From positions 1-64,000 of the forward strand of contig JACPYV010000018.1 in assembly GCA_016195825.1 (NCBI GenBank): DNA of 64,000 nt, written 5' to 3'. This document shows positions 1 to 64,000 of this stretch, in pieces. The notes under the pieces were generated by a model. The model searched no databases. It was not told the DNA's origin and saw nothing but the letters and a program-made list of their open reading frames with translations. The DNA is from Burkholderiales bacterium. GTDB lineage: Bacteria; Pseudomonadota; Gammaproteobacteria; Burkholderiales; Burkholderiaceae_C. The position numbers and the translations under genes are program-made. The first letter of the stretch is position 1. Each line of letters opens with the position of its first letter.

Positions 1-353
1 AGATCATGCGCGACTTCCGGCTCTTCTCCATCCTGGACGACGAGACCAAGAGCGAGTACGAGATCTCGGCCATCCACGACGAAGGCGGCTACCGCCACGT
101 GCGCCAGGCGCTATCGCGCCAGTACGACCTCTCCACGCGGGAGCCCAACATCCAGGTCTGGAACGTCAACCTGCGCGGCGACCGCTCGCTCACGCTGCGC
201 CACGTGCAGCACCTCAACCGCCCGCTGCACGACAGCGCGCAGGAAGTGCTCAAGCATGTCGGCCGACTGTGGGGTTTTGCGGTCAACCTGGAGAGCGTCA
301 ACGGCCGCGGCGACGTGACGCGGCGCTGGAACGTCCCGGCGCAGGCGATCTGA
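1..353 (+). CDS. spoVR: SpoVR family protein, C-terminal fragment (5' end outside window)
   Basis: The frame is open from base 3, so the gene begins upstream of the window. The visible 117 residues match the conserved end of SpoVR family proteins: RDFRLF near the start, then AIHDE-GGYRHVR, an RQYD motif, NLRGDRSLTLRH, and a closing LWGF-V-LE segment. SpoVR is named from Bacillus spore cortex formation. In proteobacteria it usually sits with a serine kinase (PrkA) and YeaH, as a stress or stationary-phase module whose biochemical role is unclear. The ATG at base 6 is inside the conserved RDFRLF block and is not a true start. Family assignment is firm; partners cannot be seen here. Confidence 0.9.
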   Translation, partial: IMRDFRLFSILDDETKSEYEISAIHDEGGYRHVRQALSRQYDLSTREPNIQVWNVNLRGDRSLTLRHVQHLNRPLHDSAQEVLKHVGRLWGFAVNLESVNGRGDVTRRWNVPAQAI

Positions 354-360
354 GTGCACG

Positions 361-418
361 CCTCCTGACGCCAGCCTCCTGACGCCAGCCTCAGATCGCT
401 CGTTTCAGATCGCTCGTT
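361..418. repeat. Two adjacent 14-bp tandem duplications
   Basis: Bases 361-374 and 375-388 are identical 14-mers (CCTCCTGACGCCAG). After two bases, 391-404 and 405-418 are a second identical pair (TCAGATCGCTCGTT). The next bases start the sugE stop (TCA at 419-421), and GACGCCAG recurs at 423-430 inside the sugE 3' end. The spacer between the convergent spoVR and sugE genes is therefore built largely from short direct duplications, probably by replication slippage. Confidence 0.85.
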
Positions 419-733
419 TCAGGACGCCAGCTTCAGGCCCACGATGCCGGCCACGATCAGCCCCAGGCTGACGAGCCGGCCAACGCTCGCCAGCTCGCCG
501 AACAGCAAGATGCCCAGCGCCGCCGTGCCCACCGCGCCCACCCCTACCCACACCGCGTAGGCCGTGCCCACGGGCAGCGTCTTCATCGCCACGCCCAGCA
601 GGCCGACGCTGAGCACCATGGCACCCACGGTCAGCACCGTGGGCAACGGGCGCGTGAAGCCTTCGGTGTATTTCAGGCCGATGGCCCAGCCGACTTCCAG
701 AAGGCCAGCGATGAACAGCAGCAACCAAGCCAT
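419..733 (-). CDS. sugE: SMR family small multidrug/guanidinium exporter (SugE/Gdx type)
   Basis: A 104-residue protein with four hydrophobic helices and the small multidrug resistance signature: [20 protein letters not shown] in TM1 with the essential Glu (LEVGWA), then KYTEGFTR. The second half has [16 protein letters not shown], typical of the SugE/Gdx branch. Known family members exchange guanidinium or quaternary ammonium cations for protons as antiparallel dimers in the inner membrane. Length is normal for the family. I looked upstream (734-840) for guanidine riboswitch landmarks such as paired ACGR-loop hairpins and saw none. It converges with spoVR across a slippage-prone spacer. Confidence 0.92.
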
Positions 734-839
734 GGTTTGAATGCAGAAGTGAGGTGATCCGGCGCATTCTGCCGGCCGCCCCGGCCGCCTGGCGCGGGTG
801 GGCCATTGCCAACGATCACGGCCGCACCCCGCACGCCGC

Positions 840-1493
840 TCACTTCTTCTTCAGCAACCGCTCGAACTTGTCTTGGCGGAAGTCCTCGGGCGTCGAATCG
901 AGCGTGTTGAGATACATCAGCAGGCGGTACTCGGATTCGACGGGCTTGCCGTCGACCAGCTGCGGCTCGAACACCCAGCCATCCAGCGAGGCCTTGGCGT
1001 AGCGGCGCACGCTGTCCGGCATGCCTGGCTGGGCCACCACGTCGACGGTCTTGCAGCGGCCGTTGACGCCCACCGTGCAGATGCCCAGGACCTGACCCTC
1101 CCAGCCGCCGTTGGCCGCGATGTCGGCCGGGTAGTTGGCCAGCGACCTGTTGAGCGGGATGGGCCCGACCGACAGCCCGTCGACGCGCACCGAGCCGCCG
1201 CCTTCGGCATTGGGCGTCACGGTGAACCGCATCTCGACACCCGAACGCATCGTGACCGGCTTGCCGTCCACCACCGGCGGCTGGATCTTGGCCTGCGCCA
1301 CGCGCGACTTCACGTTCTCCACGAACTTGGCGGGGTACTTGTCCTCGTCGACCACCGTGTACTCGGCCGGCTTGCCGTCCACGCCGAAGAGCACCCGCGT
1401 CCACACCGACACCGGGTAAGGCGCCGCCGCATCGGCCGCCACGGCCTGCAGGGCCACCAGGCTCAGCGCCGCCCAACACATCTTGATCTTCAT
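840..1493 (-). CDS. Secreted protein with TonB C-terminal-like repeats
   Basis: The 217-residue reading begins at an ATG preceded by GGGAG (reading AAAGGGAGCGAACGG), which favours this start over the upstream extension to 1559. Residues 1-22 ([20 protein letters not shown]) form a Sec signal peptide. The rest holds two similar stretches, each with a central PxxVDGKPV element (PPVVDGKPV and PQLVDGKPV) followed by a beta strand. This is the pattern of the TonB C-terminal fold seen in orphan periplasmic energy-transducer-like proteins. No transmembrane anchor or proline-rich spacer is present, so it is probably a free periplasmic protein and not a working TonB. A conserved-looking Cys pair ([13 protein letters not shown]) may form a disulfide. 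Function unknown. Confidence 0.7.
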
Positions 1494-1570
1494 CCGTTCG
1501 CTCCCTTTCTTGTACCGTCCACTTCGCCGGCATTCTGCGGCAGCGCGACCGACCTGCACGACCGGACCTC

Positions 1571-2032
1571 TCAGGCCTGCACGCGCTTGCTGTAGGCCAA
1601 GTAGACCTCGTCCCGCTGCCAGCCCAGCGACGCGTAGGCGGCCTGAGCGGCCTGGTTGGTGCGGGCTGTCGTCAATTCCATCTTGGCGCGGCCGTTCTCC
1701 AGCGTGTGGCGCTCGGCCGCCAGCAGCAGGGCCCGCCCGGCACCCGAGCGCCTGGCCGCGGGTGTCACGAACAGGTCGGACAACAGGTAGGTGCGACGGG
1801 CCTCGATGGAGCAGAAGACCGGGTAGAGCTGGCAGAAGCCGATGGCCTGCCCGGCATCGTCCAGCGCCAGCAGGATGACGGACTCCTCGTGCTCGAAGCG
1901 GTCGCGGATGAAGTGGCGGGCCGTGGCCAGGTCGGGCGCCTGCTCGTAGAACTGCCGGTAGGCGTCAAAGAGCGCGGCGACGACATCGAGATCGGCCAGC
2001 GTGGCGGTGCGGGTGAGGGGGGTGGTGCTCAT
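1571..2032 (-). CDS. GNAT family N-acetyltransferase
   Basis: A 153-residue GNAT-fold protein starting MSTTPLTRTATLADLD. The acetyl-CoA binding motif A appears as LLSDLFVTPAARRSGAGRAL (R-x-x-G-x-G/A form), followed by the motif B region ENGRAKMELTTARTNQAAQAAYASLGW, in which an Asn and the Y-x-xLGW are typical. The ATG overlaps the stop of the upstream ArsR gene as ATGA, indicating translational coupling. It is the last gene of the NIPSNAP/ABM/ArsR/GNAT operon. The substrate cannot be told from sequence. The longer in-frame extension to 2155 lies inside the upstream gene and is not used. Confidence 0.88.
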   Translation of the reverse strand: MSTTPLTRTATLADLDVVAALFDAYRQFYEQAPDLATARHFIRDRFEHEESVILLALDDAGQAIGFCQLYPVFCSIEARRTYLLSDLFVTPAARRSGAGRALLLAAERHTLENGRAKMELTTARTNQAAQAAYASLGWQRDEVYLAYSKRVQA

Positions 2033-2736
2033 GGGCCGGGGTTGTAGCGCAACAAGGTGCCCGCCAGCGCCAACTGCCCCACGGGCGTCACCGCCAGCTC
2101 GCGCGTGTCGGCCACGCGCCGCAGCCAGCCGCGCGTCACCATCGCCTCCAGCCACGCCACCGCCAGCGGGCCGGCGAAGTGGTCGCGGCGTTCGGACCAG
2201 TCCACGCAGTCGTAGAGCAGGCGCCCCGTCCCGGCCTCGCCCTGCGGCGCCAGCTCCACCAGTGCCTCACGGCCGGTGTCACTCAATTCGTAGCGCCCGT
2301 CCGGTGCCGCCCTCACCCAGCCTTTGGCCAGCAAGGCCTCGCGCCACTGCACACCCAGCTCGCCGGCCAGGTGGCCGTAGCAGCTGCGCGCATGCCGCAG
2401 GCCGCGCATCGCGGGGCGTTGCCAGCGTTGCAGGTCGGCGGCAGGCCCGGCGGCGTCGCGACCGTCAGCCACGCGCAGCAGCGCCTCCAGCGCATGCGCC
2501 ACGTCACCATCCGCCAGGCCGAAGTAGCGGTGCCGGCCCTGCGGGCGCACACGCGCCAGGCCTTCGTCCACCAGCAGCTTCAGGTGGGCCGACATCGTCG
2601 CGGCGCCCACGCCGGCATGCCTGGCCAGCTCGCCGGCCGTGTGCAGGCGGCCGTCCAGCAGCCGGGCCAGCGTGCGCGCGCGGGTCGGGTCTGCGATTGC
2701 AGCCGCGATACGGGCGAGGCGCGGCTCCCCGCTCAA
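2029..2736 (-). CDS. ArsR-type winged-helix transcriptional regulator
   Basis: A 235-residue protein. Residues 1-70 form an ArsR winged helix: ADPTRARTLARLLDGRLHTA, then the recognition helix HAGVGAATMSAHLKLLVDEGL, then a wing RVRPQGRHRYFGL. No CxC metal site is present, so it is not an arsenic sensor of the classic kind. The longer C-terminal half (with LYDCVDW and RDHFAGPLAVAW) matches the larger YczG-like ArsR proteins with a helical second domain. The start is TTG, overlapping the upstream stop as TTGA; no better in-frame start is visible upstream. It likely controls its own operon in response to a small molecule handled by the ABM and NIPSNAP proteins (inference). Confidence 0.85.
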   Translation of the reverse strand: MSGEPRLARIAAAIADPTRARTLARLLDGRLHTAGELARHAGVGAATMSAHLKLLVDEGLARVRPQGRHRYFGLADGDVAHALEALLRVADGRDAAGPAADLQRWQRPAMRGLRHARSCYGHLAGELGVQWREALLAKGWVRAAPDGRYELSDTGREALVELAPQGEAGTGRLLYDCVDWSERRDHFAGPLAVAWLEAMVTRGWLRRVADTRELAVTPVGQLALAGTLLRYNPGP

Positions 2737-3056
2737 CGCGGCACCTGTTCCCGGTCGTTGAGCCCGTAGTCGCGCACGACGTGGGCCACGCGCAACCGGT
2801 AGTCGGCGAACAGCCCGCCGCGCCCGGCCGCCTGCGCCTCGCGGTGGCGCTCCATCTCGCGCCAGCCCCGCACCGCGCCTTCATCGCGCCAGAAAGACAG
2901 CGAGAGCAGCTTGTCCGGCTGGGCCAGGCTCTGGAAGCGCTCCACCGAGATGAAGCCGTCCATGCCGTCCAGCAGCGGCTTCAGCGCGGCAGCATGGTCA
3001 AGATAGGCCTGGCGGCCTTCCTCGGTAGGTTGCACTTCGAAGATGACAGCGATCAT
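2733..3056 (-). CDS. Antibiotic biosynthesis monooxygenase (ABM) domain protein
   Basis: A 107-residue single-domain protein of the dimeric alpha/beta ferredoxin-like ABM fold. It opens [20 protein letters not shown] and carries the family landmarks [33 protein letters not shown] and HREAQAAGR. Homologues are YgiN-like quinol monooxygenases or heme-degrading and stress enzymes, and many have no known substrate. The ATG overlaps the stop of the upstream NIPSNAP gene by 4 bases, and its own stop overlaps the ArsR TTG start. The tight coupling suggests the two ferredoxin-like proteins and the regulator act on one metabolite or stress. Confidence 0.85.
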
Positions 3057-3364
3057 GGCTGGGCATCCTCACAGAAAGTGCGCGCCTCGCGCTGGATGAA
3101 GCGCTGCGCCTGTGCGAACTCGAAATTGGCGCGCGCCTCCGGGTCGGCCTTGAGGCGTACGCGGTAGGCCTCGTAGTCGGCCAGCGAGTCGAAGCCCACC
3201 AGACCCCAGGCCTCGTGGTTGCTGCCCTCCCACGGCAGCCAGTAGCCCAGCAGCCGGCCGCCCAGGCGCGGAATGATGCGGCCCCAGTTCTCGGCATAGG
3301 TGCGGAAGGCCTCGCGCTGGAAGGGGTCGATCTCGTAGCGAATGAAGCAAGTGATGTGGGGCAT
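3053..3364 (-). CDS. NIPSNAP family protein
   Basis: A 103-residue protein starting [20 protein letters not shown], with [14 protein letters not shown] and [20 protein letters not shown], which are diagnostic of the NIPSNAP domain (a dimeric ferredoxin-like fold related to ABM). It is the first gene of a minus-strand operon of four genes joined by 4-base overlaps (NIPSNAP, ABM, ArsR, GNAT). The bacterial NIPSNAP reaction is not established. The promoter should lie in the 64 bases before the divergent diguanylate cyclase gene; no strong -10/-35 pair stands out. Confidence 0.88.
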
Positions 3365-3428
3365 GGCGCGCCTCGCAGTGGAAGGGGTGCGGCCAGTGTG
3401 GGCGGGGCCGAACGGATGACGCTTCGCC

Positions 3429-4655
3429 GTGCAACGAACTGTGTCCTGCCACCACGGCTTTTCGGCGGCCGCTATCCTCGCCCGCTACCCCTTCCCGGCT
3501 GCCACCACCTTGCCCACGCCCGCACCCCGCCTTTCCCCGGCTCCCACGCGTGGGCTGGACTGGCTGCTCGGCCCGGAGGGCCAGGGCCGCGGCGCGGTGA
3601 AGCTGACACTGCTGGCGCTGGCGGTCTACGGCCTGTTCGCGCTGAATGTGGCCGTGCAGGTGCACCTGGGCCTGATGGACGCCGGCCCCGGCGCCTGGGT
3701 CAGCGGCCTCAGCCTGGCGGGCATTGCGGCCTTCTACCTGCTGGTGCGCACGGGCCTGAGCCGGCACCTGGGGCAAGACCCGTCGCTGACACTGCCGCAG
3801 TCGGTCTTCGGCGTGCTCATCACGGCCTGGGGCTACGCCATCGACCCCGCGCTGCGCGGCGCCATCATCGCCATCATGCTGCTCAACCTCGTGTGGGGCA
3901 TGTTCGTGCTGACGCAGCGCCAGGCCTTCGGGCTGTACCTGTTCGGCCTGGCCGCGCTGGGTGCGGCGATGGGCTGGGGCGCCGCCACCGATCCGCAGCG
4001 CTTCCCGCCCGCCGTCGAGGCGCTGCACTTCAGCTTCGCGGCCATCCTGATGACGGCCGTGTCGGTGCTGTCGGTCAACATGGCACGGCTGCGCGCCAAG
4101 CTGGGGGCGCGCACCACCGAGCTGCGCGCGGCACTGGAGCGCATCCAGTACCTGGCCCACCACGACGAGCTGACGCGCATCAGCAACCGACGCCACCTCA
4201 GCGAGCGCCTCGCCGCCGAGCAGCTCAACCAGCGCCAGAGCGGCCAGACCATGAGCCTGGTGCTGATCGACATCGACCACCTCAAGGCCGTCAACGACCA
4301 GCACGGCCACGCGGCCGGCGACGCGGTGCTGCGCCATTTCGCGGCGACGCTGCAGGCCACGCTGCGCAGCACGGACTTTGCCGGTCGCTGGGGCGGCGAA
4401 GAGTTCCTCGTCGTTACGCCCCAGGCCAGCGCCGCCACGGCCGCGGCTCTGGTCGAACGCCTGCGCGCGGCACTGGCCGCGGCGTCCCACACCGCCGCCG
4501 TGCCGGGCCTGCGCATCACCTTCTCGGCCGGCGTGGCCGAGTGCGCGCCGGGCGAGGACCTGCACCTGGCCATCGACCGCGCCGACCGCGCCCTCTACCA
4601 GGCCAAGCAGAGCGGTCGCGATCGCACGGTCAGCGAGTTCGCGCCCCTGATTTAG
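3429..4655 (+). CDS. Membrane diguanylate cyclase (GGDEF)
   Basis: A protein of up to 408 residues. After a poorly conserved N-terminus come about six hydrophobic helices between residues 55 and 225 (MASE2-like layout), then a short coiled helix and a GGDEF domain from residue 245. The active-site loop is RWGGEEF near residue 321, and an RSTD inhibitory I-site lies five residues before RW-GG, so it should be an active, product-inhibited synthase of cyclic di-GMP. The true start may be the TTG at 3510, because residues 1-27 look non-conserved. The stop TAG shares bases with the stop of the convergent AraC gene (4652-4655). Confidence 0.88.
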
Positions 4656-5557
4656 AGGGGCGCCACCGGGATGCAGAGCTCGCAGTCGAACACGCCGGTC
4701 CGGTAGTCGAACCTGGCCTGCGGCCCGTAGTGCTCGAAGCAGGGCCGTGCATCCAGCTGCAGGCCGCTGGACGGCAGCCAGCGGCCCATCATGGCCGACC
4801 AGGCGGCACCAATCTCGGCCGCCGTGCCGACGAAGTCCAGCGTGGCATAGCGGCCGCCGGGCAGCTCGGTGACGAGCGCGCCGCCGTTGGGCAGCCAGCC
4901 TTCGGGCACGGCCATGCCGGCGTCGTAGCGGCATTGCTCGGGCGGCACCAGGCTGGGGTCGTCGTGGCCGATGCCGAAGCGCGACACCGCACCGAGCTGC
5001 TGCGTGGCCAGCCAGGGGTTGAAGGTCTCGGCCCAGAAGCGGCCCAGTTCGGGGCCATAGGCGCCCTGGTAGCGCAGATAGCCCATGCGCACGGGCGGAC
5101 GGTCGATGAGGCGGACGTTCACGGGATCTCCTTCGTCGGGATTGCGGGAGAAGCCATGCTCGCCCTCGCGCCACGCGCCGCCCTGATCCAGATTGCTGTC
5201 CGCCTGATCCAGATTGCGCCACTGCGTGGGCGGCAGCCCGAAGCGCCCCTTGAACGCCCGCGTGAACGCCTCGGCCGAGCCGTAGCCCACGCCGAGCGCG
5301 ATGCTCAGCACGGTGGAATCCGGCTGACCGCGCAGCCGCTGGGCAGCCTTCTCCAGCCGGCGGCGCGCCAGGTAGTCGCCCAACGTCTCGCCCATCCAGG
5401 CCAGGAACAGGCGGTGGAAGTGGTAGGGCGAGAAGTGCGCGACGGCGGCCAGCGCCTCCAGGTCCAGCGGCTGGTCCAGGTGGCGGTCGATGTGGGCCTG
5501 CACGCGGTGCATGCGGGCTTCGTACTGGCGCCGGCTGGCGTTGGCCGGTACGCTCAA
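4652..5557 (-). CDS. AraC family regulator with GyrI-like ligand-binding domain
   Basis: A 301-residue protein. Residues 10-115 hold two AraC helix-turn-helix motifs (LDLEALAAVAHFSPYHFHRLF and VLSIALGVGYGSAEAFTRAF). Residues about 150-300 form a GyrI-like (SOUL/Rob type) domain with VRLIDRPPVRMGYLRYQGAY and a closing FDCELCIPV. This architecture, as in Rob, SoxS relatives and BmrR-type effector domains, usually senses amphipathic compounds. The start is a TTG overlapping the stop of the upstream beta-lactamase as TTGA, so it is probably co-translated with bla. The linker contains an in-frame 21-bp near-duplication (NLDQADS/NLDQGGA). Confidence 0.88.
   Translation of the reverse strand: MSVPANASRRQYEARMHRVQAHIDRHLDQPLDLEALAAVAHFSPYHFHRLFLAWMGETLGDYLARRRLEKAAQRLRGQPDSTVLSIALGVGYGSAEAFTRAFKGRFGLPPTQWRNLDQADSNLDQGGAWREGEHGFSRNPDEGDPVNVRLIDRPPVRMGYLRYQGAYGPELGRFWAETFNPWLATQQLGAVSRFGIGHDDPSLVPPEQCRYDAGMAVPEGWLPNGGALVTELPGGRYATLDFVGTAAEIGAAWSAMMGRWLPSSGLQLDARPCFEHYGPQARFDYRTGVFDCELCIPVAPL
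5182..5217. repeat. 15-bp direct repeat, period 21, in the AraC linker
   Basis: CCTGATCCAGATTGC occurs at 5182-5196 and again at 5203-5217. The 21-base period adds exactly seven codons between the DNA-binding and GyrI-like domains and keeps the frame. Confidence 0.85.
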
Positions 5558-6435
5558 CCCCAGGCGCGGACGAGCTGGCGCATGGCCTCAGCGTGCACGG
5601 CGGACAGCTCGTCCGTCGACGCCCGCGAGTCCGACTGCAGCGCGACCACCACCCAGGGCGAGCGGCCCTCAGGCGGGAACACCAGCGCCACGTCGTTGAC
5701 CGCACCGCGGTAGCCGGTGCCGGTCTTGTCCAGCACCCGCCAGCCGGCACCGGGCACGCCGGCACGCAAGCGCTTCAGCCCGGTCTGGGACGCCTGCAGG
5801 TCGGCCCACAGCCGGGCCTGGCCGGGCTTGCTCAAGGCCTCACCCAGCAGCAGGCGCTGCAGCGTCATCGCGACGGCGCGCGGCGTGCTGGTGTCGCGCG
5901 GGTCGCCGGGCACGTTCTCGTTGAGTTCCGGCTCCCAGCGGTCCAGCCGGGTGACCGTGTCGCCCTGCTCGCGCAGCCACATCGTCAGGCCGGCGGGCGA
6001 ATCGCAGCAGTGGCGCAGCAGCACGTTGGCGCAGGGGTTGTCGCTCTCCACGATGATGCCTTGCACCAGCTCCGCCAGCGTCGCGCGGCCCTTGGGCAGC
6101 AGCCGGTCAAAGGCCGGCGAGTGCGGCACGCGCTCGCTCTTGTGCAGCGCCACCTCGTCGTCCCAGCGCCAGCGCCCGCCCTCCACGCCCTGGGCTACGC
6201 GGGCAGCCAGCAGGATCTTGAAGGTCGAGGCCGTCGAGAACCGTTCGTCGGCCCGGTGGGCCAGCGTGCGGCCGTTGCCGGTGTCGATCGCAAACCAGCC
6301 CAGTCGCCCCTGCACGCTGCGCTCCAGCGCGGCGAAGTCCGGGGTCGCTGTGGGCCGCGAGAAAGCGGTCCGGGCGGGCAGGGCGGCCAGCACAGCGGCC
6401 TGGCCAATCAGGGTGCGGCGTCTCATGCGCCGCAT
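5554..6435 (-). CDS. bla: Class A beta-lactamase
   Basis: About 293 residues, starting with an Arg-rich twin-arginine-like signal (MRRMRRRTLIGQAAVLAAL). All class A motifs are present in order: STASTFK (Ser-x-x-Lys, catalytic Ser70/Lys73), VESDN (Ser130-Asp131-Asn132), RWEPELN (Glu166 to Asn170 of the omega loop) and LDKTGTG (Lys234-Thr-Gly). It should therefore be a functional periplasmic serine beta-lactamase. A Cys two residues after SDN (SDNPC) and GTGYRG after KTG differ from the common TEM/CTX-M loops. Alternative starts are ATG 6426 and GTG 6453. It is followed by a coupled AraC/GyrI regulator instead of the usual divergent ampR, so regulation is unclear. Confidence 0.9.
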   Translation of the reverse strand: MRRMRRRTLIGQAAVLAALPARTAFSRPTATPDFAALERSVQGRLGWFAIDTGNGRTLAHRADERFSTASTFKILLAARVAQGVEGGRWRWDDEVALHKSERVPHSPAFDRLLPKGRATLAELVQGIIVESDNPCANVLLRHCCDSPAGLTMWLREQGDTVTRLDRWEPELNENVPGDPRDTSTPRAVAMTLQRLLLGEALSKPGQARLWADLQASQTGLKRLRAGVPGAGWRVLDKTGTGYRGAVNDVALVFPPEGRSPWVVVALQSDSRASTDELSAVHAEAMRQLVRAWG

Positions 6436-6614
6436 TCTCGTGCGCCGCGGCACGCCCCGGGTGCGGGGGCACCAAGCTCGCCCGTCCCGAAACTGACTAC
6501 TCCGTCAGACTTGCGCAACACCCGCGGCGTGACGGCCGGCAGCCCGCATGCTGCGCCGCACAATCGCCGCCGGCCCTGATGTGGGGCCGCTTCACTTTCT
6601 GGAGTCGTTGTTTG

Positions 6615-8819
6615 ATGAACGCACCGCGCCTCAGCCTCCTGGCCCTCGCCCTGAGCACTGCCCTCCCCACGCTGGCCCAAGAGGCCCCGGCCAAAGACCG
6701 CACCCAGCTCGAAACCGTGGTCATCACGGCCGAGCGCCGTGCCGAGAACATCAAGGACGTGCCCAACGCCGTCTCCAAGATCAGCGGCGAGAAGCTCGAC
6801 GTGCTGGCCTCCGGCGGCCAGGACCTGCGCTTCCTGTCGGGCCGTGTGCCCAGCTTGAACATCGAGTCCAGCTTCGGCCGCGCCTTCCCGCGCTTTTACC
6901 TGCGCGGCTACGGCAACACCGACTTCCGCCTGAACGCCTCGCAGCCGGTCAGCGTCATCGTCGACGACGTGATCCAGGAGAACCCCATCCTGAAGGGCTT
7001 CCCCATCTTCGACACGGCCGCTGTTGAAGTGGTCGCCGGCCCGCAAGGCACGCTGTTCGGCCGCAACACGCCGGCCGGCGTCGTCAAGTTCGACTCCGTC
7101 AAGCCCAGCCAGAAGCAGGACGGCTACGCCAGCGTCACCGTGGGCAACTACGGCACGCTCAACCTCGAAGGTGCTGCCAACCTGCCGCTGAGCGGCGATT
7201 GGGCTGCCCGCATCTCCGCGCAAAGCCAGCGCCGCAGCGACTGGGCCGAGAACACCGCCCCCGGCGCCGTCACGCCCAAGACCGAGGGCTACCGTGACAG
7301 CGCCGTGCGCGCCCAGGTGCTGTACGAGCCGCACAAGCAGTTCAGCGCGCTGGCCAACCTGCACGTGCGTGACCTCAACGGCAGCCCGCGCCTGTTCCGT
7401 GCCAACGCCATCAAGCGCGGCACCAACGACCTGGCCGACGGCTTCGACGCCGAGAAGGCCGCCTTCAACGGCGTCAACGAGCAGACGCTGAAGCAGACCG
7501 GCGGCAGCCTGCGCCTGAAGTGGTCGCTGCCCGGCATCAACATCTACTCGATCACCGGCGGCGAGCATGTGAAGCCGCTGTCCCGTGGCGACATCGACGG
7601 CGGCGTGCCTGGCCAGGCCGGCGTGCCCTTCCAGTCCGAAACCGGCAGCGGCATGAACGGCCACCGCCAGCTGACGCAGGAAGTGCGCCTCGAATCCAAC
7701 ACCACCGATCCCCTGAGCTGGCAGGCCGGCGTGTACCTCTTCGACGAGAAGTACACGATCGACAACATCACCTACAACACCACCACCCACGCCGACGTCG
7801 ACCACATCTACACCGCCCAGACCAACAAGGCCGGCGCGGTGTTCGGTTCGGTCAACTACGCCGTCAGCAACGAGCTGAAGCTGCGCGCCGGCCTGCGCTA
7901 CACCAAGGACAAGAAGGACTTGTCCACCACCCACGCCGGCACGGGCCTGTTCAACACCTCCACCGGCACCACGGCCAGCACCGACGACGGCAAGTGGAGC
8001 GGCGACCTGTCGGCCACCTACAAGCTGGACGCCGACACCAACCTCTACGCCCGCTACGCCAACGGCTTCCGCGCGTCGTCCATGCAGAACGCGTCCGCCT
8101 TCGCCGGCCAGTCGCAGGCCAGCCCGGAGACGGTCAACTCGTATGAAGTGGGCTTCAAGAGCGAACTGCTCAAGCGCACCCTGCGCCTGTCGGGCTCGCT
8201 GTTCAGCTACACCGTCAAGGACCTGCAGCTGACGGCCGTGGGCGGCAGCGTCAACGCGACCCGTCTGCTCAACGCGAAGAAGGCCACCGGCACCGGCGCC
8301 GAGATCAACCTCGAAGCGCTGATCACGCCTGATGTCATGGTCACCTTCGGCGGTTCGCTGAACAACACCAAGCTCAAGGACGCTGGCCTGGGCGTGCCCC
8401 CGGGCGGCTCATTGAAGGTGGGTGGCGTGTTCCCGACGGTGCTGGACCCGGTCGTGGGCGGCAACGCCATGGTCGACGGCAACCCGCTGCCCAACGCACC
8501 CAAGTGGACCTACAACCTGACCGCCCGCTGGAGCATCCCGCTGGCCAGCGGCGACGAGGTCTACGTCTACACCGACTGGGCCTACCGCTCCAAGGTCAAC
8601 TTCTTCCTGTACGAGGCCACCGAGTTCACGGGCAAGAGCCTGACCGAAGGCGGCGTTCGCGTGGGCTACCTGTGGGGCAATGGCAAGTACGAGGCCGCCG
8701 GTTTCGTGCGCAACGTGACCAACCAGGTCCGCGTGACGGGCGCCATCGACTTCAACAACCTGACCGGGTTCATCAACGAGCCGCGCACCTACGGCGTGCA
8801 GCTCAAGGCGATGTTCTGA
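6615..8819 (+). CDS. TonB-dependent outer membrane receptor
   Basis: A 734-residue protein. The start is the ATG at 6615, with GGAG 10 bases upstream, followed by a signal peptide (MNAPRLSLLALALSTALPTLAQ). A TonB box-like ETVVITA comes next, then the plug domain (KDVPNAVSKISGEKLDVLAS, PRFYLRGYGNTDFRLN, AVEVVAGPQGTLFGRNTPAG), and then a 22-strand barrel region with alternating aromatic strands, ending in YGVQLKAMF with a C-terminal Phe. It imports a chelate or carbohydrate using TonB energy. The substrate is not evident, and no siderophore or sugar genes flank it. It is monocistronic and ends at a strong intrinsic terminator. Confidence 0.92.
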   Translation: MNAPRLSLLALALSTALPTLAQEAPAKDRTQLETVVITAERRAENIKDVPNAVSKISGEKLDVLASGGQDLRFLSGRVPSLNIESSFGRAFPRFYLRGYGNTDFRLNASQPVSVIVDDVIQENPILKGFPIFDTAAVEVVAGPQGTLFGRNTPAGVVKFDSVKPSQKQDGYASVTVGNYGTLNLEGAANLPLSGDWAARISAQSQRRSDWAENTAPGAVTPKTEGYRDSAVRAQVLYEPHKQFSALANLHVRDLNGSPRLFRANAIKRGTNDLADGFDAEKAAFNGVNEQTLKQTGGSLRLKWSLPGINIYSITGGEHVKPLSRGDIDGGVPGQAGVPFQSETGSGMNGHRQLTQEVRLESNTTDPLSWQAGVYLFDEKYTIDNITYNTTTHADVDHIYTAQTNKAGAVFGSVNYAVSNELKLRAGLRYTKDKKDLSTTHAGTGLFNTSTGTTASTDDGKWSGDLSATYKLDADTNLYARYANGFRASSMQNASAFAGQSQASPETVNSYEVGFKSELLKRTLRLSGSLFSYTVKDLQLTAVGGSVNATRLLNAKKATGTGAEINLEALITPDVMVTFGGSLNNTKLKDAGLGVPPGGSLKVGGVFPTVLDPVVGGNAMVDGNPLPNAPKWTYNLTARWSIPLASGDEVYVYTDWAYRSKVNFFLYEATEFTGKSLTEGGVRVGYLWGNGKYEAAGFVRNVTNQVRVTGAIDFNNLTGFINEPRTYGVQLKAMF

Positions 8820-8861
8820 GCGGCCTCTGCCGAAGCCAAGAACCCCGCCATTGGTGAACTG

Positions 8862-8905
8862 CACCCCGGAAGTTGGACACCCGTCCAGCGTCCGGGGTGT
8901 TTTTT
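8862..8905 (+). terminator. Rho-independent terminator of the TonB receptor gene
   Basis: The outer arms CACCCCGGA (8862-8870) and TCCGGGGTG (8891-8899) pair perfectly. An inner stem TGGAC-ACCC-GTCCA extends the hairpin, and six T follow immediately (8900-8905). This is the clearest terminator in the window. Confidence 0.93.
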
Positions 8906-8924
8906 ATGGGCCGGAGCGGCGCGC

Positions 8925-9323
8925 TCAGGCCACCTTGACGCGGTGGATGGCGCAGAGCTTGTTGCCGTCCGGATCACGCACGTAGGACAGGTGCATCGGT
9001 CCCATCGAGCTGTCCCGCAGGCCCGGCGGCTCTTCGATGGACTGGCCGCCATGCGCCACCGCCACATCGTGGAAGGCCTTCACCTGCTCGGCCGACTCGC
9101 ACTTGAATCCGATGGTGCCGCCATTGGCATGGCAGGCCGGCTCGCCGTTGATGGGCTGGCTGACACCGAAGCTGTTACCCGCATGGCGGTAGAACACGCG
9201 CTGGTGGCCGGACGGCGCGGCATTGCGCATGCCCTCGGGCGCGCCGAGCACAGCCAGCACCGCGTCGTAGAAGCGCTTGCTGCGCTCGATGTCGTTGGTG
9301 CCGACCATGATGTGGTTGAACAT
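8925..9323 (-). CDS. VOC family (glyoxalase/bleomycin resistance-like) protein
   Basis: A 132-residue vicinal-oxygen-chelate protein. It starts MFNHIMVGTNDIERSKRFYD (paired beta-alpha-beta module 1) and the second module ends SYVRDPDGNKLCAIHR, where the DPDGN-x-C/I pattern is typical. A strong AGGAG lies upstream of the ATG. VOC proteins bind divalent metal and act as isomerases, dioxygenases or drug-binding proteins. The metal ligands cannot be assigned confidently here and the substrate is unknown. It stands alone between the receptor terminator and the dehydrogenase gene. Confidence 0.88.
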   Translation of the reverse strand: MFNHIMVGTNDIERSKRFYDAVLAVLGAPEGMRNAAPSGHQRVFYRHAGNSFGVSQPINGEPACHANGGTIGFKCESAEQVKAFHDVAVAHGGQSIEEPPGLRDSSMGPMHLSYVRDPDGNKLCAIHRVKVA

Positions 9324-9383
9324 GGCTTGTCTCCTGAGATGTTGGAACGAGCCGGATTGTGAACACCCCCCAAGCCCCGCAAG

Positions 9384-10790
9384 TCAGGCCGCGAAGATCT
9401 TGCCCGGGTTCAGGATGCCCAGCGGGTCCAAGGCGGCCTTCACCGCCCGCATCACCGCCACCGCCGCGTCCCCGGTCTCGTCGCGCAGGAAGCCCTGCTT
9501 GTGCAGCCCGATGCCGTGCTCGCCGGTGCAGGTGCCCTCCAGCGCAATCGCCCGCGCCACCATCTGCGCGCTCAGCCGCTCGGCGGTCGCCAACTCCTGC
9601 GGATCGACCGGGTCCAGCAGATAGGCCATGTGGAAGTTGCCGTCGCCCACATGGCCCACGATGAAATAGGGCAGGCCGGTGGCCTCGACCTCAGCGATGG
9701 ACGCGTTGATGTTCTCGGCCAAGCGCGAGATGGGCACGCAGGTATCGGTCGTCACCGCACGGCAGCCGGGGCGCATCTGCAGGCCTGACAGGTAAGCGTG
9801 GTGCCGCGCCGTCCACAGCCGTGTTCGGGCCTCGGGCGTCGTCGCCCACTCGAAAGCTTCGCCGCCAAAGTCGGCTGCCACGTCCTGCACCACCGCCGCC
9901 TGCTCAGCCACGCCGGCTTCGCTGCCGTGGAATTCCATCAGCAGCATGGGCGCTTCCTTCAGCCCCAGCTTGTCGTGCGCGTTGACGGCCTTGATCGCGT
10001 TGGCGTCCAGCAGCTCACAGCGGGCGATGGGCACGCCGATCTGGATGACCTGCATGGCCGTGCGCACCGCCGCGTCGATGCCTGGGAAGAAGCAGACCGC
10101 GGCCGACACGGCCTCGGGCAGCGGATGCACCTTGACCGTCAGTTCGGTGATGACCCCCAGCGTGCCTTCGCTGCCGATGATGAGCCGCGTCAGGTCGTAG
10201 CCGGCGCTGCTCTTCCTTGCTCGCGAACCGGTGCGCACGACCTCGCCGCTGGCGGCCACGAAGCGCAGCGCCAGCACGTTCTCGCGCATCGTGCCGTAGC
10301 GCACCGCGTTCGTGCCGCTGGCGCGCGTGGCAGCCATGCCGCCCAGGCTGGCATCAGCACCGGGGTCGATGGGGAAGAACAGGCCTTCATGCTTCAGCGC
10401 CTCGTTCAGCGCCTTGCGCGTGACGCCGGGCTGCACGGTCACCGTCAGGTCCTCCGCATCCACACGCAGGATGCGGTTCATGCGCGACACGTCCAGGCTG
10501 ATGCCGCCCTGCACGGCCAGCAGGTGGCCCTCCAGCGACGAGCCTGCGCCGTAGGGAATGACGGGCACACGGTGCGTAGCGCACAGCGCGACGACGCGCG
10601 CGACCTCGGCCTCGCTCTCGGCAAAGACGACGGCCTGCGGCGGCGGCACGTCGAAGACGGACTCGTCGCGGCCATGCTGCTCGCGCACGGCCAGTGCCGT
10701 CGAACAGCGCTGGCCGAACTCGGCGCGCAGCGCGTCCAGCAAGGCGGCCGGCAACGGCGCAGCGGGGGCAAGGTGTTCGGGCGCGTTCAT
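9384..10790 (-). CDS. FAD-linked D-lactate/glycolate dehydrogenase-like oxidoreductase
   Basis: A 468-residue protein of the VAO/FAD type-4 family. The FAD-binding part has PVIPYGAGSSLEGH, the pyrophosphate-binding loop typical of D-lactate dehydrogenases, then DPGADASLGGMAATRASGTNAVRYG and GSEGTLGVITELTVKVHP. The C-terminal domain has HVGDGNFHM (metal-binding His residues of the FAD-oxidase C domain) and ends EHGIGLHKQGFL...LDPLGILNPGKIF. It should oxidise D-2-hydroxy acids and pass electrons to quinone or cytochrome c. The ATG at 10790 is preceded by GGAG; the extension to 10859 is not needed. Confidence 0.9.
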   Translation of the reverse strand: MNAPEHLAPAAPLPAALLDALRAEFGQRCSTALAVREQHGRDESVFDVPPPQAVVFAESEAEVARVVALCATHRVPVIPYGAGSSLEGHLLAVQGGISLDVSRMNRILRVDAEDLTVTVQPGVTRKALNEALKHEGLFFPIDPGADASLGGMAATRASGTNAVRYGTMRENVLALRFVAASGEVVRTGSRARKSSAGYDLTRLIIGSEGTLGVITELTVKVHPLPEAVSAAVCFFPGIDAAVRTAMQVIQIGVPIARCELLDANAIKAVNAHDKLGLKEAPMLLMEFHGSEAGVAEQAAVVQDVAADFGGEAFEWATTPEARTRLWTARHHAYLSGLQMRPGCRAVTTDTCVPISRLAENINASIAEVEATGLPYFIVGHVGDGNFHMAYLLDPVDPQELATAERLSAQMVARAIALEGTCTGEHGIGLHKQGFLRDETGDAAVAVMRAVKAALDPLGILNPGKIFAA

Positions 10791-10873
10791 GGGCGGCTCC
10801 ACAGCAGACGCAAGATTGTCTTGCAGCGCCCGCGCCGTGGTGACAGCATGGCCACACACCCTGGGAGATCTGC

Positions 10874-11101
10874 ATGGACCCCACCCTGATCTGGCTGCTG
10901 GTCATCGCCGCAGCCGCACTCATCGTCTTCGGTGCCACGCGCTTCGACGTGCTGGCCGCACGCTGGCGCGAGGCCTTCGGCGATCCACCCCCACCCCACG
11001 ACGCGCCGCCGGCACCGCGCTGGACGGCGGCCCAGGGCCTCAGGCCGCACGCAGCGCCAGTGCAAAAACCCGCCTTCCACCGCAGCGGCAAGCGGCACTG
11101 A
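10874..11101 (+). CDS. Small single-span membrane protein, unknown function
   Basis: A 75-residue protein starting MDPTLIWLLVIAAAALIVFG, one transmembrane helix at residues 4-20, then a basic and proline-rich cytoplasmic tail (DPPPPHDAPPAP) ending KRH. GGGAG eight bases before the ATG and the strong third-position GC bias support real translation. It lies divergent from the dehydrogenase gene with 83 bases between starts. No recognised family. Confidence 0.65.
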   Translation: MDPTLIWLLVIAAAALIVFGATRFDVLAARWREAFGDPPPPHDAPPAPRWTAAQGLRPHAAPVQKPAFHRSGKRH

Positions 11102-11234
11102 GGGACGGCTCAGCCCCTGCGCGCTTCGCGGGGGCCCCTGCCAACGGCCCGGCAGTGCCGGTTCCTTGACAGTCGCCTGGCAAGACAGCACGCGGTCGAC
11201 AATGGGGCCCATTGCAATGTCTTCGACCACGCTC

Positions 11235-11825
11235 ATGGGCAACCGACTCTCACAGATCGCCACCCGCACCGGCGACGACGGCACCACCGGCCTCTCCGAC
11301 GGCAGCCGCGTGCCCAAGGACCACCTGCGCGTGCAGGCCATGGGCGACGTCGACGAGCTGAACTCCAACCTCGGCCTGCTGCTGGCCGAGCCGCTGCCCG
11401 ACGACATCCGCGACCTCGTCGTCGTCATCCAGCACGAACTGTTCAACCTGGGCGGCGAGCTGTCCTGGCCCGGCGGCGAGCTGCTGAAGGACGCCGCCGT
11501 GCTGCGGCTGGACGAGGCCCTGGCCCACCACAACGAGCACCTGCCGCGGCTGAAGGAATTCATCCTGCCGGCCGGCACGCGCAGCGCGGCCATCGCCCAT
11601 GTCTGCCGCACCGTCGCCCGCCGGGCCGAGCGCGCCGTCATCACGCTGGCCCATGCCGAGCCGCAAGCCATCCGTGCCGCGCCGCGCCAGTACCTGAACC
11701 GGCTGTCCGACCTGCTCTTCGTGATGGCCCGCGTGCTCAACCGCGCCAACCTGGACGGGCTGGGCGGCGACGACGTCTACTGGCAGAGCGAGCGTATGAA
11801 GCGGCTGGATGCCGCGGAGAACTGA
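11235..11825 (+). CDS. Cob(I)yrinic acid a,c-diamide adenosyltransferase, PduO type
   Basis: A 196-residue protein with the PduO-type ATP:cobalamin adenosyltransferase signatures: IATRTGDDGTTGLSDGSRVPK near the N-terminus (ATP-binding loop), GDVDELNSNLG, then a four-helix bundle with HELFNLGGELS and the C-terminal RAERAVITLAH / YLNRLSDLLFVMARVLN block. It adenosylates cob(I)alamin to coenzyme B12 in the cytoplasm. Two further in-frame ATGs lie at 11217 and 11202; family members usually begin at MGNRL, so 11235 was chosen, although no Shine-Dalgarno is clear for any of them. No other cobalamin genes are adjacent. Confidence 0.93.
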   Translation: MGNRLSQIATRTGDDGTTGLSDGSRVPKDHLRVQAMGDVDELNSNLGLLLAEPLPDDIRDLVVVIQHELFNLGGELSWPGGELLKDAAVLRLDEALAHHNEHLPRLKEFILPAGTRSAAIAHVCRTVARRAERAVITLAHAEPQAIRAAPRQYLNRLSDLLFVMARVLNRANLDGLGGDDVYWQSERMKRLDAAEN

Positions 11826-11829
11826 GCGC

Positions 11830-12132
11830 TCAGCGCCCTCGTCCCCAGACTCGCCACGCCAGCCAGGCCCAGCGCATCCCGCGCCAGAGCTTGCCGCGCC
11901 GCTGCTTGCCTGAGGCGGCAAAGAAGGCCGCGCCGCCGCCCGCTGCGGCCAGCACGACGGGGTTGGCCAGCAGGTCGCGCCAGGCCAGCACCCGCACCAC
12001 CCAGCCATCGGCGCGATGGCCGATGTCGTCCACGGCCAACTGGGCCTGGCCGCGCAACAGCCCGGAAGCCAGCAACAGGTCGGCCTTGCGCCGGGCGCGC
12101 AAGGCCGGGTCGGTCGGGATCCTGGGAATCAT
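11830..12132 (-). CDS. YqjK-like protein
   Basis: A 100-residue basic protein starting MIPRIPTDPALRARRKADLL. It has a hydrophobic stretch (NPVVLAAAGGGAAFFAA) and a C-terminus rich in Trp and Arg (WRGMRWAWLAWRVWGRG). Its place as the third gene after a YqjD/ElaB homologue and a YqjE holin-like gene, with an ATGA overlap, corresponds to yqjK in the enterobacterial yqjCDEK cluster. Sequence evidence alone is weak. Function unknown; the cluster is associated with stationary-phase membrane adaptation. Confidence 0.65.
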   Translation of the reverse strand: MIPRIPTDPALRARRKADLLLASGLLRGQAQLAVDDIGHRADGWVVRVLAWRDLLANPVVLAAAGGGAAFFAASGKQRRGKLWRGMRWAWLAWRVWGRGR

Positions 12133-12515
12133 GGCCCCGGCCGGCGCCGCAACGCGTCGGCGTCGTCGCGCAACTCGGCAATGCTGGCCTGGAACAGCGT
12201 CGACGGCAGCGCGATCAAGCCCTTGAGCTTGACCAAGGCGAAACCCGCCGCCGCCAGCAGCACAGCGGTGGACACGCCCAGCGCCAGCAGCCGGTAGCTG
12301 TCCCACAGCGCGACCGTGATCAGCACCGTCAGCATCAGCAGGCCGAAGCCCGCCAGCAGCGCTGCGAACACGGCCCACAGCAGCACACCGGCGATGCGCT
12401 CCTTCTCCTCGTGGGCCTCAATGGCGAACAGCTCCAGCCGGATGCGGCCCAGCGTCAGCAGCGAGACCCCGAGCCGCCGCAGCGGCCCGGAGACGGGTTC
12501 CTTCGCGTCGCTCAA
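12129..12515 (-). CDS. Phage holin-like membrane protein (YqjE family)
   Basis: A 128-residue protein. After a cytoplasmic helix (LGRIRLELFAIEAHEEKERI) come two transmembrane helices (about VLLWAVFAALLAGFGLLML and LALGVSTAVLLAAAGFALV) with a short loop, the layout of the YqjE/phage holin 3-6 family. No ATG precedes the conserved part. TTG at 12515, seven bases after the stop of the YqjD-like gene, is the best start. The stop overlaps the next ATG as ATGA. These proteins are not proven holins; they accompany YqjD in ribosome/membrane stress operons. Confidence 0.75.
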   Translation of the reverse strand: MSDAKEPVSGPLRRLGVSLLTLGRIRLELFAIEAHEEKERIAGVLLWAVFAALLAGFGLLMLTVLITVALWDSYRLLALGVSTAVLLAAAGFALVKLKGLIALPSTLFQASIAELRDDADALRRRPGP

Positions 12516-12522
12516 GGGCGGC

Positions 12523-12831
12523 TCAACGGCGGCCGATGAGGACACCCAGCGCCAGCCCGACCGCGGCCGCGGCGCCGATGGCCTGCCAGGGGTTGGCATG
12601 CACATAGTCGTCGGTGGCGGTCGCGGCGTCCTTGGCACGCTGGATGGCTTCGTGCTGGGCATCCAGCAGCTTCTCCTTGGCGCCGTCCAGGCGCTCGGAG
12701 ATGCGCGAGCGCAAGGCCTTGACCTCGCCATCCGCCTTGTTGGTCGTGGCCGTCATCAGCGCATCGATGTCAGTCATCACCGCGCGGAAATCCGCTGCCA
12801 GTTTTTCCTTAGCCTGGGTTGCATCACTCAT
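12523..12831 (-). CDS. YqjD/ElaB family (DUF883) membrane-anchored protein
   Basis: A 102-residue protein: a long amphipathic helix region (KLAADFRAVMTDIDALM to AKEKLLDAQHEAIQRAKD), then VHANPWQAIGAAAAVGLALG with terminal RR. The motif (D/V)-x-(Y/V)VH-x-NPW-x-(A/S)IG plus a C-terminal membrane helix is diagnostic of the ElaB/YqjD/YgaM family. E. coli YqjD binds ribosomes to the inner membrane in stationary phase (established for that protein); the same role here is inference. First gene of a three-gene operon with the YqjE- and YqjK-like genes. Confidence 0.9.
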   Translation of the reverse strand: MSDATQAKEKLAADFRAVMTDIDALMTATTNKADGEVKALRSRISERLDGAKEKLLDAQHEAIQRAKDAATATDDYVHANPWQAIGAAAAVGLALGVLIGRR

Positions 12832-12924
12832 CGTCAGCTCCTCGGTCGGAAATCAAACACGGTTCGAGCCTAACGCGATTGCTCGCAGCCTGGCATGACA
12901 CACCTCAAATGAAGCGGGCTTGTC

Positions 12925-13896
12925 CTACAGCGTGGCGACGGCCTGCTTCAAGCGCGCCGCATAGGCCTCGCGCAAGGCCGGTGGCGCCACGACCTCGACC
13001 TGCCCGGCATGGCGCAGCAGGTCCATCAGCAGCTCGGTGTCGTCCACATAGGGCAGTTGCAGGTGCCAGCGGCCGTCGGGCAGGAATTCGCTGCGCTGGG
13101 CGGGGTGCCATTCCTCGCGCGACACCCAGGCGGCGGCCTCGGGGCTGAACAGCAGCTCGGCCTCCCTCGGCGTGCCACCGGCAAAGATGCCGTAGCCGCG
13201 GTCCAGCTCGGCCTCCAGCGCGTCCAGCGCCACGGCCTGTGCTTCGCGGTCCAGCAGCGTCGCGGCCTCGATGCCGTCCAGCGCAAAGCGACGCAAGCCC
13301 CGGCTCTGGTGGCAGAAGGCGTCCAGGTACCAGGCGTGGCGGTGGTGCACCAGGCGCTGCGGCGACACCTCGCGCTCGCTGACGCCACCAGCGCCGGTCT
13401 TCTTGCGGTAGCGGATCTGCAGCCGGCGGCGCTTCACGACGGCGCTGCCCACGGTCTCGAAGCTGTCGCTGGCAATGCGCCGTCGCGCCGTGCCGATGAG
13501 CTTGACGCGCCGGCGAAGCTCCTGCGCCTCGCCCTGGTCCACGCCCAGCATGCCGGTGATCTTGTCGAACATGGGCTGCAGGTGGCGGCCCACGACGCCT
13601 TGCTCGTCCAGCCCGGCCAGCATCTGCTGCATGGTCAGCAGCGCATGCAGCTCGGCCTCGTTGAACCACACACCCGGCAACTCGTGCTTGCCGCCACGCC
13701 ACTGCTGGCCGAAACGGTAGCCGTTGTCGGCGGCGTCGTACTCGATGGGCGCGTCCAGTCGCTCGCGCAGGTAGGCCAAGTCTCGCTTGAGCGTGGCCGG
13801 CGACACCTCCAGCGAGGCGATCAGCTCGGCAAACGACACGCAGCCGCGGGTGCGGATCAGGTGCTCGATCTTGTAGAAGCGTTCGGTGCGGTCCAT
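12925..13896 (-). CDS. YafY-type WYL-domain transcriptional regulator
   Basis: A 323-residue protein with an N-terminal helix-turn-helix (FAELIASLEVSPATLKRDLAYLRERL) of the HTH-11/DeoR kind. A WYL domain around residues 150-240 follows (QIRYRKKTG, VSPQRLVHHRHAWYLDAFCH, GLRRFALDGIEAATLL), then a WCX C-terminal extension. WYL domains sense nucleic acid or nucleotide ligands in several regulators, including some of DNA repair and defence. AGGAG precedes the ATG. A 16-bp palindrome lies 51 bases upstream of the start and is a candidate operator. Confidence 0.92.
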   Translation of the reverse strand: MDRTERFYKIEHLIRTRGCVSFAELIASLEVSPATLKRDLAYLRERLDAPIEYDAADNGYRFGQQWRGGKHELPGVWFNEAELHALLTMQQMLAGLDEQGVVGRHLQPMFDKITGMLGVDQGEAQELRRRVKLIGTARRRIASDSFETVGSAVVKRRRLQIRYRKKTGAGGVSEREVSPQRLVHHRHAWYLDAFCHQSRGLRRFALDGIEAATLLDREAQAVALDALEAELDRGYGIFAGGTPREAELLFSPEAAAWVSREEWHPAQRSEFLPDGRWHLQLPYVDDTELLMDLLRHAGQVEVVAPPALREAYAARLKQAVATL

Positions 13897-13946
13897 CCGG
13901 CCGACTCCTGAAAATATTTACAGTGGTTTCTGGGTGGATCATCTCA

Positions 13947-13962
13947 TGAGCCACATGGCTCA
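13947..13962. promoter_or_regulatory. 16-bp palindrome, candidate WYL operator
   Basis: TGAGCCA-CA-TGGCTCA forms 7-bp perfect arms around two bases. It lies between the divergent WYL regulator (start 13896) and the HNH-like gene (start 14023), beside an AT-rich block (AAAATATTTACAG at 13911-13923) suited to a promoter for the regulator. Operator function is inferred. Confidence 0.5.
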
Positions 13963-14022
13963 CAGACTGCTTGCAAGGCCCGCGAATTCATCGGCGTGCC
14001 TCTCAATCCCTGGAGCCCGACC

Positions 14023-15078
14023 ATGCAAGCCGTCCTCAACACCCAGATCCAAGCCCGCCCTGCCCTGGTCCAGTTCGACCTGGACATGGACGACGCGCCC
14101 GCCAGTGTCAGCGCCCACGAGCGCACGGGCCTGGCCCTGGGCCGCGACTATGCGCTGCACGGCATCACGCCGCCCATCGCCCACCTGTACCCACAGTCGC
14201 CGCTGCAGCGTGGCTGGCTGGCCGCCAAATCCCGCGTCTTCAGCCGCCCGGCGCGCATGCCCGCCAGCCCGCAGGTCGAGCTCTGGCTGGCGCTGCGCAC
14301 CCATGCCTGGGCCCGTGGCCGCAGCTTCGAGGACATCCAGCTCACGCCCCACCACCTGGCCCAGCTGGACACCAGCCACTGCCCCATCACCCGCGAGCTG
14401 CTGGGCGACGACAACCGCAGCATCGACCGCGTCCGCGACGACGCCGGCTATGCGGCCGGCAACCTCGCCGTCATGAGCCACCGCGCCAACCGTGCCAAGG
14501 GTTCGCGCCAGCACGGCGCCTTGCTGGACATGGCCGCCAGCTGCGCAGCCGGGCCCATCACCCGCATCGGCGGCCTGGCCGAGGCCGACTGGCAGCGCCT
14601 GGCCGTGCTGGCCAGCTTCGTCACGCCGCTGGCCCACGAGCAGGCTGCGCAGATCCCGCTGCGCGTGCTGCCGCCCAACCGCCTGCGCCTGTTCAACCCC
14701 ATCCAGGCACTGCAGGCACTGGTGACGCGCCAGCTCGCCACGCCGGGCTGGAGTGCCCGCCTGGCCCGTCTGGAAGCCCTGCTGCCGACGGATCAGCTGC
14801 GCACCGACTTCAACCGCTTCCTGCTGGCACTGGCGCCACGCGTGCTGGCAGCTGCTGAGCTGCAACAGCCGCACGAGATCCGCTGGGCACTCGAAGACGC
14901 CTGGGCCCTGCCGCTGGTGCAGAAACGCTGGACGCGCTTTGCGCTGCAGCTGACGCCCGAGCAGGCAGAAGGCCTGGTCGAGCGCGCCGCGGCCAAGCAG
15001 CTGAGCCCGGTGCGCATCCAGCGCCACGACGACGCGACCGACGGCTGGGCGCTGGCCACCGGGGGCTACGCCGCCTGA
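14023..15078 (+). CDS. Uncharacterised protein with an HNH-like motif
   Basis: A 351-residue protein with GGAG seven bases before the ATG; an upstream ATG at 13996 is less likely. No known full-length domain is recognised. Residues about 115-165 read DTSHCPITRELL, then SIDRVRDDAGYAAGNLAVMS and HRANRAKG. This order (Cys, then S-DR-D-GY-xGN, then S-RAN-xK) closely matches the core of HNH/endonuclease VII-like nucleases, except that the second zinc Cys pair is missing. The remainder is helical and Leu/Ala-rich with few charges in clusters. It may be a degenerate or zinc-free nuclease-fold protein. Its codon use is like the neighbours, so no sign of recent transfer. Confidence 0.6.
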   Translation: MQAVLNTQIQARPALVQFDLDMDDAPASVSAHERTGLALGRDYALHGITPPIAHLYPQSPLQRGWLAAKSRVFSRPARMPASPQVELWLALRTHAWARGRSFEDIQLTPHHLAQLDTSHCPITRELLGDDNRSIDRVRDDAGYAAGNLAVMSHRANRAKGSRQHGALLDMAASCAAGPITRIGGLAEADWQRLAVLASFVTPLAHEQAAQIPLRVLPPNRLRLFNPIQALQALVTRQLATPGWSARLARLEALLPTDQLRTDFNRFLLALAPRVLAAAELQQPHEIRWALEDAWALPLVQKRWTRFALQLTPEQAEGLVERAAAKQLSPVRIQRHDDATDGWALATGGYAA

Positions 15079-15099
15079 CCCCGCAACCACGGGGTCAGG
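15074..15099. other. 10-bp hairpin spanning a stop codon, no T tract
   Basis: CCTGACCCCG (15074-15083) pairs perfectly with CGGGGTCAGG (15090-15099) across a 6-base loop. The TGA stop of the HNH-like gene lies inside the left arm. No T run follows, so it would be a weak intrinsic terminator at best; it may instead protect the mRNA 3' end. Confidence 0.6.
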
Positions 15100-15168
15100 T
15101 CGGCCAAGGCTGTCACGGAGGCTTCACTGCGCAACCGGACAGTGCGCCGGTCTGCCTCTGGAGCCCCC

Positions 15169-15930
15169 ATGAAAAAGTCTTTTGCCCTGCTCGCCGCCGC
15201 TGCGGCCCTCGCTTCCCAGGGAGCCGTTGCACTCGGCACCGGCGACCTCGTCTTCACCGGCTTCAATGCCGACGAAGACGGCTGGGCGATGGTCGCCTTC
15301 GCCAACATCGCCGCCAACACCACGGTCTACTTCAGCGACAACGAGTGGAGCGGCAGCGCCTTCAATACCGGCGAGAGCTATCACCGCTGGGTCAGCGGCA
15401 ACAGCGTCATCGCTGCCGGCACCGTCATCCGCTTCAGCAAGACCGACGCGACGGACCTGAGCGCCTCGCTCGGCACGCTGGCACGACAGGCCGTCAGCGG
15501 CAGCAGCAACTACGGCACGGCCAACAGCAACGAGGTGATCTACGCCTACCTCGGCAGCAGCGCCACGGCGCCGACAACCTTCCTGAGCGCCATCACCAAC
15601 GGCAGCTTCGCAGTGGACGGCGGCATCGCCAACACCGGCCTGACCGAAGGCCTGAATGCCATCCGCTTGAACAAGAACGCCACCAGCACGACACCCGACT
15701 TCGGCCAGTACAACGGCCCGCGCAGCGGCCAGGCCAGCTTCGCCGCCTACAAGGCGCTGGTGGGCAATGTGTCGAACTGGACGGTCGACACGACCAATGG
15801 CAACTACGCCACCACGGTGCCCAACACGACGGCTTTCACGATCAGCGCCGTGCCGGAACCCGAGACCTATGCGCTGATGCTGGGCGGCCTGCTGACCGTG
15901 GGCTTCGCCGCACGCCGCCGTCGCGGCTGA
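15169..15930 (+). CDS. PEP-CTERM sorting domain protein
   Basis: A 253-residue secreted protein. MKKSFALLAAAAALASQGAVA is a Sec signal; GGAG precedes the ATG at 15169. The body (TGDLVFTGFNADEDGWAMV, then FANIAANTTVYFSDNEW and AAGTVIRFSKTDA) is a beta-rich domain common to Burkholderiales PEP-CTERM proteins and resembles lamin-tail-like folds. The C-terminus is VPEPETYALMLGGLLTVGFA followed by RRRRG, the tripartite exosortase signal. It should be cleaved by an exosortase (not in this window) and sent to the cell surface or exopolysaccharide matrix. Confidence 0.9.
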   Translation: MKKSFALLAAAAALASQGAVALGTGDLVFTGFNADEDGWAMVAFANIAANTTVYFSDNEWSGSAFNTGESYHRWVSGNSVIAAGTVIRFSKTDATDLSASLGTLARQAVSGSSNYGTANSNEVIYAYLGSSATAPTTFLSAITNGSFAVDGGIANTGLTEGLNAIRLNKNATSTTPDFGQYNGPRSGQASFAAYKALVGNVSNWTVDTTNGNYATTVPNTTAFTISAVPEPETYALMLGGLLTVGFAARRRRG

Positions 15931-15940
15931 CCGAGCGAAG

Positions 15941-15967
15941 GAACAACAAAGCCCCCGCGAGGGGGCT
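15941..15967 (-). terminator. Intrinsic terminator between PEP-CTERM and GNAT genes
   Basis: AGCCCCC (15950-15956) pairs with GGGGGCT (15961-15967) across GCGA. Read on the minus strand, the stem is followed by TTTGTTGTT, so it best serves the minus-strand GNAT gene ending at 15991. As a hairpin between convergent genes it may also act on the plus strand. Confidence 0.75.
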
Positions 15968-15990
15968 CGTGAAGCGGGCAGGCGCTGGGC

Positions 15991-16509
15991 TTAGACCAGC
16001 GAACGGTGCAGTCGGATCTCTTCGACGCGTGCGCCGCCGACTTCCGTCGTGCGCGCGCTGCCCAGCTCGCGCTTGAAGCCGGCCAGCTCGAAGAAGCGCA
16101 GCGCGCGTTCGTTGCGCAGGTAGCACCACAGGGTGGCCTTGGTGCAGCCTTCTTCCTGCAGGCCGTCGCGCGTGGCATCCCACAGCGCCAGGCCCACGCC
16201 CTTGTCCAGGTGCACGGGGTCAGCAAACATCGCCCAGACCTCGCCGGTCGTGGCAGGCGTGCCCTTGTCGCGCGAGCGGTCGAAGCCGGCAAAGCCCATG
16301 ATCTTGTTGTCCAGATGGGCCACGATGACCTGCGGCTCGCAGAGGTCGATGGCTTCACGCCAGAAGGCCTGGCGCTTCTGCACCGACATCGCATCCAGCG
16401 CAGCCGCAGGCAGCAAGGCCTTGTAGGCATCCTGGCTGGAAGCGACGTGAATCTCGGCGATGGCCTTGGCATCGCGCAGGGTGGCGGGGCGAACCTGGAT
16501 CACGGACAT
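15991..16509 (-). CDS. GNAT family N-acetyltransferase
   Basis: A 172-residue protein. MSVIQVRPATLRDAKAIAEI is the usual GNAT opening, SSQDAYKALLP and FWREAI follow, and the acetyl-CoA site is FADPVHLDKGVGLALWDAT (here K-G-V-G-L-A replaces the R/Q-x-x-G-x-G/A consensus). LWCYLRNERALRFFELAGFK is the classic motif B with N-x-R-A-x-x-F-Y/F-x-x-x-GF. It likely acetylates a small amine or an N-terminus; substrate unknown. Single gene with its own terminator. Confidence 0.9.
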   Translation of the reverse strand: MSVIQVRPATLRDAKAIAEIHVASSQDAYKALLPAAALDAMSVQKRQAFWREAIDLCEPQVIVAHLDNKIMGFAGFDRSRDKGTPATTGEVWAMFADPVHLDKGVGLALWDATRDGLQEEGCTKATLWCYLRNERALRFFELAGFKRELGSARTTEVGGARVEEIRLHRSLV

Positions 16510-16601
16510 GGAACTCTTGGGCAATGGCACGGGGACGAAAGGGCGCGATTGTCCTTGCCCATTGCCGCAAGGTGGGGTCTTGACAGAATTATTTCCTGCA
16601 C

Positions 16602-17246
16602 TCAGGCGGCGGCGCGTTGTGCCTTCACGTGCTCCACCAGACCGCGGCGCAGCCAGCGCAATGGCGTGCGCTGCAGTTGCGCCAGCAGCGCATGGTCGAC
16701 CTCGGCGTCGCCCAGATCCAGCGCGAAACGCCGGCTGACTTCGTCCCTCACCTTCAGCAGCAACTGGGTCGTTACGCGTGCATCGGCCATCGCCCGGTGG
16801 GCCCGGCCGCTGAAGCGGATGTCGTGAAAGCGCGTCATTTCGCCCAGCGAATGGCTCTTGGCCTCGGGCCACAGCCGGCGTGACAGCAGCACCGTGCAGG
16901 CGAATTCATGTGCGGAGTCGGGTGCGATGCCGGCGCGCTGCATCTCGGCCTGCCAGAAGCCCCGGTCGAAAGACGCGTTATGCGCAACCAGCGGGCAGCC
17001 CTCGGTGAAACGGGCCAGCTCGTGCATGACGCTCCTCGAGTCCGGCGCATCGGCCAGCATCTCGTTGCTGATGCCAGTCAAGGCCTGGATGTAGGGCGGC
17101 ACCCAGGCGCCGCTGTTCATCAGGCTGGCGTATTCGTCCACGACAACGCCGTCGCGTACCAGCACGGCCGCGATCTCGGTGGCCCGGCCGCCGCTGGTGG
17201 GGCCCAGACCCGTCGTCTCGAAGTCGATGACGGCGATGGTTTGCAT
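16602..17246 (-). CDS. DnaQ-like 3'-5' exonuclease (DEDDh)
   Basis: A 214-residue protein with Exo I as VIDFETTG (Asp, Glu), Exo II as AHNASFDRGFW (Asp), and Exo III as HRAMADA (His and Asp, the h variant). It resembles proofreading-exonuclease-like proteins outside the DNA polymerase III core, with an additional C-terminal helical tail. It should degrade single-stranded DNA or RNA ends with two Mg ions. The ATG at 17246 lies 11 bases after the stop of the MazG-like gene, so the two are co-transcribed, linking nucleotide-pool cleaning with nuclease repair. Confidence 0.9.
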   Translation of the reverse strand: MQTIAVIDFETTGLGPTSGGRATEIAAVLVRDGVVVDEYASLMNSGAWVPPYIQALTGISNEMLADAPDSRSVMHELARFTEGCPLVAHNASFDRGFWQAEMQRAGIAPDSAHEFACTVLLSRRLWPEAKSHSLGEMTRFHDIRFSGRAHRAMADARVTTQLLLKVRDEVSRRFALDLGDAEVDHALLAQLQRTPLRWLRRGLVEHVKAQRAAA

Positions 17247-17257
17247 GACCGCCCTCC

Positions 17258-17572
17258 TCAAGACTTCTTCGGGGGGTGCTTGACGGCGTTCATCGCCAGC
17301 TTGCGCTCGACGGCGGCCTCCAGGTCCACCCCGCCGTGGTCGGCGATCTGCAGCAGGTACAGCAGCACGTCGGACAACTCCTCGCCCAGGTGGCGGCGCT
17401 GGTCGTCGTTCAGCGCCAGCGACTGCTCCGGAGTCAGCCACTGGAAGATCTCCAGCAGCTCGGCAGCCTCCACCGTCATGGCCATCGCGAGGTTCTTGGG
17501 GGTCTGGTAAGGCTGCCAGTCGCGGTCGGTGGCGAACTGGCGCAGGCGGCGCTGCAGCGCTGGGATATCCAT
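17258..17572 (-). CDS. MazG-like nucleotide pyrophosphohydrolase
   Basis: A 104-residue protein of the RS21-C6/MazG-like dCTPase fold: MDIPALQRRLRQFATDRDW, then KNLAMAMTVEAAELLEIFQW (metal-binding E-x-x-E-x-x-E-type helix) and LGEELSDVLLYLLQIAD (E-x-x-D helix). Such enzymes hydrolyse (d)NTPs, often dCTP or modified nucleotides, to the monophosphate. First gene of a pair with the DnaQ-like exonuclease. The next 369 bases upstream are AT-richer than the rest of the window. Confidence 0.9.
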   Translation of the reverse strand: MDIPALQRRLRQFATDRDWQPYQTPKNLAMAMTVEAAELLEIFQWLTPEQSLALNDDQRRHLGEELSDVLLYLLQIADHGGVDLEAAVERKLAMNAVKHPPKKS

Positions 17573-17941
17573 GCCGGAAGTGTCCAACGTATTCCAAACG
17601 GTATTCAAGATTTCAAATTGGTGGTGGTAGTAGAGGGCCGCCTTCGCTGTGGACAAAGCCAAAAAGTCCAATCGCAGCAAGCGTTTGGCCAACGCACAAG
17701 CCTGTGCAGCCGGACCGGACTGCTTCGTTCCCGTTTGGGTACAACTTCGCCGGAAGGCCTGGTCCTGTGGATATCTGGCAGGTTGTCCCGGAACCATCCA
17801 CAGACTTGCTCCAGCCCTTCGTTGTCGTTTCTTTACGAGAACCGAGGGGAAAAACGAACGACCGTACTAAAAAGCTGACGCTAGAGTTGCGCTCCCCGAA
17901 TTTGAATGCGCCGCACCCGCGGTGTCGCCTAGGAGACAACG
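17573..17941. other. AT-richer intergenic region with DnaA-box-like sites
   Basis: This 369-base gap between divergent genes is the longest non-coding stretch in the window. No coding frame is convincing. It holds three 9-mers close to the DnaA box TTATNCACA: TTGTCCACA (minus, 17648-17656), ATATCCACA (minus, 17766-17774) and CCATCCACA (plus, 17794-17802). CTGTGGAT (17765-17772) and ATCCACAG (17796-17803) form an inverted repeat. The 3' end carries AGGAG for the lipoprotein gene. Divergent promoters must be here, but no single -35/-10 pair is convincing. Confidence 0.5.
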
Positions 17942-19108
17942 ATGAAACCCTTCCTCAACCGGATTGCCGCCGCCTCGGCGGCGTTGTTGGGCAGCCTGCT
18001 GGTGGCGGGCTGCGGCGGCGGCGCCACGGCGGATACGACGCCCAAGGTCAGCATCAGCTCGGTCAAGGTCTTCGGCGACAGCATCCAGGACAGCGGCACC
18101 TTCGGCTACAAGTTCACGGTCCAGAGCGCCGACAACCTGATCTACGCCGAGCGCATCGCGGCCAACTACGGCCAGACGCTGTGCAACTTCTACGTCTTCA
18201 CCGGCACGACCTTCGCGGCCAACAGCAAGGCGGGCTGCACCAACTTCTCCATCGGCGGCGGCCGCATCACCTACACGGGCGCCGGTGCCGGCCCGACCAA
18301 CCCGCTGAACGTGGGCGTGCAGATGGCGACCTACGCGTCGCTGGGCGCCTACGCTGCGACCGACCTCGTCATCGTTGACGGCGGGGGCAATGACTCGGCG
18401 GACCTGGTCGGTGCCTACCTGACCATCCCCAAGGACAGGGCTGCCAGCTACTCGGCCCTGCTCGGCACGCTGCTGACGCCCACGCAAATTGGCACGGCTC
18501 TGGCCGGTGGCGCGACGACGACCGCCCAGATCGGCGCGACCTACATGACGGCCCTGGCCGACAAGTTCTACGCGTCCATCAAGGCCAGCGTGCTCGACAA
18601 GGGCGCCACGCACGTCGTGGTCATGAACATCCCCGACGTCACCTTCACGCCGCGCTTTCAGATGGTGCTGGACAGCATCGCCGCAGCCAGCGGTGGTGGT
18701 ACGGCCGGCGCGGCCGCACGTGCCCAGTCGCAGGCGCTGTTCCAGAGCTGGATGACGGCCTACAACACCGAGCTCGCCACCAAGCTGGCTGGCGACGACC
18801 GCGTCATCGTCATCGACTTCTTCAAGGCCTTCCAGGACCAGGTCTCCACACCGGCCCAGTTCGGCTTGAGCAATGTGATGACCCCTGCCTGCCCGATCGC
18901 CGGCGTGGGCAGCGACGGTCTGCCGACCTACAACTTCCCGGCCTGCACGGCCGCGGCCCTGTCCGCGGCACCGCCCGCCGGCGTGAGCGGTGGCGCCGAC
19001 TGGTGGAAGACCTACGCCTTCTCCGACAGCTTCCACCCCACGCCCTACGGCCACCAGCTCACGCAGCAGCTGATCGGCAAGGCCCTCGCCACCAAGGGCT
19101 GGCTGTAA
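17942..19108 (+). CDS. SGNH/GDSL lipase-esterase lipoprotein
   Basis: A 388-residue protein. The N-terminus is a lipoprotein signal with lipobox LVAGC (Cys24) followed by GGG. The catalytic block I is VFGDSIQDSGTFGYKF (Ser47), Gly/Asn blocks follow (IVDGGGNDSADL), and the Asp-His dyad is FSDSFHPTPYGHQLTQQL near the C-terminus. It resembles GDSL autotransporter-type esterases but lacks a barrel, and is predicted to be anchored to the outer or inner membrane. AGGAG precedes the ATG. It is followed 30 bases later by ompW and is probably co-transcribed with it. Confidence 0.9.
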   Translation: MKPFLNRIAAASAALLGSLLVAGCGGGATADTTPKVSISSVKVFGDSIQDSGTFGYKFTVQSADNLIYAERIAANYGQTLCNFYVFTGTTFAANSKAGCTNFSIGGGRITYTGAGAGPTNPLNVGVQMATYASLGAYAATDLVIVDGGGNDSADLVGAYLTIPKDRAASYSALLGTLLTPTQIGTALAGGATTTAQIGATYMTALADKFYASIKASVLDKGATHVVVMNIPDVTFTPRFQMVLDSIAAASGGGTAGAAARAQSQALFQSWMTAYNTELATKLAGDDRVIVIDFFKAFQDQVSTPAQFGLSNVMTPACPIAGVGSDGLPTYNFPACTAAALSAAPPAGVSGGADWWKTYAFSDSFHPTPYGHQLTQQLIGKALATKGWL

Positions 19109-19138
19109 TCCGCCGCACGACTGAATCGGAGACCTCCC

Positions 19139-19807
19139 ATGAAAACCAAGATCCTCTTCGGTGCCTTCGCAGCCCTCATCGCCTGCGGCAGCGCCTTCGC
19201 GCAGTCGGCCGGCAGCATCGTCGTTTACGGCGGCGCCGCGCAGATCAACCCCCAGGTCGAGAGCGGTGACCTGACCGCTCCCAGCCTGGCCGGCACCAAG
19301 GTCGATGTGAAGAAGGCGACGTCGTTCGTCGGCGGCATCACCTACTACTGGACTGACAACATCAGCATCGACCTGCCGATCGCACTGCCGTTCAAGCACG
19401 ACGTCGTCGGCGCCGGCGCGATCGACGGCGTCGGCAAGCTGGGCACCGTCAAGTCGCTGCCGATGACGCTGCTGGCCCAGTACCGCTTCGGCGAAGCCAG
19501 CAGTGCGTTCCGTCCCTTCATCGGCGCTGGCGTCACCTATGGCTACTTCTTCAAGCCCAAGGCCACGGCCGTGCTGTCTGGCATCACTGGCGGCACGCCC
19601 AGCAACCCGACGACGCTGTCGATGAAGAGCCGCTTCGGCACGACGCTGGAGCTGGGTGGTGCCTACAACGTCACCAAGGACTGGTCCGCCAGCCTGTCGG
19701 TCACCAAGACCTTCATCAAGACGACCGGCAGCCTGTCCACCGGCCAGACCATCGAGACCACGCTGGACCCCGTGTCCATCAAGTTCGGCGTGGGCTACCG
19801 GTTCTAA
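19139..19807 (+). CDS. ompW: OmpW family outer membrane protein
   Basis: A 222-residue protein. MKTKILFGAFAALIACGSAFA is a signal peptide. The barrel includes TSFVGGITYYWTDNISIDLP, IALPFKHDVVGAG, AQYRFGE, FRPFIGAGVTYGYFF and a terminal FGVGYRF ending in Phe, all standard OmpW landmarks. It forms an eight-stranded barrel with a hydrophobic channel and is induced by stress in other bacteria. The second gene of a likely operon with the GDSL lipoprotein; it ends at a strong terminator. Confidence 0.93.
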   Translation: MKTKILFGAFAALIACGSAFAQSAGSIVVYGGAAQINPQVESGDLTAPSLAGTKVDVKKATSFVGGITYYWTDNISIDLPIALPFKHDVVGAGAIDGVGKLGTVKSLPMTLLAQYRFGEASSAFRPFIGAGVTYGYFFKPKATAVLSGITGGTPSNPTTLSMKSRFGTTLELGGAYNVTKDWSASLSVTKTFIKTTGSLSTGQTIETTLDPVSIKFGVGYRF

Positions 19808-19845
19808 GCCCGCACTGCTGGCGGCATGCGCCGCCGCCCGACTCG

Positions 19846-19872
19846 AAGGGAGCCCGGCCGGGCTCCCTTTTT
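19846..19872 (+). terminator. Rho-independent terminator after ompW
   Basis: A perfect 24-bp palindrome (19846-19869; arms AAGGGAGCCCGG and CCGGGCTCCCTT) merges into five T at 19868-19872. It closes the GDSL/ompW operon. Confidence 0.93.
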
Positions 19873-19917
19873 CGCTTCTGGGCTGTCAGGTTCGGCGCTT
19901 GAAAGCGACACACAGGC

Positions 19918-20634
19918 ATGAAGCTGTATCTCCTGCTGCTGGCCCTGGCCACCCCCCTCGTGCTCGCCCAGAGCTGCCCCAGCGCCACGGCGCAAAGTGG
20001 CGCCGCGGTGCCACGTGTGGTCGAGCTGTACACCTCCGAAGGCTGCTCCTCCTGCCCGCCGGCCGACCGCTGGCTGAGTTCGCTCAAGGGACAGCCCGGC
20101 GTCATCGCGGCGGCCTTCCATGTGGACTACTGGAACGGTCTGGGCTGGCCGGATCGCTTCTCCGCGCCGGCCTACACCCAGCGGCAACAGCAGGGCGTGG
20201 GCGTCAATGGCTCGCGCTATGCGTACACGCCGCAGATCGTCGTCAACGGGCGGGACTGGCGTGGTGCCAGCCTGCCGGCGGCGCCGGCTGAGCCCGCACG
20301 GGTGCGGTTGGCATGGACACGCATGTCGAGCGGCGAGTTGCGCCTGAGCGCCGAGGCCCTGCCCGGCGCGCCCGCCCGCATCCAGGTCTGGTGGGCGCGC
20401 GTGGAGGACGGACACCAGAGCCGCGTCAAGGCCGGTGAAAACCGTGGGGAGACCCTCAGCCATGACCGCGTGGTGCGGGAGTACGCACGTCTGCCGGCCT
20501 GGGATGGCAGCGCGCGAGGGGACTGGACCGTGCCGGTGAGTGCTGGTGAGCCGGGCCATGCAAGTCGCTGGATGGCCGTGGCGGTCGATGCGCGCGATGG
20601 CGCCGTGCTGCAGGCGGTGGAAATCGGCTGTTGA
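19918..20634 (+). CDS. DUF1223 thioredoxin-like secreted protein
   Basis: A 238-residue protein with a signal peptide (MKLYLLLLALATPLVLAQ). The core is VVELYTSEGCSSCPPADRWL, a CxxC motif in a thioredoxin-like fold, then AAFHVDYWNGLGWPDRF and YTPQIVVNGRDW, which define DUF1223. Members are widespread in proteobacteria and are suspected periplasmic oxidoreductases, but no substrate is known. The start is just past the ompW terminator; the Shine-Dalgarno is weak. Confidence 0.88.
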   Translation: MKLYLLLLALATPLVLAQSCPSATAQSGAAVPRVVELYTSEGCSSCPPADRWLSSLKGQPGVIAAAFHVDYWNGLGWPDRFSAPAYTQRQQQGVGVNGSRYAYTPQIVVNGRDWRGASLPAAPAEPARVRLAWTRMSSGELRLSAEALPGAPARIQVWWARVEDGHQSRVKAGENRGETLSHDRVVREYARLPAWDGSARGDWTVPVSAGEPGHASRWMAVAVDARDGAVLQAVEIGC

Positions 20635-20676
20635 CCCGTACCATGGCCTCGCGCCTGACGGGCGCGGGAGCCAGCA

Positions 20677-21006
20677 ATGAATCCAGCAGATCCGGTGCAG
20701 CGACAGCTCGAGGCCTACAACGCGCATGACATCGAGCGGTTCGTGGCCCAGTACGCTGACGACATCCAGGTCTACGTTTCACCCGCCGTGGAACCCGTCC
20801 TCAGCGGCAAGCCGGCCTTCACGGCGCACTACGCGAAGAACCGCTTCGTGCTGCCCCATCTCCATGCACAGGTCGTCAATCGCATCGTCAGCGGCGATAC
20901 GGTGGTCGATCACGAGCACGTCACGGGGCTGCAGGACGGCGTTGTCGAGGCCGTGGCCGTCTACAAGGTCTCGGAGGGGCTGATCCGAACCGTCTGGTTC
21001 TTCTAG
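20677..21006 (+). CDS. NTF2-like/SnoaL-type protein
   Basis: A 109-residue cone-shaped NTF2-fold protein: VQRQLEAYNAHDIERFVAQY at the N-terminus, then DDIQVYVSP, and the late strands VVDHEHVTGLQDGVVEAVAVY and LIRTVWFF. Such proteins are small ketosteroid isomerase-like enzymes or binding proteins; no catalytic residues can be assigned. It lies 42 bases after the DUF1223 gene and its stop almost meets the stop of the convergent queE. Confidence 0.85.
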   Translation: MNPADPVQRQLEAYNAHDIERFVAQYADDIQVYVSPAVEPVLSGKPAFTAHYAKNRFVLPHLHAQVVNRIVSGDTVVDHEHVTGLQDGVVEAVAVYKVSEGLIRTVWFF

Positions 21007-21007
21007 C

Positions 21008-21664
21008 TCAGGCGATCCCCACCACCTTGTGCATCTGCACCGACAGCCGCCACTGCGGATGTGCCATGCAGTAGGCCACCGCGGCCCGGGTGTGTTCGCG
21101 CTGCAGCACCGAGTCCATCGGCTGAAGGAAGAAGTTCTGGAAGTCGAGCCCGGCAAACCGCTCGGGCTGGGCCAGCGGCTGCGGGTAAACCAGCTTCAAC
21201 TCGTGGCCCGAGGTCAGCACCAGCGGCGCGTCGGCCTTGGGGCTGACGCAGATCCAGTCCAGCCCGGGCGGCGCGGGTTGCGTGCCGTTGGTCTCCACGG
21301 CGACCTCGAAGCCGCGCGTGTGCAGCGCATCGATGAGCGGCGTGTCCAGCTGCAGCAGCGGCTCGCCGCCGGTGCAGACGACATACGGTTTCCCACGGTC
21401 ATGCGCTGCGGCGCCTTCGGCACCGCGAGGCCAAGCCTTGGCGATCGCATCGGCCAGCGCTTCGGCATCGGCGAACTTGCCGCCCCCCTCGCCATCCGTG
21501 CCGACGAAATCCGTGTCGCAGAAGGTGCAGACCGCCGTCGCGCGGTCCTGCTCGCGGCCGGTCCAGAGGTTGCAGCCGGCAAAGCGGCAGAACACGGCCG
21601 CACGGCCGGCCTGGGCGCCTTCGCCCTGCAAGGTGAAGAAAAGCTCTTTAACGCTGTACGTCAT
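21008..21664 (-). CDS. queE: 7-carboxy-7-deazaguanine synthase QueE (radical SAM)
   Basis: A 218-residue protein: MTYSVKELFFTLQGEGAQAG at the start is the substrate-binding opening of QueE. The [4Fe-4S] radical SAM cysteines are the variant C-x14-C-x2-C (CNLWTG...CTFCDTDF), then VVCTGGEPLLQ and VAVETNGTQ. It converts 6-carboxy-tetrahydropterin to 7-carboxy-7-deazaguanine, the step after QueD, in queuosine/preQ0 synthesis. The ATG overlaps the stop of the upstream QueD-like gene as ATGA, so two consecutive pathway steps are translationally coupled. Confidence 0.95.
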   Translation of the reverse strand: MTYSVKELFFTLQGEGAQAGRAAVFCRFAGCNLWTGREQDRATAVCTFCDTDFVGTDGEGGGKFADAEALADAIAKAWPRGAEGAAAHDRGKPYVVCTGGEPLLQLDTPLIDALHTRGFEVAVETNGTQPAPPGLDWICVSPKADAPLVLTSGHELKLVYPQPLAQPERFAGLDFQNFFLQPMDSVLQREHTRAAVAYCMAHPQWRLSVQMHKVVGIA

Positions 21665-22761
21665 ACCGGAATCAGCTCCTCCGAATCCGCGCGACTGACG
21701 ATGGCGCCGGAGCCGCGTGTCTCGTACAAGTCCACGCGGTCGATCTGCGGCAGCACGCCGCCGCCCTCGCGCAGCACCCAGGCTGCGATGCTGGCCGCGT
21801 CACCGTCCGGCAGGTTGGCGATCTCGTACAGCGGGTGGTGGTCCAGCCGCTTGAAGAGGGGGTTGAACAGCGTCTTCACGTCGCCGAAGTCCACCGTCCA
21901 GCCCATCACCTGGTCCAGCGCTGCCGCCAGGTGCAAGCGCAGCGTGAAGGTGTGGCCATGCGTGCCGGCCAGCGGATGGCCGCCCGGCGCGTGCTGCAGC
22001 CGAACGGCGCTGTCCAGCGTCATCTCCTTCCAGATGCGGTAGCTCTGGCCGTTGAAGTTGGCGCCGCACGAACCGGTCTCGTAGACGGTGATCCAACTCA
22101 GCTCCGGCAGCACCGGCTTCAGCCGGGCCCACAGCCAGGCCGAGATGTTCTCGCTGGTTGGGTTGTGCAGACCCGGGATGTCGTTGAGGCAGCTGTAGTT
22201 CAGCTCGAAGTGCAGCGGCGCCCAGACCTCGTCGAGGTGGTCGTAGTCGATCGACAGGTCGCGCTCGCCCAGGTCCGCATTGGCGTGCAGGATGACCTCG
22301 AAGCCATGACCGTGCATGCGGCCGCACTGGTGGCCCGCCGGCACGTTGGGCAGTTGGTGCGCGGCCTGGAAGCGGTAGCGGCGCCACACGTGGGCGTGGC
22401 CGGCGCCGTCCAGGTCGACGCCGCTGTGCGGGGTGCTCTGCACGCCCACCTGCACGATGCCGGGCACGTCGGCATTGAGCCGGCTGCGCACCCAGCGGGC
22501 CAGGTTTTCGTCGGTAGGCTCGGCGAGGTGGTCGTTGAGCAACGCATGATCCAGCGGCGCCACCGTTGCGGCCATGCGCGTGCGCAGGCTTTCCACTTCA
22601 CCGCCGGTGAACGGCGCCCAGCCGCCGGGCAGCGCCGCGCGCACGGTCGCGAAATAGCTGTGGCCGTGCAGGCCGTGGCTGCGGTGCGAGGCGGGCAGGG
22701 CGGGGATGCGGCAGGCCGACTCGAAGCCGGCCGAGGCGCAATGCAGAACGGAAACAGACAT
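21661..22761 (-). CDS. queD: Triple-domain 6-carboxytetrahydropterin synthase (QueD-like)
   Basis: A 366-residue protein made of three PTPS/QueD domains of about 122 residues (1-125, 126-247, 248-366); ordinary QueD is one. Compared with the E. coli pattern FEAAH...GHKCGRLHGH...LDHH...KE, repeat 2 keeps the zinc ligands His135, His150, His152, the catalytic Cys146 and Glu228, but has Asn188-Tyr189 in place of the Asp-His dyad. Repeat 1 keeps Asp71-His72 and His32/His34 but has Cys17 for the first zinc His, Ser28 for the Cys and Gln108 for the Glu. Repeat 3 keeps Asp307-His308 and Glu347 but has Val253 and Leu264. Active-site parts are therefore split between repeats. It precedes and overlaps queE. 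Confidence 0.88.
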   Translation of the reverse strand: MSVSVLHCASAGFESACRIPALPASHRSHGLHGHSYFATVRAALPGGWAPFTGGEVESLRTRMAATVAPLDHALLNDHLAEPTDENLARWVRSRLNADVPGIVQVGVQSTPHSGVDLDGAGHAHVWRRYRFQAAHQLPNVPAGHQCGRMHGHGFEVILHANADLGERDLSIDYDHLDEVWAPLHFELNYSCLNDIPGLHNPTSENISAWLWARLKPVLPELSWITVYETGSCGANFNGQSYRIWKEMTLDSAVRLQHAPGGHPLAGTHGHTFTLRLHLAAALDQVMGWTVDFGDVKTLFNPLFKRLDHHPLYEIANLPDGDAASIAAWVLREGGGVLPQIDRVDLYETRGSGAIVSRADSEELIPV

Positions 22762-22799
22762 GGGCGCGATTGTCGTCGCGCCTGCCGCCCATGCGTGGC

Positions 22800-23624
22800 T
22801 CAGCCGGGGCGCCGCCGGCGCAGCAGGGCCAGGCTGCCCAGGCCACCGAGCAGCAACGCCCAGCCCCGGGGCTCGGGCACCGGGGCGGTGGCGAAGAGAC
22901 CTGAGGCGGAGGTGTAGCTCAGCCCCGCCGGCACGGCGAAGGAGAACGTCGCCGTGCCGTCGACCAGCAGGTAGCTGCCGCCAGCGTAGAGCGCCGCCGC
23001 GACCTGGAAGCTGCGGTGGGTGTCATCCAGCGTCTCGGTGTGCGTGATGGTCCGCAGCGTATGACCCAAGCCCAGGTCGCAGGAGGCGCCATCATTGAGC
23101 GCCCAGTAGCAGGTGCTCAGTTCGCGGTTGTAGTAGGTCTGCAGGCCGCTGCCGTTGAGCAGCACGGCGTGCAGCGGCGTGCCGTCAGTCGAATCGGGCG
23201 GGCCCAGCACCGTGGAGTCGATGGTCAGCTTGACGACGACGTTCACGGGTGCCGGCAGGCTGCCGGCAAAAGTGATGGTGTCCAGGAAGTTGGCGGCAGC
23301 GCCCGGGCCATTGGAGGCGCCGCCAGGGAAATGCGAGCTGATGCGCAACTGGGCCTGGGCCAGGTCCGCCGTGGCCGTCGCGTAGTTGTTGTGGCCACGA
23401 AAGCCGTAGACGAAGGCGGTAGCAAGCGTCAGCGGGAAGGTGCCCGGCGTGCAGCCGCCGTAGGGATTGATGCCCTGGCCATCAGCGCCCGTGCACCCCC
23501 CCTCGCCGGGCGTCGCGTAGGCGCCGCTGTAGTAGCCGAACTCGGCGTAGGCCCGCGCGGGCCGATGGCTCAATGCAAGGGCCAGCAGGGGCAAGGCGCA
23601 CAAGGCCTTCAGGGAGTTTTTCAT
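22800..23624 (-). CDS. PEP-CTERM sorting domain protein
   Basis: A 274-residue secreted protein. MKNSLKALCALPLLALALSH begins a signal peptide; the ATG at 23624 follows a GGAAGGG-containing leader. The body is a beta-rich, Gly/Thr-rich domain with scattered Cys (CTGADGQGINPYGGC and CYWALNDGASC, likely disulfides). The C-terminus is VPEPRGWALLLGGLGSLALL followed by RRRRPG, the exosortase sorting signal. Function beyond surface display is unknown. A long perfect hairpin lies 31 bases upstream of the start. Confidence 0.88.
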   Translation of the reverse strand: MKNSLKALCALPLLALALSHRPARAYAEFGYYSGAYATPGEGGCTGADGQGINPYGGCTPGTFPLTLATAFVYGFRGHNNYATATADLAQAQLRISSHFPGGASNGPGAAANFLDTITFAGSLPAPVNVVVKLTIDSTVLGPPDSTDGTPLHAVLLNGSGLQTYYNRELSTCYWALNDGASCDLGLGHTLRTITHTETLDDTHRSFQVAAALYAGGSYLLVDGTATFSFAVPAGLSYTSASGLFATAPVPEPRGWALLLGGLGSLALLRRRRPG

Positions 23625-23654
23625 GCGCCTACCCTTCCTTCTTGGTTTCGCATG

Positions 23655-23678
23655 GCGGACGGCTGTGCAGCCGTCCGC
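23655..23678. promoter_or_regulatory. 11-bp-arm palindrome in the PEP-CTERM leader
   Basis: GCGGACGGCTG (23655-23665) and CAGCCGTCCGC (23668-23678) are perfect arms around TG. A third copy of the core, CCGGACGGC (23715-23723), lies further upstream and could pair alternatively with GCCGTCCG at 23670-23677. Transcribed on the minus strand it would form a strong 5' leader hairpin; operator or RNA-level control is possible. Confidence 0.55.
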
Positions 23679-23815
23679 GCCGAGCATCCGGCGGAAACTC
23701 TCGGCTGCCTAGGGCCGGACGGCTTGTTTCTAGGGGGGCGGGCCGTCGACGGGGCTTGACCTCAAGCGCACTTCAACTTCGAGCATCCAGGCTTTGACGC
23801 CATTTCACAATTTCC

Positions 23816-25165
23816 ATGCTGGCTTTCACCGACTCCGTGGCGCCTGACCGCCTCTTCGCCCCCGGCCGCCGCGCCGCCTGCGTCGGCGCCATCGCGCTGA
23901 TTTCCATGCTGGCCTTCGAGGCCATCGCCGTCGCCACCGCGATGCCGGCCGTGGCCCAGGCGCTGAACGGCCTGTCCATGTACGCGCTGGCCTTCGGCGC
24001 GACGCTGGCGACCTCGGTGATCGGCATGACGGCGGCCGGCCAGCTGTGCGACAAGCGCGGGCCCTACCGCGCGTCGCTGGTGGGCCTGGCGGCCTTCCTG
24101 CTCGGACTGCTGGCGGCCGGCTTCGCGCCGTCCATGGCGGTGCTGGTGCTGGGCCGCGCGCTGCAGGGGCTGGGCAGCGGCGTGCTGGGCGTGGCGCTGT
24201 ACGTGGGTGTGGGGCAGGTCGTGCCGGCGCCACTGCATCCCAAGCTGTTCGCGATGTTCGCCGGCGCCTGGGTGCTGCCGGGTTTGCTGGGGCCGGCCCT
24301 GGCGTCGGGCCTGGTGGCGCTGCTGGGCTGGCGCGCGGTCTTCCTGGCGGTGGCGGCGGCCGTGCCAGTCGCGGCGGCGGCGATGCTGCCGGCGCTCAAA
24401 CGTGCGGGCGACGGCACCGGTGAGGCCTTGCGCTGGGGCGCGATGCGCTGGGCGCTGCTGGCCAGCGCCGGCGCGCTGCTGCTGCATGGCGCCAGCCAGC
24501 AGGCCGGTGCCCGCGCGGGGCTGCTGTTCGCGGCGGGCCTGGTAGCCGCCTTCTGCGCGGCGCGGCGGTTGCTGCCGGCAGGCACGCTGGCGGCGGCGCC
24601 GGGGCTGCCGTCGGTCATCCTGCTGCGCGGCTTCATCGCCGCGGCCTTCGCCAGTGCGGAGGCCTTCCTGCCGCTGCTGCTGACCCAGCAATTCGGCTGG
24701 AGCTTGACGCAGGCCGGCATCGCGCTGAGCGCCGGCGCCGTCACCTGGAGCATCGGCAGCGCCGTGCAGGCGCGCGTGCAGGGCGATGCCGCGCGGCGCC
24801 GCCTGCTGCCCACGGGCTTTGGCGTCGCGGCAACCGGCTTGCTGGTGGTCATGGTGCCCGTCGCCGTGGCGGCGCTGCCGTCGTGGCTGGCCCTCGTCGG
24901 CTGGATCGGCGTGGGCCTGGGCATCGGCTTGTCGTTCCCAATGCTGTCCGTGCTGCTGCTCAAGCTGTCGCCGCCGGCGCAGCAGGGGGGCAACACCTCG
25001 GCGCTGCAGCTCAGCGACGCACTGGTCAGCAGCGCCGCGCTGGGCGGCGCCGGACTCCTGTTCAACCCGGACACGCGCCAGGTGCTGCCCGTGCTGCTGC
25101 TGGCGTTTGCGTTAGCGGTCGCCGCGGCCGTGGTCAGCCCGCGCGCCCTGCCCCGGCCCCGCTGA
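23816..25165 (+). CDS. MFS transporter
   Basis: A 449-residue protein with about 12-14 hydrophobic helices. The MFS motif A between TM2 and TM3 reads GQLCDKRGPYRASLVG. LVLGRALQGLGSGVLGVALY is motif B, with its Arg and a Gly-rich helix. FEAIAVATAMPAVAQAL in TM1 is like that of DHA2-type drug:proton antiporters, and a Gly/Pro-rich motif C-like stretch (AGAWVLPGLLGPALASGLVA) follows TM5. It is predicted to export a drug or metabolite across the inner membrane; substrate unknown. Monocistronic; regulation not visible. Confidence 0.9.
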   Translation: MLAFTDSVAPDRLFAPGRRAACVGAIALISMLAFEAIAVATAMPAVAQALNGLSMYALAFGATLATSVIGMTAAGQLCDKRGPYRASLVGLAAFLLGLLAAGFAPSMAVLVLGRALQGLGSGVLGVALYVGVGQVVPAPLHPKLFAMFAGAWVLPGLLGPALASGLVALLGWRAVFLAVAAAVPVAAAAMLPALKRAGDGTGEALRWGAMRWALLASAGALLLHGASQQAGARAGLLFAAGLVAAFCAARRLLPAGTLAAAPGLPSVILLRGFIAAAFASAEAFLPLLLTQQFGWSLTQAGIALSAGAVTWSIGSAVQARVQGDAARRRLLPTGFGVAATGLLVVMVPVAVAALPSWLALVGWIGVGLGIGLSFPMLSVLLLKLSPPAQQGGNTSALQLSDALVSSAALGGAGLLFNPDTRQVLPVLLLAFALAVAAAVVSPRALPRPR

Positions 25166-25308
25166 AGGCGCTTTTCAGGGCGCGCCTGGCGTGGAGCCAT
25201 GCGCGCGGCATGGCCCGTCGGGCCGGCAGGCATGGCTCTCCCGGTCGATGCGCGCGACAGGCCACGGGCCGAGGATGACGGCATCGCTTTTCCTGCCGGA
25301 ACCTGACC

Positions 25309-26355
25309 ATGCCCACTGCTACCACCGCCACCACCCCCCACCCGCGGTTTGCGCTGACCGTGCTGACCGCCCTGGCCGGCTTCTGGCTGCTGGCCGATGC
25401 ATCCCAGGCCCAGTCACCGCAGCAACGCCGCCTCGTGCTGGACATTGAACTGCAGCGCCAGGGCCCCGTGCAGGCCGGTGCCGACCGCGGCGAGCAGCGG
25501 CTGAACCAGCGCTGGCAGCTCAGCGCGCTGCTGCAGACCGACGGCACGCCCATCCCCTACAACCCGCTGGACCCCGAGGACCACCGCCGCCAGTTCCAGG
25601 CCGCGCAATCGGCCCAGCGCATGGCTTTGTCGGGGCCCATGGCGCCCCCGGCCGACCTGGCGGCGATGCGGGCCCGGGCCCAGGCGCTGCAGGCGCGCTG
25701 CGGCCAGGACAGCGCCTGCCTCATGCGCGAGGCGTCCGCCCTCAGCGCGGCCGCCATGCCCGGTGCCCACCCGAGCGCGCAAGGCCGCCTGCAGGCCTAC
25801 GGCCAGGCGGCCGCGGCCTGCGAACGCCAGCCCGCCGGCAAGTCGCGCGAGGCCTGCCGTGCCGACGCGCGCAGCCAGGCCGGTGGCGGCGTGGAAGCCC
25901 CTGACGACAGCGGCCCGGCCACGCCCTACCTGCTTTTCACCGGCGTGATGGCTTGCGGCCTGCAGCTGAGTGCCAGGCTGGACGACCGCGTGCAGGGCCA
26001 CTTCAACGACGTGCAAGGCGTCGTCAACTACACCGAGACCGCCCAGGGCAGCGAGACCCGCCGCGACGACCTGCCCTGCCCCACGCTGTAGGCGGTGCTG
26101 GACACGCGCAATGGCCGCGTCTGGACGGCGCTGGCGATGGTGCCGCAGGACGTGCAAGGCGTGCGCACTCGCGAAGAAACCAACCGGCGCGCGCAGCGCC
26201 ACGAGGGACGCATCCCCCTGCAGTGGCTGGAGGCCCAGGCCTGGCTGCAGCGGCGGCTGGTGCAGCTCAGCGCCGAAGGGCAGGACCAGGCGCACCTGCC
26301 GGCAGGTGCCGGGCAGACGGACATCCAAATGAAGTGGAGCTTTCGGCCCGCCTGA
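25309..26355 (+). pseudogene. Hypothetical secreted protein interrupted by an in-frame TAG
   Basis: One reading frame runs from ATG 25309 (signal-like RFALTVLTALAGFWLLADA) to TGA 26355, broken only by TAG at 26089-26091 after residue 260. The sequence past the stop (AVLDTRNGRVWTALAMVPQD, then GRIPLQWLEAQAWLQRRLVQL) keeps the same frame, GC-rich third positions and amino-acid style, so it looks like the natural C-terminus. CAG to TAG is the simplest explanation (LQAV). The N-terminal 260 residues may still be made as a truncated product, and amber suppression or a sequencing error are alternatives. No domain recognised; several Cys in the middle (CGQDSAC) suggest an extracytoplasmic protein. 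Confidence 0.65.
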
Positions 26356-26373
26356 AGTCGGCGCGGCCGGGGG

Positions 26374-27099
26374 TCACGCGCTCGGCGGCGTCCGCAGGTC
26401 CGTCACCCGGCGCCCGCGCCGCGAGGCGGCGGTGCGCAGGTGCATCAGAGACTCCACGCGCTTGAGCAGCTCGCGGTCGTTCCACGGCTTCTTGAAGATG
26501 CCGTAGACGCCTTCGATCTGGCCCACGCGGCCGTGCAGCTCGTCGTGGCCGGTGATGGCGATGACGGGCAGGTCCTCGGTCGTCAGGCTGCCGTGCACGT
26601 CGGCGATCAGCTCGAAGCCGTCCTTGTTGGGCATCTCCAGGTCGGTGATCAGCACAGCGATCTCCGGGTGGGCGTCCAGCTGGGCAATGGCCTCGTTGCC
26701 GTCGTTGACCTGCAGCACGGTGAGGCCGGCGCCTTCGAGCAGGCGCTTGAGCTTGGTGCGCACGACGGCGGAGTCGTCGGCGATGAGCACGGTGGGCGGG
26801 CCCTCGGGCACGGCAGGGGCTGCCTCGCTGGGCGGCAGCTGCATCGGCGTGGGCGCCGTAACGAAGGCGCTGGCCATGGAGCGGCCGGCGCCCGGGCTGC
26901 CCGGCAGCGGCGGCAGCACAACGGGCGGCTGGGCGGCGCGCGGGGTGCCGCCGGGCGGCCGGGGCGGCGGGGTGTACTCGCGCGAAGGGCGATAGTCGTC
27001 ACGCTTGAAAGCCGCAATGAGCACGATGATCGCCAGTGGTACCGCGATCAGCACTGGCATCAAGTAGGCGCCCAGCAACTCCTGCAACTCGTGAAACAT
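26374..27099 (-). CDS. Membrane-tethered response regulator receiver protein
   Basis: A 241-residue protein. Residues 12-31 (YLMPVLIAVPLAIIVLIAAF) form one transmembrane helix, followed by a proline-rich linker to about residue 105 (TPPPRPPGGTPRAAQPP). A complete CheY-like receiver domain comes next: VLIADDSAVVRTKLKRLLEG (acidic pocket), VLITDLEMPNKDGFEL (phospho-accepting Asp), VIAITGH (Thr) and FKKPW (Lys). There is no output domain. The ATG at 27099 follows a G-rich leader; a TTG at 27105 is an alternative. It lies 152 bases downstream of the NtrY-like kinase gene on the same strand and could be its phosphate sink or a local output (inference). Confidence 0.8.
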   Translation of the reverse strand: MFHELQELLGAYLMPVLIAVPLAIIVLIAAFKRDDYRPSREYTPPPRPPGGTPRAAQPPVVLPPLPGSPGAGRSMASAFVTAPTPMQLPPSEAAPAVPEGPPTVLIADDSAVVRTKLKRLLEGAGLTVLQVNDGNEAIAQLDAHPEIAVLITDLEMPNKDGFELIADVHGSLTTEDLPVIAITGHDELHGRVGQIEGVYGIFKKPWNDRELLKRVESLMHLRTAASRRGRRVTDLRTPPSA

Positions 27100-27251
27100 C
27101 CCCAACCCCAGTCTGTGAGACCGGGCAGCCTAACACCGTGCCACCCGCCCGCACCACCCAGGAAGTCCTGTGTTCCCGGGGCGCACTGCGCAGTTTTTGC
27201 CAGCAGTCGCGGCTGTTCACGCCGCCCGAGGCCGTCCTTGGCCGAGGGGCC

Positions 27252-28424
27252 TCAGAACGTCAGCAAAAAGCAGGCGCCGCCGCCCGGCCGCTTGGCGTAG
27301 CGCACCGTACCGCCCAGGCCGTGCACCAGCTGGCGCACGACGGCCAGGCCCAGGCCGCTGCCGCCGGCCCGCGTCGTGAAGAAGGGCGTGAAGATGCGGC
27401 CCTCAAGCCCCGGCGCGACGCCCGGGCCGTTGTCGCTGACGCGCAGCCGCAGGCGTGCACCGCGGCTCAGGACCGCTTCGATGTGAAGGTGGGGCGCCGC
27501 CCGTCCGGCGCAGGCCTGAAACGCGTTCTGCGCCAGGTTGATGAGCGCCTGCTCCAGCTGGGCCGCGTCGGTGCGCAGCGCCAGCGTCTCGGGCTCGACG
27601 GTGACCTTCACCGTGCCACCGGCCTGGGCCCAGGCTGGCTCGACCAGGCGCTGCACGGCCTGCAGCAGCGGCAGCAGGGCCACGTCGGCCAGCGTCGGCG
27701 CCGGGGGCTGGCTGACGCTGCGGTAGCGCTCGACGAAGCCCTGCAGGTGCGCCGCGCGCCGCGCCAGCGTGGCCAGCGCAGCCTCCAGCTCGCCCTGCTC
27801 GCCGGCGGCCAGCAGCGCCGGTGCGCTGGTGGCCAGCGACGCGATGGGCGTCAGCGAATTCATGATCTCGTGCGTCAGCACCTGCACGAGCTGCCGCCAG
27901 GCCGCCAGGGTTTCGGTCTCCAGCTCCGACTCGATGGGCGCCAGCGCCGCCAGCCGCCAGGCCTGGCCCTGCACGGTCAGTGCGGACACGGCCAGCACGG
28001 CGCGCTCCTGGCCGTGCTCGGTGGGCAGCGTGACGACGCGCCGGCCGGGTGGAGCTTCCAGCAGCGCGAGCAGGCCGGCGGGCTCCACGGCGCGGCCAGG
28101 GGCGAGGAGGCGGCGGGCGGCGGCGTTCAGCGCCAGCGGCGGGCCGCCCGCGACCAGGCGCCACAAGGCCAGGGGCGCGTGTTCCAGCGCGGCGTCCAGC
28201 TCGGGCCGCGGCGCGGGCGGTGGGTCGGGCGGCAGTGGTGCGGGCCGGTGGGCCAGGCGCTTCAGCGCAGCCCAGCCGAAGGCGGCGGCTATGAGGCCCG
28301 CCAGCGCGCAGGCCACGAGCAGGCGCGGCGAATCCAGCGAGGCCGTGACGCCGGCTGCGCTGGCCGCCAGCACGACCGCTGCGCCAACGATGCGGGCGCG
28401 GTCATGTCCGGTCTCAGAGCCCAT
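27252..28424 (-). CDS. NtrY-like membrane sensor histidine kinase
   Basis: A 390-residue protein. Two transmembrane helices near residues 11-30 and 35-54 are separated by only a few residues, so it has almost no periplasmic sensor and may sense within the membrane. A PAS-like segment follows (LEHAPLALWRL), then the H box LTHEIMNSLTPI with His185 typical of NtrY relatives, N box LINLAQNAFQAC, G1 DNGPGV, F box FFTTRAGGSGLGLAVV and a G3-like ending. It overlaps the upstream sigma-54 activator gene by 11 bases and should be its cognate kinase. Confidence 0.92.
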   Translation of the reverse strand: MGSETGHDRARIVGAAVVLAASAAGVTASLDSPRLLVACALAGLIAAAFGWAALKRLAHRPAPLPPDPPPAPRPELDAALEHAPLALWRLVAGGPPLALNAAARRLLAPGRAVEPAGLLALLEAPPGRRVVTLPTEHGQERAVLAVSALTVQGQAWRLAALAPIESELETETLAAWRQLVQVLTHEIMNSLTPIASLATSAPALLAAGEQGELEAALATLARRAAHLQGFVERYRSVSQPPAPTLADVALLPLLQAVQRLVEPAWAQAGGTVKVTVEPETLALRTDAAQLEQALINLAQNAFQACAGRAAPHLHIEAVLSRGARLRLRVSDNGPGVAPGLEGRIFTPFFTTRAGGSGLGLAVVRQLVHGLGGTVRYAKRPGGGACFLLTF

Positions 28425-29730
28425 GTTTTTCCAGCCGCCGGTACAGCGCCGCCCGGCTCAGGCCCAGCAGCTTGGCGGCCTGGCTGATGTTGCCATCGGC
28501 CTGGGCCAGTGCGGCCTGCACGGCCTCCCGCTCGCGTTGCGCCAGGTCCAGGCCCAGGCCCTGCTCGGCGGGCGCCGGCGCCGCGGTGTCGGTGAGGCCG
28601 AAGTCGGCGAAGCTGAACACCGGCCCGCGTGCCAGCAGCGTCGCGCGTTCGCAGGCTTGGCGCAGCTCGCGCACATTGCCGGGCCAACGGTAGGCGGTGA
28701 GGCGCGCCAGCGCGTCGGGTGTCAGCTCGACCGCACGCCTGGCGAACTGCGCCAGGTAGTGCCGCAGCAGCAGCGCGATGTCGGCCGCGCCGCGCTCGCG
28801 CAGTGGCGGCACGCGCAGCACCACGGTATTCAGGCGGTACAGCAGGTCGGGCCGGAAGCGCCGCGCGTCGAACAGCTCGGCCTCGGCCAGGTTGGTGGCG
28901 GCCAGCACGCGCACGTCCACTGGCACGGGCTTGTCGCTGCCCAGGGGCGTGACCTCGCGGCGCTCCAGCGCGGCCAGCAGCTTGGCTTGGCTGGCCAGCG
29001 GCAGGTTGCCAATCTCGTCCAGGAACAGCGTGCCGCCCGCCGCCGCCACGAAGCGGCCGGGGCGCGACTCGCGCGCATCCGTGAAGCTGCCGCGCCGGTG
29101 GCCAAACAGCTCGCTCTCCACCAGCGCCTCGGGCAACGAGCCCATGTCAACGGCCAGCAGCGGGCCGGCAGCACGGGGCGAGGCGGCATGCAGCGCACGC
29201 GCCACCAGCTCCTTGCCCACGCCGTTCTCGCCCAGGATTAGCACGCTGGCCTGGCTGGCACCCACCTGTGCGATCTGCGCGCGCAGCGACTGCATCGCGA
29301 CAGACCCGCCCAGCAGCTCGCCCGTGGCCGCCGCAGCCTGGACGGGTGCGCGCCGTGCCAGCGCCGCCTGCACGCAGGCCACCAGCCGCTCGTTGGCCCA
29401 GGGCTTGGTGATGAAGTCCACCGCACCGGCCTTGAGCGCCTGCACGGCCAGCTCGACCTCGGCATAGGCCGTCATGACGATGACGGCCGGTGCCGCAACC
29501 GCACCCTGGCGTGCCACCACCTCGCGCAGCAGCGCCAGCCCTGCCGCGCCGTCGCTGGCGCCGGGCGTGAAGTTCATGTCCAGCAACAGCACGTCCGGCG
29601 CGATCTCGTCCAGCGCGGCCGGCAGCTCTCGCGGGTCATGCCGCACGGCGACGCTGCCCAGCCTGCGCAGCGCCAGCCGCGCGGCCAGCGCCACGTCGGG
29701 GTCGTCGTCGAGGATGAGGAGGCCGCTCAT
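28414..29730 (-). CDS. NtrC-family sigma-54 activator response regulator
   Basis: A 438-residue protein: receiver domain (Asp8, Asp9, phospho-accepting Asp51, Lys109), AAA+ domain with Walker A GENGVGKE (167-174), Walker B LFLDEIG, and the sigma-54 contact loop as GSFTDA (214-219) instead of GAFTGA, then a Fis-type helix-turn-helix (NISQAAKLLGLSRAALYRRL). The start is ATG 29730; the very long upstream extension is an antisense shadow. It is divergent from the ABC efflux operon, whose promoter region has paired dyads and a -24/-12 element, so it most likely activates that operon. Confidence 0.92.
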   Translation of the reverse strand: MSGLLILDDDPDVALAARLALRRLGSVAVRHDPRELPAALDEIAPDVLLLDMNFTPGASDGAAGLALLREVVARQGAVAAPAVIVMTAYAEVELAVQALKAGAVDFITKPWANERLVACVQAALARRAPVQAAAATGELLGGSVAMQSLRAQIAQVGASQASVLILGENGVGKELVARALHAASPRAAGPLLAVDMGSLPEALVESELFGHRRGSFTDARESRPGRFVAAAGGTLFLDEIGNLPLASQAKLLAALERREVTPLGSDKPVPVDVRVLAATNLAEAELFDARRFRPDLLYRLNTVVLRVPPLRERGAADIALLLRHYLAQFARRAVELTPDALARLTAYRWPGNVRELRQACERATLLARGPVFSFADFGLTDTAAPAPAEQGLGLDLAQREREAVQAALAQADGNISQAAKLLGLSRAALYRRLEKHGL

Positions 29731-29775
29731 GGAAGGGCGCGACTGTAGGCGTCCCGCGCGTGCGGGGGAAGGCGG

Positions 29776-29791
29776 TGTCCGGAAGCGGACA
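29776..29791. promoter_or_regulatory. Activator-binding dyad, site 1
   Basis: TGTCCG-GAAG-CGGACA, perfect 6-bp arms around 4 bases. Its centre is 23 bp (about two helical turns) from a second copy, placing both on one face of the DNA upstream of the -24/-12 promoter. Proposed enhancer for the divergent NtrC-like activator. Confidence 0.7.
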
Positions 29792-29798
29792 GTGCGGG

Positions 29799-29814
29799 TG
29801 TCCGCTTTCGGACG
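29799..29814. promoter_or_regulatory. Activator-binding dyad, site 2
   Basis: TGTCCG-CTTT-CGGACG, the same arms as site 1 except for the last base. Its centre lies about 50 bp upstream of the -24 GG, close for a sigma-54 enhancer but workable with DNA bending. Confidence 0.7.
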
Positions 29815-29854
29815 TTCGCGGCCCTGCGCTGGCGGTCCTGCCTGGGAAGCGGCG

Positions 29855-29871
29855 CTGGCCCGCCTCTTGCA
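29855..29871 (+). promoter_or_regulatory. Sigma-54 (-24/-12) promoter of the ABC efflux operon
   Basis: CTGGCCCGCCTCTTGCA matches the consensus YTGGCACGN4TTGCW at all but one fixed base, with GG (29857-29858) and GC (29869-29870) separated by exactly 10 bases. Transcription would start near 29882, only about two bases before the ATG at 29884, so the message would be practically leaderless. No Shine-Dalgarno is present before that ATG, which agrees. Confidence 0.8.
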
Positions 29872-29883
29872 AAACAGCCGGTC

Positions 29884-32361
29884 ATGAAGCTGCTTTCCTC
29901 CCCCACCCTCTGGCTCGGCGCCTGGCGCCAGTTGCGCGCCGAACCCGGCCCGGCCGCTCTCGTCATCGTGGGCCTGGCGCTGGGCCTGGCCCTGACGCTG
30001 CTGACCGTCAGCTTCCTGCGCGACACGCTCTGGCCTGACGCCGGCCTGCCCGAGCCCGAGCGGCTGGCCAGCTTCGAGTGGCGGGTCCGCGGCCCCGGCG
30101 GCATCACGACCGAGTGGTTCAGCGACGTGCCCGCCGTGCCGCTGGCCGCCGCACTGCGCGACACCGGCGCGCCGGTGGGCGCCATGAGCCGCGTGCTCTA
30201 CACGCAGCTGCCGTCGCGCGCTGCCGATGCGCAAGGCGTGCAACGCAGCACCCGGCTCGTCATTGCCATGGCCGACGCCGAGCTGCCGGCCCTGCTGGGC
30301 CTGCGCCCGCTGGCCGGCGACCTGGCCGCCGCGCTGGCTTCGCCCGAGGGCATCGCGCTGACGGCGGCCTCCGCCGAGAAGCTCTTCGGCACCGTGCAGG
30401 CGCTGGGCCGCACGTTCACGATCGCGCTGCCGCCCGACCCCGAGGGCCGCGCGCCCGCGATGCAGTTCGCGCTGACCGTGAAGGCCGTGCTGCCCACGCC
30501 CAACCCCAACGGAACGCTGAACTACGACGCCCTCGCCGGCTTCCATGCGCCGGCCGCCAAGGCCTATCTGGCGCGCTCGGACAGCTGGACCCATTCCAGC
30601 GGCCGGCTGTTCGCGCGGCTGCAACCCGGCGCCACGGCGGCCCAGGTGGGCGACCTGGCCCAGCGCCTGCTGGCCCGGCAGCCCGCGCCGCAAGGCCTGC
30701 CCGCCGACTTCCTGAAGGGGGGCGGCCACTGGGCCTACCTGCGTGCGTTGCCCGTGGCCGACCTCGGCCTGCACGGCGCCGGTAGCCCGCAGCGGCGCCT
30801 GCAGCTGGGCAGCCTGGCGGCCGCGGCTTCCGGGGTGCTGGCGCTGGCCGTCATCAACTTCGTCAACCTGTGGAGCGTGCGCACGCTCGGGCGCCAGCGC
30901 GAAATCGGGCTGCGCAAGTCCCTGGGCGCGGGCGCCCCGGCGCTGGCGGCGCAATTCTTCGTCGAGGCGCTGGCCGTGGCGGGGCTGGCCGGGGTTGCCG
31001 GCCTGCTGCTGGCCTGGTGGAGCACGCCGGCCGTGTCGGCACTGATGCAGCACAGCTTCGAGGCGCCGGTGCTGGCGCCCGGCATGGTGGCGCTGACGGC
31101 CTTGCTGTGTGTGGCCGTGGCGGCCTTGAGCGCGCTGCCGCTGACCAGCATTGCGCTGCGCGTGCGCCCGGCCGAGTCGCTGGCCGGGCGCAGCCACAGC
31201 GAGGGCCGGGCCAGCCGCTGGCTGCGCCGGTTGATGACGACGCTGCAGTTCGGCGCCGCCGCGCTGTTCACGGCCTTGGCCGTCACCGTCACCTGGCAGA
31301 CCGAGCACGCCGGCCGCTTGGACCGCGGCTTCGGCGTCGAGGACCGCGTGGCCGTGGACCTGCCCTGGGACACCCAGCCCGCGCAGACGCAGTCGCTGCT
31401 GGCGCGCATCCGCGGCTGGCCCGAGGTCATCGCGGCGGCCGCGGCCGACGATGTGCCGGGGCGCGACTTCAGCAGCTGGTTCTCCGAGTTCCGCGGCCCG
31501 AGCGGGCAGACGCTGAACCTGCGCACCGGCGTGGGCTTCACGCCCGGCTACCTGGACCTCTACGGCATGCGCGTGCTGGCCGGCCGGCTGTCGGCCGACC
31601 ATCGCGCCGAGGAGGCCCGCCACGGCGTCGTGCTGGACCGCAGCGCCGTCCAGGCGCTGGGCTTTGCCAGCCCCGACAGCGCCATCGGCCAGACGCTGGG
31701 CGTCAGCCCCACTTACGGCGACGGCCAGCCGGTCACGGTGGTCGCTGTCATCGACGATATCCGGCTGGAAGGCCCGCGCAGCCGGCCGGTGCCGCTGGTG
31801 GTGACGCCCGTGACGGAACGCGGCGCCGGTGCCATCAGCGTGCACAGCCGCCAGCCCGCCGAGACGAGGCGCAAGCTGACGGCCCTGGTCAACGAGATGC
31901 TGCCCGATGCGCAGGCCCAGGCCCTGTCGGTGCGCGAGCAGCAGGCCGCCACGGTGGCCGAGGACGCGCGCCTGGGCCGGCTCGTCGCCATCACCGGCGC
32001 GCTGGCCCTGCTGCTGGCCGCCGTGGGCATCTACGCGCTGGCGGCCTACACGCTGCGCCGGCGCGAGCGCGAGATCGTGCTGCGAAAGCTGCACGGCGCC
32101 GGGGCCGGCGCGGTGGCGGGGCTGCTGGCGGGCGAGTTCGCCGGCGTGCTCGCCGCGGCCTGCGTGGTGGCGCTGCCTTGCGCCGCCTGGCTGTCGGAGC
32201 GCTACCTCGCAGGCTTCGTCGAGCGCGCACCCCTGGGTCCGTTCTCGCTGTGGGCGCTGCTGGCGGCCGTCGCGCTGCTGACGCTGGTCACTGCGCTGGC
32301 GGTGGCGCGGCACCTGCACGCGGCGCTGGCGCTGCGGCCTCTGCAGGCCCTGCGCGGATGA
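29884..32361 (+). CDS. MacB/FtsX-type ABC transporter permease
   Basis: An 825-residue protein. One helix near residues 20-42 (AALVIVGLALGLALTLLTV) is followed by a large periplasmic MacB-like domain. A three-helix FtsX block around 310-430 includes LWSVRTLGRQREIGLRKSLG, the cytoplasmic coupling-helix motif. Then come a fifth helix and a second periplasmic domain, and a closing FtsX block contains YTLRRREREIVLRKLHGAG. Two tandem FtsX units in one chain are typical of mechanotransmission ABC systems exporting peptides, lipids or drugs. First gene of a permease-adaptor-ATPase operon under the sigma-54 promoter; its stop overlaps the adaptor start (ATGA). Confidence 0.9.
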   Translation: MKLLSSPTLWLGAWRQLRAEPGPAALVIVGLALGLALTLLTVSFLRDTLWPDAGLPEPERLASFEWRVRGPGGITTEWFSDVPAVPLAAALRDTGAPVGAMSRVLYTQLPSRAADAQGVQRSTRLVIAMADAELPALLGLRPLAGDLAAALASPEGIALTAASAEKLFGTVQALGRTFTIALPPDPEGRAPAMQFALTVKAVLPTPNPNGTLNYDALAGFHAPAAKAYLARSDSWTHSSGRLFARLQPGATAAQVGDLAQRLLARQPAPQGLPADFLKGGGHWAYLRALPVADLGLHGAGSPQRRLQLGSLAAAASGVLALAVINFVNLWSVRTLGRQREIGLRKSLGAGAPALAAQFFVEALAVAGLAGVAGLLLAWWSTPAVSALMQHSFEAPVLAPGMVALTALLCVAVAALSALPLTSIALRVRPAESLAGRSHSEGRASRWLRRLMTTLQFGAAALFTALAVTVTWQTEHAGRLDRGFGVEDRVAVDLPWDTQPAQTQSLLARIRGWPEVIAAAAADDVPGRDFSSWFSEFRGPSGQTLNLRTGVGFTPGYLDLYGMRVLAGRLSADHRAEEARHGVVLDRSAVQALGFASPDSAIGQTLGVSPTYGDGQPVTVVAVIDDIRLEGPRSRPVPLVVTPVTERGAGAISVHSRQPAETRRKLTALVNEMLPDAQAQALSVREQQAATVAEDARLGRLVAITGALALLLAAVGIYALAAYTLRRREREIVLRKLHGAGAGAVAGLLAGEFAGVLAAACVVALPCAAWLSERYLAGFVERAPLGPFSLWALLAAVALLTLVTALAVARHLHAALALRPLQALRG

Positions 32362-33620
32362 GCGCTGTGCTGAGCTCGGGCGCCGCGATGGACCGCCGCG
32401 TGGCGCGGCCACGCCGCTACGGCCTGGCCGCGCTGGCCGTGGTCGCCGCACTCGCGCTGGCCGCGCTGCTGGCGCGCCACTGGCCGCGCGGCGTGGCGGT
32501 GGCCCGGGCCGACGTGGAGATCGCCGCGGCCCGCACGGGGGCCTTCCGCGACGTGGTCGTCGGCCGCGCGACGGTCCAGCCGCTGCAGTCCGTGTTGCTC
32601 GACGCCACCGAGGACGGGCGCGTGGAGCAGGTGCTGGTGGGTGACGGCGACCGCGTCGCGGCCGGCCAGCTGCTGGTCGTGCTGGCCAGCAGCCAGCGCG
32701 CGCAGGAGCTGATGGCGCGCTCCAGCGAGGCCGCCCAGCAGCTCGCCAACCTCGCCACCTTCCGCGCCGGTCTGGCGCAGGCGCAGGCCGCACAGCGCCG
32801 CGAGCTGACGCAGAGCGAGTTCGAGCTGGAGCGCGTGCGCCGGCTGCACCAGCGCAACGTCGACCTGGCCGCCCAGGGTTTCCTGTCGCCGGCCGCCCTG
32901 GAAGACTCGGCCGACCGGCTGGCCATGGCACGGCGCCTGTTCGCGCAACTGCAGGCCGACGGCCGGGAGGAGCTGCGCACCCGTGAGCAGTCCGTGCAGG
33001 CCATGCAGCGTGCCGTGACTGACCTGGACCAGCGCCTGCAAGCCATGCGCGCCGCCAGCGACGGCCTGGCCGTGCGTGCGCCTGTGGCGGGCCGCCTGAC
33101 GGGCCTGGCGCTGCAGGTGGGCGAGAGCGTGCGCAGCGGCAGCCGCCTGGCGCGGCTGGACAGCCTGGGCCGCTTCAAGCTGGACCTGCGGCTGGACGAA
33201 TTCCACCTCGGTCGCGTGCGCGAAGGCCTTTCCGCCGAGCTGGTGCTGGATGGCCGCAGCCACGGCCTGCACGTCGCCCGCATCGACCCGCAGGTCAAGG
33301 ACGGCCGCTTCTCCGCCGAACTCGCCTTCGACGCCGACTCGCCGCCGCTGCAGGTCGGCCAGGGCCTGGACGTGCGCCTGACGCTGGGCCAGCCGCAGGC
33401 CGCCCTGCTGCTGCGCGACGGCGGCTTTTACGCCGACACCGGCGGTGCCTGGGCCTTCGTGCTGGAGGCCGACGGCCACCACGCCCAGCGCCGACCGCTG
33501 CAGCTGGGCCGCCGCGCTGACGGCGTCATCGAAGTGCTGGGCGGCCTGCAGCCCGGCGAGCAAGTCGTCGTCTCCCCTTACCGCGCCTTTGCCGGCGCGA
33601 CCGCCATCCAACTGGATTGA
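32358..33620 (+). CDS. HlyD/RND-type periplasmic adaptor
   Basis: A 420-residue protein: a single N-terminal anchor ([20 protein letters not shown]), then a barrel-sandwich half ([36 protein letters not shown]). A coiled-coil hairpin (about 110-230, [20 protein letters not shown]) and the second half ([20 protein letters not shown]) follow, ending in a beta-barrel and membrane-proximal domain ([18 protein letters not shown]). It links the FtsX permease to an outer membrane channel not found here, probably a shared TolC. ATG overlaps the permease stop. Confidence 0.9.
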
Positions 33621-33622
33621 CC

Positions 33623-34306
<684 letters not shown>

Positions 34307-34355
34307 GGCTGCGTGGCGTTCATTGGCATAGTGGGTGCTCCTGCGCCCTGCTGCC

Positions 34356-35102
34356 ATGCTCGCCACCCAATTCGTTCTCCACCTTACCTTGCAGCGCGAC
34401 AAGGTCGAGTCCTTCGACCGCTACCCGTTCAACCTGCCGGCCGTGCGCACGCTGGAGCGGCTGGAGATGCACCCCCGGGTGACCTTTCTCGTCGGCGAGA
34501 ACGGCTCGGGCAAGTCGACGCTGCTGGAGGCGCTGGCGGTGTCGTTGGGCTTCAACGCGGAGGGCGGCAGCAAGAGCTTTCGCTTCGGCACGCGGGCCTC
34601 GCACTCCGAGCTGCACGAGTACTTGCGCGTCGCCAAGGGCTACAAGCAGCCGCGCGACGGTTTCTTCCTGCGCGCCGAGAGTTTTTTCAACGTGGCGACC
34701 GAGATCGAGCAGCTGGACGAGGGACCGGGTGGCCCGCCAGTGATCGACGCCTATGGCGGTAGGTCGCTGCACGAGCAATCGCATGGGGAGTCCTTTCTCG
34801 CGCTGCTGAACCAACGCTTCGGCGGGCGCGGTCTCTACCTGCTGGACGAGCCCGAGGCGGCGCTTTCGCCACAGCGCCAGCTCGTCGCGCTGGCCCGCCT
34901 GCACGCGCTGGTGCAGCAGCAGTCCCAGTTCGTCATCGCCACGCACTCGCCGCTGCTGATGGCCTACCCGCACGCTTGGATTTATCAGTGCAGCGCCGAC
35001 GGCGTGCGCCGTGTGGCCTACGAGGACACCGAGCATTACCGGGTCACCCGCGATTTCATGGCCGATCCCCAACTCGCTCTGCGTGACTTGTTGGCTGGGT
35101 GA
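34356..35102 (+). CDS. AAA/ABC-type ATPase (SMC-like, AAA_23 family)
   Basis: A 248-residue soluble ATPase: [20 protein letters not shown], Walker [11 protein letters not shown], an insertion with [16 protein letters not shown] (signature-like, SHGES in place of LSGGQ), Walker [14 protein letters not shown] and [13 protein letters not shown]. The layout matches the small predicted ATPases related to RecF/SMC and to Old-type nucleases, without a TOPRIM domain. Function unknown; such single-domain proteins are found in many bacteria. It starts 49 bases after the ABC ATPase gene but has a different promoter context. GTG 34335 is an alternative start. Confidence 0.85.
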
Positions 35103-35163
35103 GGCCCCGGCGCCGGCCTTAACCGGGCGGCGGCGTCAATCGGCGCCTTTAGGATGCTGGCCC

Positions 35164-38100
35164 ATGCACCCCCTAATTCGAGGCCTGCTCTGCCTGCTGC
35201 TGCTCGGGGCGGGCCTGGCCCGCGCCGACGCCGGCGTGGGCCCGCTGGAGGTGCAGTTCCGCAGCGTGGCCGTGCCGCAGAACTCCGTGCCGGCCATCGC
35301 GCAGGACAGCACGGGCTTCATGTGGATTGCGACGAGCAAGGGCTTGACGCGCTACGACGGCTACCGGCTGCGCCCTATCGAGGCGGCGGGTGACACCGCG
35401 GCCAAACGCAGCCTGGGCTGGGTGCGGGCGCTGACACCCGGCGCCGACGGCCGCATGTGGATAGGCACGGAGTTCCTGGGCCTGGTGGCCTACGACCCTG
35501 AGCGGGACCGCGTTGAAACCCACGCCCAGGATGGCCCGCAGGCGCCCATCCGCGCGCTGGCCCAGGGCCGCGACGGCGCCGTCTGGGTGGGCACCATGGG
35601 CCGCGGCCTGTACCGCTACGACGCGGCAGCCCGGCGCTACGACGCCCAGGTGCTGCGCTGGCACGGCGAGGCCGAGTCGCGCGTGCTGGCGCTGCGTGCC
35701 GCCGCTGACGGCACCGTCTGGGCCGGCCATTGGCGCGGCCTGGCGCGGCGGGTGGATGGCGCCTGGCAGGACCTGTCCTTGCCCGGCCTGCCCGACGGCG
35801 TGCCGGTGCTGGCGCTGGCCGAGGACCGCGGCGGGCGCATCTGGCTGGGCACGCAGGACGGCCATCTGGGCGTCGTCGAGCAAGGGCAGGTGCGCTGGGT
35901 TCAGGCGCTGGGCATGCCCATCCAGGCGCTCGCCGAAGGCGCCGATGGGCGTCTGTGGGTGGGCAGCAAGAACGGGCTGTACTGGGTCAACCCGGCCAGC
36001 GGCAGCATCGATGCCCGGCTGCGCCAGGACCCGCGCCGCGTCATGGGCTTGGCGGGCAACGACATCAGCGGCGTGCTGCGCGACCGCAGCGGCGCGATGT
36101 GGGTCAGCGGCTACGGCCTGGGCGTGCAGCGCCACCTGCACCACCCGGCGCTGGCAGTGCGCGGGCCGGACGCCGACCCCGCCGGCCCGCTGGCCGAGGC
36201 TGACGTGCGGGCCGTGCTGGCGCTGAAGAACGGCGAGGTGCTGGCGCCAACGCAGACCGGCCACGTCGTGCGCCTGGACGGCCGCCCGGGCCGCGAGTTG
36301 GCCACGCTGGGCGAGTGGGGGCGCGAGCGGCGCAGCGTCGTGGAGATCCTGGCCGAGGCAGGCGACGGTAGCCTGTGGATGGCTGCGGCCGGCCGGCTGG
36401 AGCACCGCGCCGCCGACGGCCGGCTGCTGCGCGACTGGCCGCTGGACGGCGGCCGTGCCCAGCAACTGCTGCTGCGCACGGACGGCAGCGTGTGGGTGGG
36501 CCTGCAGGAAGGGCTGTACCGCCTGGCCAGCGCCACGGCGGCGGCGCCGGAGCGCGTGCACCCGCTGGGCGGCGCGCTGCTGCACGGCGGCGTCTACGTG
36601 CTGCGCACGGCGCCGGACGGCCGCCTGTGGGTGGGGGGCCAGCAAGGCCTGTACCGAGAGCGCGAGGCGGGCGGTGGCGGCCTGGAGCCAGTGCCGCAGG
36701 CACCCAAGGAGGGCCTGGCCAGCCCCATCGTCATGGACTTGCTGTGGGGCCGTAACGGCCGCCTGTGGGTGGACACGCCGGCCAGCGGCCTGCACCGGTT
36801 GATTGGCTGGGACGGACAGGGGCGTGCGCGCTTCGAACGCATCAGCGAGCGCCACGGCGTGGACGGCGTGTTCGGCGGCAACCTGCACGAGGACAGCCAG
36901 GGCCGCATTTGGAGCCAGCTCTACGTCTACGACCCCGCGGCCGATCGCATCGACAACTTCGGCAGCGCCGAGGGCGCCAACTTCGGCAGCTTTTGGTTCT
37001 TTGCCAGCACCGAGCTGCCTGGCGGCGGCCTGCTGTTCGGCGGCAGCCGCGGCCTGCTGCGCGTGCTGCCCGATGCCTGGCGGGCACTGCCGTCCAACCC
37101 GCCGCTGGTCATCAGCGGGCTGCGCGTCAACGGCCAGCCGTGGGAGCAGGCGCACCCGCTGCAGGGGCTGACGCTGCCGCCGGCCAAGCGCACGCTGTCC
37201 GTCGAGTTCGCCGCGCTGGACTACGCCGACCCTTCGCGGCTGCGCTACGAGTACCGCCTGGAGGGCCTGGACAGTGAGTGGACCCGTGTCGACGCGAGCG
37301 CGCGCAACCCCAGCTTCGGGCCGCTGCGGCCCGGCCATTACACGCTGCTGGTGCGCGCCACGGCCCACCAGACGCAGTGGGGCACCGGACAGCTGCGGCT
37401 GCCCATCACGTTGGAGCCGGCTTGGTGGGAGACGGACTGGGCGCGCATCGGCGGTGGGCTGCTGACGCTGGTGGTCATCTGGGGCTGGATGCGCTGGCGC
37501 ACGCGCTCGCTGCGTCGGCGCGAGGCCGAGCTGCGCGTGCTGGTGGACGAGCGCACAGCCGAGCTGCGCGAGCTCAGCCTGACCGACACGCTGACCGGCC
37601 TGCGCAACCGCCGCTACCTGGAGCTGCGCATGGACGACGACCTGCGCCTGTGCCTGCGCCGCTTCGAGACGCCGGAGGGCGAAGGCCCGGGGCCGGATGC
37701 CGACCTGCTGCTGATGCTGCTGGACCTGGACCACTTCAAGCGCGTCAACGACGTGCACGGCCACGCAGCCGGCGACGCGGTGCTGGTGCAGCTGGCCGGG
37801 CGGCTGCGCCAGGTCTTCCGCGAAACCGACTCCCTGGTGCGCTGGGGCGGCGAGGAAATCCTGGTGTTGGCCCGCGAGACCGAGCGCCGGGACGCCGCCG
37901 ATCTGGCCGCGCGTGTGTGCGCCGCCGTGCGCGACACCCCCTTCGACATCGGCCCCGGCGAGACCGTGCACGTCACTGTGTCCATCGGCTTCTGCGCCTT
38001 TCCGCTGGACCCGCGCCACCCGCGGCTGTGGGACTGGCGCGCCTGCCTGGGTCTGGCCGACTCGGCGCTGTACGCGGCCAAGGCGCAAGGCCGCGACGGG

Positions 38101-38229
38101 TACGTGGGCGCCATCCGCGCCAACGGCCTGTCGCCGCGCGAGGCCCCCGAGGGCCCGGACGGCTGGCGCACCGAAGCGCGGCTGGATGTGGCGCGCAGCG
38201 CCGTGCGCGACGCGGTCAGCCCAGCCTGA
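35164..38229 (+). CDS. Two-component regulator propeller diguanylate cyclase
   Basis: A 1021-residue protein. Signal peptide (MHPLIRGLLCLLLLGAGLARA), then about 12-14 Reg_prop blades with repeated G-x-x-W-V/I-G-T (MWIGTEFLGL, VWVGTMGRGL, IWLGTQDGHL, LWVGSKNGLY) forming two beta-propellers in the periplasm. A Y_Y_Y domain (YEYRLEGLDSEW) follows, then one membrane helix near residue 762, a signalling helix and a GGDEF domain (about 800-975) with RWGGEEI at the active loop and an RETD I-site. It senses a periplasmic or envelope signal and should make cyclic di-GMP. The last loop residue Ile in place of Phe is a mild deviation. ATG 35164; convergent with and overlapping the esterase by 14 bases. 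Confidence 0.92.
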   Translation: MHPLIRGLLCLLLLGAGLARADAGVGPLEVQFRSVAVPQNSVPAIAQDSTGFMWIATSKGLTRYDGYRLRPIEAAGDTAAKRSLGWVRALTPGADGRMWIGTEFLGLVAYDPERDRVETHAQDGPQAPIRALAQGRDGAVWVGTMGRGLYRYDAAARRYDAQVLRWHGEAESRVLALRAAADGTVWAGHWRGLARRVDGAWQDLSLPGLPDGVPVLALAEDRGGRIWLGTQDGHLGVVEQGQVRWVQALGMPIQALAEGADGRLWVGSKNGLYWVNPASGSIDARLRQDPRRVMGLAGNDISGVLRDRSGAMWVSGYGLGVQRHLHHPALAVRGPDADPAGPLAEADVRAVLALKNGEVLAPTQTGHVVRLDGRPGRELATLGEWGRERRSVVEILAEAGDGSLWMAAAGRLEHRAADGRLLRDWPLDGGRAQQLLLRTDGSVWVGLQEGLYRLASATAAAPERVHPLGGALLHGGVYVLRTAPDGRLWVGGQQGLYREREAGGGGLEPVPQAPKEGLASPIVMDLLWGRNGRLWVDTPASGLHRLIGWDGQGRARFERISERHGVDGVFGGNLHEDSQGRIWSQLYVYDPAADRIDNFGSAEGANFGSFWFFASTELPGGGLLFGGSRGLLRVLPDAWRALPSNPPLVISGLRVNGQPWEQAHPLQGLTLPPAKRTLSVEFAALDYADPSRLRYEYRLEGLDSEWTRVDASARNPSFGPLRPGHYTLLVRATAHQTQWGTGQLRLPITLEPAWWETDWARIGGGLLTLVVIWGWMRWRTRSLRRREAELRVLVDERTAELRELSLTDTLTGLRNRRYLELRMDDDLRLCLRRFETPEGEGPGPDADLLLMLLDLDHFKRVNDVHGHAAGDAVLVQLAGRLRQVFRETDSLVRWGGEEILVLARETERRDAADLAARVCAAVRDTPFDIGPGETVHVTVSIGFCAFPLDPRHPRLWDWRACLGLADSALYAAKAQGRDGYVGAIRANGLSPREAPEGPDGWRTEARLDVARSAVRDAVSPA

Positions 38230-39040
38230 ACAAAGCCCGCAACGCCGCGGGCAGCTCTGCCCGCCAGGCCGCCTCGTTGTGGCCGGCCTCGGCCGCGATG
38301 TGCAGGCTCAGCTGTGTCGGCGGCAGCTGGCGGGCCAGCTGCGCGTGCATGCGCTGTGTCAGGGCGGCCATGCTGCCGCCTTCCTTGCCGCCGCAGTAGA
38401 GGTGCACGCGCGTGCCGGCCGCCAGCCCGGCCTGCGCCGTCGCGTCGAACAGCTGCGGCGCAGCCCAGTAGGACGGGCTGAACAGGCCGTAGCGGCCGAA
38501 CACCTCGCCGTGCCACAGCATTGCGGCATGGCTGATGAGGCCGCCCAGCGAGCTGCCGATCAGCGCCGTGTGCTCACGCTCGGGCCGCGTGCGCCAGCCC
38601 GCATCAATGAAGGGCTTGACTGTCTTCACGATGAAGTCGAGGTAGGCCCGGCCTTCGGCTTTGCCCAGCTCGGCATGGTCGTAGGGCGCCATCTCGGTGT
38701 TGCGCTTCTCGCGGCCGTTGTCAATGCCCACGACCAGGGCCTCGAAGCCGGTGTCCCTGGCCAGTTGGGCACAAGTCTCGTCCACGCCCCATTCGCCGGC
38801 ATAGCTGGTGGCCGCGTCGAACAGGTTCTGGCCGTCGTGCATGTAGATGACCGGGTAGCGGCGCTGCGGCTCCAGCGCGTAGCTGGGCGGCAGGCACAGG
38901 CGCAGTGTGCGGCTGCGGGCCAGGCCCGGCAGGGCCAGCGGCTCGGGCAGCACGCTGACGCTGGGCAGCGCGGTGGACGCCGCCGCCCAGGCGGGCAGCG
39001 ATGACAGCAGGGGCAGGGTCAGCAGCAGGCGGCGTTGCAT
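38216..39040 (-). CDS. Secreted esterase, alpha/beta hydrolase (esterase D/Fes-like)
   Basis: A 274-residue protein starting MQRRLLLTLPLLSSLPAWAA (signal peptide). Family marks are RTLRLCLPPSYALEP, YPVIYMHDGQNLFD, VVGIDNGREKRNTEM and the nucleophile elbow LIGSSLGGLIS (Ser), with a late His in AEAGHNEAAW. It belongs to the putative-esterase family with enterochelin-esterase and feruloyl-esterase relatives, so it probably hydrolyses an ester in the periplasm. Start ATG 39040; a divergent M20 peptidase begins 24 bases away, so the promoters overlap. Confidence 0.9.
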   Translation of the reverse strand: MQRRLLLTLPLLSSLPAWAAASTALPSVSVLPEPLALPGLARSRTLRLCLPPSYALEPQRRYPVIYMHDGQNLFDAATSYAGEWGVDETCAQLARDTGFEALVVGIDNGREKRNTEMAPYDHAELGKAEGRAYLDFIVKTVKPFIDAGWRTRPEREHTALIGSSLGGLISHAAMLWHGEVFGRYGLFSPSYWAAPQLFDATAQAGLAAGTRVHLYCGGKEGGSMAALTQRMHAQLARQLPPTQLSLHIAAEAGHNEAAWRAELPAALRALFRLG

Positions 39041-39064
39041 GGCGAGTCGGGTGACACTTTGGAC

Positions 39065-40378
39065 ATGAAGACCTCGCACGCTATCCGACAAGCCCTGGCC
39101 CTGCTGCTCGTCACGGCTGCGGCGCTGACCCAGGCCCAGGCCCAGGCGCTCAGCGCCGACGAGCAGCAGCTCGTGGCCCACGTCAGGCGCCACACGCCTG
39201 ACGCGCTGAGGCTGCTGGAGCGCAGCGTACTCATCAACAGCGGCACGCTGAACCCGGCCGGCGTGCGCGAGGTGGGTGCGCTGTTCGGCGCCGAATTCGA
39301 GGCCCTGGGCTTCAAGACGCGCTGGGTGGACATGCCAGCCGACATGAAGCGTGCCGGCCACCTGGTGGCCGAGCGCGTGGGCGAACACGGCCAGCGCGTG
39401 CTGCTGATCGGCCACCTGGACACCGTGTTCGAGAAGGACAGTACCGTGCCGCCGTGGCAGAGCGACGGCAGCAAGGTGCGCGGCCAGGGCGTGTCCGACA
39501 TGAAGGGCGGTGACGTCATCGTGCTGCTCGCGCTGCGCGCGCTGAACGACATCGGCGCGCTGCAGGGCCGCACGGTGCGGGCCGTCTTCACCGGCGACGA
39601 GGAGCGCGTGGGCAGCCCCGCCGAGGTCGCGCGCGCCGCGCTGGTCGCCGCCGCCAGGCAAAGCGACGTGGCGCTGGCCTTCGAAGGCGCGGCGCAGGAC
39701 GAGCAGGGCCAGCCCACGGGCACCGTCGGGCGGCGCGCGTCGGGCAGCTGGCATCTGCAGGTGACGGCGCGCACCGGGCACTCCGCCGGCGTGTTCGGCC
39801 GCGACGGCTTCGGCGCGCTGTACGAGGCGGCGCGCATCCTCAACGCTTTTCAGGAGCAGCTGCGCGAGCCGGAGCTGACCTTCAACGCCGCCACCATCGT
39901 GGGTGGCACCAGCGCCGCCTGGGACGACGGCCAGAGCCAGGGTACGGCCTTCGGCAAGAGCAACGTCATCCCGCGCGACGCCATCGTGCGCGGCGACCTG
40001 CGCTACCTGACGGCCGAGCAGGGTGCCCGCGCCCGCGAGCGCATGCAGGCCATCGTTGAGCAGTCCTTGCCTGGCACGCGCGCCCGCATCAGCTTTCACG
40101 AGAGCTACCCACCCATGGCGCCCACCCCCGGCAACATGCGCCTGCTGGCGCGCTATTCCCAGGCCAGCGACGACGCCGGCCTGGGCACGGTGGCCGCCTT
40201 CCCGCCTGGCCAGCGCGGGGCGGGCGACGTGCAGTTCGTCGCGCCCTTCGTCGACAGCCTGGACGGCCTGGGCGCCGGTGGCGGCGGCGCACACACGCCG
40301 GACGAGTACCTGGACATCGCCTCCATCCAGCGCAGCGCCATCCGCGCGGCGCTGCTGATCTATCGGCTCACGCGCTGA
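39065..40378 (+). CDS. M20 family metallopeptidase (secreted)
   Basis: A 437-residue protein with a signal peptide (LALLLVTAAALTQAQA). Zinc ligands and catalytic residues of M20: LLIGHLDTVFE (His, Asp), GVSDMKGGDVIVL (bridging Asp), FTGDEERVGSP (Glu-Glu), and a late HTPDEYLDIAS (His). A dimerisation domain with TGHSAGVFGRDG lies between. It resembles glutamate carboxypeptidase/ArgE-like enzymes and should release amino acids from peptides or folates in the periplasm. Divergent from the esterase. Confidence 0.9.
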   Translation: MKTSHAIRQALALLLVTAAALTQAQAQALSADEQQLVAHVRRHTPDALRLLERSVLINSGTLNPAGVREVGALFGAEFEALGFKTRWVDMPADMKRAGHLVAERVGEHGQRVLLIGHLDTVFEKDSTVPPWQSDGSKVRGQGVSDMKGGDVIVLLALRALNDIGALQGRTVRAVFTGDEERVGSPAEVARAALVAAARQSDVALAFEGAAQDEQGQPTGTVGRRASGSWHLQVTARTGHSAGVFGRDGFGALYEAARILNAFQEQLREPELTFNAATIVGGTSAAWDDGQSQGTAFGKSNVIPRDAIVRGDLRYLTAEQGARARERMQAIVEQSLPGTRARISFHESYPPMAPTPGNMRLLARYSQASDDAGLGTVAAFPPGQRGAGDVQFVAPFVDSLDGLGAGGGGAHTPDEYLDIASIQRSAIRAALLIYRLTR

Positions 40379-40487
40379 AGGGCGTCCGAGCAGCCCGCGG
40401 ACTCAGGCAAAACCCCGCCCTCATCCGGCAACCGGCACCGCTGCCGCGGTGCCAAACTCGCCCCCCATCACCAGCAGGGGAGCAGGC

Positions 40488-43307
40488 GTGCCGGACACCT
40501 CGACGACGGCCCCAAACGGGCCATTCAGGCTGACCCGCCGCCGCGTCATCGGCGCCGGCACTGCGGCGGTGACGCTGCTGGTGCACGAGCTGGCCGTGGC
40601 CTTCAAGCCGCCCGCCGTCCGGCTGCCTGGCGCACGGCCACAGCCGGTGGACACGCCCACGCAGCCGCATGCGCCGCCGGGCGCACCGGACTGGTCCGGC
40701 GGCCCCGGCCAGGCGCGCTTTCGCATCGATGGCTTGGCCAAGGTCACGGGGCAGAAGATCTATGCCCGCGACTTCCGCGCAGCCGATATGCCCGGCTGGC
40801 CCGCCACCGAGCGCATGGCGCTGGTGCTGCGCGCGACGCGGCCGGGACAGGTCTTCTCGGGCCTGGACCTGGGCCGATTGGCCGCGGCCGCTGCCGTGCC
40901 CATGCTGACCATCACGCAGGCGCCGCTGCCCGGCTACCCCTGGCCGCAGCGCGACCTGGCCTCGCTCAACCTCACACTGCCCTTCTCGACGCAGGGCGCC
41001 AACGGTATCCAGCAGCTGCTGGTGCCGCTGGGCACCGCGCCGCAGTTCCATGGCCAGGCCGTGGCCATCCTGGTGTTCGCGGATGCCAACGCTTTTCGCC
41101 GCGCCAAGCGTGAACTGCAGTTCGAGCCCGGCGTCGTGCAGGCCGGCGCCGCGGTGCCGCCCGAACCGGCCCAGCCCTATCCGCCCACCACCTACCTGAC
41201 GCGCTACGAGGCGCCGGGCATCGCGCCGTTCTCGCAGGTGCAGGTGGGCGTGGCGTCCGACCCCTACGCACCGGACTCCACCACCCAGCCCTACAACACC
41301 ACCGCCAAGGCGCTGCGCGGGCGCATCGCCGCGCAGCTGGCCGACCCGGCGCTGCTCAGGCTCGGCGGCAGCTATTCGACGCAGGTGCTGGACCCGATGT
41401 TCATGGAACCGGAGGCCGGCCTGGCCTGGCTGGACCGCAGCGGCGCGGGCACGCTCAGCCTGGTGCTGGGCACGCAGGCGACGAACGGCGACGCGGGCGA
41501 CAGCCTGGCGATGTTCGGCGAGGGCTGCCCCGTGTCGGTGAAGACGGTCGCGCTGCATTCCTGCTATCCCGGTGGCGGCTTCGGTGGGCGCGACGTGTCC
41601 ACCTTCCCGCCGCTGCTGGCCGTCACGGCCGCGCTGGCGGACGGGCCGGTGCGCATCGCGCAGGACCGCTACGAGCAGTTCCAGAGCGGCCTCAAGCAAC
41701 TGGGCAGCACCATCAGCCAGCAGATCGCGGTGGACCCCGCGACCGGCCGGTTCGTGGCCTTCGGCAGTTCACAGGTGCTGGCCGCCGGTGGGCAGAACAA
41801 CTACAGCCAGTTCGTCGCGATGCTGGCCGGCTACTGCGGCCTGAGCGGCTACGACATCCGGCAGGCCTGGGTGGACGCGGTGGCCCAGCCCAGCACCGGC
41901 GTGGTGGCGGGCTCCATGCGCGGCTTCGGCGGGCCGCAGGCCAGCTGGGCGGTCGAGACGCTGGTGGACGAAGTGGCCGTGGCGCTCAAGCGTGACCCCA
42001 TCGCCCTGCGCGAAGCCAATGCGCTGCGCGAGGCCGACCGCACCATCACGGGCGCGCCGCTGATGCAGACGATGAGGCTGAAAGAGATCTGCCGCCTGGC
42101 GCGCGCCCACCCGCTGTGGCGCGACCGCGAGGCGGTGAAGGCGCGCAAGGCGCGCGAAGGCATCCGCTACGGCGTGGGTTTTGCGCTGGCCAACCAGGCC
42201 TATGGCACGGGCACGGACGGCGTGATGGCCGAGGTGGCTGTTGCACCCGACGGGCGCCTGACCGTGCGCACCAACTGCGTGGACATGGGCAATGGCTCTG
42301 CAACGACGCTGGCCCTCAGCACGGCCGGATGGCTGGGCCGCAACGCTCATGACATCGTCATGGGCGATGTGGGCAGCTTCAACGCGCTGGACCTGCACAG
42401 CGACAAAGGTGGCAGTTGGGCCGACCCGCGCTGGACGGCCAGCTTCAGCATGTCCAGCAGCGCCTGCCTGACGGCCTTCCACCAGGTGCATGTGACCGAG
42501 CAGGCCAGCCGTGTGCTTTTCGAGGCCGGGCTGCTGCCAGCAGCAGCCGCGCTGTGGGGCGTGCCCGTGGCGCAGGTGCAGGGACGCACGCGCTGGGAGG
42601 GCGAGCGCCTGTCGGCGCCAGGGCTGCAGTCGCTGCCGCTGGCGGCGCTGGCCGCGCAGGTGCACAAGGCCGGGCTGACGGCAGGTGCGATGGTGCACGC
42701 CGTCTACCAGGGCGCCTGGGTGTCGGCGACCTATGCAACGCCTGCCGGCGCGGCACTGCTGCTGCCCGTCGACGGGTTGTCGCTACGGCCGGGCGGCCAG
42801 GCTCTGTGGGTGCCGGTGCCGCGGCAGGACGTCATCCCGCCCAACCCCGAGGCCAGGCTGTACTGGCGCAGCCTGTATGCCCCGTCGGGGGCGGCGATCG
42901 CGGTCGAGATCGATGCGAGGACGCATGAGCCGCGTGTCGTCGCGGTAGAGCTGTGGGTGGACGCAGGCAAGGTGCTGCAGCGTGACCTGCTCGTGGGCCA
43001 GGCCCAGGGCGGCATCGCGATGGGCATCGGCTATGCGCTGCTGGAGAAGCTGCCACTGGAGGCGGGCGGCGCGGGCGACGGGCGCTGGAACCTGGACCGC
43101 TACCAGGTCGCGTTGTCGTGCGACGTGCCGCTGGCGCGGCTGAACATCACGACGCTGCCGACCGACGAGCCGACGGCCAAGGGCATCGCCGAGGCGGTGC
43201 TGTGCCCCATCGCGCCGGCCATCGGCAATGCCATCGCCCACGCCACCGGCAAGCGCTGGCGCAGCCTGCCCATCACCGCCGCAGACATCGAAAAGGCGCT
43301 GTCATGA
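40488..43307 (+). CDS. Molybdopterin-binding subunit of a xanthine-dehydrogenase-family hydroxylase (IorB-like)
   Basis: A 939-residue protein. GTG 40488 has GGGGAG five bases upstream and is the preferred start; GTG 40449 is possible. A twin-arginine motif (LTRRRVIGAG) indicates folded export. Moco-binding marks are PGGGFGGRD, GSMRGFGGPQ, VDMGNGSATT and the terminal catalytic Glu in KGIAEAVLCPIAPAIGNAI. It resembles isoquinoline 1-oxidoreductase-type large subunits (aldehyde or N-heterocycle hydroxylation). Its stop overlaps the [2Fe-2S] gene by 4 bases. No FAD subunit is encoded nearby. Confidence 0.9.
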   Translation: MPDTSTTAPNGPFRLTRRRVIGAGTAAVTLLVHELAVAFKPPAVRLPGARPQPVDTPTQPHAPPGAPDWSGGPGQARFRIDGLAKVTGQKIYARDFRAADMPGWPATERMALVLRATRPGQVFSGLDLGRLAAAAAVPMLTITQAPLPGYPWPQRDLASLNLTLPFSTQGANGIQQLLVPLGTAPQFHGQAVAILVFADANAFRRAKRELQFEPGVVQAGAAVPPEPAQPYPPTTYLTRYEAPGIAPFSQVQVGVASDPYAPDSTTQPYNTTAKALRGRIAAQLADPALLRLGGSYSTQVLDPMFMEPEAGLAWLDRSGAGTLSLVLGTQATNGDAGDSLAMFGEGCPVSVKTVALHSCYPGGGFGGRDVSTFPPLLAVTAALADGPVRIAQDRYEQFQSGLKQLGSTISQQIAVDPATGRFVAFGSSQVLAAGGQNNYSQFVAMLAGYCGLSGYDIRQAWVDAVAQPSTGVVAGSMRGFGGPQASWAVETLVDEVAVALKRDPIALREANALREADRTITGAPLMQTMRLKEICRLARAHPLWRDREAVKARKAREGIRYGVGFALANQAYGTGTDGVMAEVAVAPDGRLTVRTNCVDMGNGSATTLALSTAGWLGRNAHDIVMGDVGSFNALDLHSDKGGSWADPRWTASFSMSSSACLTAFHQVHVTEQASRVLFEAGLLPAAAALWGVPVAQVQGRTRWEGERLSAPGLQSLPLAALAAQVHKAGLTAGAMVHAVYQGAWVSATYATPAGAALLLPVDGLSLRPGGQALWVPVPRQDVIPPNPEARLYWRSLYAPSGAAIAVEIDARTHEPRVVAVELWVDAGKVLQRDLLVGQAQGGIAMGIGYALLEKLPLEAGGAGDGRWNLDRYQVALSCDVPLARLNITTLPTDEPTAKGIAEAVLCPIAPAIGNAIAHATGKRWRSLPITAADIEKALS

Positions 43308-43828
43308 CCGAGCTCGTCCCCGTCCAGTTCCACGTCAACGGCCGGCCCGTGAAGGCCGAGGTGCCCACCGACCTGCCGCTGGTCGACTTCCTGCGTGAGG
43401 AGCTGGGCCTCAGTGGCACGCGGCTGTGCTGCGGCATCGGCGTCTGCAGGGCCTGCACCGTCGCGGCCCGTCGCGTGCCGTCCGCGCAGGCGCAGCCCAT
43501 GCTGGCCTGCTCCACCCCGGTGGCACTGCTGCAGGGCCAGTCCATCACCACCGTCGAGGGCACCGGCAGCATGGACAAGCCCAGCGCCGTGCAGCAGGCT
43601 TTCCTCGACCACTTCGCCTTCCAGTGCGGCTACTGCACGCCGGGCTTCGTGATGGCCACAGAAATGCTGCTGGGCCGGCTGGGTGAACAGCCCGTGAGGC
43701 GTGACCAGCTCGACGCTGCCATTGAAGACGCGGTGGGCCAGCACATCTGCCGCTGCACCGGCTACGCCCGCTACCACCAGGCCATCCGCGCCGTCGTGCT
43801 GGCGCAGAAAGGGCTGGTGAAGCCATGA
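43304..43828 (+). CDS. (2Fe-2S)-binding subunit of molybdenum hydroxylase (IorA-like)
   Basis: A 174-residue protein with both iron-sulfur domains of this family: the plant-ferredoxin-type N-terminus (LCCGIGVCRACTVA, LACSTP) and the four-helix C-terminal domain (FQCGYCTPGFVMA, ICRCTGYARY). It transfers electrons from the molybdenum centre in the large subunit. It is joined by 4-base ATGA overlaps to the large subunit before it and to the diheme protein after it, so the three form one functional unit. Confidence 0.95.
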   Translation: MTELVPVQFHVNGRPVKAEVPTDLPLVDFLREELGLSGTRLCCGIGVCRACTVAARRVPSAQAQPMLACSTPVALLQGQSITTVEGTGSMDKPSAVQQAFLDHFAFQCGYCTPGFVMATEMLLGRLGEQPVRRDQLDAAIEDAVGQHICRCTGYARYHQAIRAVVLAQKGLVKP

Positions 43829-44837
43829 GAGCCTTGCTCCTTCTGTGGCTGATCGGCAGCACGCAGGCCGAGACGCTGTTCGAGTACGGCCGCCAGTGCG
43901 CCGCGCAGATCAGTGAGATCCCGGCCTTCAACTGCATGGCCGGCGAGGAGATCCCCATCACCGTGGACGGCCAGCCTGTGCCGCCGCAACCCGCGCCCGC
44001 GCGCTGCGACAGGCCGTCGCTGTTGCCACAGAACGACCCGGGCAGCCAGGGCCAGTGCGTGCCCGGCAGCCGCGCGCTGGTGCTGCGCGACGACAAGACG
44101 GCGCAGGTCAGCGCCGTCTGCCGCAAGCAGGTCGCACGGCCCGCGGGCAGTGCGCTGTTCGACGAGATCAACGTCATCTCCCACAGCCTGAAGGACGGCA
44201 AGACCTGCTGGTTCACCGCCAAGGCGGCTGCACCGCTGACCGCCGCCAGCGGCATCGACGGCCGCTGGGTGCCCTCGCCCAGCACGCTCACGCGCAAGCC
44301 GCCGCCTGCAAGCCCCGAGGGAGTCGCCGCGCCGCCGGCCGATAAGGTCTGGCTGCCCCCGGCCAAGGTTGCCTGGAGCCAGCCCGCCTGCGTCAGCTGC
44401 CACGACAGTGGGCCGTTCATGTACTCGCCCTACATCGCGCAGACGACCAAGCTGCCCGGAGACCCCTTCGGCTACTACCAGCCCAAGGCCATCGGTGAGG
44501 ACTTCAGGCGAGCCTGGGCGACGCTAAATGCCTTCGGCATCACCACGCGCGGCAACACCTGCACGGCCTGCCACCGCATGGGCAACATGAACTCCTGCAA
44601 TGTCACCATGGCCCAGTCCACGGGCCGCGGGCACCAGGAGGGCGGCGACGAGTGGTCCAAGAAGTACCCGCAATCGCATTGGATGAGCCCTGGCAACCTG
44701 CACAGCCAGGCGCAGTGGGACGAGCAGTTCACGGACAGCCTGAAGCAGCTGGCGGCGTGCTGTGCGGACCCGCGGGGGGCGGGTGCAAGGTGGTGGAGTA
44801 CGGGCCGAAGGGGGTCCCGCCCAAGCGTCCAAGGTAA
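43825..44837 (+). CDS. Secreted diheme c-type cytochrome-like protein, frameshifted near 3' end
   Basis: Starts MRALLLLWLIGSTQAE (signal peptide), ATG overlapping the previous stop. Two CxxCH heme sites are present: ACVSCHDSG and NTCTACHRMG, so it is a likely electron acceptor for the molybdenum hydroxylase. After LKQLAACCADP the natural-looking end (CKVVEYGPKGVPPKRPR, stop 44835-44837) is in the -1 frame, past six G at 44774-44779. Without a shift the frame runs on into the cold-shock gene (to 45432, 535 residues). One missing G, a sequencing error or a -1 ribosomal slip on GGG would give about 337 residues. Confidence 0.75.
44774..44779 (+). other. G6 homopolymer at the apparent frameshift
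   Basis: Six G between CCCGC and CGGGTGC. One more G here would join the diheme protein to its expected C-terminus and stop at 44837, separating it from the downstream gene. Confidence 0.6.
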
Positions 44838-44856
44838 GTACGTTCGGGAGGGCTGC

Positions 44857-45432
44857 ATGAGATCGACAGGCATCTTGCGGTCCTGGAATGACGACCGTGG
44901 CTTTGGCTTCATCGCGCCGGCGCAGGGCGGCGCGGAGTTGTTCGTTCACATCAGCGCCATGCCGCGCGATGGCTCGCGACCCACCGTGGGGGAGACCTTG
45001 AGCTTCGAGCTGGGGCGAGGCAAGAACGGCAAGGTTCAGGCCGTGAACGTCATCCGCACTGCGATCGGCAATGACTTGAAGCCGGTTCGGGGGCGGCGCT
45101 CAACCCGCACCGAGTCACGACGGGTTGGATGGCGGGGCCAAGGCTTGTGGCTCTGCTTGGTCATTGCGATCGCGGCGTGGGGCTTCAAGAGCTATCGAGC
45201 ACTCGCTCACCGGCAGCAGCTCGAAGACATGCCGGCCACGTTGGCGACGCCTGAGCCCGCCACGTCAGATGGCGCGGCGTATCACTGCGACGGGCGCACC
45301 CATTGCTCACATATGACCTCATGCGCCGAGGCCACCTGGTTCATCAATCACTGCCCCGGCACGAAGATGGACGGCGATCATGATGGCGTGCCCTGCGAGC
45401 AGCAATGGTGCCAAGGGCTTGGCGCTCGTTAG
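44857..45432 (+). CDS. Cold-shock domain protein with membrane helix and excalibur domain
   Basis: A 191-residue protein starting at ATG 44857 with a very strong GGGAGGG five bases upstream, evidence that it is a separate gene although it is in the same frame as the cytochrome. Residues 1-65 are a cold-shock domain (GILRSWNDDRGFGFIAPAQG, ELFVHISAMP). One membrane helix follows (LWLCLVIAIAAWGF), then an excalibur calcium-binding domain (CAEATWFINHCPGTKMDGDH, DGVPCE). CSD plus excalibur is a known combination in proteobacteria. The role of tethering a nucleic-acid-binding domain to the membrane is unknown. Confidence 0.85.
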   Translation: MRSTGILRSWNDDRGFGFIAPAQGGAELFVHISAMPRDGSRPTVGETLSFELGRGKNGKVQAVNVIRTAIGNDLKPVRGRRSTRTESRRVGWRGQGLWLCLVIAIAAWGFKSYRALAHRQQLEDMPATLATPEPATSDGAAYHCDGRTHCSHMTSCAEATWFINHCPGTKMDGDHDGVPCEQQWCQGLGAR

Positions 45433-45444
45433 TGCGACGGGGTA

Positions 45445-46125
45445 TCAGCCGCGCACGAACCGCATCAGCCGCCCCCGGTACTCCGGCCTCCCCGCCTCCG
45501 CACTCAACGCCGACTCGCTGAACTCGAACCCCAGCCCCGCCATCCGCTTGACGAACGCTGCCCGGTTGCCGCGGTTGGGGTCGACGATGAGCAGCTCGCA
45601 GCGCGGCAGCGCGTGCTTCTCGATGAAGGCGGCCAGCGCGCCGCCGTCGTCGCGCTCGTAGAGCACGTCGCTGCCGATGATGAGGTCGAAGCGCCCCTGC
45701 ACGCGCGGCGCGCCGGATTCAGCCATCACGGCGTCCTCGCTCCAGTCGCCATGGCAGTAGCGCATGGGCGCCAGCTCGTTCAGGCGCAGGTTCTCCAGCA
45801 GGAAGGCGCCGGCCAGCGGGTGAATGTCGCTCGCTGTCACCTCGGCGCCGCGGCGGTGGCAGACCAGGCTCGCCAGCGCCAGGCCGCAGCCGATCTCCAG
45901 GATGCGTTCGCCGTCCGGCAGCGGTCGCACGGCCATGGCGGCGGCCAGGTGCAGGCCCGAAGGCCAGACCTGGCCGAACAGCGGCCATTGGGCCGACGAG
46001 ATGCCCAGTGCCTCGGCCGCGCCGGCGGCGTCGGCGAACTGCTGGTTGTCGAGCAGGGAGCGGATCTGCAGGTCCGCCGCGCCGTCGATGGCGAGGGTCT
46101 GGACCTTGATGTCGTAGCCGGGCAT
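45445..46125 (-). CDS. SAM-dependent methyltransferase (METTL21/family 16 type)
   Basis: A 226-residue protein; ATG 46125 follows GGAGGG. Motif I is ILEIGCGLALASLVCHRRGA, motif post I EVTASDIHPLAG, and the family mark after motif II is FDLIIGSDVLYERDD. FGQVWPSGLHLAAAM upstream of motif I is typical of lysine-type METTL21/nicotinamide N-methyltransferase-like enzymes. It probably methylates a protein lysine or small molecule. It is convergent with the cold-shock/excalibur gene with 12 bases between. Confidence 0.88.
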   Translation of the reverse strand: MPGYDIKVQTLAIDGAADLQIRSLLDNQQFADAAGAAEALGISSAQWPLFGQVWPSGLHLAAAMAVRPLPDGERILEIGCGLALASLVCHRRGAEVTASDIHPLAGAFLLENLRLNELAPMRYCHGDWSEDAVMAESGAPRVQGRFDLIIGSDVLYERDDGGALAAFIEKHALPRCELLIVDPNRGNRAAFVKRMAGLGFEFSESALSAEAGRPEYRGRLMRFVRG

Positions 46126-46273
46126 GCGCGCCCTCCGGGGTGACCAACGTGGTGAATCGCAATGCGACACGGGGAGGTCAGCGCCGCTGGTTCACAGCGG
46201 CCGGTCGACAGGCCGGCGGGGCAAGACGGGAGCGGGCTGCAGCGCGCAGCCGTGGGCAGTGTAGGTGGCCGGC

Positions 46274-46687
46274 TCAGGCGTCGATGCACCGGCTAACGCT
46301 GGTACGGAGCTGATCCAGGTGTTTTTGCGCGCCCAGATCCACGTAGTAGGGCCCTCCGGCCTTGATCTGCAGTCGCAGGACCGCCTGCTGTGGGTCGTAG
46401 ACGGCTCGCAGCCTCACGCCGGCCAGGTTTGACTCCGGGTAGTGGCCTGTCTCCAGCAGCCCGCGGGCCGGCTCCAGCTTCGTGACATTGGTTGCCCACC
46501 AGCTGTCCTTCCCGAGAGTGACGACGGAGGTGCGAACGCAATCGATCACCCGCGCCGCATCGGGCTTCGATGCGAACGCGATGTCGTCCTCGGCGTACGG
46601 CATGCCCCCCAGCGCTTCGTAGACGGCGCAGGCGGAGAGGTTGATGCTCAGCAAGAGCGCCAGCGAGGTGGCGACAGATCTGCGCAT
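46274..46687 (-). CDS. Putative small lipoprotein, unknown function
   Basis: A 137-residue protein with a lipoprotein-type signal (SLALLLSINLSAC, Cys20). Residues 40-137 form a small alpha/beta domain with two further Cys (DCVRTSV and SRCIDA, possible disulfide). No family recognised. Codon use slightly less GC-extreme than the neighbours. Single gene on the minus strand between the GST and methyltransferase genes. Confidence 0.7.
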   Translation of the reverse strand: MRRSVATSLALLLSINLSACAVYEALGGMPYAEDDIAFASKPDAARVIDCVRTSVVTLGKDSWWATNVTKLEPARGLLETGHYPESNLAGVRLRAVYDPQQAVLRLQIKAGGPYYVDLGAQKHLDQLRTSVSRCIDA

Positions 46688-46750
46688 TTGATGAAGGACT
46701 CCAAGAGTTGTCCGCAGCGGCTTGGATTGCGCCGCACAGCGGCAACGTCG

Positions 46751-47419
46751 TCAGCTCATCAGGCTGTAGGGGCCGCCACGCTCCAGCGCCTTCTTGTAGG
46801 CGGGCCGCGCGTGGATGCGGGCCAGGAACTCGCGCAGCTTGGGGTAAGCGGCCGTGTCGCCGCCGCGCGCGGCGGCCGCTTCGACGGGGAAGCTCATCTG
46901 CACGTCGGCCGCCGAGAACTCGGCACCGGCGAACCAGGGCCGTGCGGCCAGCACGCCCTCCAGGAACTTGAGCTGCGCATCGATGTTGGGCTGCACGAAG
47001 CTGCTCAGCACCTTGTCGGCGATGCCCTTGGCGATGGGCTTCACGAAGAAGGGCATGGGCGCGCGCTTGACCTTGTTGAACACCAGCTTCATGACCAGCG
47101 GCGGCATCGCCGAGCCCTCGGCGAAGTGCATGAAGTAGCGGTAGTCGAGCAGGTCCTGCTCGCCCGTGGGCTTGAGCCGCCCCTGGCCGTAGCGCTCCAC
47201 CAGGTACTCCAGGATGGCGCCGCTCTCGGCCACCGTGAGCCCGCCATCGGTGATAACGGGGCTCTTGCCCAGCGGGTGGACGCGCTTCAGCTCCGGCGGC
47301 GCCAGCGAGGTCTTTGCGTCGCGCTGGTAGTGCTTGATCTCGTAGGGCAGGCCCAGCTCTTCGAGCAGCCACAGCACGCGCTGAGAGCGGGAGTTGTTCA
47401 GGTGGTGGACGGTGATCAT
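46751..47419 (-). CDS. Glutathione S-transferase
   Basis: A 222-residue protein: MITVHHLNNSRSQRVLWLLE (N-terminal thioredoxin fold with catalytic Asn/Ser region), LGKSPVITDGGLTVAESGAI (cis-Pro and the glutathione Glu-Ser), then the all-helical C-terminal domain with FSAADVQMSFPVEAA (N-capping box) and a Tyr/Pro-rich tail. It conjugates or reduces with glutathione in the cytosol. The ATG at 47419 is 84 bases from the divergent hypothetical gene. Confidence 0.92.
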   Translation of the reverse strand: MITVHHLNNSRSQRVLWLLEELGLPYEIKHYQRDAKTSLAPPELKRVHPLGKSPVITDGGLTVAESGAILEYLVERYGQGRLKPTGEQDLLDYRYFMHFAEGSAMPPLVMKLVFNKVKRAPMPFFVKPIAKGIADKVLSSFVQPNIDAQLKFLEGVLAARPWFAGAEFSAADVQMSFPVEAAAARGGDTAAYPKLREFLARIHARPAYKKALERGGPYSLMS

Positions 47420-47503
47420 GCGGCGCAGTGTAGGCATGCACGGGGTTGCCGTGCGGGGGCCTGGCCCGCTACGCTGTCCCGCGCAAATCGCGGAGGTGTT
47501 CGC

Positions 47504-48082
47504 ATGGGAAGCTGGCCGGCACTTGAAATCGCCAAGCTCGTGGTTGGCGTGCTGACGCCGCTGTCCGTGGCCCTGCTGGGCTGGCTGTTCAGCCGCCAGC
47601 TCAAACGGCTGGACCTGACGAACTGGACCAACCAGAAGCTCATCGAGAAGCGGCTTGCCATCTACGACGAGATCGCGCCGAGGCTGAACAAGCTGCTGTG
47701 CTTCTTCACCTGGGTGGGCTACTGGAAGACGGTGTCGCCTGCCGACGCCGTCCAGGCCAAGCGCGACCTGGACCGCACGCTCAACATCTACCGCCATGTC
47801 TTCGAGCCCGAGGTCTACGAGGCCTACCAGGACTACATCGGCACGCTGTTCGAGACCTACACGTCGGCCGGGCACGACGCCCGGCTGCGGGCACTCATCT
47901 GGGGCGGCGACGGCGACCGCCGCCGCGACTGCGCCTACACCTGGGATGAGGCCTGGGTGAGCAGCTTTTCCGAGCCCGGCCGGGCTGTCGGCAAGCCCGA
48001 GGTGCGCGTCAAGTACAAGGCGCTGATGGCGGCGCTGACGCGCTCGCTGGGCGTCGCCACGCCAGACCCCGCCACCGGCTGA
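47504..48082 (+). CDS. Hypothetical membrane-anchored helical protein
   Basis: A 192-residue protein with CGGAGG upstream of ATG 47504. One N-terminal membrane helix (LVVGVLTPLSVALLGWLFS) is followed by a cytoplasmic helical domain beginning RQLKRLDLTNWTNQKLIEKR, then LAIYDEIAPRLNKLLCFFT and VFEPEVYEAYQDYIGTLFE. Similar TM-plus-helical proteins of unknown function occur widely; some lie in defence islands, but nothing here supports that. Convergent with the POT transporter, 6 bases between stops. Confidence 0.75.
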   Translation: MGSWPALEIAKLVVGVLTPLSVALLGWLFSRQLKRLDLTNWTNQKLIEKRLAIYDEIAPRLNKLLCFFTWVGYWKTVSPADAVQAKRDLDRTLNIYRHVFEPEVYEAYQDYIGTLFETYTSAGHDARLRALIWGGDGDRRRDCAYTWDEAWVSSFSEPGRAVGKPEVRVKYKALMAALTRSLGVATPDPATG

Positions 48083-48088
48083 GCGCTG

Positions 48089-49603
<1,515 letters not shown>

Positions 49604-49675
49604 GGTGCGGGTTTGCCAGGCGCGGGCCCATGGTGCCGCTCTGGTGCAATGCGGGCCGTTGCGAGGGGTGAACAC

Positions 49676-50320
49676 ATGGACATCGAGAACACGTCGGGCC
49701 TCGGGCCGGCCAGCCACGTGCCGCCGGAAATCCAGCGCTGGAACTGGGGCGCCTTCCTGATGAACTGGATCTGGGGCGTCGGCAACAACACGTTGGCGGC
49801 GCTGCTGGTCTTTGTGCCGCTGTTCGGCCTCATCTGGTGCTTTGTCTGCGGTGCCAGGGGCAGCGAATGGGCCTGGCGCAACAAGCGCTGGGAGAGCGTG
49901 GCGCACTTCAAGGCCACGCAGCGCCAGTGGGCCAAGTGGGGCGTCATCCTCTGGTTGACCTTCCCCTTGGCGTTCGGCGCCCTCTTCCTCGGCGTCTTCG
50001 TCATGCTGAAGGACTCCGAGGCCTACAAGCTGGCCCATGCGCGGCTGGACGCCGACGAGCGCGTGGCCGCGATCGTCGGAAGGCCCTTGTCCACCGGCAT
50101 CCCGACGGGCTCGATCCAGGCCTCCGGGGCCCGAGGCAGCGCTGAGCTGTCATTCAGCGTGGAAGGGCCCAGCGGCAAGGGCAAGGCCTACCTTCAGGCG
50201 AGCCAGGAACTGGGATTGTGGCGACTGGACCGGCTCGTCTTCCAGGACGAGGCCAGTGGTCGCCGCATCGAGCTGACATCCCCGGAGCCAGGCAGCGCAG
50301 CCGGGGCGGCCGCCATATGA
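49676..50320 (+). CDS. Coa1-family membrane protein
   Basis: A 214-residue protein; GAGGGG lies 8 bases before the ATG. RWNWGAFLMNWIWGVGNNT and GSEWAWRNKRWESVAHF define an N-terminal membrane-associated region found in many bacterial DUF/Coa1-like proteins. A further helix (VILWLTFPLAFGALFLGVFV) precedes a Coa1 domain (DSEAYKLAHARL, then GSIQASGARGSAELSFSVEG and GKGKAYLQAS). In mitochondria Coa1 assists cytochrome oxidase assembly; the bacterial role is unproven. Stop overlaps the epimerase ATG. Confidence 0.82.
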   Translation: MDIENTSGLGPASHVPPEIQRWNWGAFLMNWIWGVGNNTLAALLVFVPLFGLIWCFVCGARGSEWAWRNKRWESVAHFKATQRQWAKWGVILWLTFPLAFGALFLGVFVMLKDSEAYKLAHARLDADERVAAIVGRPLSTGIPTGSIQASGARGSAELSFSVEGPSGKGKAYLQASQELGLWRLDRLVFQDEASGRRIELTSPEPGSAAGAAAI

Positions 50321-51345
50321 GCCCGCGCATCCTCGTCACCGGCGGCAGCGGCTACATCGCCGGCGTGCTGACCCGTCAACTGCTGGCTGCCGGCTGGCAG
50401 GTCAACACCACGGTGCGCGACCTCGCACGCGAGCCGGCGCTGCGCCGATTGCTGGATGCGGAGGCAGGCGACGCGCGCGAGCAGCTGCGCTGCTTTGCCG
50501 CCGACCTGCGGGCCGACGCCGGTTGGGCCGAGGCAGCAACCGGCTGCAGCCATGTGGCCCACCTCGCGTCACCGCTGCCGGTGGGCGTGCCGCGCGACGC
50601 CAACGAGCTGATCGTGCCGGCGCGCGACGGCGCACTGCGCGCGCTGACTGCCGCGCGCGATGCCGGCGTGCAGCGCTTCGTGATGACGTCCTCGGTGGCG
50701 GCGATCGCCTACGGTCACGGCCCTGGCGAGCACCACTTCACCGAAGACGACTGGACCAACCTGGCCACGCCCGGCATCCCACCCTACATTCAGTCCAAGA
50801 CCGTGGCCGAGCGCGCGGCGCGCGACTGGGTGGCGCGCGAGGGTGGCGGGCTGGCCTTCTGCACCGTCAACCCGTCCGTCGTGCTGGGGCCGGTGGCCAG
50901 CGCCGATTACTCGGCCAGCGTCGTCATCGTGAAGAGCCTGCTGCAGGGACGCATCCCGGCCCTGCCCCACATCGGCTTCGGCGTCGTCGACGTGCGCGAC
51001 GTGGCTGACCTGCACTGGCGCGCGCTGACAGCGCCCGACATGGCCGACGAGCGCTTCATCGCCTGCAGCGGCTTCCTGTGGCTGCGCGAGATTGCCGCGG
51101 TGCTGCGCGCCGAACTGGGTGAGCAAGCGCGGCGTGTGCCGACGCTGCAGATGCCCGACTGGGCCGTGCGGCTGCTGGCCAAGGTCAGCCCCGCGGTGCG
51201 GGCTGCGGCAAGCGAGCTGGGGACGGCGCGGCACCAGGATGCCACGCATGCGCGGGAGCGGCTGGGCTGGGTGCCGCGGCCGCCGAGGGAGGCCATCGTG
51301 GCGACGGCGCTGGATTTGATATCGCTGGGCGTGGTGCGGACTTAG
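50317..51345 (+). CDS. NAD-dependent epimerase/dihydroflavonol reductase-like SDR
   Basis: A 342-residue extended SDR: ILVTGGSGYIAGVLTRQLLA (Rossmann G-x-x-G-x-x-A/G), VRDLAREPALRR, FVMTSSVAAIAY (catalytic Ser), PYIQSKTVAERA (Tyr-x-x-x-Lys) and NPSVVLGPV. The pattern is nearest dihydroflavonol-4-reductase-like and 3-beta-HSD-like NAD(P)-dependent reductases. ATG overlaps the Coa1 gene stop (ATGA). The stop codon is embedded in a 10-bp hairpin. Confidence 0.88.
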   Translation: MSPRILVTGGSGYIAGVLTRQLLAAGWQVNTTVRDLAREPALRRLLDAEAGDAREQLRCFAADLRADAGWAEAATGCSHVAHLASPLPVGVPRDANELIVPARDGALRALTAARDAGVQRFVMTSSVAAIAYGHGPGEHHFTEDDWTNLATPGIPPYIQSKTVAERAARDWVAREGGGLAFCTVNPSVVLGPVASADYSASVVIVKSLLQGRIPALPHIGFGVVDVRDVADLHWRALTAPDMADERFIACSGFLWLREIAAVLRAELGEQARRVPTLQMPDWAVRLLAKVSPAVRAAASELGTARHQDATHARERLGWVPRPPREAIVATALDLISLGVVRT

Positions 51346-51365
51346 GGCGGGTCACGACCCGCCCT
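51344..51365. terminator. 10-bp hairpin at the epimerase stop codon, no T tract
   Basis: AGGGCGGGTC (51344-51353) pairs perfectly with GACCCGCCCT (51356-51365). The TAG stop (51343-51345) overlaps the left arm. It lies between convergent genes and may stop transcription from both sides, though neither strand has a T run. Confidence 0.55.
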
Positions 51366-51377
51366 GCTTGCTGGCAC

Positions 51378-51845
51378 TCACTCGCAGCCTGCTTTTCGAA
51401 ACGCCGTTCTCAGCTCCAACAAGCGCTGCTGAGCAGCCGACCGGTCGGCCGCCGTCCTGGCCGCTTCTTCTGCCGATTCGGCCGCCGGAATCTGCTGATC
51501 CCACACCAGGCATTGCCGTTGCGTTGCAGGACTCAGCCTTTGTCGGCGGCCAGCCCGATCAAGCTGGCGAGCGTCCATCCCTGTGACCGGCCGGATCCCT
51601 TCGGCAAGCGCCTCGCGCTGACGTTCGCGGCTCACGTCCTTCCCAACCGCCATGCGTCCACTCGACTGGTTGAGCCCGCGCGTCGGCTCCACGTCCACCT
51701 TGCGAGCGCCCAGGCAGGGCGCGTCGGCGTACTGGACCTTGCCGTCCACTTCGCACTTGTAGACCGTGCGAGTGGGGGGTGGCAGCCCTTGCGCCAGTGT
51801 GCCCGTGAACGATAGAGCCAGGATCAGCGGGGACGCAGACCTCAC
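51378..51845 (-). CDS. Secreted DUF4124-like small protein
   Basis: A 155-residue protein. The likely start is GTG 51845, overlapping the helicase stop as GTGA. A short signal peptide (SPLILALSFTGTLAQG) is followed by TVYKCEVDGKVQYADAPC, a Cys-bounded beta motif very like the DUF4124 domain, then a charged helical tail ending in KAGCE. DUF4124 proteins are periplasmic and uncharacterised. Last gene of the minus-strand run from 55868. Confidence 0.7.
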   Translation of the reverse strand: MRSASPLILALSFTGTLAQGLPPPTRTVYKCEVDGKVQYADAPCLGARKVDVEPTRGLNQSSGRMAVGKDVSRERQREALAEGIRPVTGMDARQLDRAGRRQRLSPATQRQCLVWDQQIPAAESAEEAARTAADRSAAQQRLLELRTAFRKAGCE

Positions 51846-54073
51846 CGCCCCCGCCTCTGCCACAGCGGCTTCTTCCCTTTCAGGTGCCGCTCGATGCCGT
51901 CATTGAGCCGCGAGCGCAGGTCGATGACCGCCTCGACATGCCCGAACACCTCGGGGAAGCGTAGGTCCAGCCACAGCCACAGCGTGCACTGGCGCAGCGC
52001 CTGCTCCATGCGGTCCAGGCGGCTGTGCTCGTCGACGTCGTCCAGGAACCAGGGCGTACCAGCCTTGCCGGTGCGGGCGTGGCTGGCGGCCCAGGCCTGG
52101 AATTGCTCGACGACCTGGGGCAGGCGGTCGTCCACCGGCGCCTGCGCGTAGCGGAAGCGCTCCTGCAGCGGCAGCGAGCCGGCATTGCGGTCCAGCATCT
52201 CGGCCAGGCCCAGCATCTGCTCCAGCTCGGCCACTTCGAAGTGGGCGTCGTCCAGGCGCAGCTGCTGCATGAACACGGTCAGCACCTGGTGCAGGCTGGT
52301 CACGCCCAGCCGCGCCGAGATCGTCTGCACGTGGCGCCAGTTGGGCGCCACCGGACACTTGAAGTCGCGCGGTGCGCGTGGCTCCTTGGGGAGCAGCGAG
52401 CGCAGCGTCTTCATCGCGTCGGCCTCGGCCTCCTTGAGCACGCTGACGAAGCCCTCGTCGTGCATGCCGTAGCGGCCCGCGCGGCCGGCGATCTGGTGCA
52501 CCTCGCTGACGCTAAGCTCGCGGTCGCCGACGCCGTCGAACTTGGTCAGCGTGGAGAACAGCACCCGGCGTATGGGCAGGTTTAGGCCCATGCCGATGGC
52601 GTCGGTGGCGACCAGCACCTGGCTGGCGCCCACCGCGAAGCGTTCGGCCTCGCGGCGGCGAACCTCGGGCGGCAGCGCGCCGTAGATGACGCTGACGGCG
52701 TGGCCGTTCTGCGCGATCTGGTCGCGCAGCATCAGCACATCGCGGCGGCTGAAGGCCACCACGGCGTCACCCGCGTGCAGGTGCGTCATGGGCACGGGTG
52801 CCGGCATCAGCTGCACCTGCTGCTTGCGCTCGAAGACGCGGGTCTCGGGCTTTTCGCCGCACAGCTGCAGCAGCCGCTCGATGGCGGGCGCGGCATAGGC
52901 CGACGCGATGATGATGAGCTCGCGCGCCGGTACGCCGACGATGGCCTGGGTCCAGGCCCAGCCGCGCGAGTCGTCGAAGATCATCTGCGCCTCATCGATG
53001 ACGGCCACGTCGATGGTGTCGCGCGTGTTGACCATCTCGATGGTGCTGGACACGACGCGCGCACCGTCCGCCGGCACGTTCTCCTCGCCGGTCAGCAGCG
53101 AACAGGGCACGCCGCGGCCCACCAGGCGATCGCGGCCCTCCAGCGCCAGCAGCCGCAGCGGCGCAAGGTAGGCCCCGTCCAGGGCCTGCGCCAGCCGCTC
53201 GAAGGCCGAATACGTCTTGCCGCTGTTGGGCGGGCCCAGGTAGAGCGTGACCTTGCGACCCAGCTTGCGCGCGGCGTCGAAGCTGTCCGGGTAGCCCTGG
53301 AAGGCCAGCTCGCGGCCCAGGCTGGCCAGCGTGTCCTGCTCCTCAACCTGCTGCTCCCAGCGGTCCTGGGCGCGGGTCAGCGCGGCTTTCAGGTCCTCGA
53401 ACGGCATGGGCACGCCGCACTCGGCCTGCAGCCGCGGCAGCAGCGACGCGAGCTGGCTGGCATGGCCCATCGCGGCGCTGCGGGCGATGAGGTGGTTGAG
53501 GTGCAGCGCCAGCTCGGCCTTGTACGAGTACTCGGGCGCCTGGCCCAGCGCCGCGCGCAGCGCGTGGGCGTCGCCGTCGCGGAAGAAGGCCCACACCGGG
53601 CCCTCCGGTACTGGCACGCGGTGTGAGAGGTCGATGCGCCAGCCCTCCTCGGCCAGCGTGATGGGGTGCATGCACAGCCGCGTGAACACCAGGCCCTCGC
53701 GGCGCAGGCCCAGGCTTTCGAGCTGGGACATGCGCTGCTGCAGCTGCGGGCGCAGCGTATTGGTCTGCGGCGTGGCCTGCAGCTGCGCGAGCGCCACGGG
53801 GATGTGGGCGGGCAGGATCCAGCGGCTGGGCCGGCCACCGCCGGCAGCCCGGGAGATCTGGATGCAGCCCATGCGGTCCAGCGCGTCGTCGCTGCCGTCG
53901 TCCAGGTCGGCCGGCACCAGCACCTGGGGCAGGGCATGGGCGGCCTGGCGGATGCGGGCCCAGTCTTCGGGCGCCAGGCCCGCGGGAAAGCGCGCAGCGT
54001 GGCGGGGCTGGGGGAGGGGAAAGGCCGGCGCAGGCGGCCGGGAATCAGGGGAATCGAGAGGCAAGGACTTCAC
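51842..54073 (-). CDS. SUV3-like superfamily 2 RNA helicase
   Basis: A 743-residue protein. A long unique N-terminus (about 1-290) is followed by a helicase core: Walker A LGPPNSGKTYSAFERL, Ia PLRLLALE, motif II IDEAQMI (DEAQ), III SAYAAP, V ATDAIGMGLNL and VI HQIAGRAGRYG. A C-terminal domain like that of SUV3 (CPVAPNWRHVQTISARLG) ends with a basic tail (KGKKPLWQRRGR). SUV3 works with RNA-degrading enzymes in mitochondria; bacterial relatives exist in some proteobacteria with little functional data. It is 30 bases downstream of the GGDEF gene. Confidence 0.9.
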   Translation of the reverse strand: MKSLPLDSPDSRPPAPAFPLPQPRHAARFPAGLAPEDWARIRQAAHALPQVLVPADLDDGSDDALDRMGCIQISRAAGGGRPSRWILPAHIPVALAQLQATPQTNTLRPQLQQRMSQLESLGLRREGLVFTRLCMHPITLAEEGWRIDLSHRVPVPEGPVWAFFRDGDAHALRAALGQAPEYSYKAELALHLNHLIARSAAMGHASQLASLLPRLQAECGVPMPFEDLKAALTRAQDRWEQQVEEQDTLASLGRELAFQGYPDSFDAARKLGRKVTLYLGPPNSGKTYSAFERLAQALDGAYLAPLRLLALEGRDRLVGRGVPCSLLTGEENVPADGARVVSSTIEMVNTRDTIDVAVIDEAQMIFDDSRGWAWTQAIVGVPARELIIIASAYAAPAIERLLQLCGEKPETRVFERKQQVQLMPAPVPMTHLHAGDAVVAFSRRDVLMLRDQIAQNGHAVSVIYGALPPEVRRREAERFAVGASQVLVATDAIGMGLNLPIRRVLFSTLTKFDGVGDRELSVSEVHQIAGRAGRYGMHDEGFVSVLKEAEADAMKTLRSLLPKEPRAPRDFKCPVAPNWRHVQTISARLGVTSLHQVLTVFMQQLRLDDAHFEVAELEQMLGLAEMLDRNAGSLPLQERFRYAQAPVDDRLPQVVEQFQAWAASHARTGKAGTPWFLDDVDEHSRLDRMEQALRQCTLWLWLDLRFPEVFGHVEAVIDLRSRLNDGIERHLKGKKPLWQRRGR

Positions 54074-54103
54074 GGCGGAAGTGGAACACAGGCGCGCCGT
54101 CGC

Positions 54104-54826
54104 TCAAGCCCGCCGCGCATGCGCACGCTTGAGCCGGTACATCGCCTCGTCGGCCTTGTGCACCAGCACGCCGGGGGATTCGCCGTCGTCGGGGAAGACG
54201 CTGCAGCCAATGCTGGCCGACACCGACATGGGGTGGCCCGCCAGCATGCAGGGCGCGGCCAGGGCCTGTGCGATCTTGCCGGCCACCGCCTCGGCGTCCT
54301 CCCGCCGATGGGTGGCCACCAGCACGACGAACTCGTCGCCGCCGATACGGCACACCGTGTCGCTGGCGCGCACGGTGGCCATCAGCACCCGCGCCACGTG
54401 CTGCAGCAGCAGGTCGCCCACTGCGTGGCCATGCTCGTCGTTGACCTGCTTGAAGTCGTTCACGTCGAGGAAATAGATGGCCAGCAGGTGGTTGTGCCGT
54501 CGTGCCAGCGCCAGGTCGTGGGCCAGGCGGTCCCAAAGCACCTCGCGGTTGCTCAGCCCCGTCAGCGCATCAGTCTGGGCCGCCTGCAGGGCGACCTCCA
54601 GCGCCGCATGGGCGTTCTCGGCGGCCTGGGTGACGACCAGGTTCTGCGCGGTCAGGCGCTCGTTCTCGACGCGGGCGTCGCGCACCGCAACGAGGCCTTG
54701 TTCGCTGCGGGCGTCCTGGATGGCGGCCTGCAGCGCCAGCAGCGTGGCCTCGGCCGCGGCGATCTCGCGCCGCAGCACGATCAGCCGGTACTCGTCCGGG
54801 CTGTCGTGTGGTGGTTTGGACATCAT
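54104..54826 (-). CDS. Soluble diguanylate cyclase with coiled-coil N-terminus
   Basis: A 240-residue protein with no membrane segment. Residues 15-85 form a long coiled coil (LRREIAAAEATLLALQAAIQ). The GGDEF domain follows with DALTGLSNREVL, FLDVNDFKQVNDEHGH and an intact RIGGDEF; an RASD I-site lies five residues before. Consecutive ATGs at 54826 and 54823 can both serve. It is 11 bases downstream of the trypsin-like gene and upstream of the helicase, so it appears to belong to the same transcript. Confidence 0.9.
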   Translation of the reverse strand: MMSKPPHDSPDEYRLIVLRREIAAAEATLLALQAAIQDARSEQGLVAVRDARVENERLTAQNLVVTQAAENAHAALEVALQAAQTDALTGLSNREVLWDRLAHDLALARRHNHLLAIYFLDVNDFKQVNDEHGHAVGDLLLQHVARVLMATVRASDTVCRIGGDEFVVLVATHRREDAEAVAGKIAQALAAPCMLAGHPMSVSASIGCSVFPDDGESPGVLVHKADEAMYRLKRAHARRA

Positions 54827-54837
54827 GGCGTCCCCGT

Positions 54838-55614
54838 TCAACCGGGTTCGGTCAGAGTCATCACGATGTCGGGATACCAGGAGGCGTTCAGGCCCAGCGA
54901 CTCGTCGGCCGTCAGGTCGCGGTTGCCCATGTCCAGCCGCGAGGAGTGGATGCCCAGCAGCAGCCAGGGCAGTGGCGCACGGCCCGGTGCCCGCACGACG
55001 ACGGGCGCACCGCTGATGCCGCGGTGGGTGCGGGCGTCGGTCAGGAACCAGCCCATGCCTTGGAAGCGCCAGCCGTAGGGCGACGCCACCGCGCCCTGGC
55101 GCACGACGGGGAAATGGTGCAGCCCGTCATGAAAGCCCAGCGGGAAGCCGGGGATCAGCACCGCCTGCCCGATGCCGATGTCGTCGGCCGCGCCGGGCAG
55201 GTTCTCGGGCGTGAAGGCGGCCAGTGCGCCGCCGGTCGGCAGCGCGTCGGCCTGGATCTCCAGCACCGCCACGTCGATGCCGCCGCCGTCGTCTTCGCCC
55301 TGGCGCCAGTTGGCCAGCCCGTCACGGAACAGCAGCACCGAAAAACCGGTGGAGTCAGCCAGGTTCTCGGCGTCGGCATGCAACTCGATCTCGATGCGGT
55401 CCGGGTGATGGCCGCTCTCCTCGTCGATGAAGACATGGCGGCTGCTGACCAGGAACAGGCGCTCGTCGCGACGGAAGAAGAAACCGCTGGCGGTGGTCAG
55501 GCCCTCGGTGCCGACGAAGGTGGCGATGCGAACGGTGGCCAGCAGCAGCGGGTCGATGGCGGGCATCGCGGGCGCCTCAGCGCACGCCGGGAGCGGGCCG
55601 GCGGGCGCCGTCAT
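54838..55614 (-). CDS. Trypsin-like serine peptidase domain protein
   Basis: A 258-residue protein without a clear signal peptide. The triad of the trypsin-like fold can be read as VSSRHVF (His), GGGIDVAVLE (Asp) and THRGISGAPVV (Ser in G-x-SG-A-P), with GFPLGFHDGL between. The SGAP in place of GDSGGP is common in bacterial HtrA-like and intracellular trypsin-like proteins. ATG 55614 is six bases after the upstream stop and is preferred; ATG 55566 is an alternative. Target unknown. Confidence 0.75.
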   Translation of the reverse strand: MTAPAGPLPACAEAPAMPAIDPLLLATVRIATFVGTEGLTTASGFFFRRDERLFLVSSRHVFIDEESGHHPDRIEIELHADAENLADSTGFSVLLFRDGLANWRQGEDDGGGIDVAVLEIQADALPTGGALAAFTPENLPGAADDIGIGQAVLIPGFPLGFHDGLHHFPVVRQGAVASPYGWRFQGMGWFLTDARTHRGISGAPVVVRAPGRAPLPWLLLGIHSSRLDMGNRDLTADESLGLNASWYPDIVMTLTEPG

Positions 55615-55619
55615 GGCGC

Positions 55620-55868
55620 TCAGAATGCTGGCCGCGGCGCGGAGCGGGCGAGCAGTGCAGCCAGGTGCTTGCAGACGTTTTCGCCCGTGGTGGTCAGACG
55701 CAGCGAGCCGCCATGCCATTCCATCCAGTGCAGCGCGATGTAGTCCGCGATGTCCACCGCGTCGATCTCGGCGGCTCGTCGTCGCTTGAGCAGGTCGACG
55801 GTGGCCAGCAGTTCGTCGCGAAGGGCGTCGCGTCGCGTCACGGCAAGGAGCGGGGAGGCGGTGTTCAT
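55620..55868 (-). CDS. Small hypothetical helical protein
   Basis: An 82-residue protein; GGAGA precedes ATG 55868. It is helical with a basic RRR-AAEIDAVDIADYIALHW segment and ends SAPRPAF. No family recognised; the C-terminal part (LRLTTTGENVCKHL) resembles a small winged-helix end. First gene of a minus-strand run that continues into the trypsin-like, GGDEF and helicase genes. Confidence 0.65.
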   Translation of the reverse strand: MNTASPLLAVTRRDALRDELLATVDLLKRRRAAEIDAVDIADYIALHWMEWHGGSLRLTTTGENVCKHLAALLARSAPRPAF

Positions 55869-56010
55869 CAGGATCTCCAGTGAAGCAAGAGCGCGCTCGG
55901 GACTTGTCGTGGAGTGGAACACAGGCGCGTGACCCCCAAGTTTCTCAATTGACGCTGCCGAGCCGGCATGCGGACACTGCCGGCCCTTCTCATGCCTGAC
56001 CGGAGACGCC

Positions 56011-56811
56011 ATGTCACGCCCGCTGAACTCGCTCGTCGCCGCCTTGTCGCTGGGCATGGCTTGCGCTGCCGCCTCGGCCGCGACACCCGTGGCCAGCTAC
56101 CACTTCGGCGGCACGCTGGCGGCCGACCAGGCGGGTGTGCCCGCGCTGCTGGCCCTCGACCCGCTGGGCCTGAACGGCTTCGAGACGGCCACCGTGCATG
56201 GCGCCAGCCGCAGCGTCTACCGCTGGGCCGGCAACGGCGAGGACGCGCTGCAGCAGGCCGGCCTGACGTTGGCCACGAGCGGGCTGCTGGCCGACAACGC
56301 CAGCTACTCGGTCGCGCTGACCTTCGAGTTCGCGACGACGGCCCCCTTCGGCGGGGGCTGGCGCCGCGTCGTCGACACCGAGGGCCGGCAGTCGGACAAC
56401 GGCTTCTATGTGTCGCCGGACCAGCAGCTGCAGGCCGTGCAGGTGCAGCCCATCGCCAACGGCAGCACCACGTTCACGACACCGGGCTTCCACGACGTGC
56501 TGCTCAGTGTCAGCCCCGAGGCCGGGCAGCAGCGCGTGAAGGCCTATCTGGACGGCAGGCTGGAGTTTTCGACGCTGACCGACGTGTTCACGTTGGCCAA
56601 CCCCAACAACCCCGACCATCTGCTGACCTTGTTTGCCGACAACGTGGCGGCCAGCGCGCAGCAGGAGTACGCCAACGGCCGCATCGCGTCGCTCGCGCTG
56701 TACGACGGCGCGATCACGCCCAGCGCGGTGCCGGAGCCGCAGCGTGCGGTGCTGCTGCTGGTGGGGCTGGGTGCTTGCGTGCTGCGGGCGCGCCGGCACC
56801 GGTCGGCATGA
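56011..56811 (+). CDS. PEP-CTERM protein with LamG-like domain
   Basis: A 266-residue secreted protein; GGAGA lies before the ATG. Signal peptide MSRPLNSLVAALSLGMACAA, then a concanavalin/LamG-like beta sandwich (VASYHFGGTLAADQAGVPAL, SYSVALTFEFATTAP, RVKAYLDGRLEFS, GRIASLALYDGAI). The C-terminal sorting region is VPEPQRAVLLLVGLGACVLR followed by ARRH. It should be anchored and cleaved by an exosortase and may bind carbohydrate in the matrix. Confidence 0.88.
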   Translation: MSRPLNSLVAALSLGMACAAASAATPVASYHFGGTLAADQAGVPALLALDPLGLNGFETATVHGASRSVYRWAGNGEDALQQAGLTLATSGLLADNASYSVALTFEFATTAPFGGGWRRVVDTEGRQSDNGFYVSPDQQLQAVQVQPIANGSTTFTTPGFHDVLLSVSPEAGQQRVKAYLDGRLEFSTLTDVFTLANPNNPDHLLTLFADNVAASAQQEYANGRIASLALYDGAITPSAVPEPQRAVLLLVGLGACVLRARRHRSA

Positions 56812-56940
56812 CCGCTCTGACGAACTTCCACAACCCGGCCCGCGGCACTTGTGTGGCCCGCTGGCGCTGATTTGCCACACCGCCGGCCTGGAACCGCGCG
56901 TCGTCGACTGCCTGCAGACGCCGCCCGGCCTGGCGTCGGT

Positions 56941-57231
56941 TCAGCCCACGGCGTGTCGGCAGCGGTGGATGGACCAGGCCACCGTTGCCTGATCGATTGC
57001 CGCATGCACCGGTGAGGTCGCCAGCTCGGTGACGATGCCAGATGCGGCGCGTCGGCCGTCCTGCGCCGTTGCCCACAGCAGCATGTCGATGACCGAGCCG
57101 TCGGCGTGTTCGCAGATGCGCCGCAGCAAGAAGCCCGGCTGCTGCTGCAGCCACGTGTCGACGTCGGCATTGGCGACGATGAAGTCCTTCATCGTCAGCC
57201 CGGGCGCCAGCCGGAAGGTCGTGATCTCCAT
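56941..57231 (-). CDS. ABM-like small protein
   Basis: A 96-residue ferredoxin-like (ABM/EthD-type) protein: MEITTFRLAPGLTMKDFIVA, then WLQQQPGFLLRRICEHADGS and VIDMLLWATAQDG. Such dimeric proteins are monooxygenases or isomerases without cofactors. A second ATG at 57243 would add four residues and overlap the VOC gene. Third gene after SDR and VOC on the same strand. Confidence 0.78.
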   Translation of the reverse strand: MEITTFRLAPGLTMKDFIVANADVDTWLQQQPGFLLRRICEHADGSVIDMLLWATAQDGRRAASGIVTELATSPVHAAIDQATVAWSIHRCRHAVG

Positions 57232-57235
57232 GGCT

Positions 57236-57649
57236 TCACGCATGCGCGCCCCCGGCGTGCTGCCAGCTTTTGTAGACGAACTCCAGGCTGTGGCCATCGG
57301 GGTCAAGGACGTTGGCGGCGTAGTAGCGCGGGTCGTAGTGCAGCCGCGCGCCGGGTGCGCCGTTGTCCGTCGCACCGGCCGCCACCGCCGCGGCGTAGGC
57401 CGCTTCGACGGCCGCGCAGCTGTCGGCAACGAACCCGACGTGCACGGCGCGAGCGTCCGCCGCGCCGTGGCGAAGCCAGAAGAACATGCGGCCATGGGCG
57501 CCGAAGCCTTTGAGGTCCGGGTGGCCCGGCGGGCCATTGCGGCCGTCGTAGTCGAGGCGGTTGACGATGCCCAGTGGTGCGAGCGCACGGGCGTAGAAGG
57601 CGATGGCGCGGTCGAGGTCGCTCACCGAGAGGAAGACGTGGTCGAGCAT
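57236..57649 (-). CDS. VOC family (glyoxalase-like) protein
   Basis: A 137-residue VOC protein: MLDHVFLSVSDLDRAIAFYA at the N-terminus, HVGFVADSCAAVEAAYAAAV in the middle and NVLDPDGHSLEFVYK at the end, a metal-binding Glu position of this superfamily (LEFV). Likely an isomerase or dioxygenase of an unknown metabolite. ATG 57649 is the natural start; the longer frame to 57730 covers the upstream spacer. Confidence 0.88.
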   Translation of the reverse strand: MLDHVFLSVSDLDRAIAFYARALAPLGIVNRLDYDGRNGPPGHPDLKGFGAHGRMFFWLRHGAADARAVHVGFVADSCAAVEAAYAAAVAAGATDNGAPGARLHYDPRYYAANVLDPDGHSLEFVYKSWQHAGGAHA

Positions 57650-57707
57650 GGGGTTCCTGGCTTGAGCGTGCAGAGGGATGGTCGAATCGTGGGTCCGCAA
57701 GGGATCG

Positions 57708-58460
57708 TCAGATGACGTAGCCCCCCGCAACCTCGATGCTTTGCGCGTTGATCCAGCCGCTGTCCTCGGTGAGCAGCGATGCGATGACGCGCGCCACGTC
57801 CTCCGGCTCGCCGACGCGACCCAGCGCCGTCTGCGCGGCCAGCAGCGCCTCGAACTCGTCGTTCAGCCCGCCGCCCAGCTCTGTGCGGATGGCACCGGGC
57901 GACACCGCGTTGACGCGGATGCGGCGCTCGCCGAACTCCTTGGCCATGTAGCGCGTCAGCACCTCCAACCCGCCCTTGAAGGCGGCGTAGGGCGCCACGC
58001 CAGCGGTGGCCACGCGGGTCGTCGCGCTGGTGAGGTTGACGATGCTGGCCCCGTCACGCAGCAGCGGCAGCAGCGCCTGGGTCAGGAAGAACGGCCCCTT
58101 CAGGTGCACGTTCATCAGGCCGTCGAACTGGGCCTCAGTGACGGTCGCGATGGGGTTGAACAGGCCGTGGCCCGCGTTGTTGACGAGGCCGGCCAGTTGC
58201 GTGGCCTGCCACCTGGACGCCAGCACTTCGTCCACCGCGGCGCGGAAGGTCGGGAAGCTGGCGCTGTCCCCGACGTCCAGTGACAGCGCCGCCGCCCGGC
58301 CACCGCGGCCCTCGATCTGGCGGATGACGGCCCGGGCAGCGTCCGGATGGCGGTGGTAGGTCAGGATGACGCCCAGGCCGCGGCGAGCGGCCTCCAACGC
58401 GGTGGCGGCGCCGATGCCGCGGCTGCCGCCGGTGATGACGATGATGGATGGGCTGGTCAC
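57708..58460 (-). CDS. Short-chain dehydrogenase/reductase
   Basis: A 250-residue classical SDR with a GTG start preceded by GGAG. IVITGGSRGIGAATALEAAR (cofactor site, TGG-x3-G-x-G), LVNNAGHG (NNAG), IVNLTSATTRV (catalytic Ser/Thr region), YAAFKGG (Tyr-x-x-x-Lys) and VSPGAIRTEL. Downstream on the same strand are VOC and ABM-like genes, suggesting a small catabolic or detoxification operon regulated by the divergent AraC protein. Confidence 0.92.
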   Translation of the reverse strand: MTSPSIIVITGGSRGIGAATALEAARRGLGVILTYHRHPDAARAVIRQIEGRGGRAAALSLDVGDSASFPTFRAAVDEVLASRWQATQLAGLVNNAGHGLFNPIATVTEAQFDGLMNVHLKGPFFLTQALLPLLRDGASIVNLTSATTRVATAGVAPYAAFKGGLEVLTRYMAKEFGERRIRVNAVSPGAIRTELGGGLNDEFEALLAAQTALGRVGEPEDVARVIASLLTEDSGWINAQSIEVAGGYVI

Positions 58461-58594
58461 GGGCGGGCTCCGAAGGGGCAGGGGTTGGGATGGCTGAACG
58501 ATAGGGACGCGCCTCGCTTCAGGCGCACCGGTTTCTGCCCTATTCCTGCCCAATCCTGCTTTTCAACTTGCACCGTCTGCGGCCGTTCGGTCCA

Positions 58595-59500
58595 ATGCCC
58601 GCCATGCAACAGCAGTTGATCGAGCTCCGCGCCCTTGCCGCCCGTGCGCAGAACCGGCGCACGGAGACGGGCATTCCCCGCGTGGCCATGGTGCAGGGCG
58701 CCATCCCCGAGCACGAGCTTGCCGCCGTCTACGACCCCATGGTTAACCTCATCCTGCAAGGGGGAAAGACGATCACGGTCGGTGCGCAGACGCTGGACTA
58801 CGACCCCGCGACCTATTTCGTCATGTCGGTCGACCTGCCGGCGGCGGGCACGGTTCGCGCGGCTGCGGATGGGTCGCCCTACCTGGCTGTGGCGCTCTCG
58901 CTGGACGCCGGTGTACTGGCCAGCCTGCTGGCCGAGTTGCCCAATCCTGCCGTTGCCGCGAACGAAGCGCGAGCCTTTTCGGTGGCGACCGTCACGCCAG
59001 AACTGCTGGACGCCTGGGTCCGCCTGCTGAGGCTGATGGACCACCCGGCGGACGTCCCGGCGCTGGCGCCGGCCTTCGAGCGCGAGATCTTGTACCGCGT
59101 GCTGCGGGGGCCGATGGGCTGGATGCTGCGCGACATCGCCACGCCGGACACTGCGCTGGCCCGGGTCAACCGGGTCATCCAGCGCATCCGCCGCGAGTTC
59201 GCGCAGCCGCTGCACGTCGAGGACCTCGCCGGCGATGCCGCCATGAGCGTGTCGGCCTTCCACCGCCACTTCAAGGCCGTTACCGCGCTGAGCCCGCTGC
59301 AGTACCAGAAGCAGCTGCGGTTGTTGCAAGCGCGCCAGCTGCTGATCGCGGCGGGCCGCAGCGTCACGGCAGCGGCTCACGAGGTCGGCTACGAAAGCCC
59401 AACCCAGTTCAGCCGCGAGTACGGCCGCGCCTTCGGCCTGCCGCCGGCCAAGGATGCGGCGCGCATCGTCGCTGGCATCAAGGCGCGCGCGGCCGGCTGA
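58595..59500 (+). CDS. AraC family transcriptional regulator (cupin N-domain type)
   Basis: A 301-residue protein. The N-terminal AraC_N domain reads PEHELAAVYDPMVNLILQGG and GAQTLDYDPATYFVMSVDLP. The C-terminus has two helix-turn-helix motifs (LHVEDLAGDAAMSVSAFHRH and VTAAAHEVGYESPTQFSREY). Start ATG 58595; ATG 58604 is close. It is divergent from the SDR gene with 134 bases between, the usual arrangement for regulating that operon. Confidence 0.9.
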   Translation: MPAMQQQLIELRALAARAQNRRTETGIPRVAMVQGAIPEHELAAVYDPMVNLILQGGKTITVGAQTLDYDPATYFVMSVDLPAAGTVRAAADGSPYLAVALSLDAGVLASLLAELPNPAVAANEARAFSVATVTPELLDAWVRLLRLMDHPADVPALAPAFEREILYRVLRGPMGWMLRDIATPDTALARVNRVIQRIRREFAQPLHVEDLAGDAAMSVSAFHRHFKAVTALSPLQYQKQLRLLQARQLLIAAGRSVTAAAHEVGYESPTQFSREYGRAFGLPPAKDAARIVAGIKARAAG

Positions 59501-59501
59501 C

Positions 59502-60371
59502 TCAGGCCGTCTGCGGCACCGGGAAGTCCGTGGACGCCGCCACGTCGCGCCAGGCGGCGGTCTCGCGCTCGACAAAGGCGTGCTTGTCGGCAAGGACCCG
59601 CAGCGTGTCCGTGCCCAGCGGCAGGCGCAGCGGCGGCGTCGGTGCGGCGACGAGCGTCAGCAGTGCCTGGGCCAGGCGCGCGGGGTCGCCGGGCTGGTTC
59701 AGGCTGATCTGCTTCGCTCGCTCGCGCACCACACCAGCGGTGGCCGCGTAGTCGCCCAGCTCGCGCGGCGACGTGACGAGCGACTGACCCTCCAGGAACT
59801 CGGTGCGGAAGTAGCCTGGCTCGACGACGGTGGCGTGGATGCCCAGCGGCGTCAGCTCGGCATGCAGCGCCTCGGTCAGGCCCTCGACGGCGAACTTGGT
59901 GGAGCAGTAGACGCCGAAGCCAGCCGCTGACTGGTAGCCGCCCAGCGACGAGATGTTGATGACGTGGCCGCGGCGCTGTTCGCGCATCGCGGGCAGCGCC
60001 GCGCGCGTCACGTTCAGCAGGCCGAAGACGTTGGTCTCGTAGAGCCTGCGCACCTCGTCGGCGCTGGCTTCCTCCACGGCGCCGAGCAGGCCGTAGCCGG
60101 CGTTGTTGACGAGCACGTCGATGCGACCGAAGCGGGCCAGTGCGGCCGTCACGGCGCGGGCCGCCTGGGCTTCGTCGGTGACGTCCAGCGCCACGGCCAG
60201 CAGGCCGGGCTGGGCGCTGAAGCGCTGCTCGATGGTGGTGGCGTCTCGCGCCGTGGCGACGACGGCGTCGCCCTGCGCCAGCGCGGCCTCGGCGATGCGC
60301 GCGCCGATGCCGCGCGAGGCACCGGTGATGAGCCAGACGCGGTTGAAGGTAGACGTGGCAATGGTGGTCAT
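59502..60371 (-). CDS. Short-chain dehydrogenase/reductase
   Basis: A 289-residue SDR with GGAG before ATG 60371. VWLITGASRGIGARIAEAAL, VLVNNAGYGLLGAVEEAS, HVINISSLGGY, and YCSTKFAVEGL (Tyr-x-x-x-Lys) identify it; the extended C-terminus (LADKHAFVERETAAWRDVA) is typical of oxidoreductases in this subgroup. Stop is one base from the AraC stop (59500). Divergent from a LysR gene, which probably controls it. Confidence 0.92.
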   Translation of the reverse strand: MTTIATSTFNRVWLITGASRGIGARIAEAALAQGDAVVATARDATTIEQRFSAQPGLLAVALDVTDEAQAARAVTAALARFGRIDVLVNNAGYGLLGAVEEASADEVRRLYETNVFGLLNVTRAALPAMREQRRGHVINISSLGGYQSAAGFGVYCSTKFAVEGLTEALHAELTPLGIHATVVEPGYFRTEFLEGQSLVTSPRELGDYAATAGVVRERAKQISLNQPGDPARLAQALLTLVAAPTPPLRLPLGTDTLRVLADKHAFVERETAAWRDVAASTDFPVPQTA

Positions 60372-60433
60372 GAAGGGCTCCAAAGGCTTGAGAGGGATCG
60401 GGGTGGGTCGGCCGATGGAACGAAATTTAGGGC

Positions 60434-60447
60434 GGCGATTTATCGCC
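60434..60447. promoter_or_regulatory. Dyad GGCGAT-TT-ATCGCC in the SDR/LysR spacer
   Basis: Six-bp perfect arms around TT, 46 bases upstream of the LysR start (60493) and 63 bases from the SDR start (60371). It is a likely binding site for the LysR-type regulator. Confidence 0.55.
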
Positions 60448-60492
60448 AACTAGCCCAGAATCACTTCATTGATTGGCAAGGAGATCGTGACA

Positions 60493-61512
60493 ATGGCATT
60501 CAATGAACTGAGAGCGATTGCCACGTTCACCAAGGCCGCCGAGCTGGGCAGCCTGCGCCAGGCCGCTGCGGCGCAGGGCATCACGCCGCAGGCGGCCAGC
60601 CAGGCGCTGACGCAGCTGGAGACGTATCTCGGCGTGCGCCTGTTCCACCGCACGACGCGCAAGCTCAGCCTCACCGAAGAGGGCGCGCGCTTCCTCGAGT
60701 CGGCCCGCCCGGGACTGCAGAGCCTGCACCGCGCGTTGCTGGACGCACGCCGTGGCCGCGAGGAGATGGCCGGGCCGCTGCGCATCGTGGCGCCGCGCTT
60801 CATCGCTCGCGAGCTGCTATGGCCGCTGCTGGACGAGTTCTGCGCGGCCCACCCTGGCGTCGAGCCCGACGTGAGGCTGGACGACCGCGTGGGCAGCTGG
60901 GTGGAGGACCGCGTGGACGTTGGTTTTCGCGCGGGCGGCCCGCCGGAGGACGGCCTGGTCGCGCGCCGGCTGCTGCCGCTGCAGCTCATCGTCTGCGCGT
61001 CGCCGGCCTACCTGCAGCGCCACGGCGCGCCGGCCAACCTGGACGCGCTGGCCGGCCACCGCTGCAGCGGCTTTCGCCGGCCCGGCACCGGCAAGCTGAT
61101 GCCGTGGGAGTTCGCGATGGACGGCGAGATCGTCGCGCGCGAGCTGCCGGCCGGCCTGTGCGTCAACGACATCGAGCTGGAGCAGCAGGCGGTGGAGGCC
61201 GGGCACTGCATCGGCCAATTGGTGGGCCTGGTGGCGGCGCCGGCCATCCGCGCCGGGCGGCTGGTGCCGCTGCTGACGCCGCACGTGGCCGACCACCTGG
61301 GCCTGTACCTGTACTACGGCAGCCGCGTGGCCCAGCCCGCGCGGGTGCGCGCCTTCATCGACCTGGCCGTGGCCCGCCTGGCCGACAAACCGGCCTGGGT
61401 GCTGAGTGCGCAGGAGCTGGGCCGCCCGTCTCCGCCGCGCCGGCCGACCATCGTCGGGCATGCGACGGTGGGCCGGAAGAAGGCAGCGAAGGCCACGAAG
61501 GCCGTCGGTTAG
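60493..61512 (+). CDS. LysR family transcriptional regulator
   Basis: A 339-residue protein. The helix-turn-helix is FNELRAIATFTKAAELGSLR and SQALTQLETYLGVRLFHRTT, and a periplasmic-binding-like effector domain follows (LRIVAPRFIARELLWPLLDE). AAGGAG precedes ATG 60493. The C-terminus has an unusual Lys-rich tail (GRKKAAKATKAVG) that may be a slippage-prone or disordered addition. Its stop overlaps the stop of the next SDR by four bases. Confidence 0.92.
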   Translation: MAFNELRAIATFTKAAELGSLRQAAAAQGITPQAASQALTQLETYLGVRLFHRTTRKLSLTEEGARFLESARPGLQSLHRALLDARRGREEMAGPLRIVAPRFIARELLWPLLDEFCAAHPGVEPDVRLDDRVGSWVEDRVDVGFRAGGPPEDGLVARRLLPLQLIVCASPAYLQRHGAPANLDALAGHRCSGFRRPGTGKLMPWEFAMDGEIVARELPAGLCVNDIELEQQAVEAGHCIGQLVGLVAAPAIRAGRLVPLLTPHVADHLGLYLYYGSRVAQPARVRAFIDLAVARLADKPAWVLSAQELGRPSPPRRPTIVGHATVGRKKAAKATKAVG

Positions 61513-62264
61513 ACGATCCCGCCGTTCGCGCGGATCGTCTGGCCGTTGACCCACGCGCCCTGCGGCCCGGCCAGCAGCGCGACGACGTTGGCGATGTCCT
61601 CCGGCTGGCCCAGGCGCTCCAGCGGCGCCATCTTGGCGAGCTGTTCGATGCGCTCGGGCGTCTTGCCGTCCAGGAACAGCGCGGTCGCTGTCGGGCCGGG
61701 CGCGACCGCATTGACGGTGATGTTCCTGCCGCGCAGCTCCTTGGCCAGCATGTTGGTCATCGTCTCGATGGCCGCCTTGGTCGCCGCGTAGACGGCGTAG
61801 CCAGGCAGCGCCAAGCCGATGACGCTGGTGGAGAAGTTGATGATGTGGCCGCCGGTGCGCAGCCGCTTGGCGGCCTCGCGCATGGTCAGGAAGCTGCCCT
61901 TCACGTTGATGTCGAACATGCGGTCGAAGGCGGCGTCCGACGTGTCGGCCAGGTGGGGCAGCTCGTTGGCCATCACACCGGCGTTGTTGACGAGCACGTC
62001 CACGCCGCCAAAAGCCTCGGTGGCGGTGTCGAACAGCAGCTTCGCTGCGCCCGCGTCGGCCACGTTGGCCTGCACGGCGATGGCGCGGCCGCCGCGCTCA
62101 ACGATGGCCGCGACGATCTTCTCGGCCTCGGCGTGGTTGCCCGCGTAGTTGACGACGACGGCATGGCCGTCCGCCGCCAGCCGCTGCGCGATGGCTGCGC
62201 CGATACCGCGCGAGGCGCCAGTGACGATGGCGACGGGGGAAGAAGTGGTGTGGGTGGTGCTCAT
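61509..62264 (-). CDS. Short-chain dehydrogenase/reductase
   Basis: A 251-residue classical SDR: VAIVTGASRGIGAAIAQRLA, VLVNNAGVMA, HIINFSTSVIGLALPGYAVY (catalytic Ser), YAATKAAIETM (Tyr-x-x-x-Lys), VAPGPTATALF and a C-terminal NGQTIRANGG. Nearest in style to 3-oxoacyl-ACP reductase/glucose-dehydrogenase-like SDRs. Transcribed away from a LysR gene at 62374. Confidence 0.93.
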   Translation of the reverse strand: MSTTHTTSSPVAIVTGASRGIGAAIAQRLAADGHAVVVNYAGNHAEAEKIVAAIVERGGRAIAVQANVADAGAAKLLFDTATEAFGGVDVLVNNAGVMANELPHLADTSDAAFDRMFDINVKGSFLTMREAAKRLRTGGHIINFSTSVIGLALPGYAVYAATKAAIETMTNMLAKELRGRNITVNAVAPGPTATALFLDGKTPERIEQLAKMAPLERLGQPEDIANVVALLAGPQGAWVNGQTIRANGGIV

Positions 62265-62301
62265 GGGGTGCTCCAGTTCGGTGGGGTGAAGTCACTGTAT
62301 T

Positions 62302-62315
62302 GATCTGTTGAGATC
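62302..62315. promoter_or_regulatory. GATCT-GTTG-AGATC dyad in the second SDR/LysR spacer
   Basis: Five-bp perfect arms fit the LysR T-N11-A rule (TGATCTGTTGAGA at 62301-62313). It is 59 bases upstream of the LysR GTG and 37 bases from the SDR ATG. Surrounding bases are AT-rich, as a promoter would be. Confidence 0.55.
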
Positions 62316-62373
62316 GAATAAATCAGCCAAAAGACACATCACAATCCATCCGAACTAAACAATTGGAGACGCC

Positions 62374-63267
62374 GTGGACCGCCTCGACGCCATGCACCTC
62401 TTCGTGCGCATCGTCGACCTGGCCAGCTTCACCAAGGCCGCCGATGAGCTGCAGCTGCCGCGCGCGTCGGTCAGCCTGGCACTGCAGCAGCTGGAGGCGC
62501 GGCTGGGCGTGCGGCTGCTGAACCGCACCACGCGGCATGTGAGCCCCACGCTCGACGGCCAGGCTTACTACCAGCGCTGCCAACAGATCCTGCAGGACGT
62601 GGGCGAGGCGGAGGAGCTGTTCCATGCCAGCCAGCTCAAGCCCCGCGGCAAGCTGCGCGTGGACATGCAGGGCAACCAGGCACTGCGCTTCGTGCTGCCC
62701 TACCTCGGCGACTTCCACGCCCGCTACCCGGACATCGAACTGGAGATCGGGCTTGGTGACCGCTTCGTCGACCTCGTGCGCGAGGGCGTGGATTGCGTGC
62801 TGCGCTCCGGCGAGCCCAAGGATTCATCCATGGTGGGCCGGCGCGTGGCGCAGCTGCGCCAGGTCACCTGCGCCAGCCGCGACTACATCGCCCGCCGCGG
62901 CCTGCCGCGCACGCTGGACGAATTTGCCACCCACCAGGCCGTCAACTACATCGGCGCCGGCGGCCGCGTGCTGCCCTTCGACTTCGTCGTCGACGGCGAG
63001 GCCCGCAGCCTGGCGCTGCCCGGCCCGGTCACCGTCAGCAGCGCCACGGCCTATGGGGCCTGCTGCCTGGCCGGCCTGGGCTTCATCCAGGCGCCGCGCT
63101 ATGCCTTCGAGGCCCCGCTGGCCAGCGGCGAGCTGGTCGAGGTCTTCCCGGACTGGCAGCCCGCGCCGTTGCCGGTCTACGTGCTCTACCCGCACGCGCG
63201 TCAGCTGTCATCGCGGGTCAGGGTGTTCGTGGACTGGCTGGCGCAGCGGATGGCGGCGGCGAGCTGA
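62374..63267 (+). CDS. LysR family transcriptional regulator
   Basis: A 297-residue protein starting at GTG 62374 with GGAGA just upstream. The DNA-binding part is MHLFVRIVDLASFTKAADEL and ASVSLALQQLEARLGVRLLN, RTTR follows, and the effector domain is standard (GKLRVDMQGNQALRFVLPYL, SGEPKDSSMVGRRVAQLRQV). It resembles the CrgA/YhjC-like LysR group adjacent to SDR genes. Confidence 0.92.
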   Translation: MDRLDAMHLFVRIVDLASFTKAADELQLPRASVSLALQQLEARLGVRLLNRTTRHVSPTLDGQAYYQRCQQILQDVGEAEELFHASQLKPRGKLRVDMQGNQALRFVLPYLGDFHARYPDIELEIGLGDRFVDLVREGVDCVLRSGEPKDSSMVGRRVAQLRQVTCASRDYIARRGLPRTLDEFATHQAVNYIGAGGRVLPFDFVVDGEARSLALPGPVTVSSATAYGACCLAGLGFIQAPRYAFEAPLASGELVEVFPDWQPAPLPVYVLYPHARQLSSRVRVFVDWLAQRMAAAS

Positions 63268-63285
63268 GACTGCATCAGCGAAGCC

Positions 63286-63332
63286 GCGCCCCAGCCGCGC
63301 GCGGCCACGCCGGTGACATGGCGCTGGGGCGC
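63286..63332. other. Long-loop inverted repeat between convergent genes
   Basis: GCGCCCCAGC (63286-63295) and GCTGGGGCGC (63323-63332) pair perfectly across a 27-base loop, ending next to the stop of the minus-strand gene. No T tract. A weak bidirectional terminator is possible. Confidence 0.45.
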
Positions 63333-64000
63333 TCAGTCCAGCGGCCAGGGCATGGCCTTCGGCAGCTTGCGCAGGTCCTCCGGCTCGGCCGGCTCCACAC
63401 GCTTTCGCGTCGGCGCATCCGCCGCCCGCCACCACGGCAGCGCCGTCTCGCCCCGTGCCGGCTCCACCGCTTCGCCCAGCCGAGGCATCAGCAGCTGGGC
63501 ACCCTGCCGCGGGCCCAATTCCAGCAGCGTCTCCGCCGGCTGGTCCCAGTCGTGCAGCGCCAACGAAAACGTGCCCCAGTGCACGGGCAGGAAGGCGCCG
63601 CCGCCCAGCAGATGCAGCGCCTTCAGCGCGTTCTCGGGCCCGAGGTGGATGTCGCCCCAGGACGGGTGGAAGGCGCCGACTTCCAGCATGACGAGGTCGA
63701 AGGGTCCCAGTCGCTCGCGGATGACGGCGTACTCGCTCGTCAGGCCCGTGTCACCGCTGAAGAACACGCGGTGCCTGGGCGACTCGATGACGATGGACGA
63801 CCACAGCGTTGCATTGCGGTCGGTCAGCGAGCGGCCCGAGAAGTGTTGCGACGGCGCGGCGTGGATGCGCAGGTCGGCGGCTGGGTGCTGCCAGTGCTCC
63901 CACCAGTCCAGCTCCACGATGCGCTCCGGCGGGACACCCCAGGCCTGCAGGTGCGCGCCCACGCCCAGCGAGGTGATGAAGGGCACGTCCTGCAGCTTCA
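63333..64000 (-). CDS. UlaG-like metallo-beta-lactamase fold hydrolase, C-terminal part
   Basis: The frame is open to the window edge, so the N-terminus lies beyond 64000. About 220 residues are visible. The fold marks are KLQDV-PFITSLGVGAHLQAWG, IHAAPSQHFSGRSLTDRNAT (His and Asp-type metal region), VFFSGDTGLTSEYAVI (GDTG), MLEVGAFHPSWGDIHLGPEN and LPVHWGTFSLALH. This set is typical of the L-ascorbate lactonase (UlaG)/NAPE-phospholipase D-like group, which hydrolyses lactones or phosphodiesters. The GTG at 63986 is internal. A C-terminal extension rich in Arg and Glu follows the domain. Confidence 0.88.
   Translation of the reverse strand, partial: KLQDVPFITSLGVGAHLQAWGVPPERIVELDWWEHWQHPAADLRIHAAPSQHFSGRSLTDRNATLWSSIVIESPRHRVFFSGDTGLTSEYAVIRERLGPFDLVMLEVGAFHPSWGDIHLGPENALKALHLLGGGAFLPVHWGTFSLALHDWDQPAETLLELGPRQGAQLLMPRLGEAVEPARGETALPWWRAADAPTRKRVEPAEPEDLRKLPKAMPWPLD

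Follow-up and report, generated by a model that had tools for sequence, protein, structure and literature searches.

In enzymes of the PTPS family the active sites lie between subunits, each subunit lending the zinc/Cys/pterin half to one site and the Asp-His half to another. Rat 6-pyruvoyl tetrahydropterin synthase, the subject of Burgisser 1995, reportedly has an intersubunit catalytic triad. The mammalian and Plasmodium 6-pyruvoyl tetrahydropterin synthases are described as dimers of trimers in which six zinc sites are buried between adjacent monomers, and the account of the Plasmodium enzyme counts the zinc His residues and a Glu among its active-site residues (PMC7546909). A Cys is named as the nucleophile in PTPS (PMC2229834), and in one set of motif definitions CxxxHGH marks QueD, or PTPS-I (PMC5041015). 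The principle that a fused or mixed trimer can be left with one surviving interface site is already known from herpesvirus dUTPase and yeast PPCDC. The monomeric herpesvirus dUTPase is described as a product of duplication and fusion with one active centre drawn from motifs of different domains, and the dUTPase of Drosophila virilis as three fused units that retain all three sites (PMC12524310). Yeast PPCDC (Hal3/Vhs3/Cab3) is reported to be a heterotrimer whose single site combines a His of one subunit with a Cys of its neighbour (PMC4626798). In the open-licence literature, to which our search was confined, we found no earlier description of a three-domain QueD.

The window analysed here, the whole stretch of 64,000 nucleotides from contig JACPYV010000018.1 of a Burkholderiales bacterium, carries on its reverse strand an open reading frame with an ATG start (21661..22761) for a protein of 366 aa plus stop. 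Three PF01242 matches lie within this frame, which bears out the initial annotation's claim of three QueD-like domains in one chain. The protein overall scores 177.8 bits against a cut-off of 22.4, and the three domains, with 38.7 bits for repeat 1, 84.8 for repeat 2 and 61.9 for repeat 3, are each above the cut-off as well. On the reverse strand, repeat 1 (aa 1-119) occupies 22405..22761, repeat 2 (aa 120-239) 22045..22404 and repeat 3 (aa 240-366) 21664..22044; the boundary of repeat 1 at aa 119 was placed by the secondary structure of an AlphaFold2 prediction. The same protein matches TIGR03367, the NCBIfam QueD equivalog (151.4 bits, cut-off 89.25), and does not reach the broader PTPS superfamily model TIGR00039 (104.3 bits, cut-off 125.5). 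Where a QueD would be expected to be a single domain of about 120 aa that assembles into trimers or hexamers, this chain has 366 aa and three domains. The AlphaFold2 prediction of the chain, made from an alignment of 69 sequences, has a mean pLDDT of 89.9 and a pTM of 0.89, which favour a fixed arrangement of the three repeats. The first Foldseek matches are single-domain QueDs (2oba, 4ntm and 4ntk).

When the repeats were mapped on single-domain QueDs, all the residues named in the initial annotation (Cys17, Ser28, Asp71-His72, Cys146, Asn188-Tyr189, Glu228, Val253, Leu264 and Asp307-His308) were found where it had placed them. Repeat 2, which would supply the zinc/Cys/pterin half of the proposed site, has all three zinc ligands (His135, His150 and His152) together with Cys146, within 22306..22359 on the reverse strand, and the QueD motif CxxxHGH, here C146-GRM-HGH, occurs in this repeat only; repeat 2 has the motif in all 194 three-domain sequences compared. 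It also has Thr202-Ser203-Glu204 of the NPTSE motif (22150..22158, reverse) and Glu228 (22078..22080, reverse), which we presume to be the pterin anchor from its role in the PTPS family. At the place where Asp-His is expected, repeat 2 has the degenerate pair Asn188-Tyr189 (22195..22200, reverse). In repeats 1 and 3, respectively, the first zinc His is replaced by Cys17 and Val253 and the Cys by Ser28 and Leu264, and in repeat 1 Ser109 stands in the position of the Glu. Asp-His pairs are present in both, as Asp71-His72 in repeat 1 (22546..22551, reverse) and as Asp307-His308 in repeat 3 (21838..21843, reverse), the latter being the proposed catalytic dyad and the mark of the Asp-His half of the site.

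These assignments leave part of the initial annotation standing and correct the rest. Its statement that repeat 2 alone keeps the complete zinc site and Cys146 holds, but the Glu is not restricted to this repeat, since repeat 3 has Glu347. Similarly, repeats 1 and 3 do lack the Cys and the first zinc His, but their zinc sites are otherwise present: HGH occurs in all three repeats, in repeat 1 as His32-Gly33-His34 (22660..22668, reverse), so that repeats 1 and 3 are short of the first zinc ligand only, and in repeat 1 Cys17 could itself act as a ligand. No single repeat has the full set of three zinc His residues, Cys, Asp-His and Glu; only repeats 2 and 3 together supply it. Counted per chain, and not per repeat, the set of active-site residues is complete.

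Conservation was examined in 194 three-domain sequences, comprising the window protein, 80 loci and 113 frames from genome searches. They form 155 clusters at 95% identity and 43 at 60%, with a least pairwise identity of 32% among the 43. The set excludes gene pieces (L142, L175, L176, both parts of L204, and L206), single domains and the three-domain matches G283, G926 and G1035; the source-genome copy is counted twice in the 194 (as the window and as L122), a duplicate that is removed in the 155 clusters. Ten residues, namely H135, C146, H150, H152, T202, S203, E204, E228, D307 and H308, are invariant in 194/194. The first zinc His occurs in 0/194 sequences in repeat 1 and 0/194 in repeat 3, and the Cys in 2/194 and 0/194, respectively. 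Position 17 of repeat 1 is Arg in 94 sequences, Cys in 85, Leu in 8, Ala in 5 and Val in 2. A complete Asp-His dyad is found in repeat 3 of all 155 clusters, in repeat 1 of 46, the His of this repeat being mostly Tyr in the relatives, and in repeat 2 of 26. A zinc/Cys half can be combined with a dyad in nine ways, and just one of these, repeat 2 plus repeat 3, gives a full set in 155/155 clusters; repeat 2 is completed by the repeat 1 dyad in 46/155 and by its own in 26/155, and the remaining six pairings are complete in none. That the same split, with zinc, Cys and Glu in repeat 2 and Asp-His in repeat 3, recurs in every sequence argues that it is not due to chance.

The division extends beyond the catalytic residues. 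Of 43 consensus columns, defined as conserved in at least 90% of 15 single-domain QueDs, repeat 1 keeps 6, repeat 2 keeps 22 and repeat 3 keeps 12 at the 95% level or above; 29 are kept by repeat 2 or 3 and 14 by neither at that level. Repeat 3 alone retains the GWxxDF..P..LDH block, and repeat 2 retains the zinc/Cys, NPTSE and ET columns. The columns retained by just one of these two repeats, 24 in all, form 5 runs, as few as which were seen in 330 of 100000 shuffles, and the columns kept only by repeat 2 flank a single main block kept only by repeat 3. Taken together, these complementary blocks of repeats 2 and 3 add up to one QueD site.

Which repeats pair was also addressed with a mean-field coupling analysis of the 194 sequences (about 88 effective), scored over whole structural elements as the mean of the five strongest pairs. 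The regions were defined by secondary structure but chosen after a first pass, which makes the following values supporting and not decisive. For the site half of repeat 2, the coupling score is 5.47 sd with the dyad half of repeat 3 and 3.28 sd with that of repeat 1, and the preference has the same sign in 26/27 resamples. The strongest pair between the site half of repeat 2 and the dyad half of repeat 3 is 145-300, beside Cys146. Averaged over the ring, coupling from repeat n to n+1 is 4.39 and from n to n-1 is 3.50, with this direction in 25/27 resamples; taken alone, repeats 1 and 3 show the direction weakly (4.01 vs 3.87 and 3.69 vs 3.36). Couplings within repeats are stronger, as expected, with a mean of 5.23. 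The coupling analysis thus favours, at the level of sequence covariation, a pairing of the repeat 2 site half with the repeat 3 dyad. Repeat 1 was rejected as the dyad donor on this difference in coupling and on the minority of clusters in which its dyad is complete. These results support the initial proposal of a covalent pseudo-trimer with a single composite site, and they place the partner dyad in repeat 3 and not in repeat 1.

A check on the phylogenetic range of three-domain QueDs showed that many other bacteria have them. A scan of GTDB species genomes gave 89 encoding stretches, the best 80 of which were taken and all aligned; on realignment these best 80 of 89 are 57.9-92.9% identical to the window protein and include named isolates of Roseateles, Pelomonas, Paucibacter, Inhella and Ideonella, in keeping with the order Burkholderiales. 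A profile built from the window protein and 68 of the 80 loci (alignment A1) was used to search further genomes. Uninterrupted three-domain frames were found in at least 28 of 150 genomes of the source family and at least 60 of 399 of the source order, in which there were 2 more broken by a contig end or by N and 15 family codes were represented. At least 19 of 369 genomes in the class sample carry such frames, 17 of them outside the source order, and at least 14 of 329 in the phylum sample, 11 of them outside the source class and in two families. These carrier counts are lower bounds because few candidates were scored per genome (13 in the family search and 5 in the order search).

Several of the loci deserve separate mention. 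Split or truncated forms were rejected as natural variants, as the frame of G319 is broken by an N run and that of G381 is cut at contig ends. L142, part of repeat 3, and L206, repeat 1 followed by a stop, are gene pieces and apparently decayed copies, each being all that its genome has of the gene. In one genome (G102), two full-length three-domain queD genes (L152 and L205) lie on the same contig, separated by about 52 kb. Close relatives, at 89% and 67% identity, occur on contigs of assemblies named Methylotenera and Actinomycetales (L017 and L051, respectively), and these two contigs are likely mis-binned.

The phylogeny of the repeats bears on their origin. In a tree of 68 domains, made from 15 triples, 15 single QueDs and 8 of a second single-domain type, each repeat forms one clade (support 100/100, 98/98 and 99/95), and all three repeats together form one group within the single-domain QueDs, with a support of 84/82 that is below the starred level. 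Each repeat was again one group in a quick tree with 22 triples. The trees used 15 or 22 of the 43 representative triples, and the long-branched triple L231 was excluded from the tree with 15. Repeat 1 has the longest stem (2.1) and repeat 2 the shortest (0.57). The clade pattern and stem lengths fit one triplication followed by unequal decay.

The genomic context agrees with the initial placement of the gene in the queuosine pathway. The stop of queD overlaps the start of queE (21008..21664, reverse strand; TIGR04508, 366 bits, cut-off 240) by 4 bases, and queC (200.9 bits) and tgt (531.8 bits) are present in the source genome on other contigs. Across 193 three-domain loci, queE lies on the same strand at -60 to 150 nt downstream in 155 and elsewhere in 2, and it was not found in the examined flank of 36. 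A PF01242 search of the source genome (93.35% complete, 207 contigs) gave no match outside the three-domain gene, which rules out a separate single-domain QueD there, not absolutely given that completeness. Of 90 other carrier genomes, searched as two sets of 45, 89 likewise gave no such match outside a three-domain frame. The separate single-domain queD that formed one half of the refuting condition in the initial annotation was not found in these genomes. In the one remaining carrier, G015 (L155), a PTPS-family match lies elsewhere on the chromosome. A sole PTPS-family gene, a queE neighbour and the CxxxHGH motif of repeat 2 together point to a QueD function.

Based on these observations, we consider it highly probable that one old triplication fused three QueD subunits into a covalent pseudo-trimer with a single composite site drawn from repeats 2 and 3. 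The gene product would be a 6-carboxytetrahydropterin synthase (QueD), the enzyme of the second step of queuosine precursor synthesis, with activity predicted from its sequence features. One of the three interface sites would have been retained, in which the zinc bound by His135, His150 and His152 of repeat 2, with Cys146, Thr-Ser-Glu 202-204 and Glu228, is complemented by Asp307-His308 from repeat 3. The remaining two sites, formed by the zinc half of repeat 1 with the dyad of repeat 2 and by the zinc half of repeat 3 with the dyad of repeat 1, would have decayed. Each chain would then bind one zinc, with repeats 2 and 3 paired in space, and stacking of two chains may give a particle of six domains that has two sites.

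Other arrangements of the composite site have to be weighed. If the ring ran in the opposite direction, the zinc and Cys of repeat 2 would be met by Asp71-His72 of repeat 1, a pair that is present in 48/81 of the window protein and its close relatives and whose Asp71 is kept in 171/194. His72 is Tyr in 117/194, while Asp307-His308 never varies, and none of the nine coupling blocks scores lower than the one that links the dyad half of repeat 1 with the site half of repeat 2, which makes this direction the least probable of the readings considered. The site could also be formed between chains, from repeat 2 of one and repeat 3 of another within a larger assembly; contacts within and between chains look the same in both conservation and couplings. 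We consider this very unlikely, as one chain by itself is predicted to form an ordered unit and the trimer ring of the PTPS family can close with three fused subunits alone. It is just as hard to credit that the chain is a pseudo-enzyme or catalyses another pterin reaction of the PTPS-II or PTPS-III type, with QueD activity coming from elsewhere. Two of the three sites are clearly dead and the TIGR00039 score falls under its cut-off, but the source genome and nearly all other carriers gave no PTPS-family match outside a three-domain frame, queE directly follows the gene at most loci, and the motif of repeat 2 is CxxxHGH with Gly147 in 194/194, and not CxxxxxHGH or ExxHGH, by the motif definitions in PMC5041015.

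A more substantial question is posed by repeat 1. Its HGH is invariant in 194/194, although the other parts of that zinc/Cys site are gone. A purely dead site does not account for this; the motif may have a structural role, or it may belong to a site with another use. A chain with more than one working site, in which Cys17 or Arg17, His32 and His34 make up a site for a metal or ligand that serves in catalysis, regulation or the binding of a partner, is an unlikely reading that nonetheless has evidence behind it: position 109 is Ser in 184/194 and Asp84 is present in 150/155 clusters. A Cys-His-His set is able to bind zinc. The Arg found at position 17 in nearly half of the sequences would not, the catalytic Cys is found in just two repeat 1 sequences and the Glu is gone, and a structural role for the HGH strand is simpler. 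The narrower form of the idea, that His32 and His34 with Cys17 or Arg17 face the degenerate dyad of repeat 2 as a second, non-catalytic site for regulation, a metal, an anion or QueE docking, is slightly less probable again. If it were true, fusion of the trimer would have allowed an enzyme site to be given up in return for a different function.

The single composite site from repeats 2 and 3, our preferred reading, can be set beside the described systems. Like the single-domain QueDs (PTPS-I/COG0720; E. coli 4ntk, 4ntm and 3qn0, and P. aeruginosa 2oba), the protein has their fold in each repeat (Foldseek TM of 0.93, relative to target length, for 4ntk/2oba), the CxxxHGH zinc/Cys motif in repeat 2, Asp-His, Glu, a queE neighbourhood and a TIGR03367 match. 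In contrast, the six distinct PDB sequences matched are of 115-141 aa with one domain, and here three domains share one complete residue set. The mammalian and Plasmodium enzymes (PTPS-II / PTPS-III) differ in having six equal subunits with six sites, another motif spacing and other products. The dUTPases share the fusion of a homotrimer with interface sites into one chain, and, as in the herpesvirus form, conservation places one complete active-site residue set over two domains of one chain, with the pairing suggested by the couplings; unlike QueD, they have an unrelated fold and reaction, and the herpesvirus form has two domains. Yeast PPCDC likewise goes back to an ancestral trimer with interface sites and has one active site per trimer, but its chains are separate, not fused, and it is a flavin enzyme of coenzyme A synthesis.

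For annotation, the consequence is that the three-domain QueD would be taken for a dead enzyme if the residues of just one repeat, whichever it is, were inspected. The protein also offers a natural experiment on the conversion of a symmetric enzyme with intersubunit sites into a single chain, two of the three sites having apparently been lost in complementary ways and the same one-site solution held across distant lineages. It lets one ask whether one site per three domains suffices, and why this state persists.
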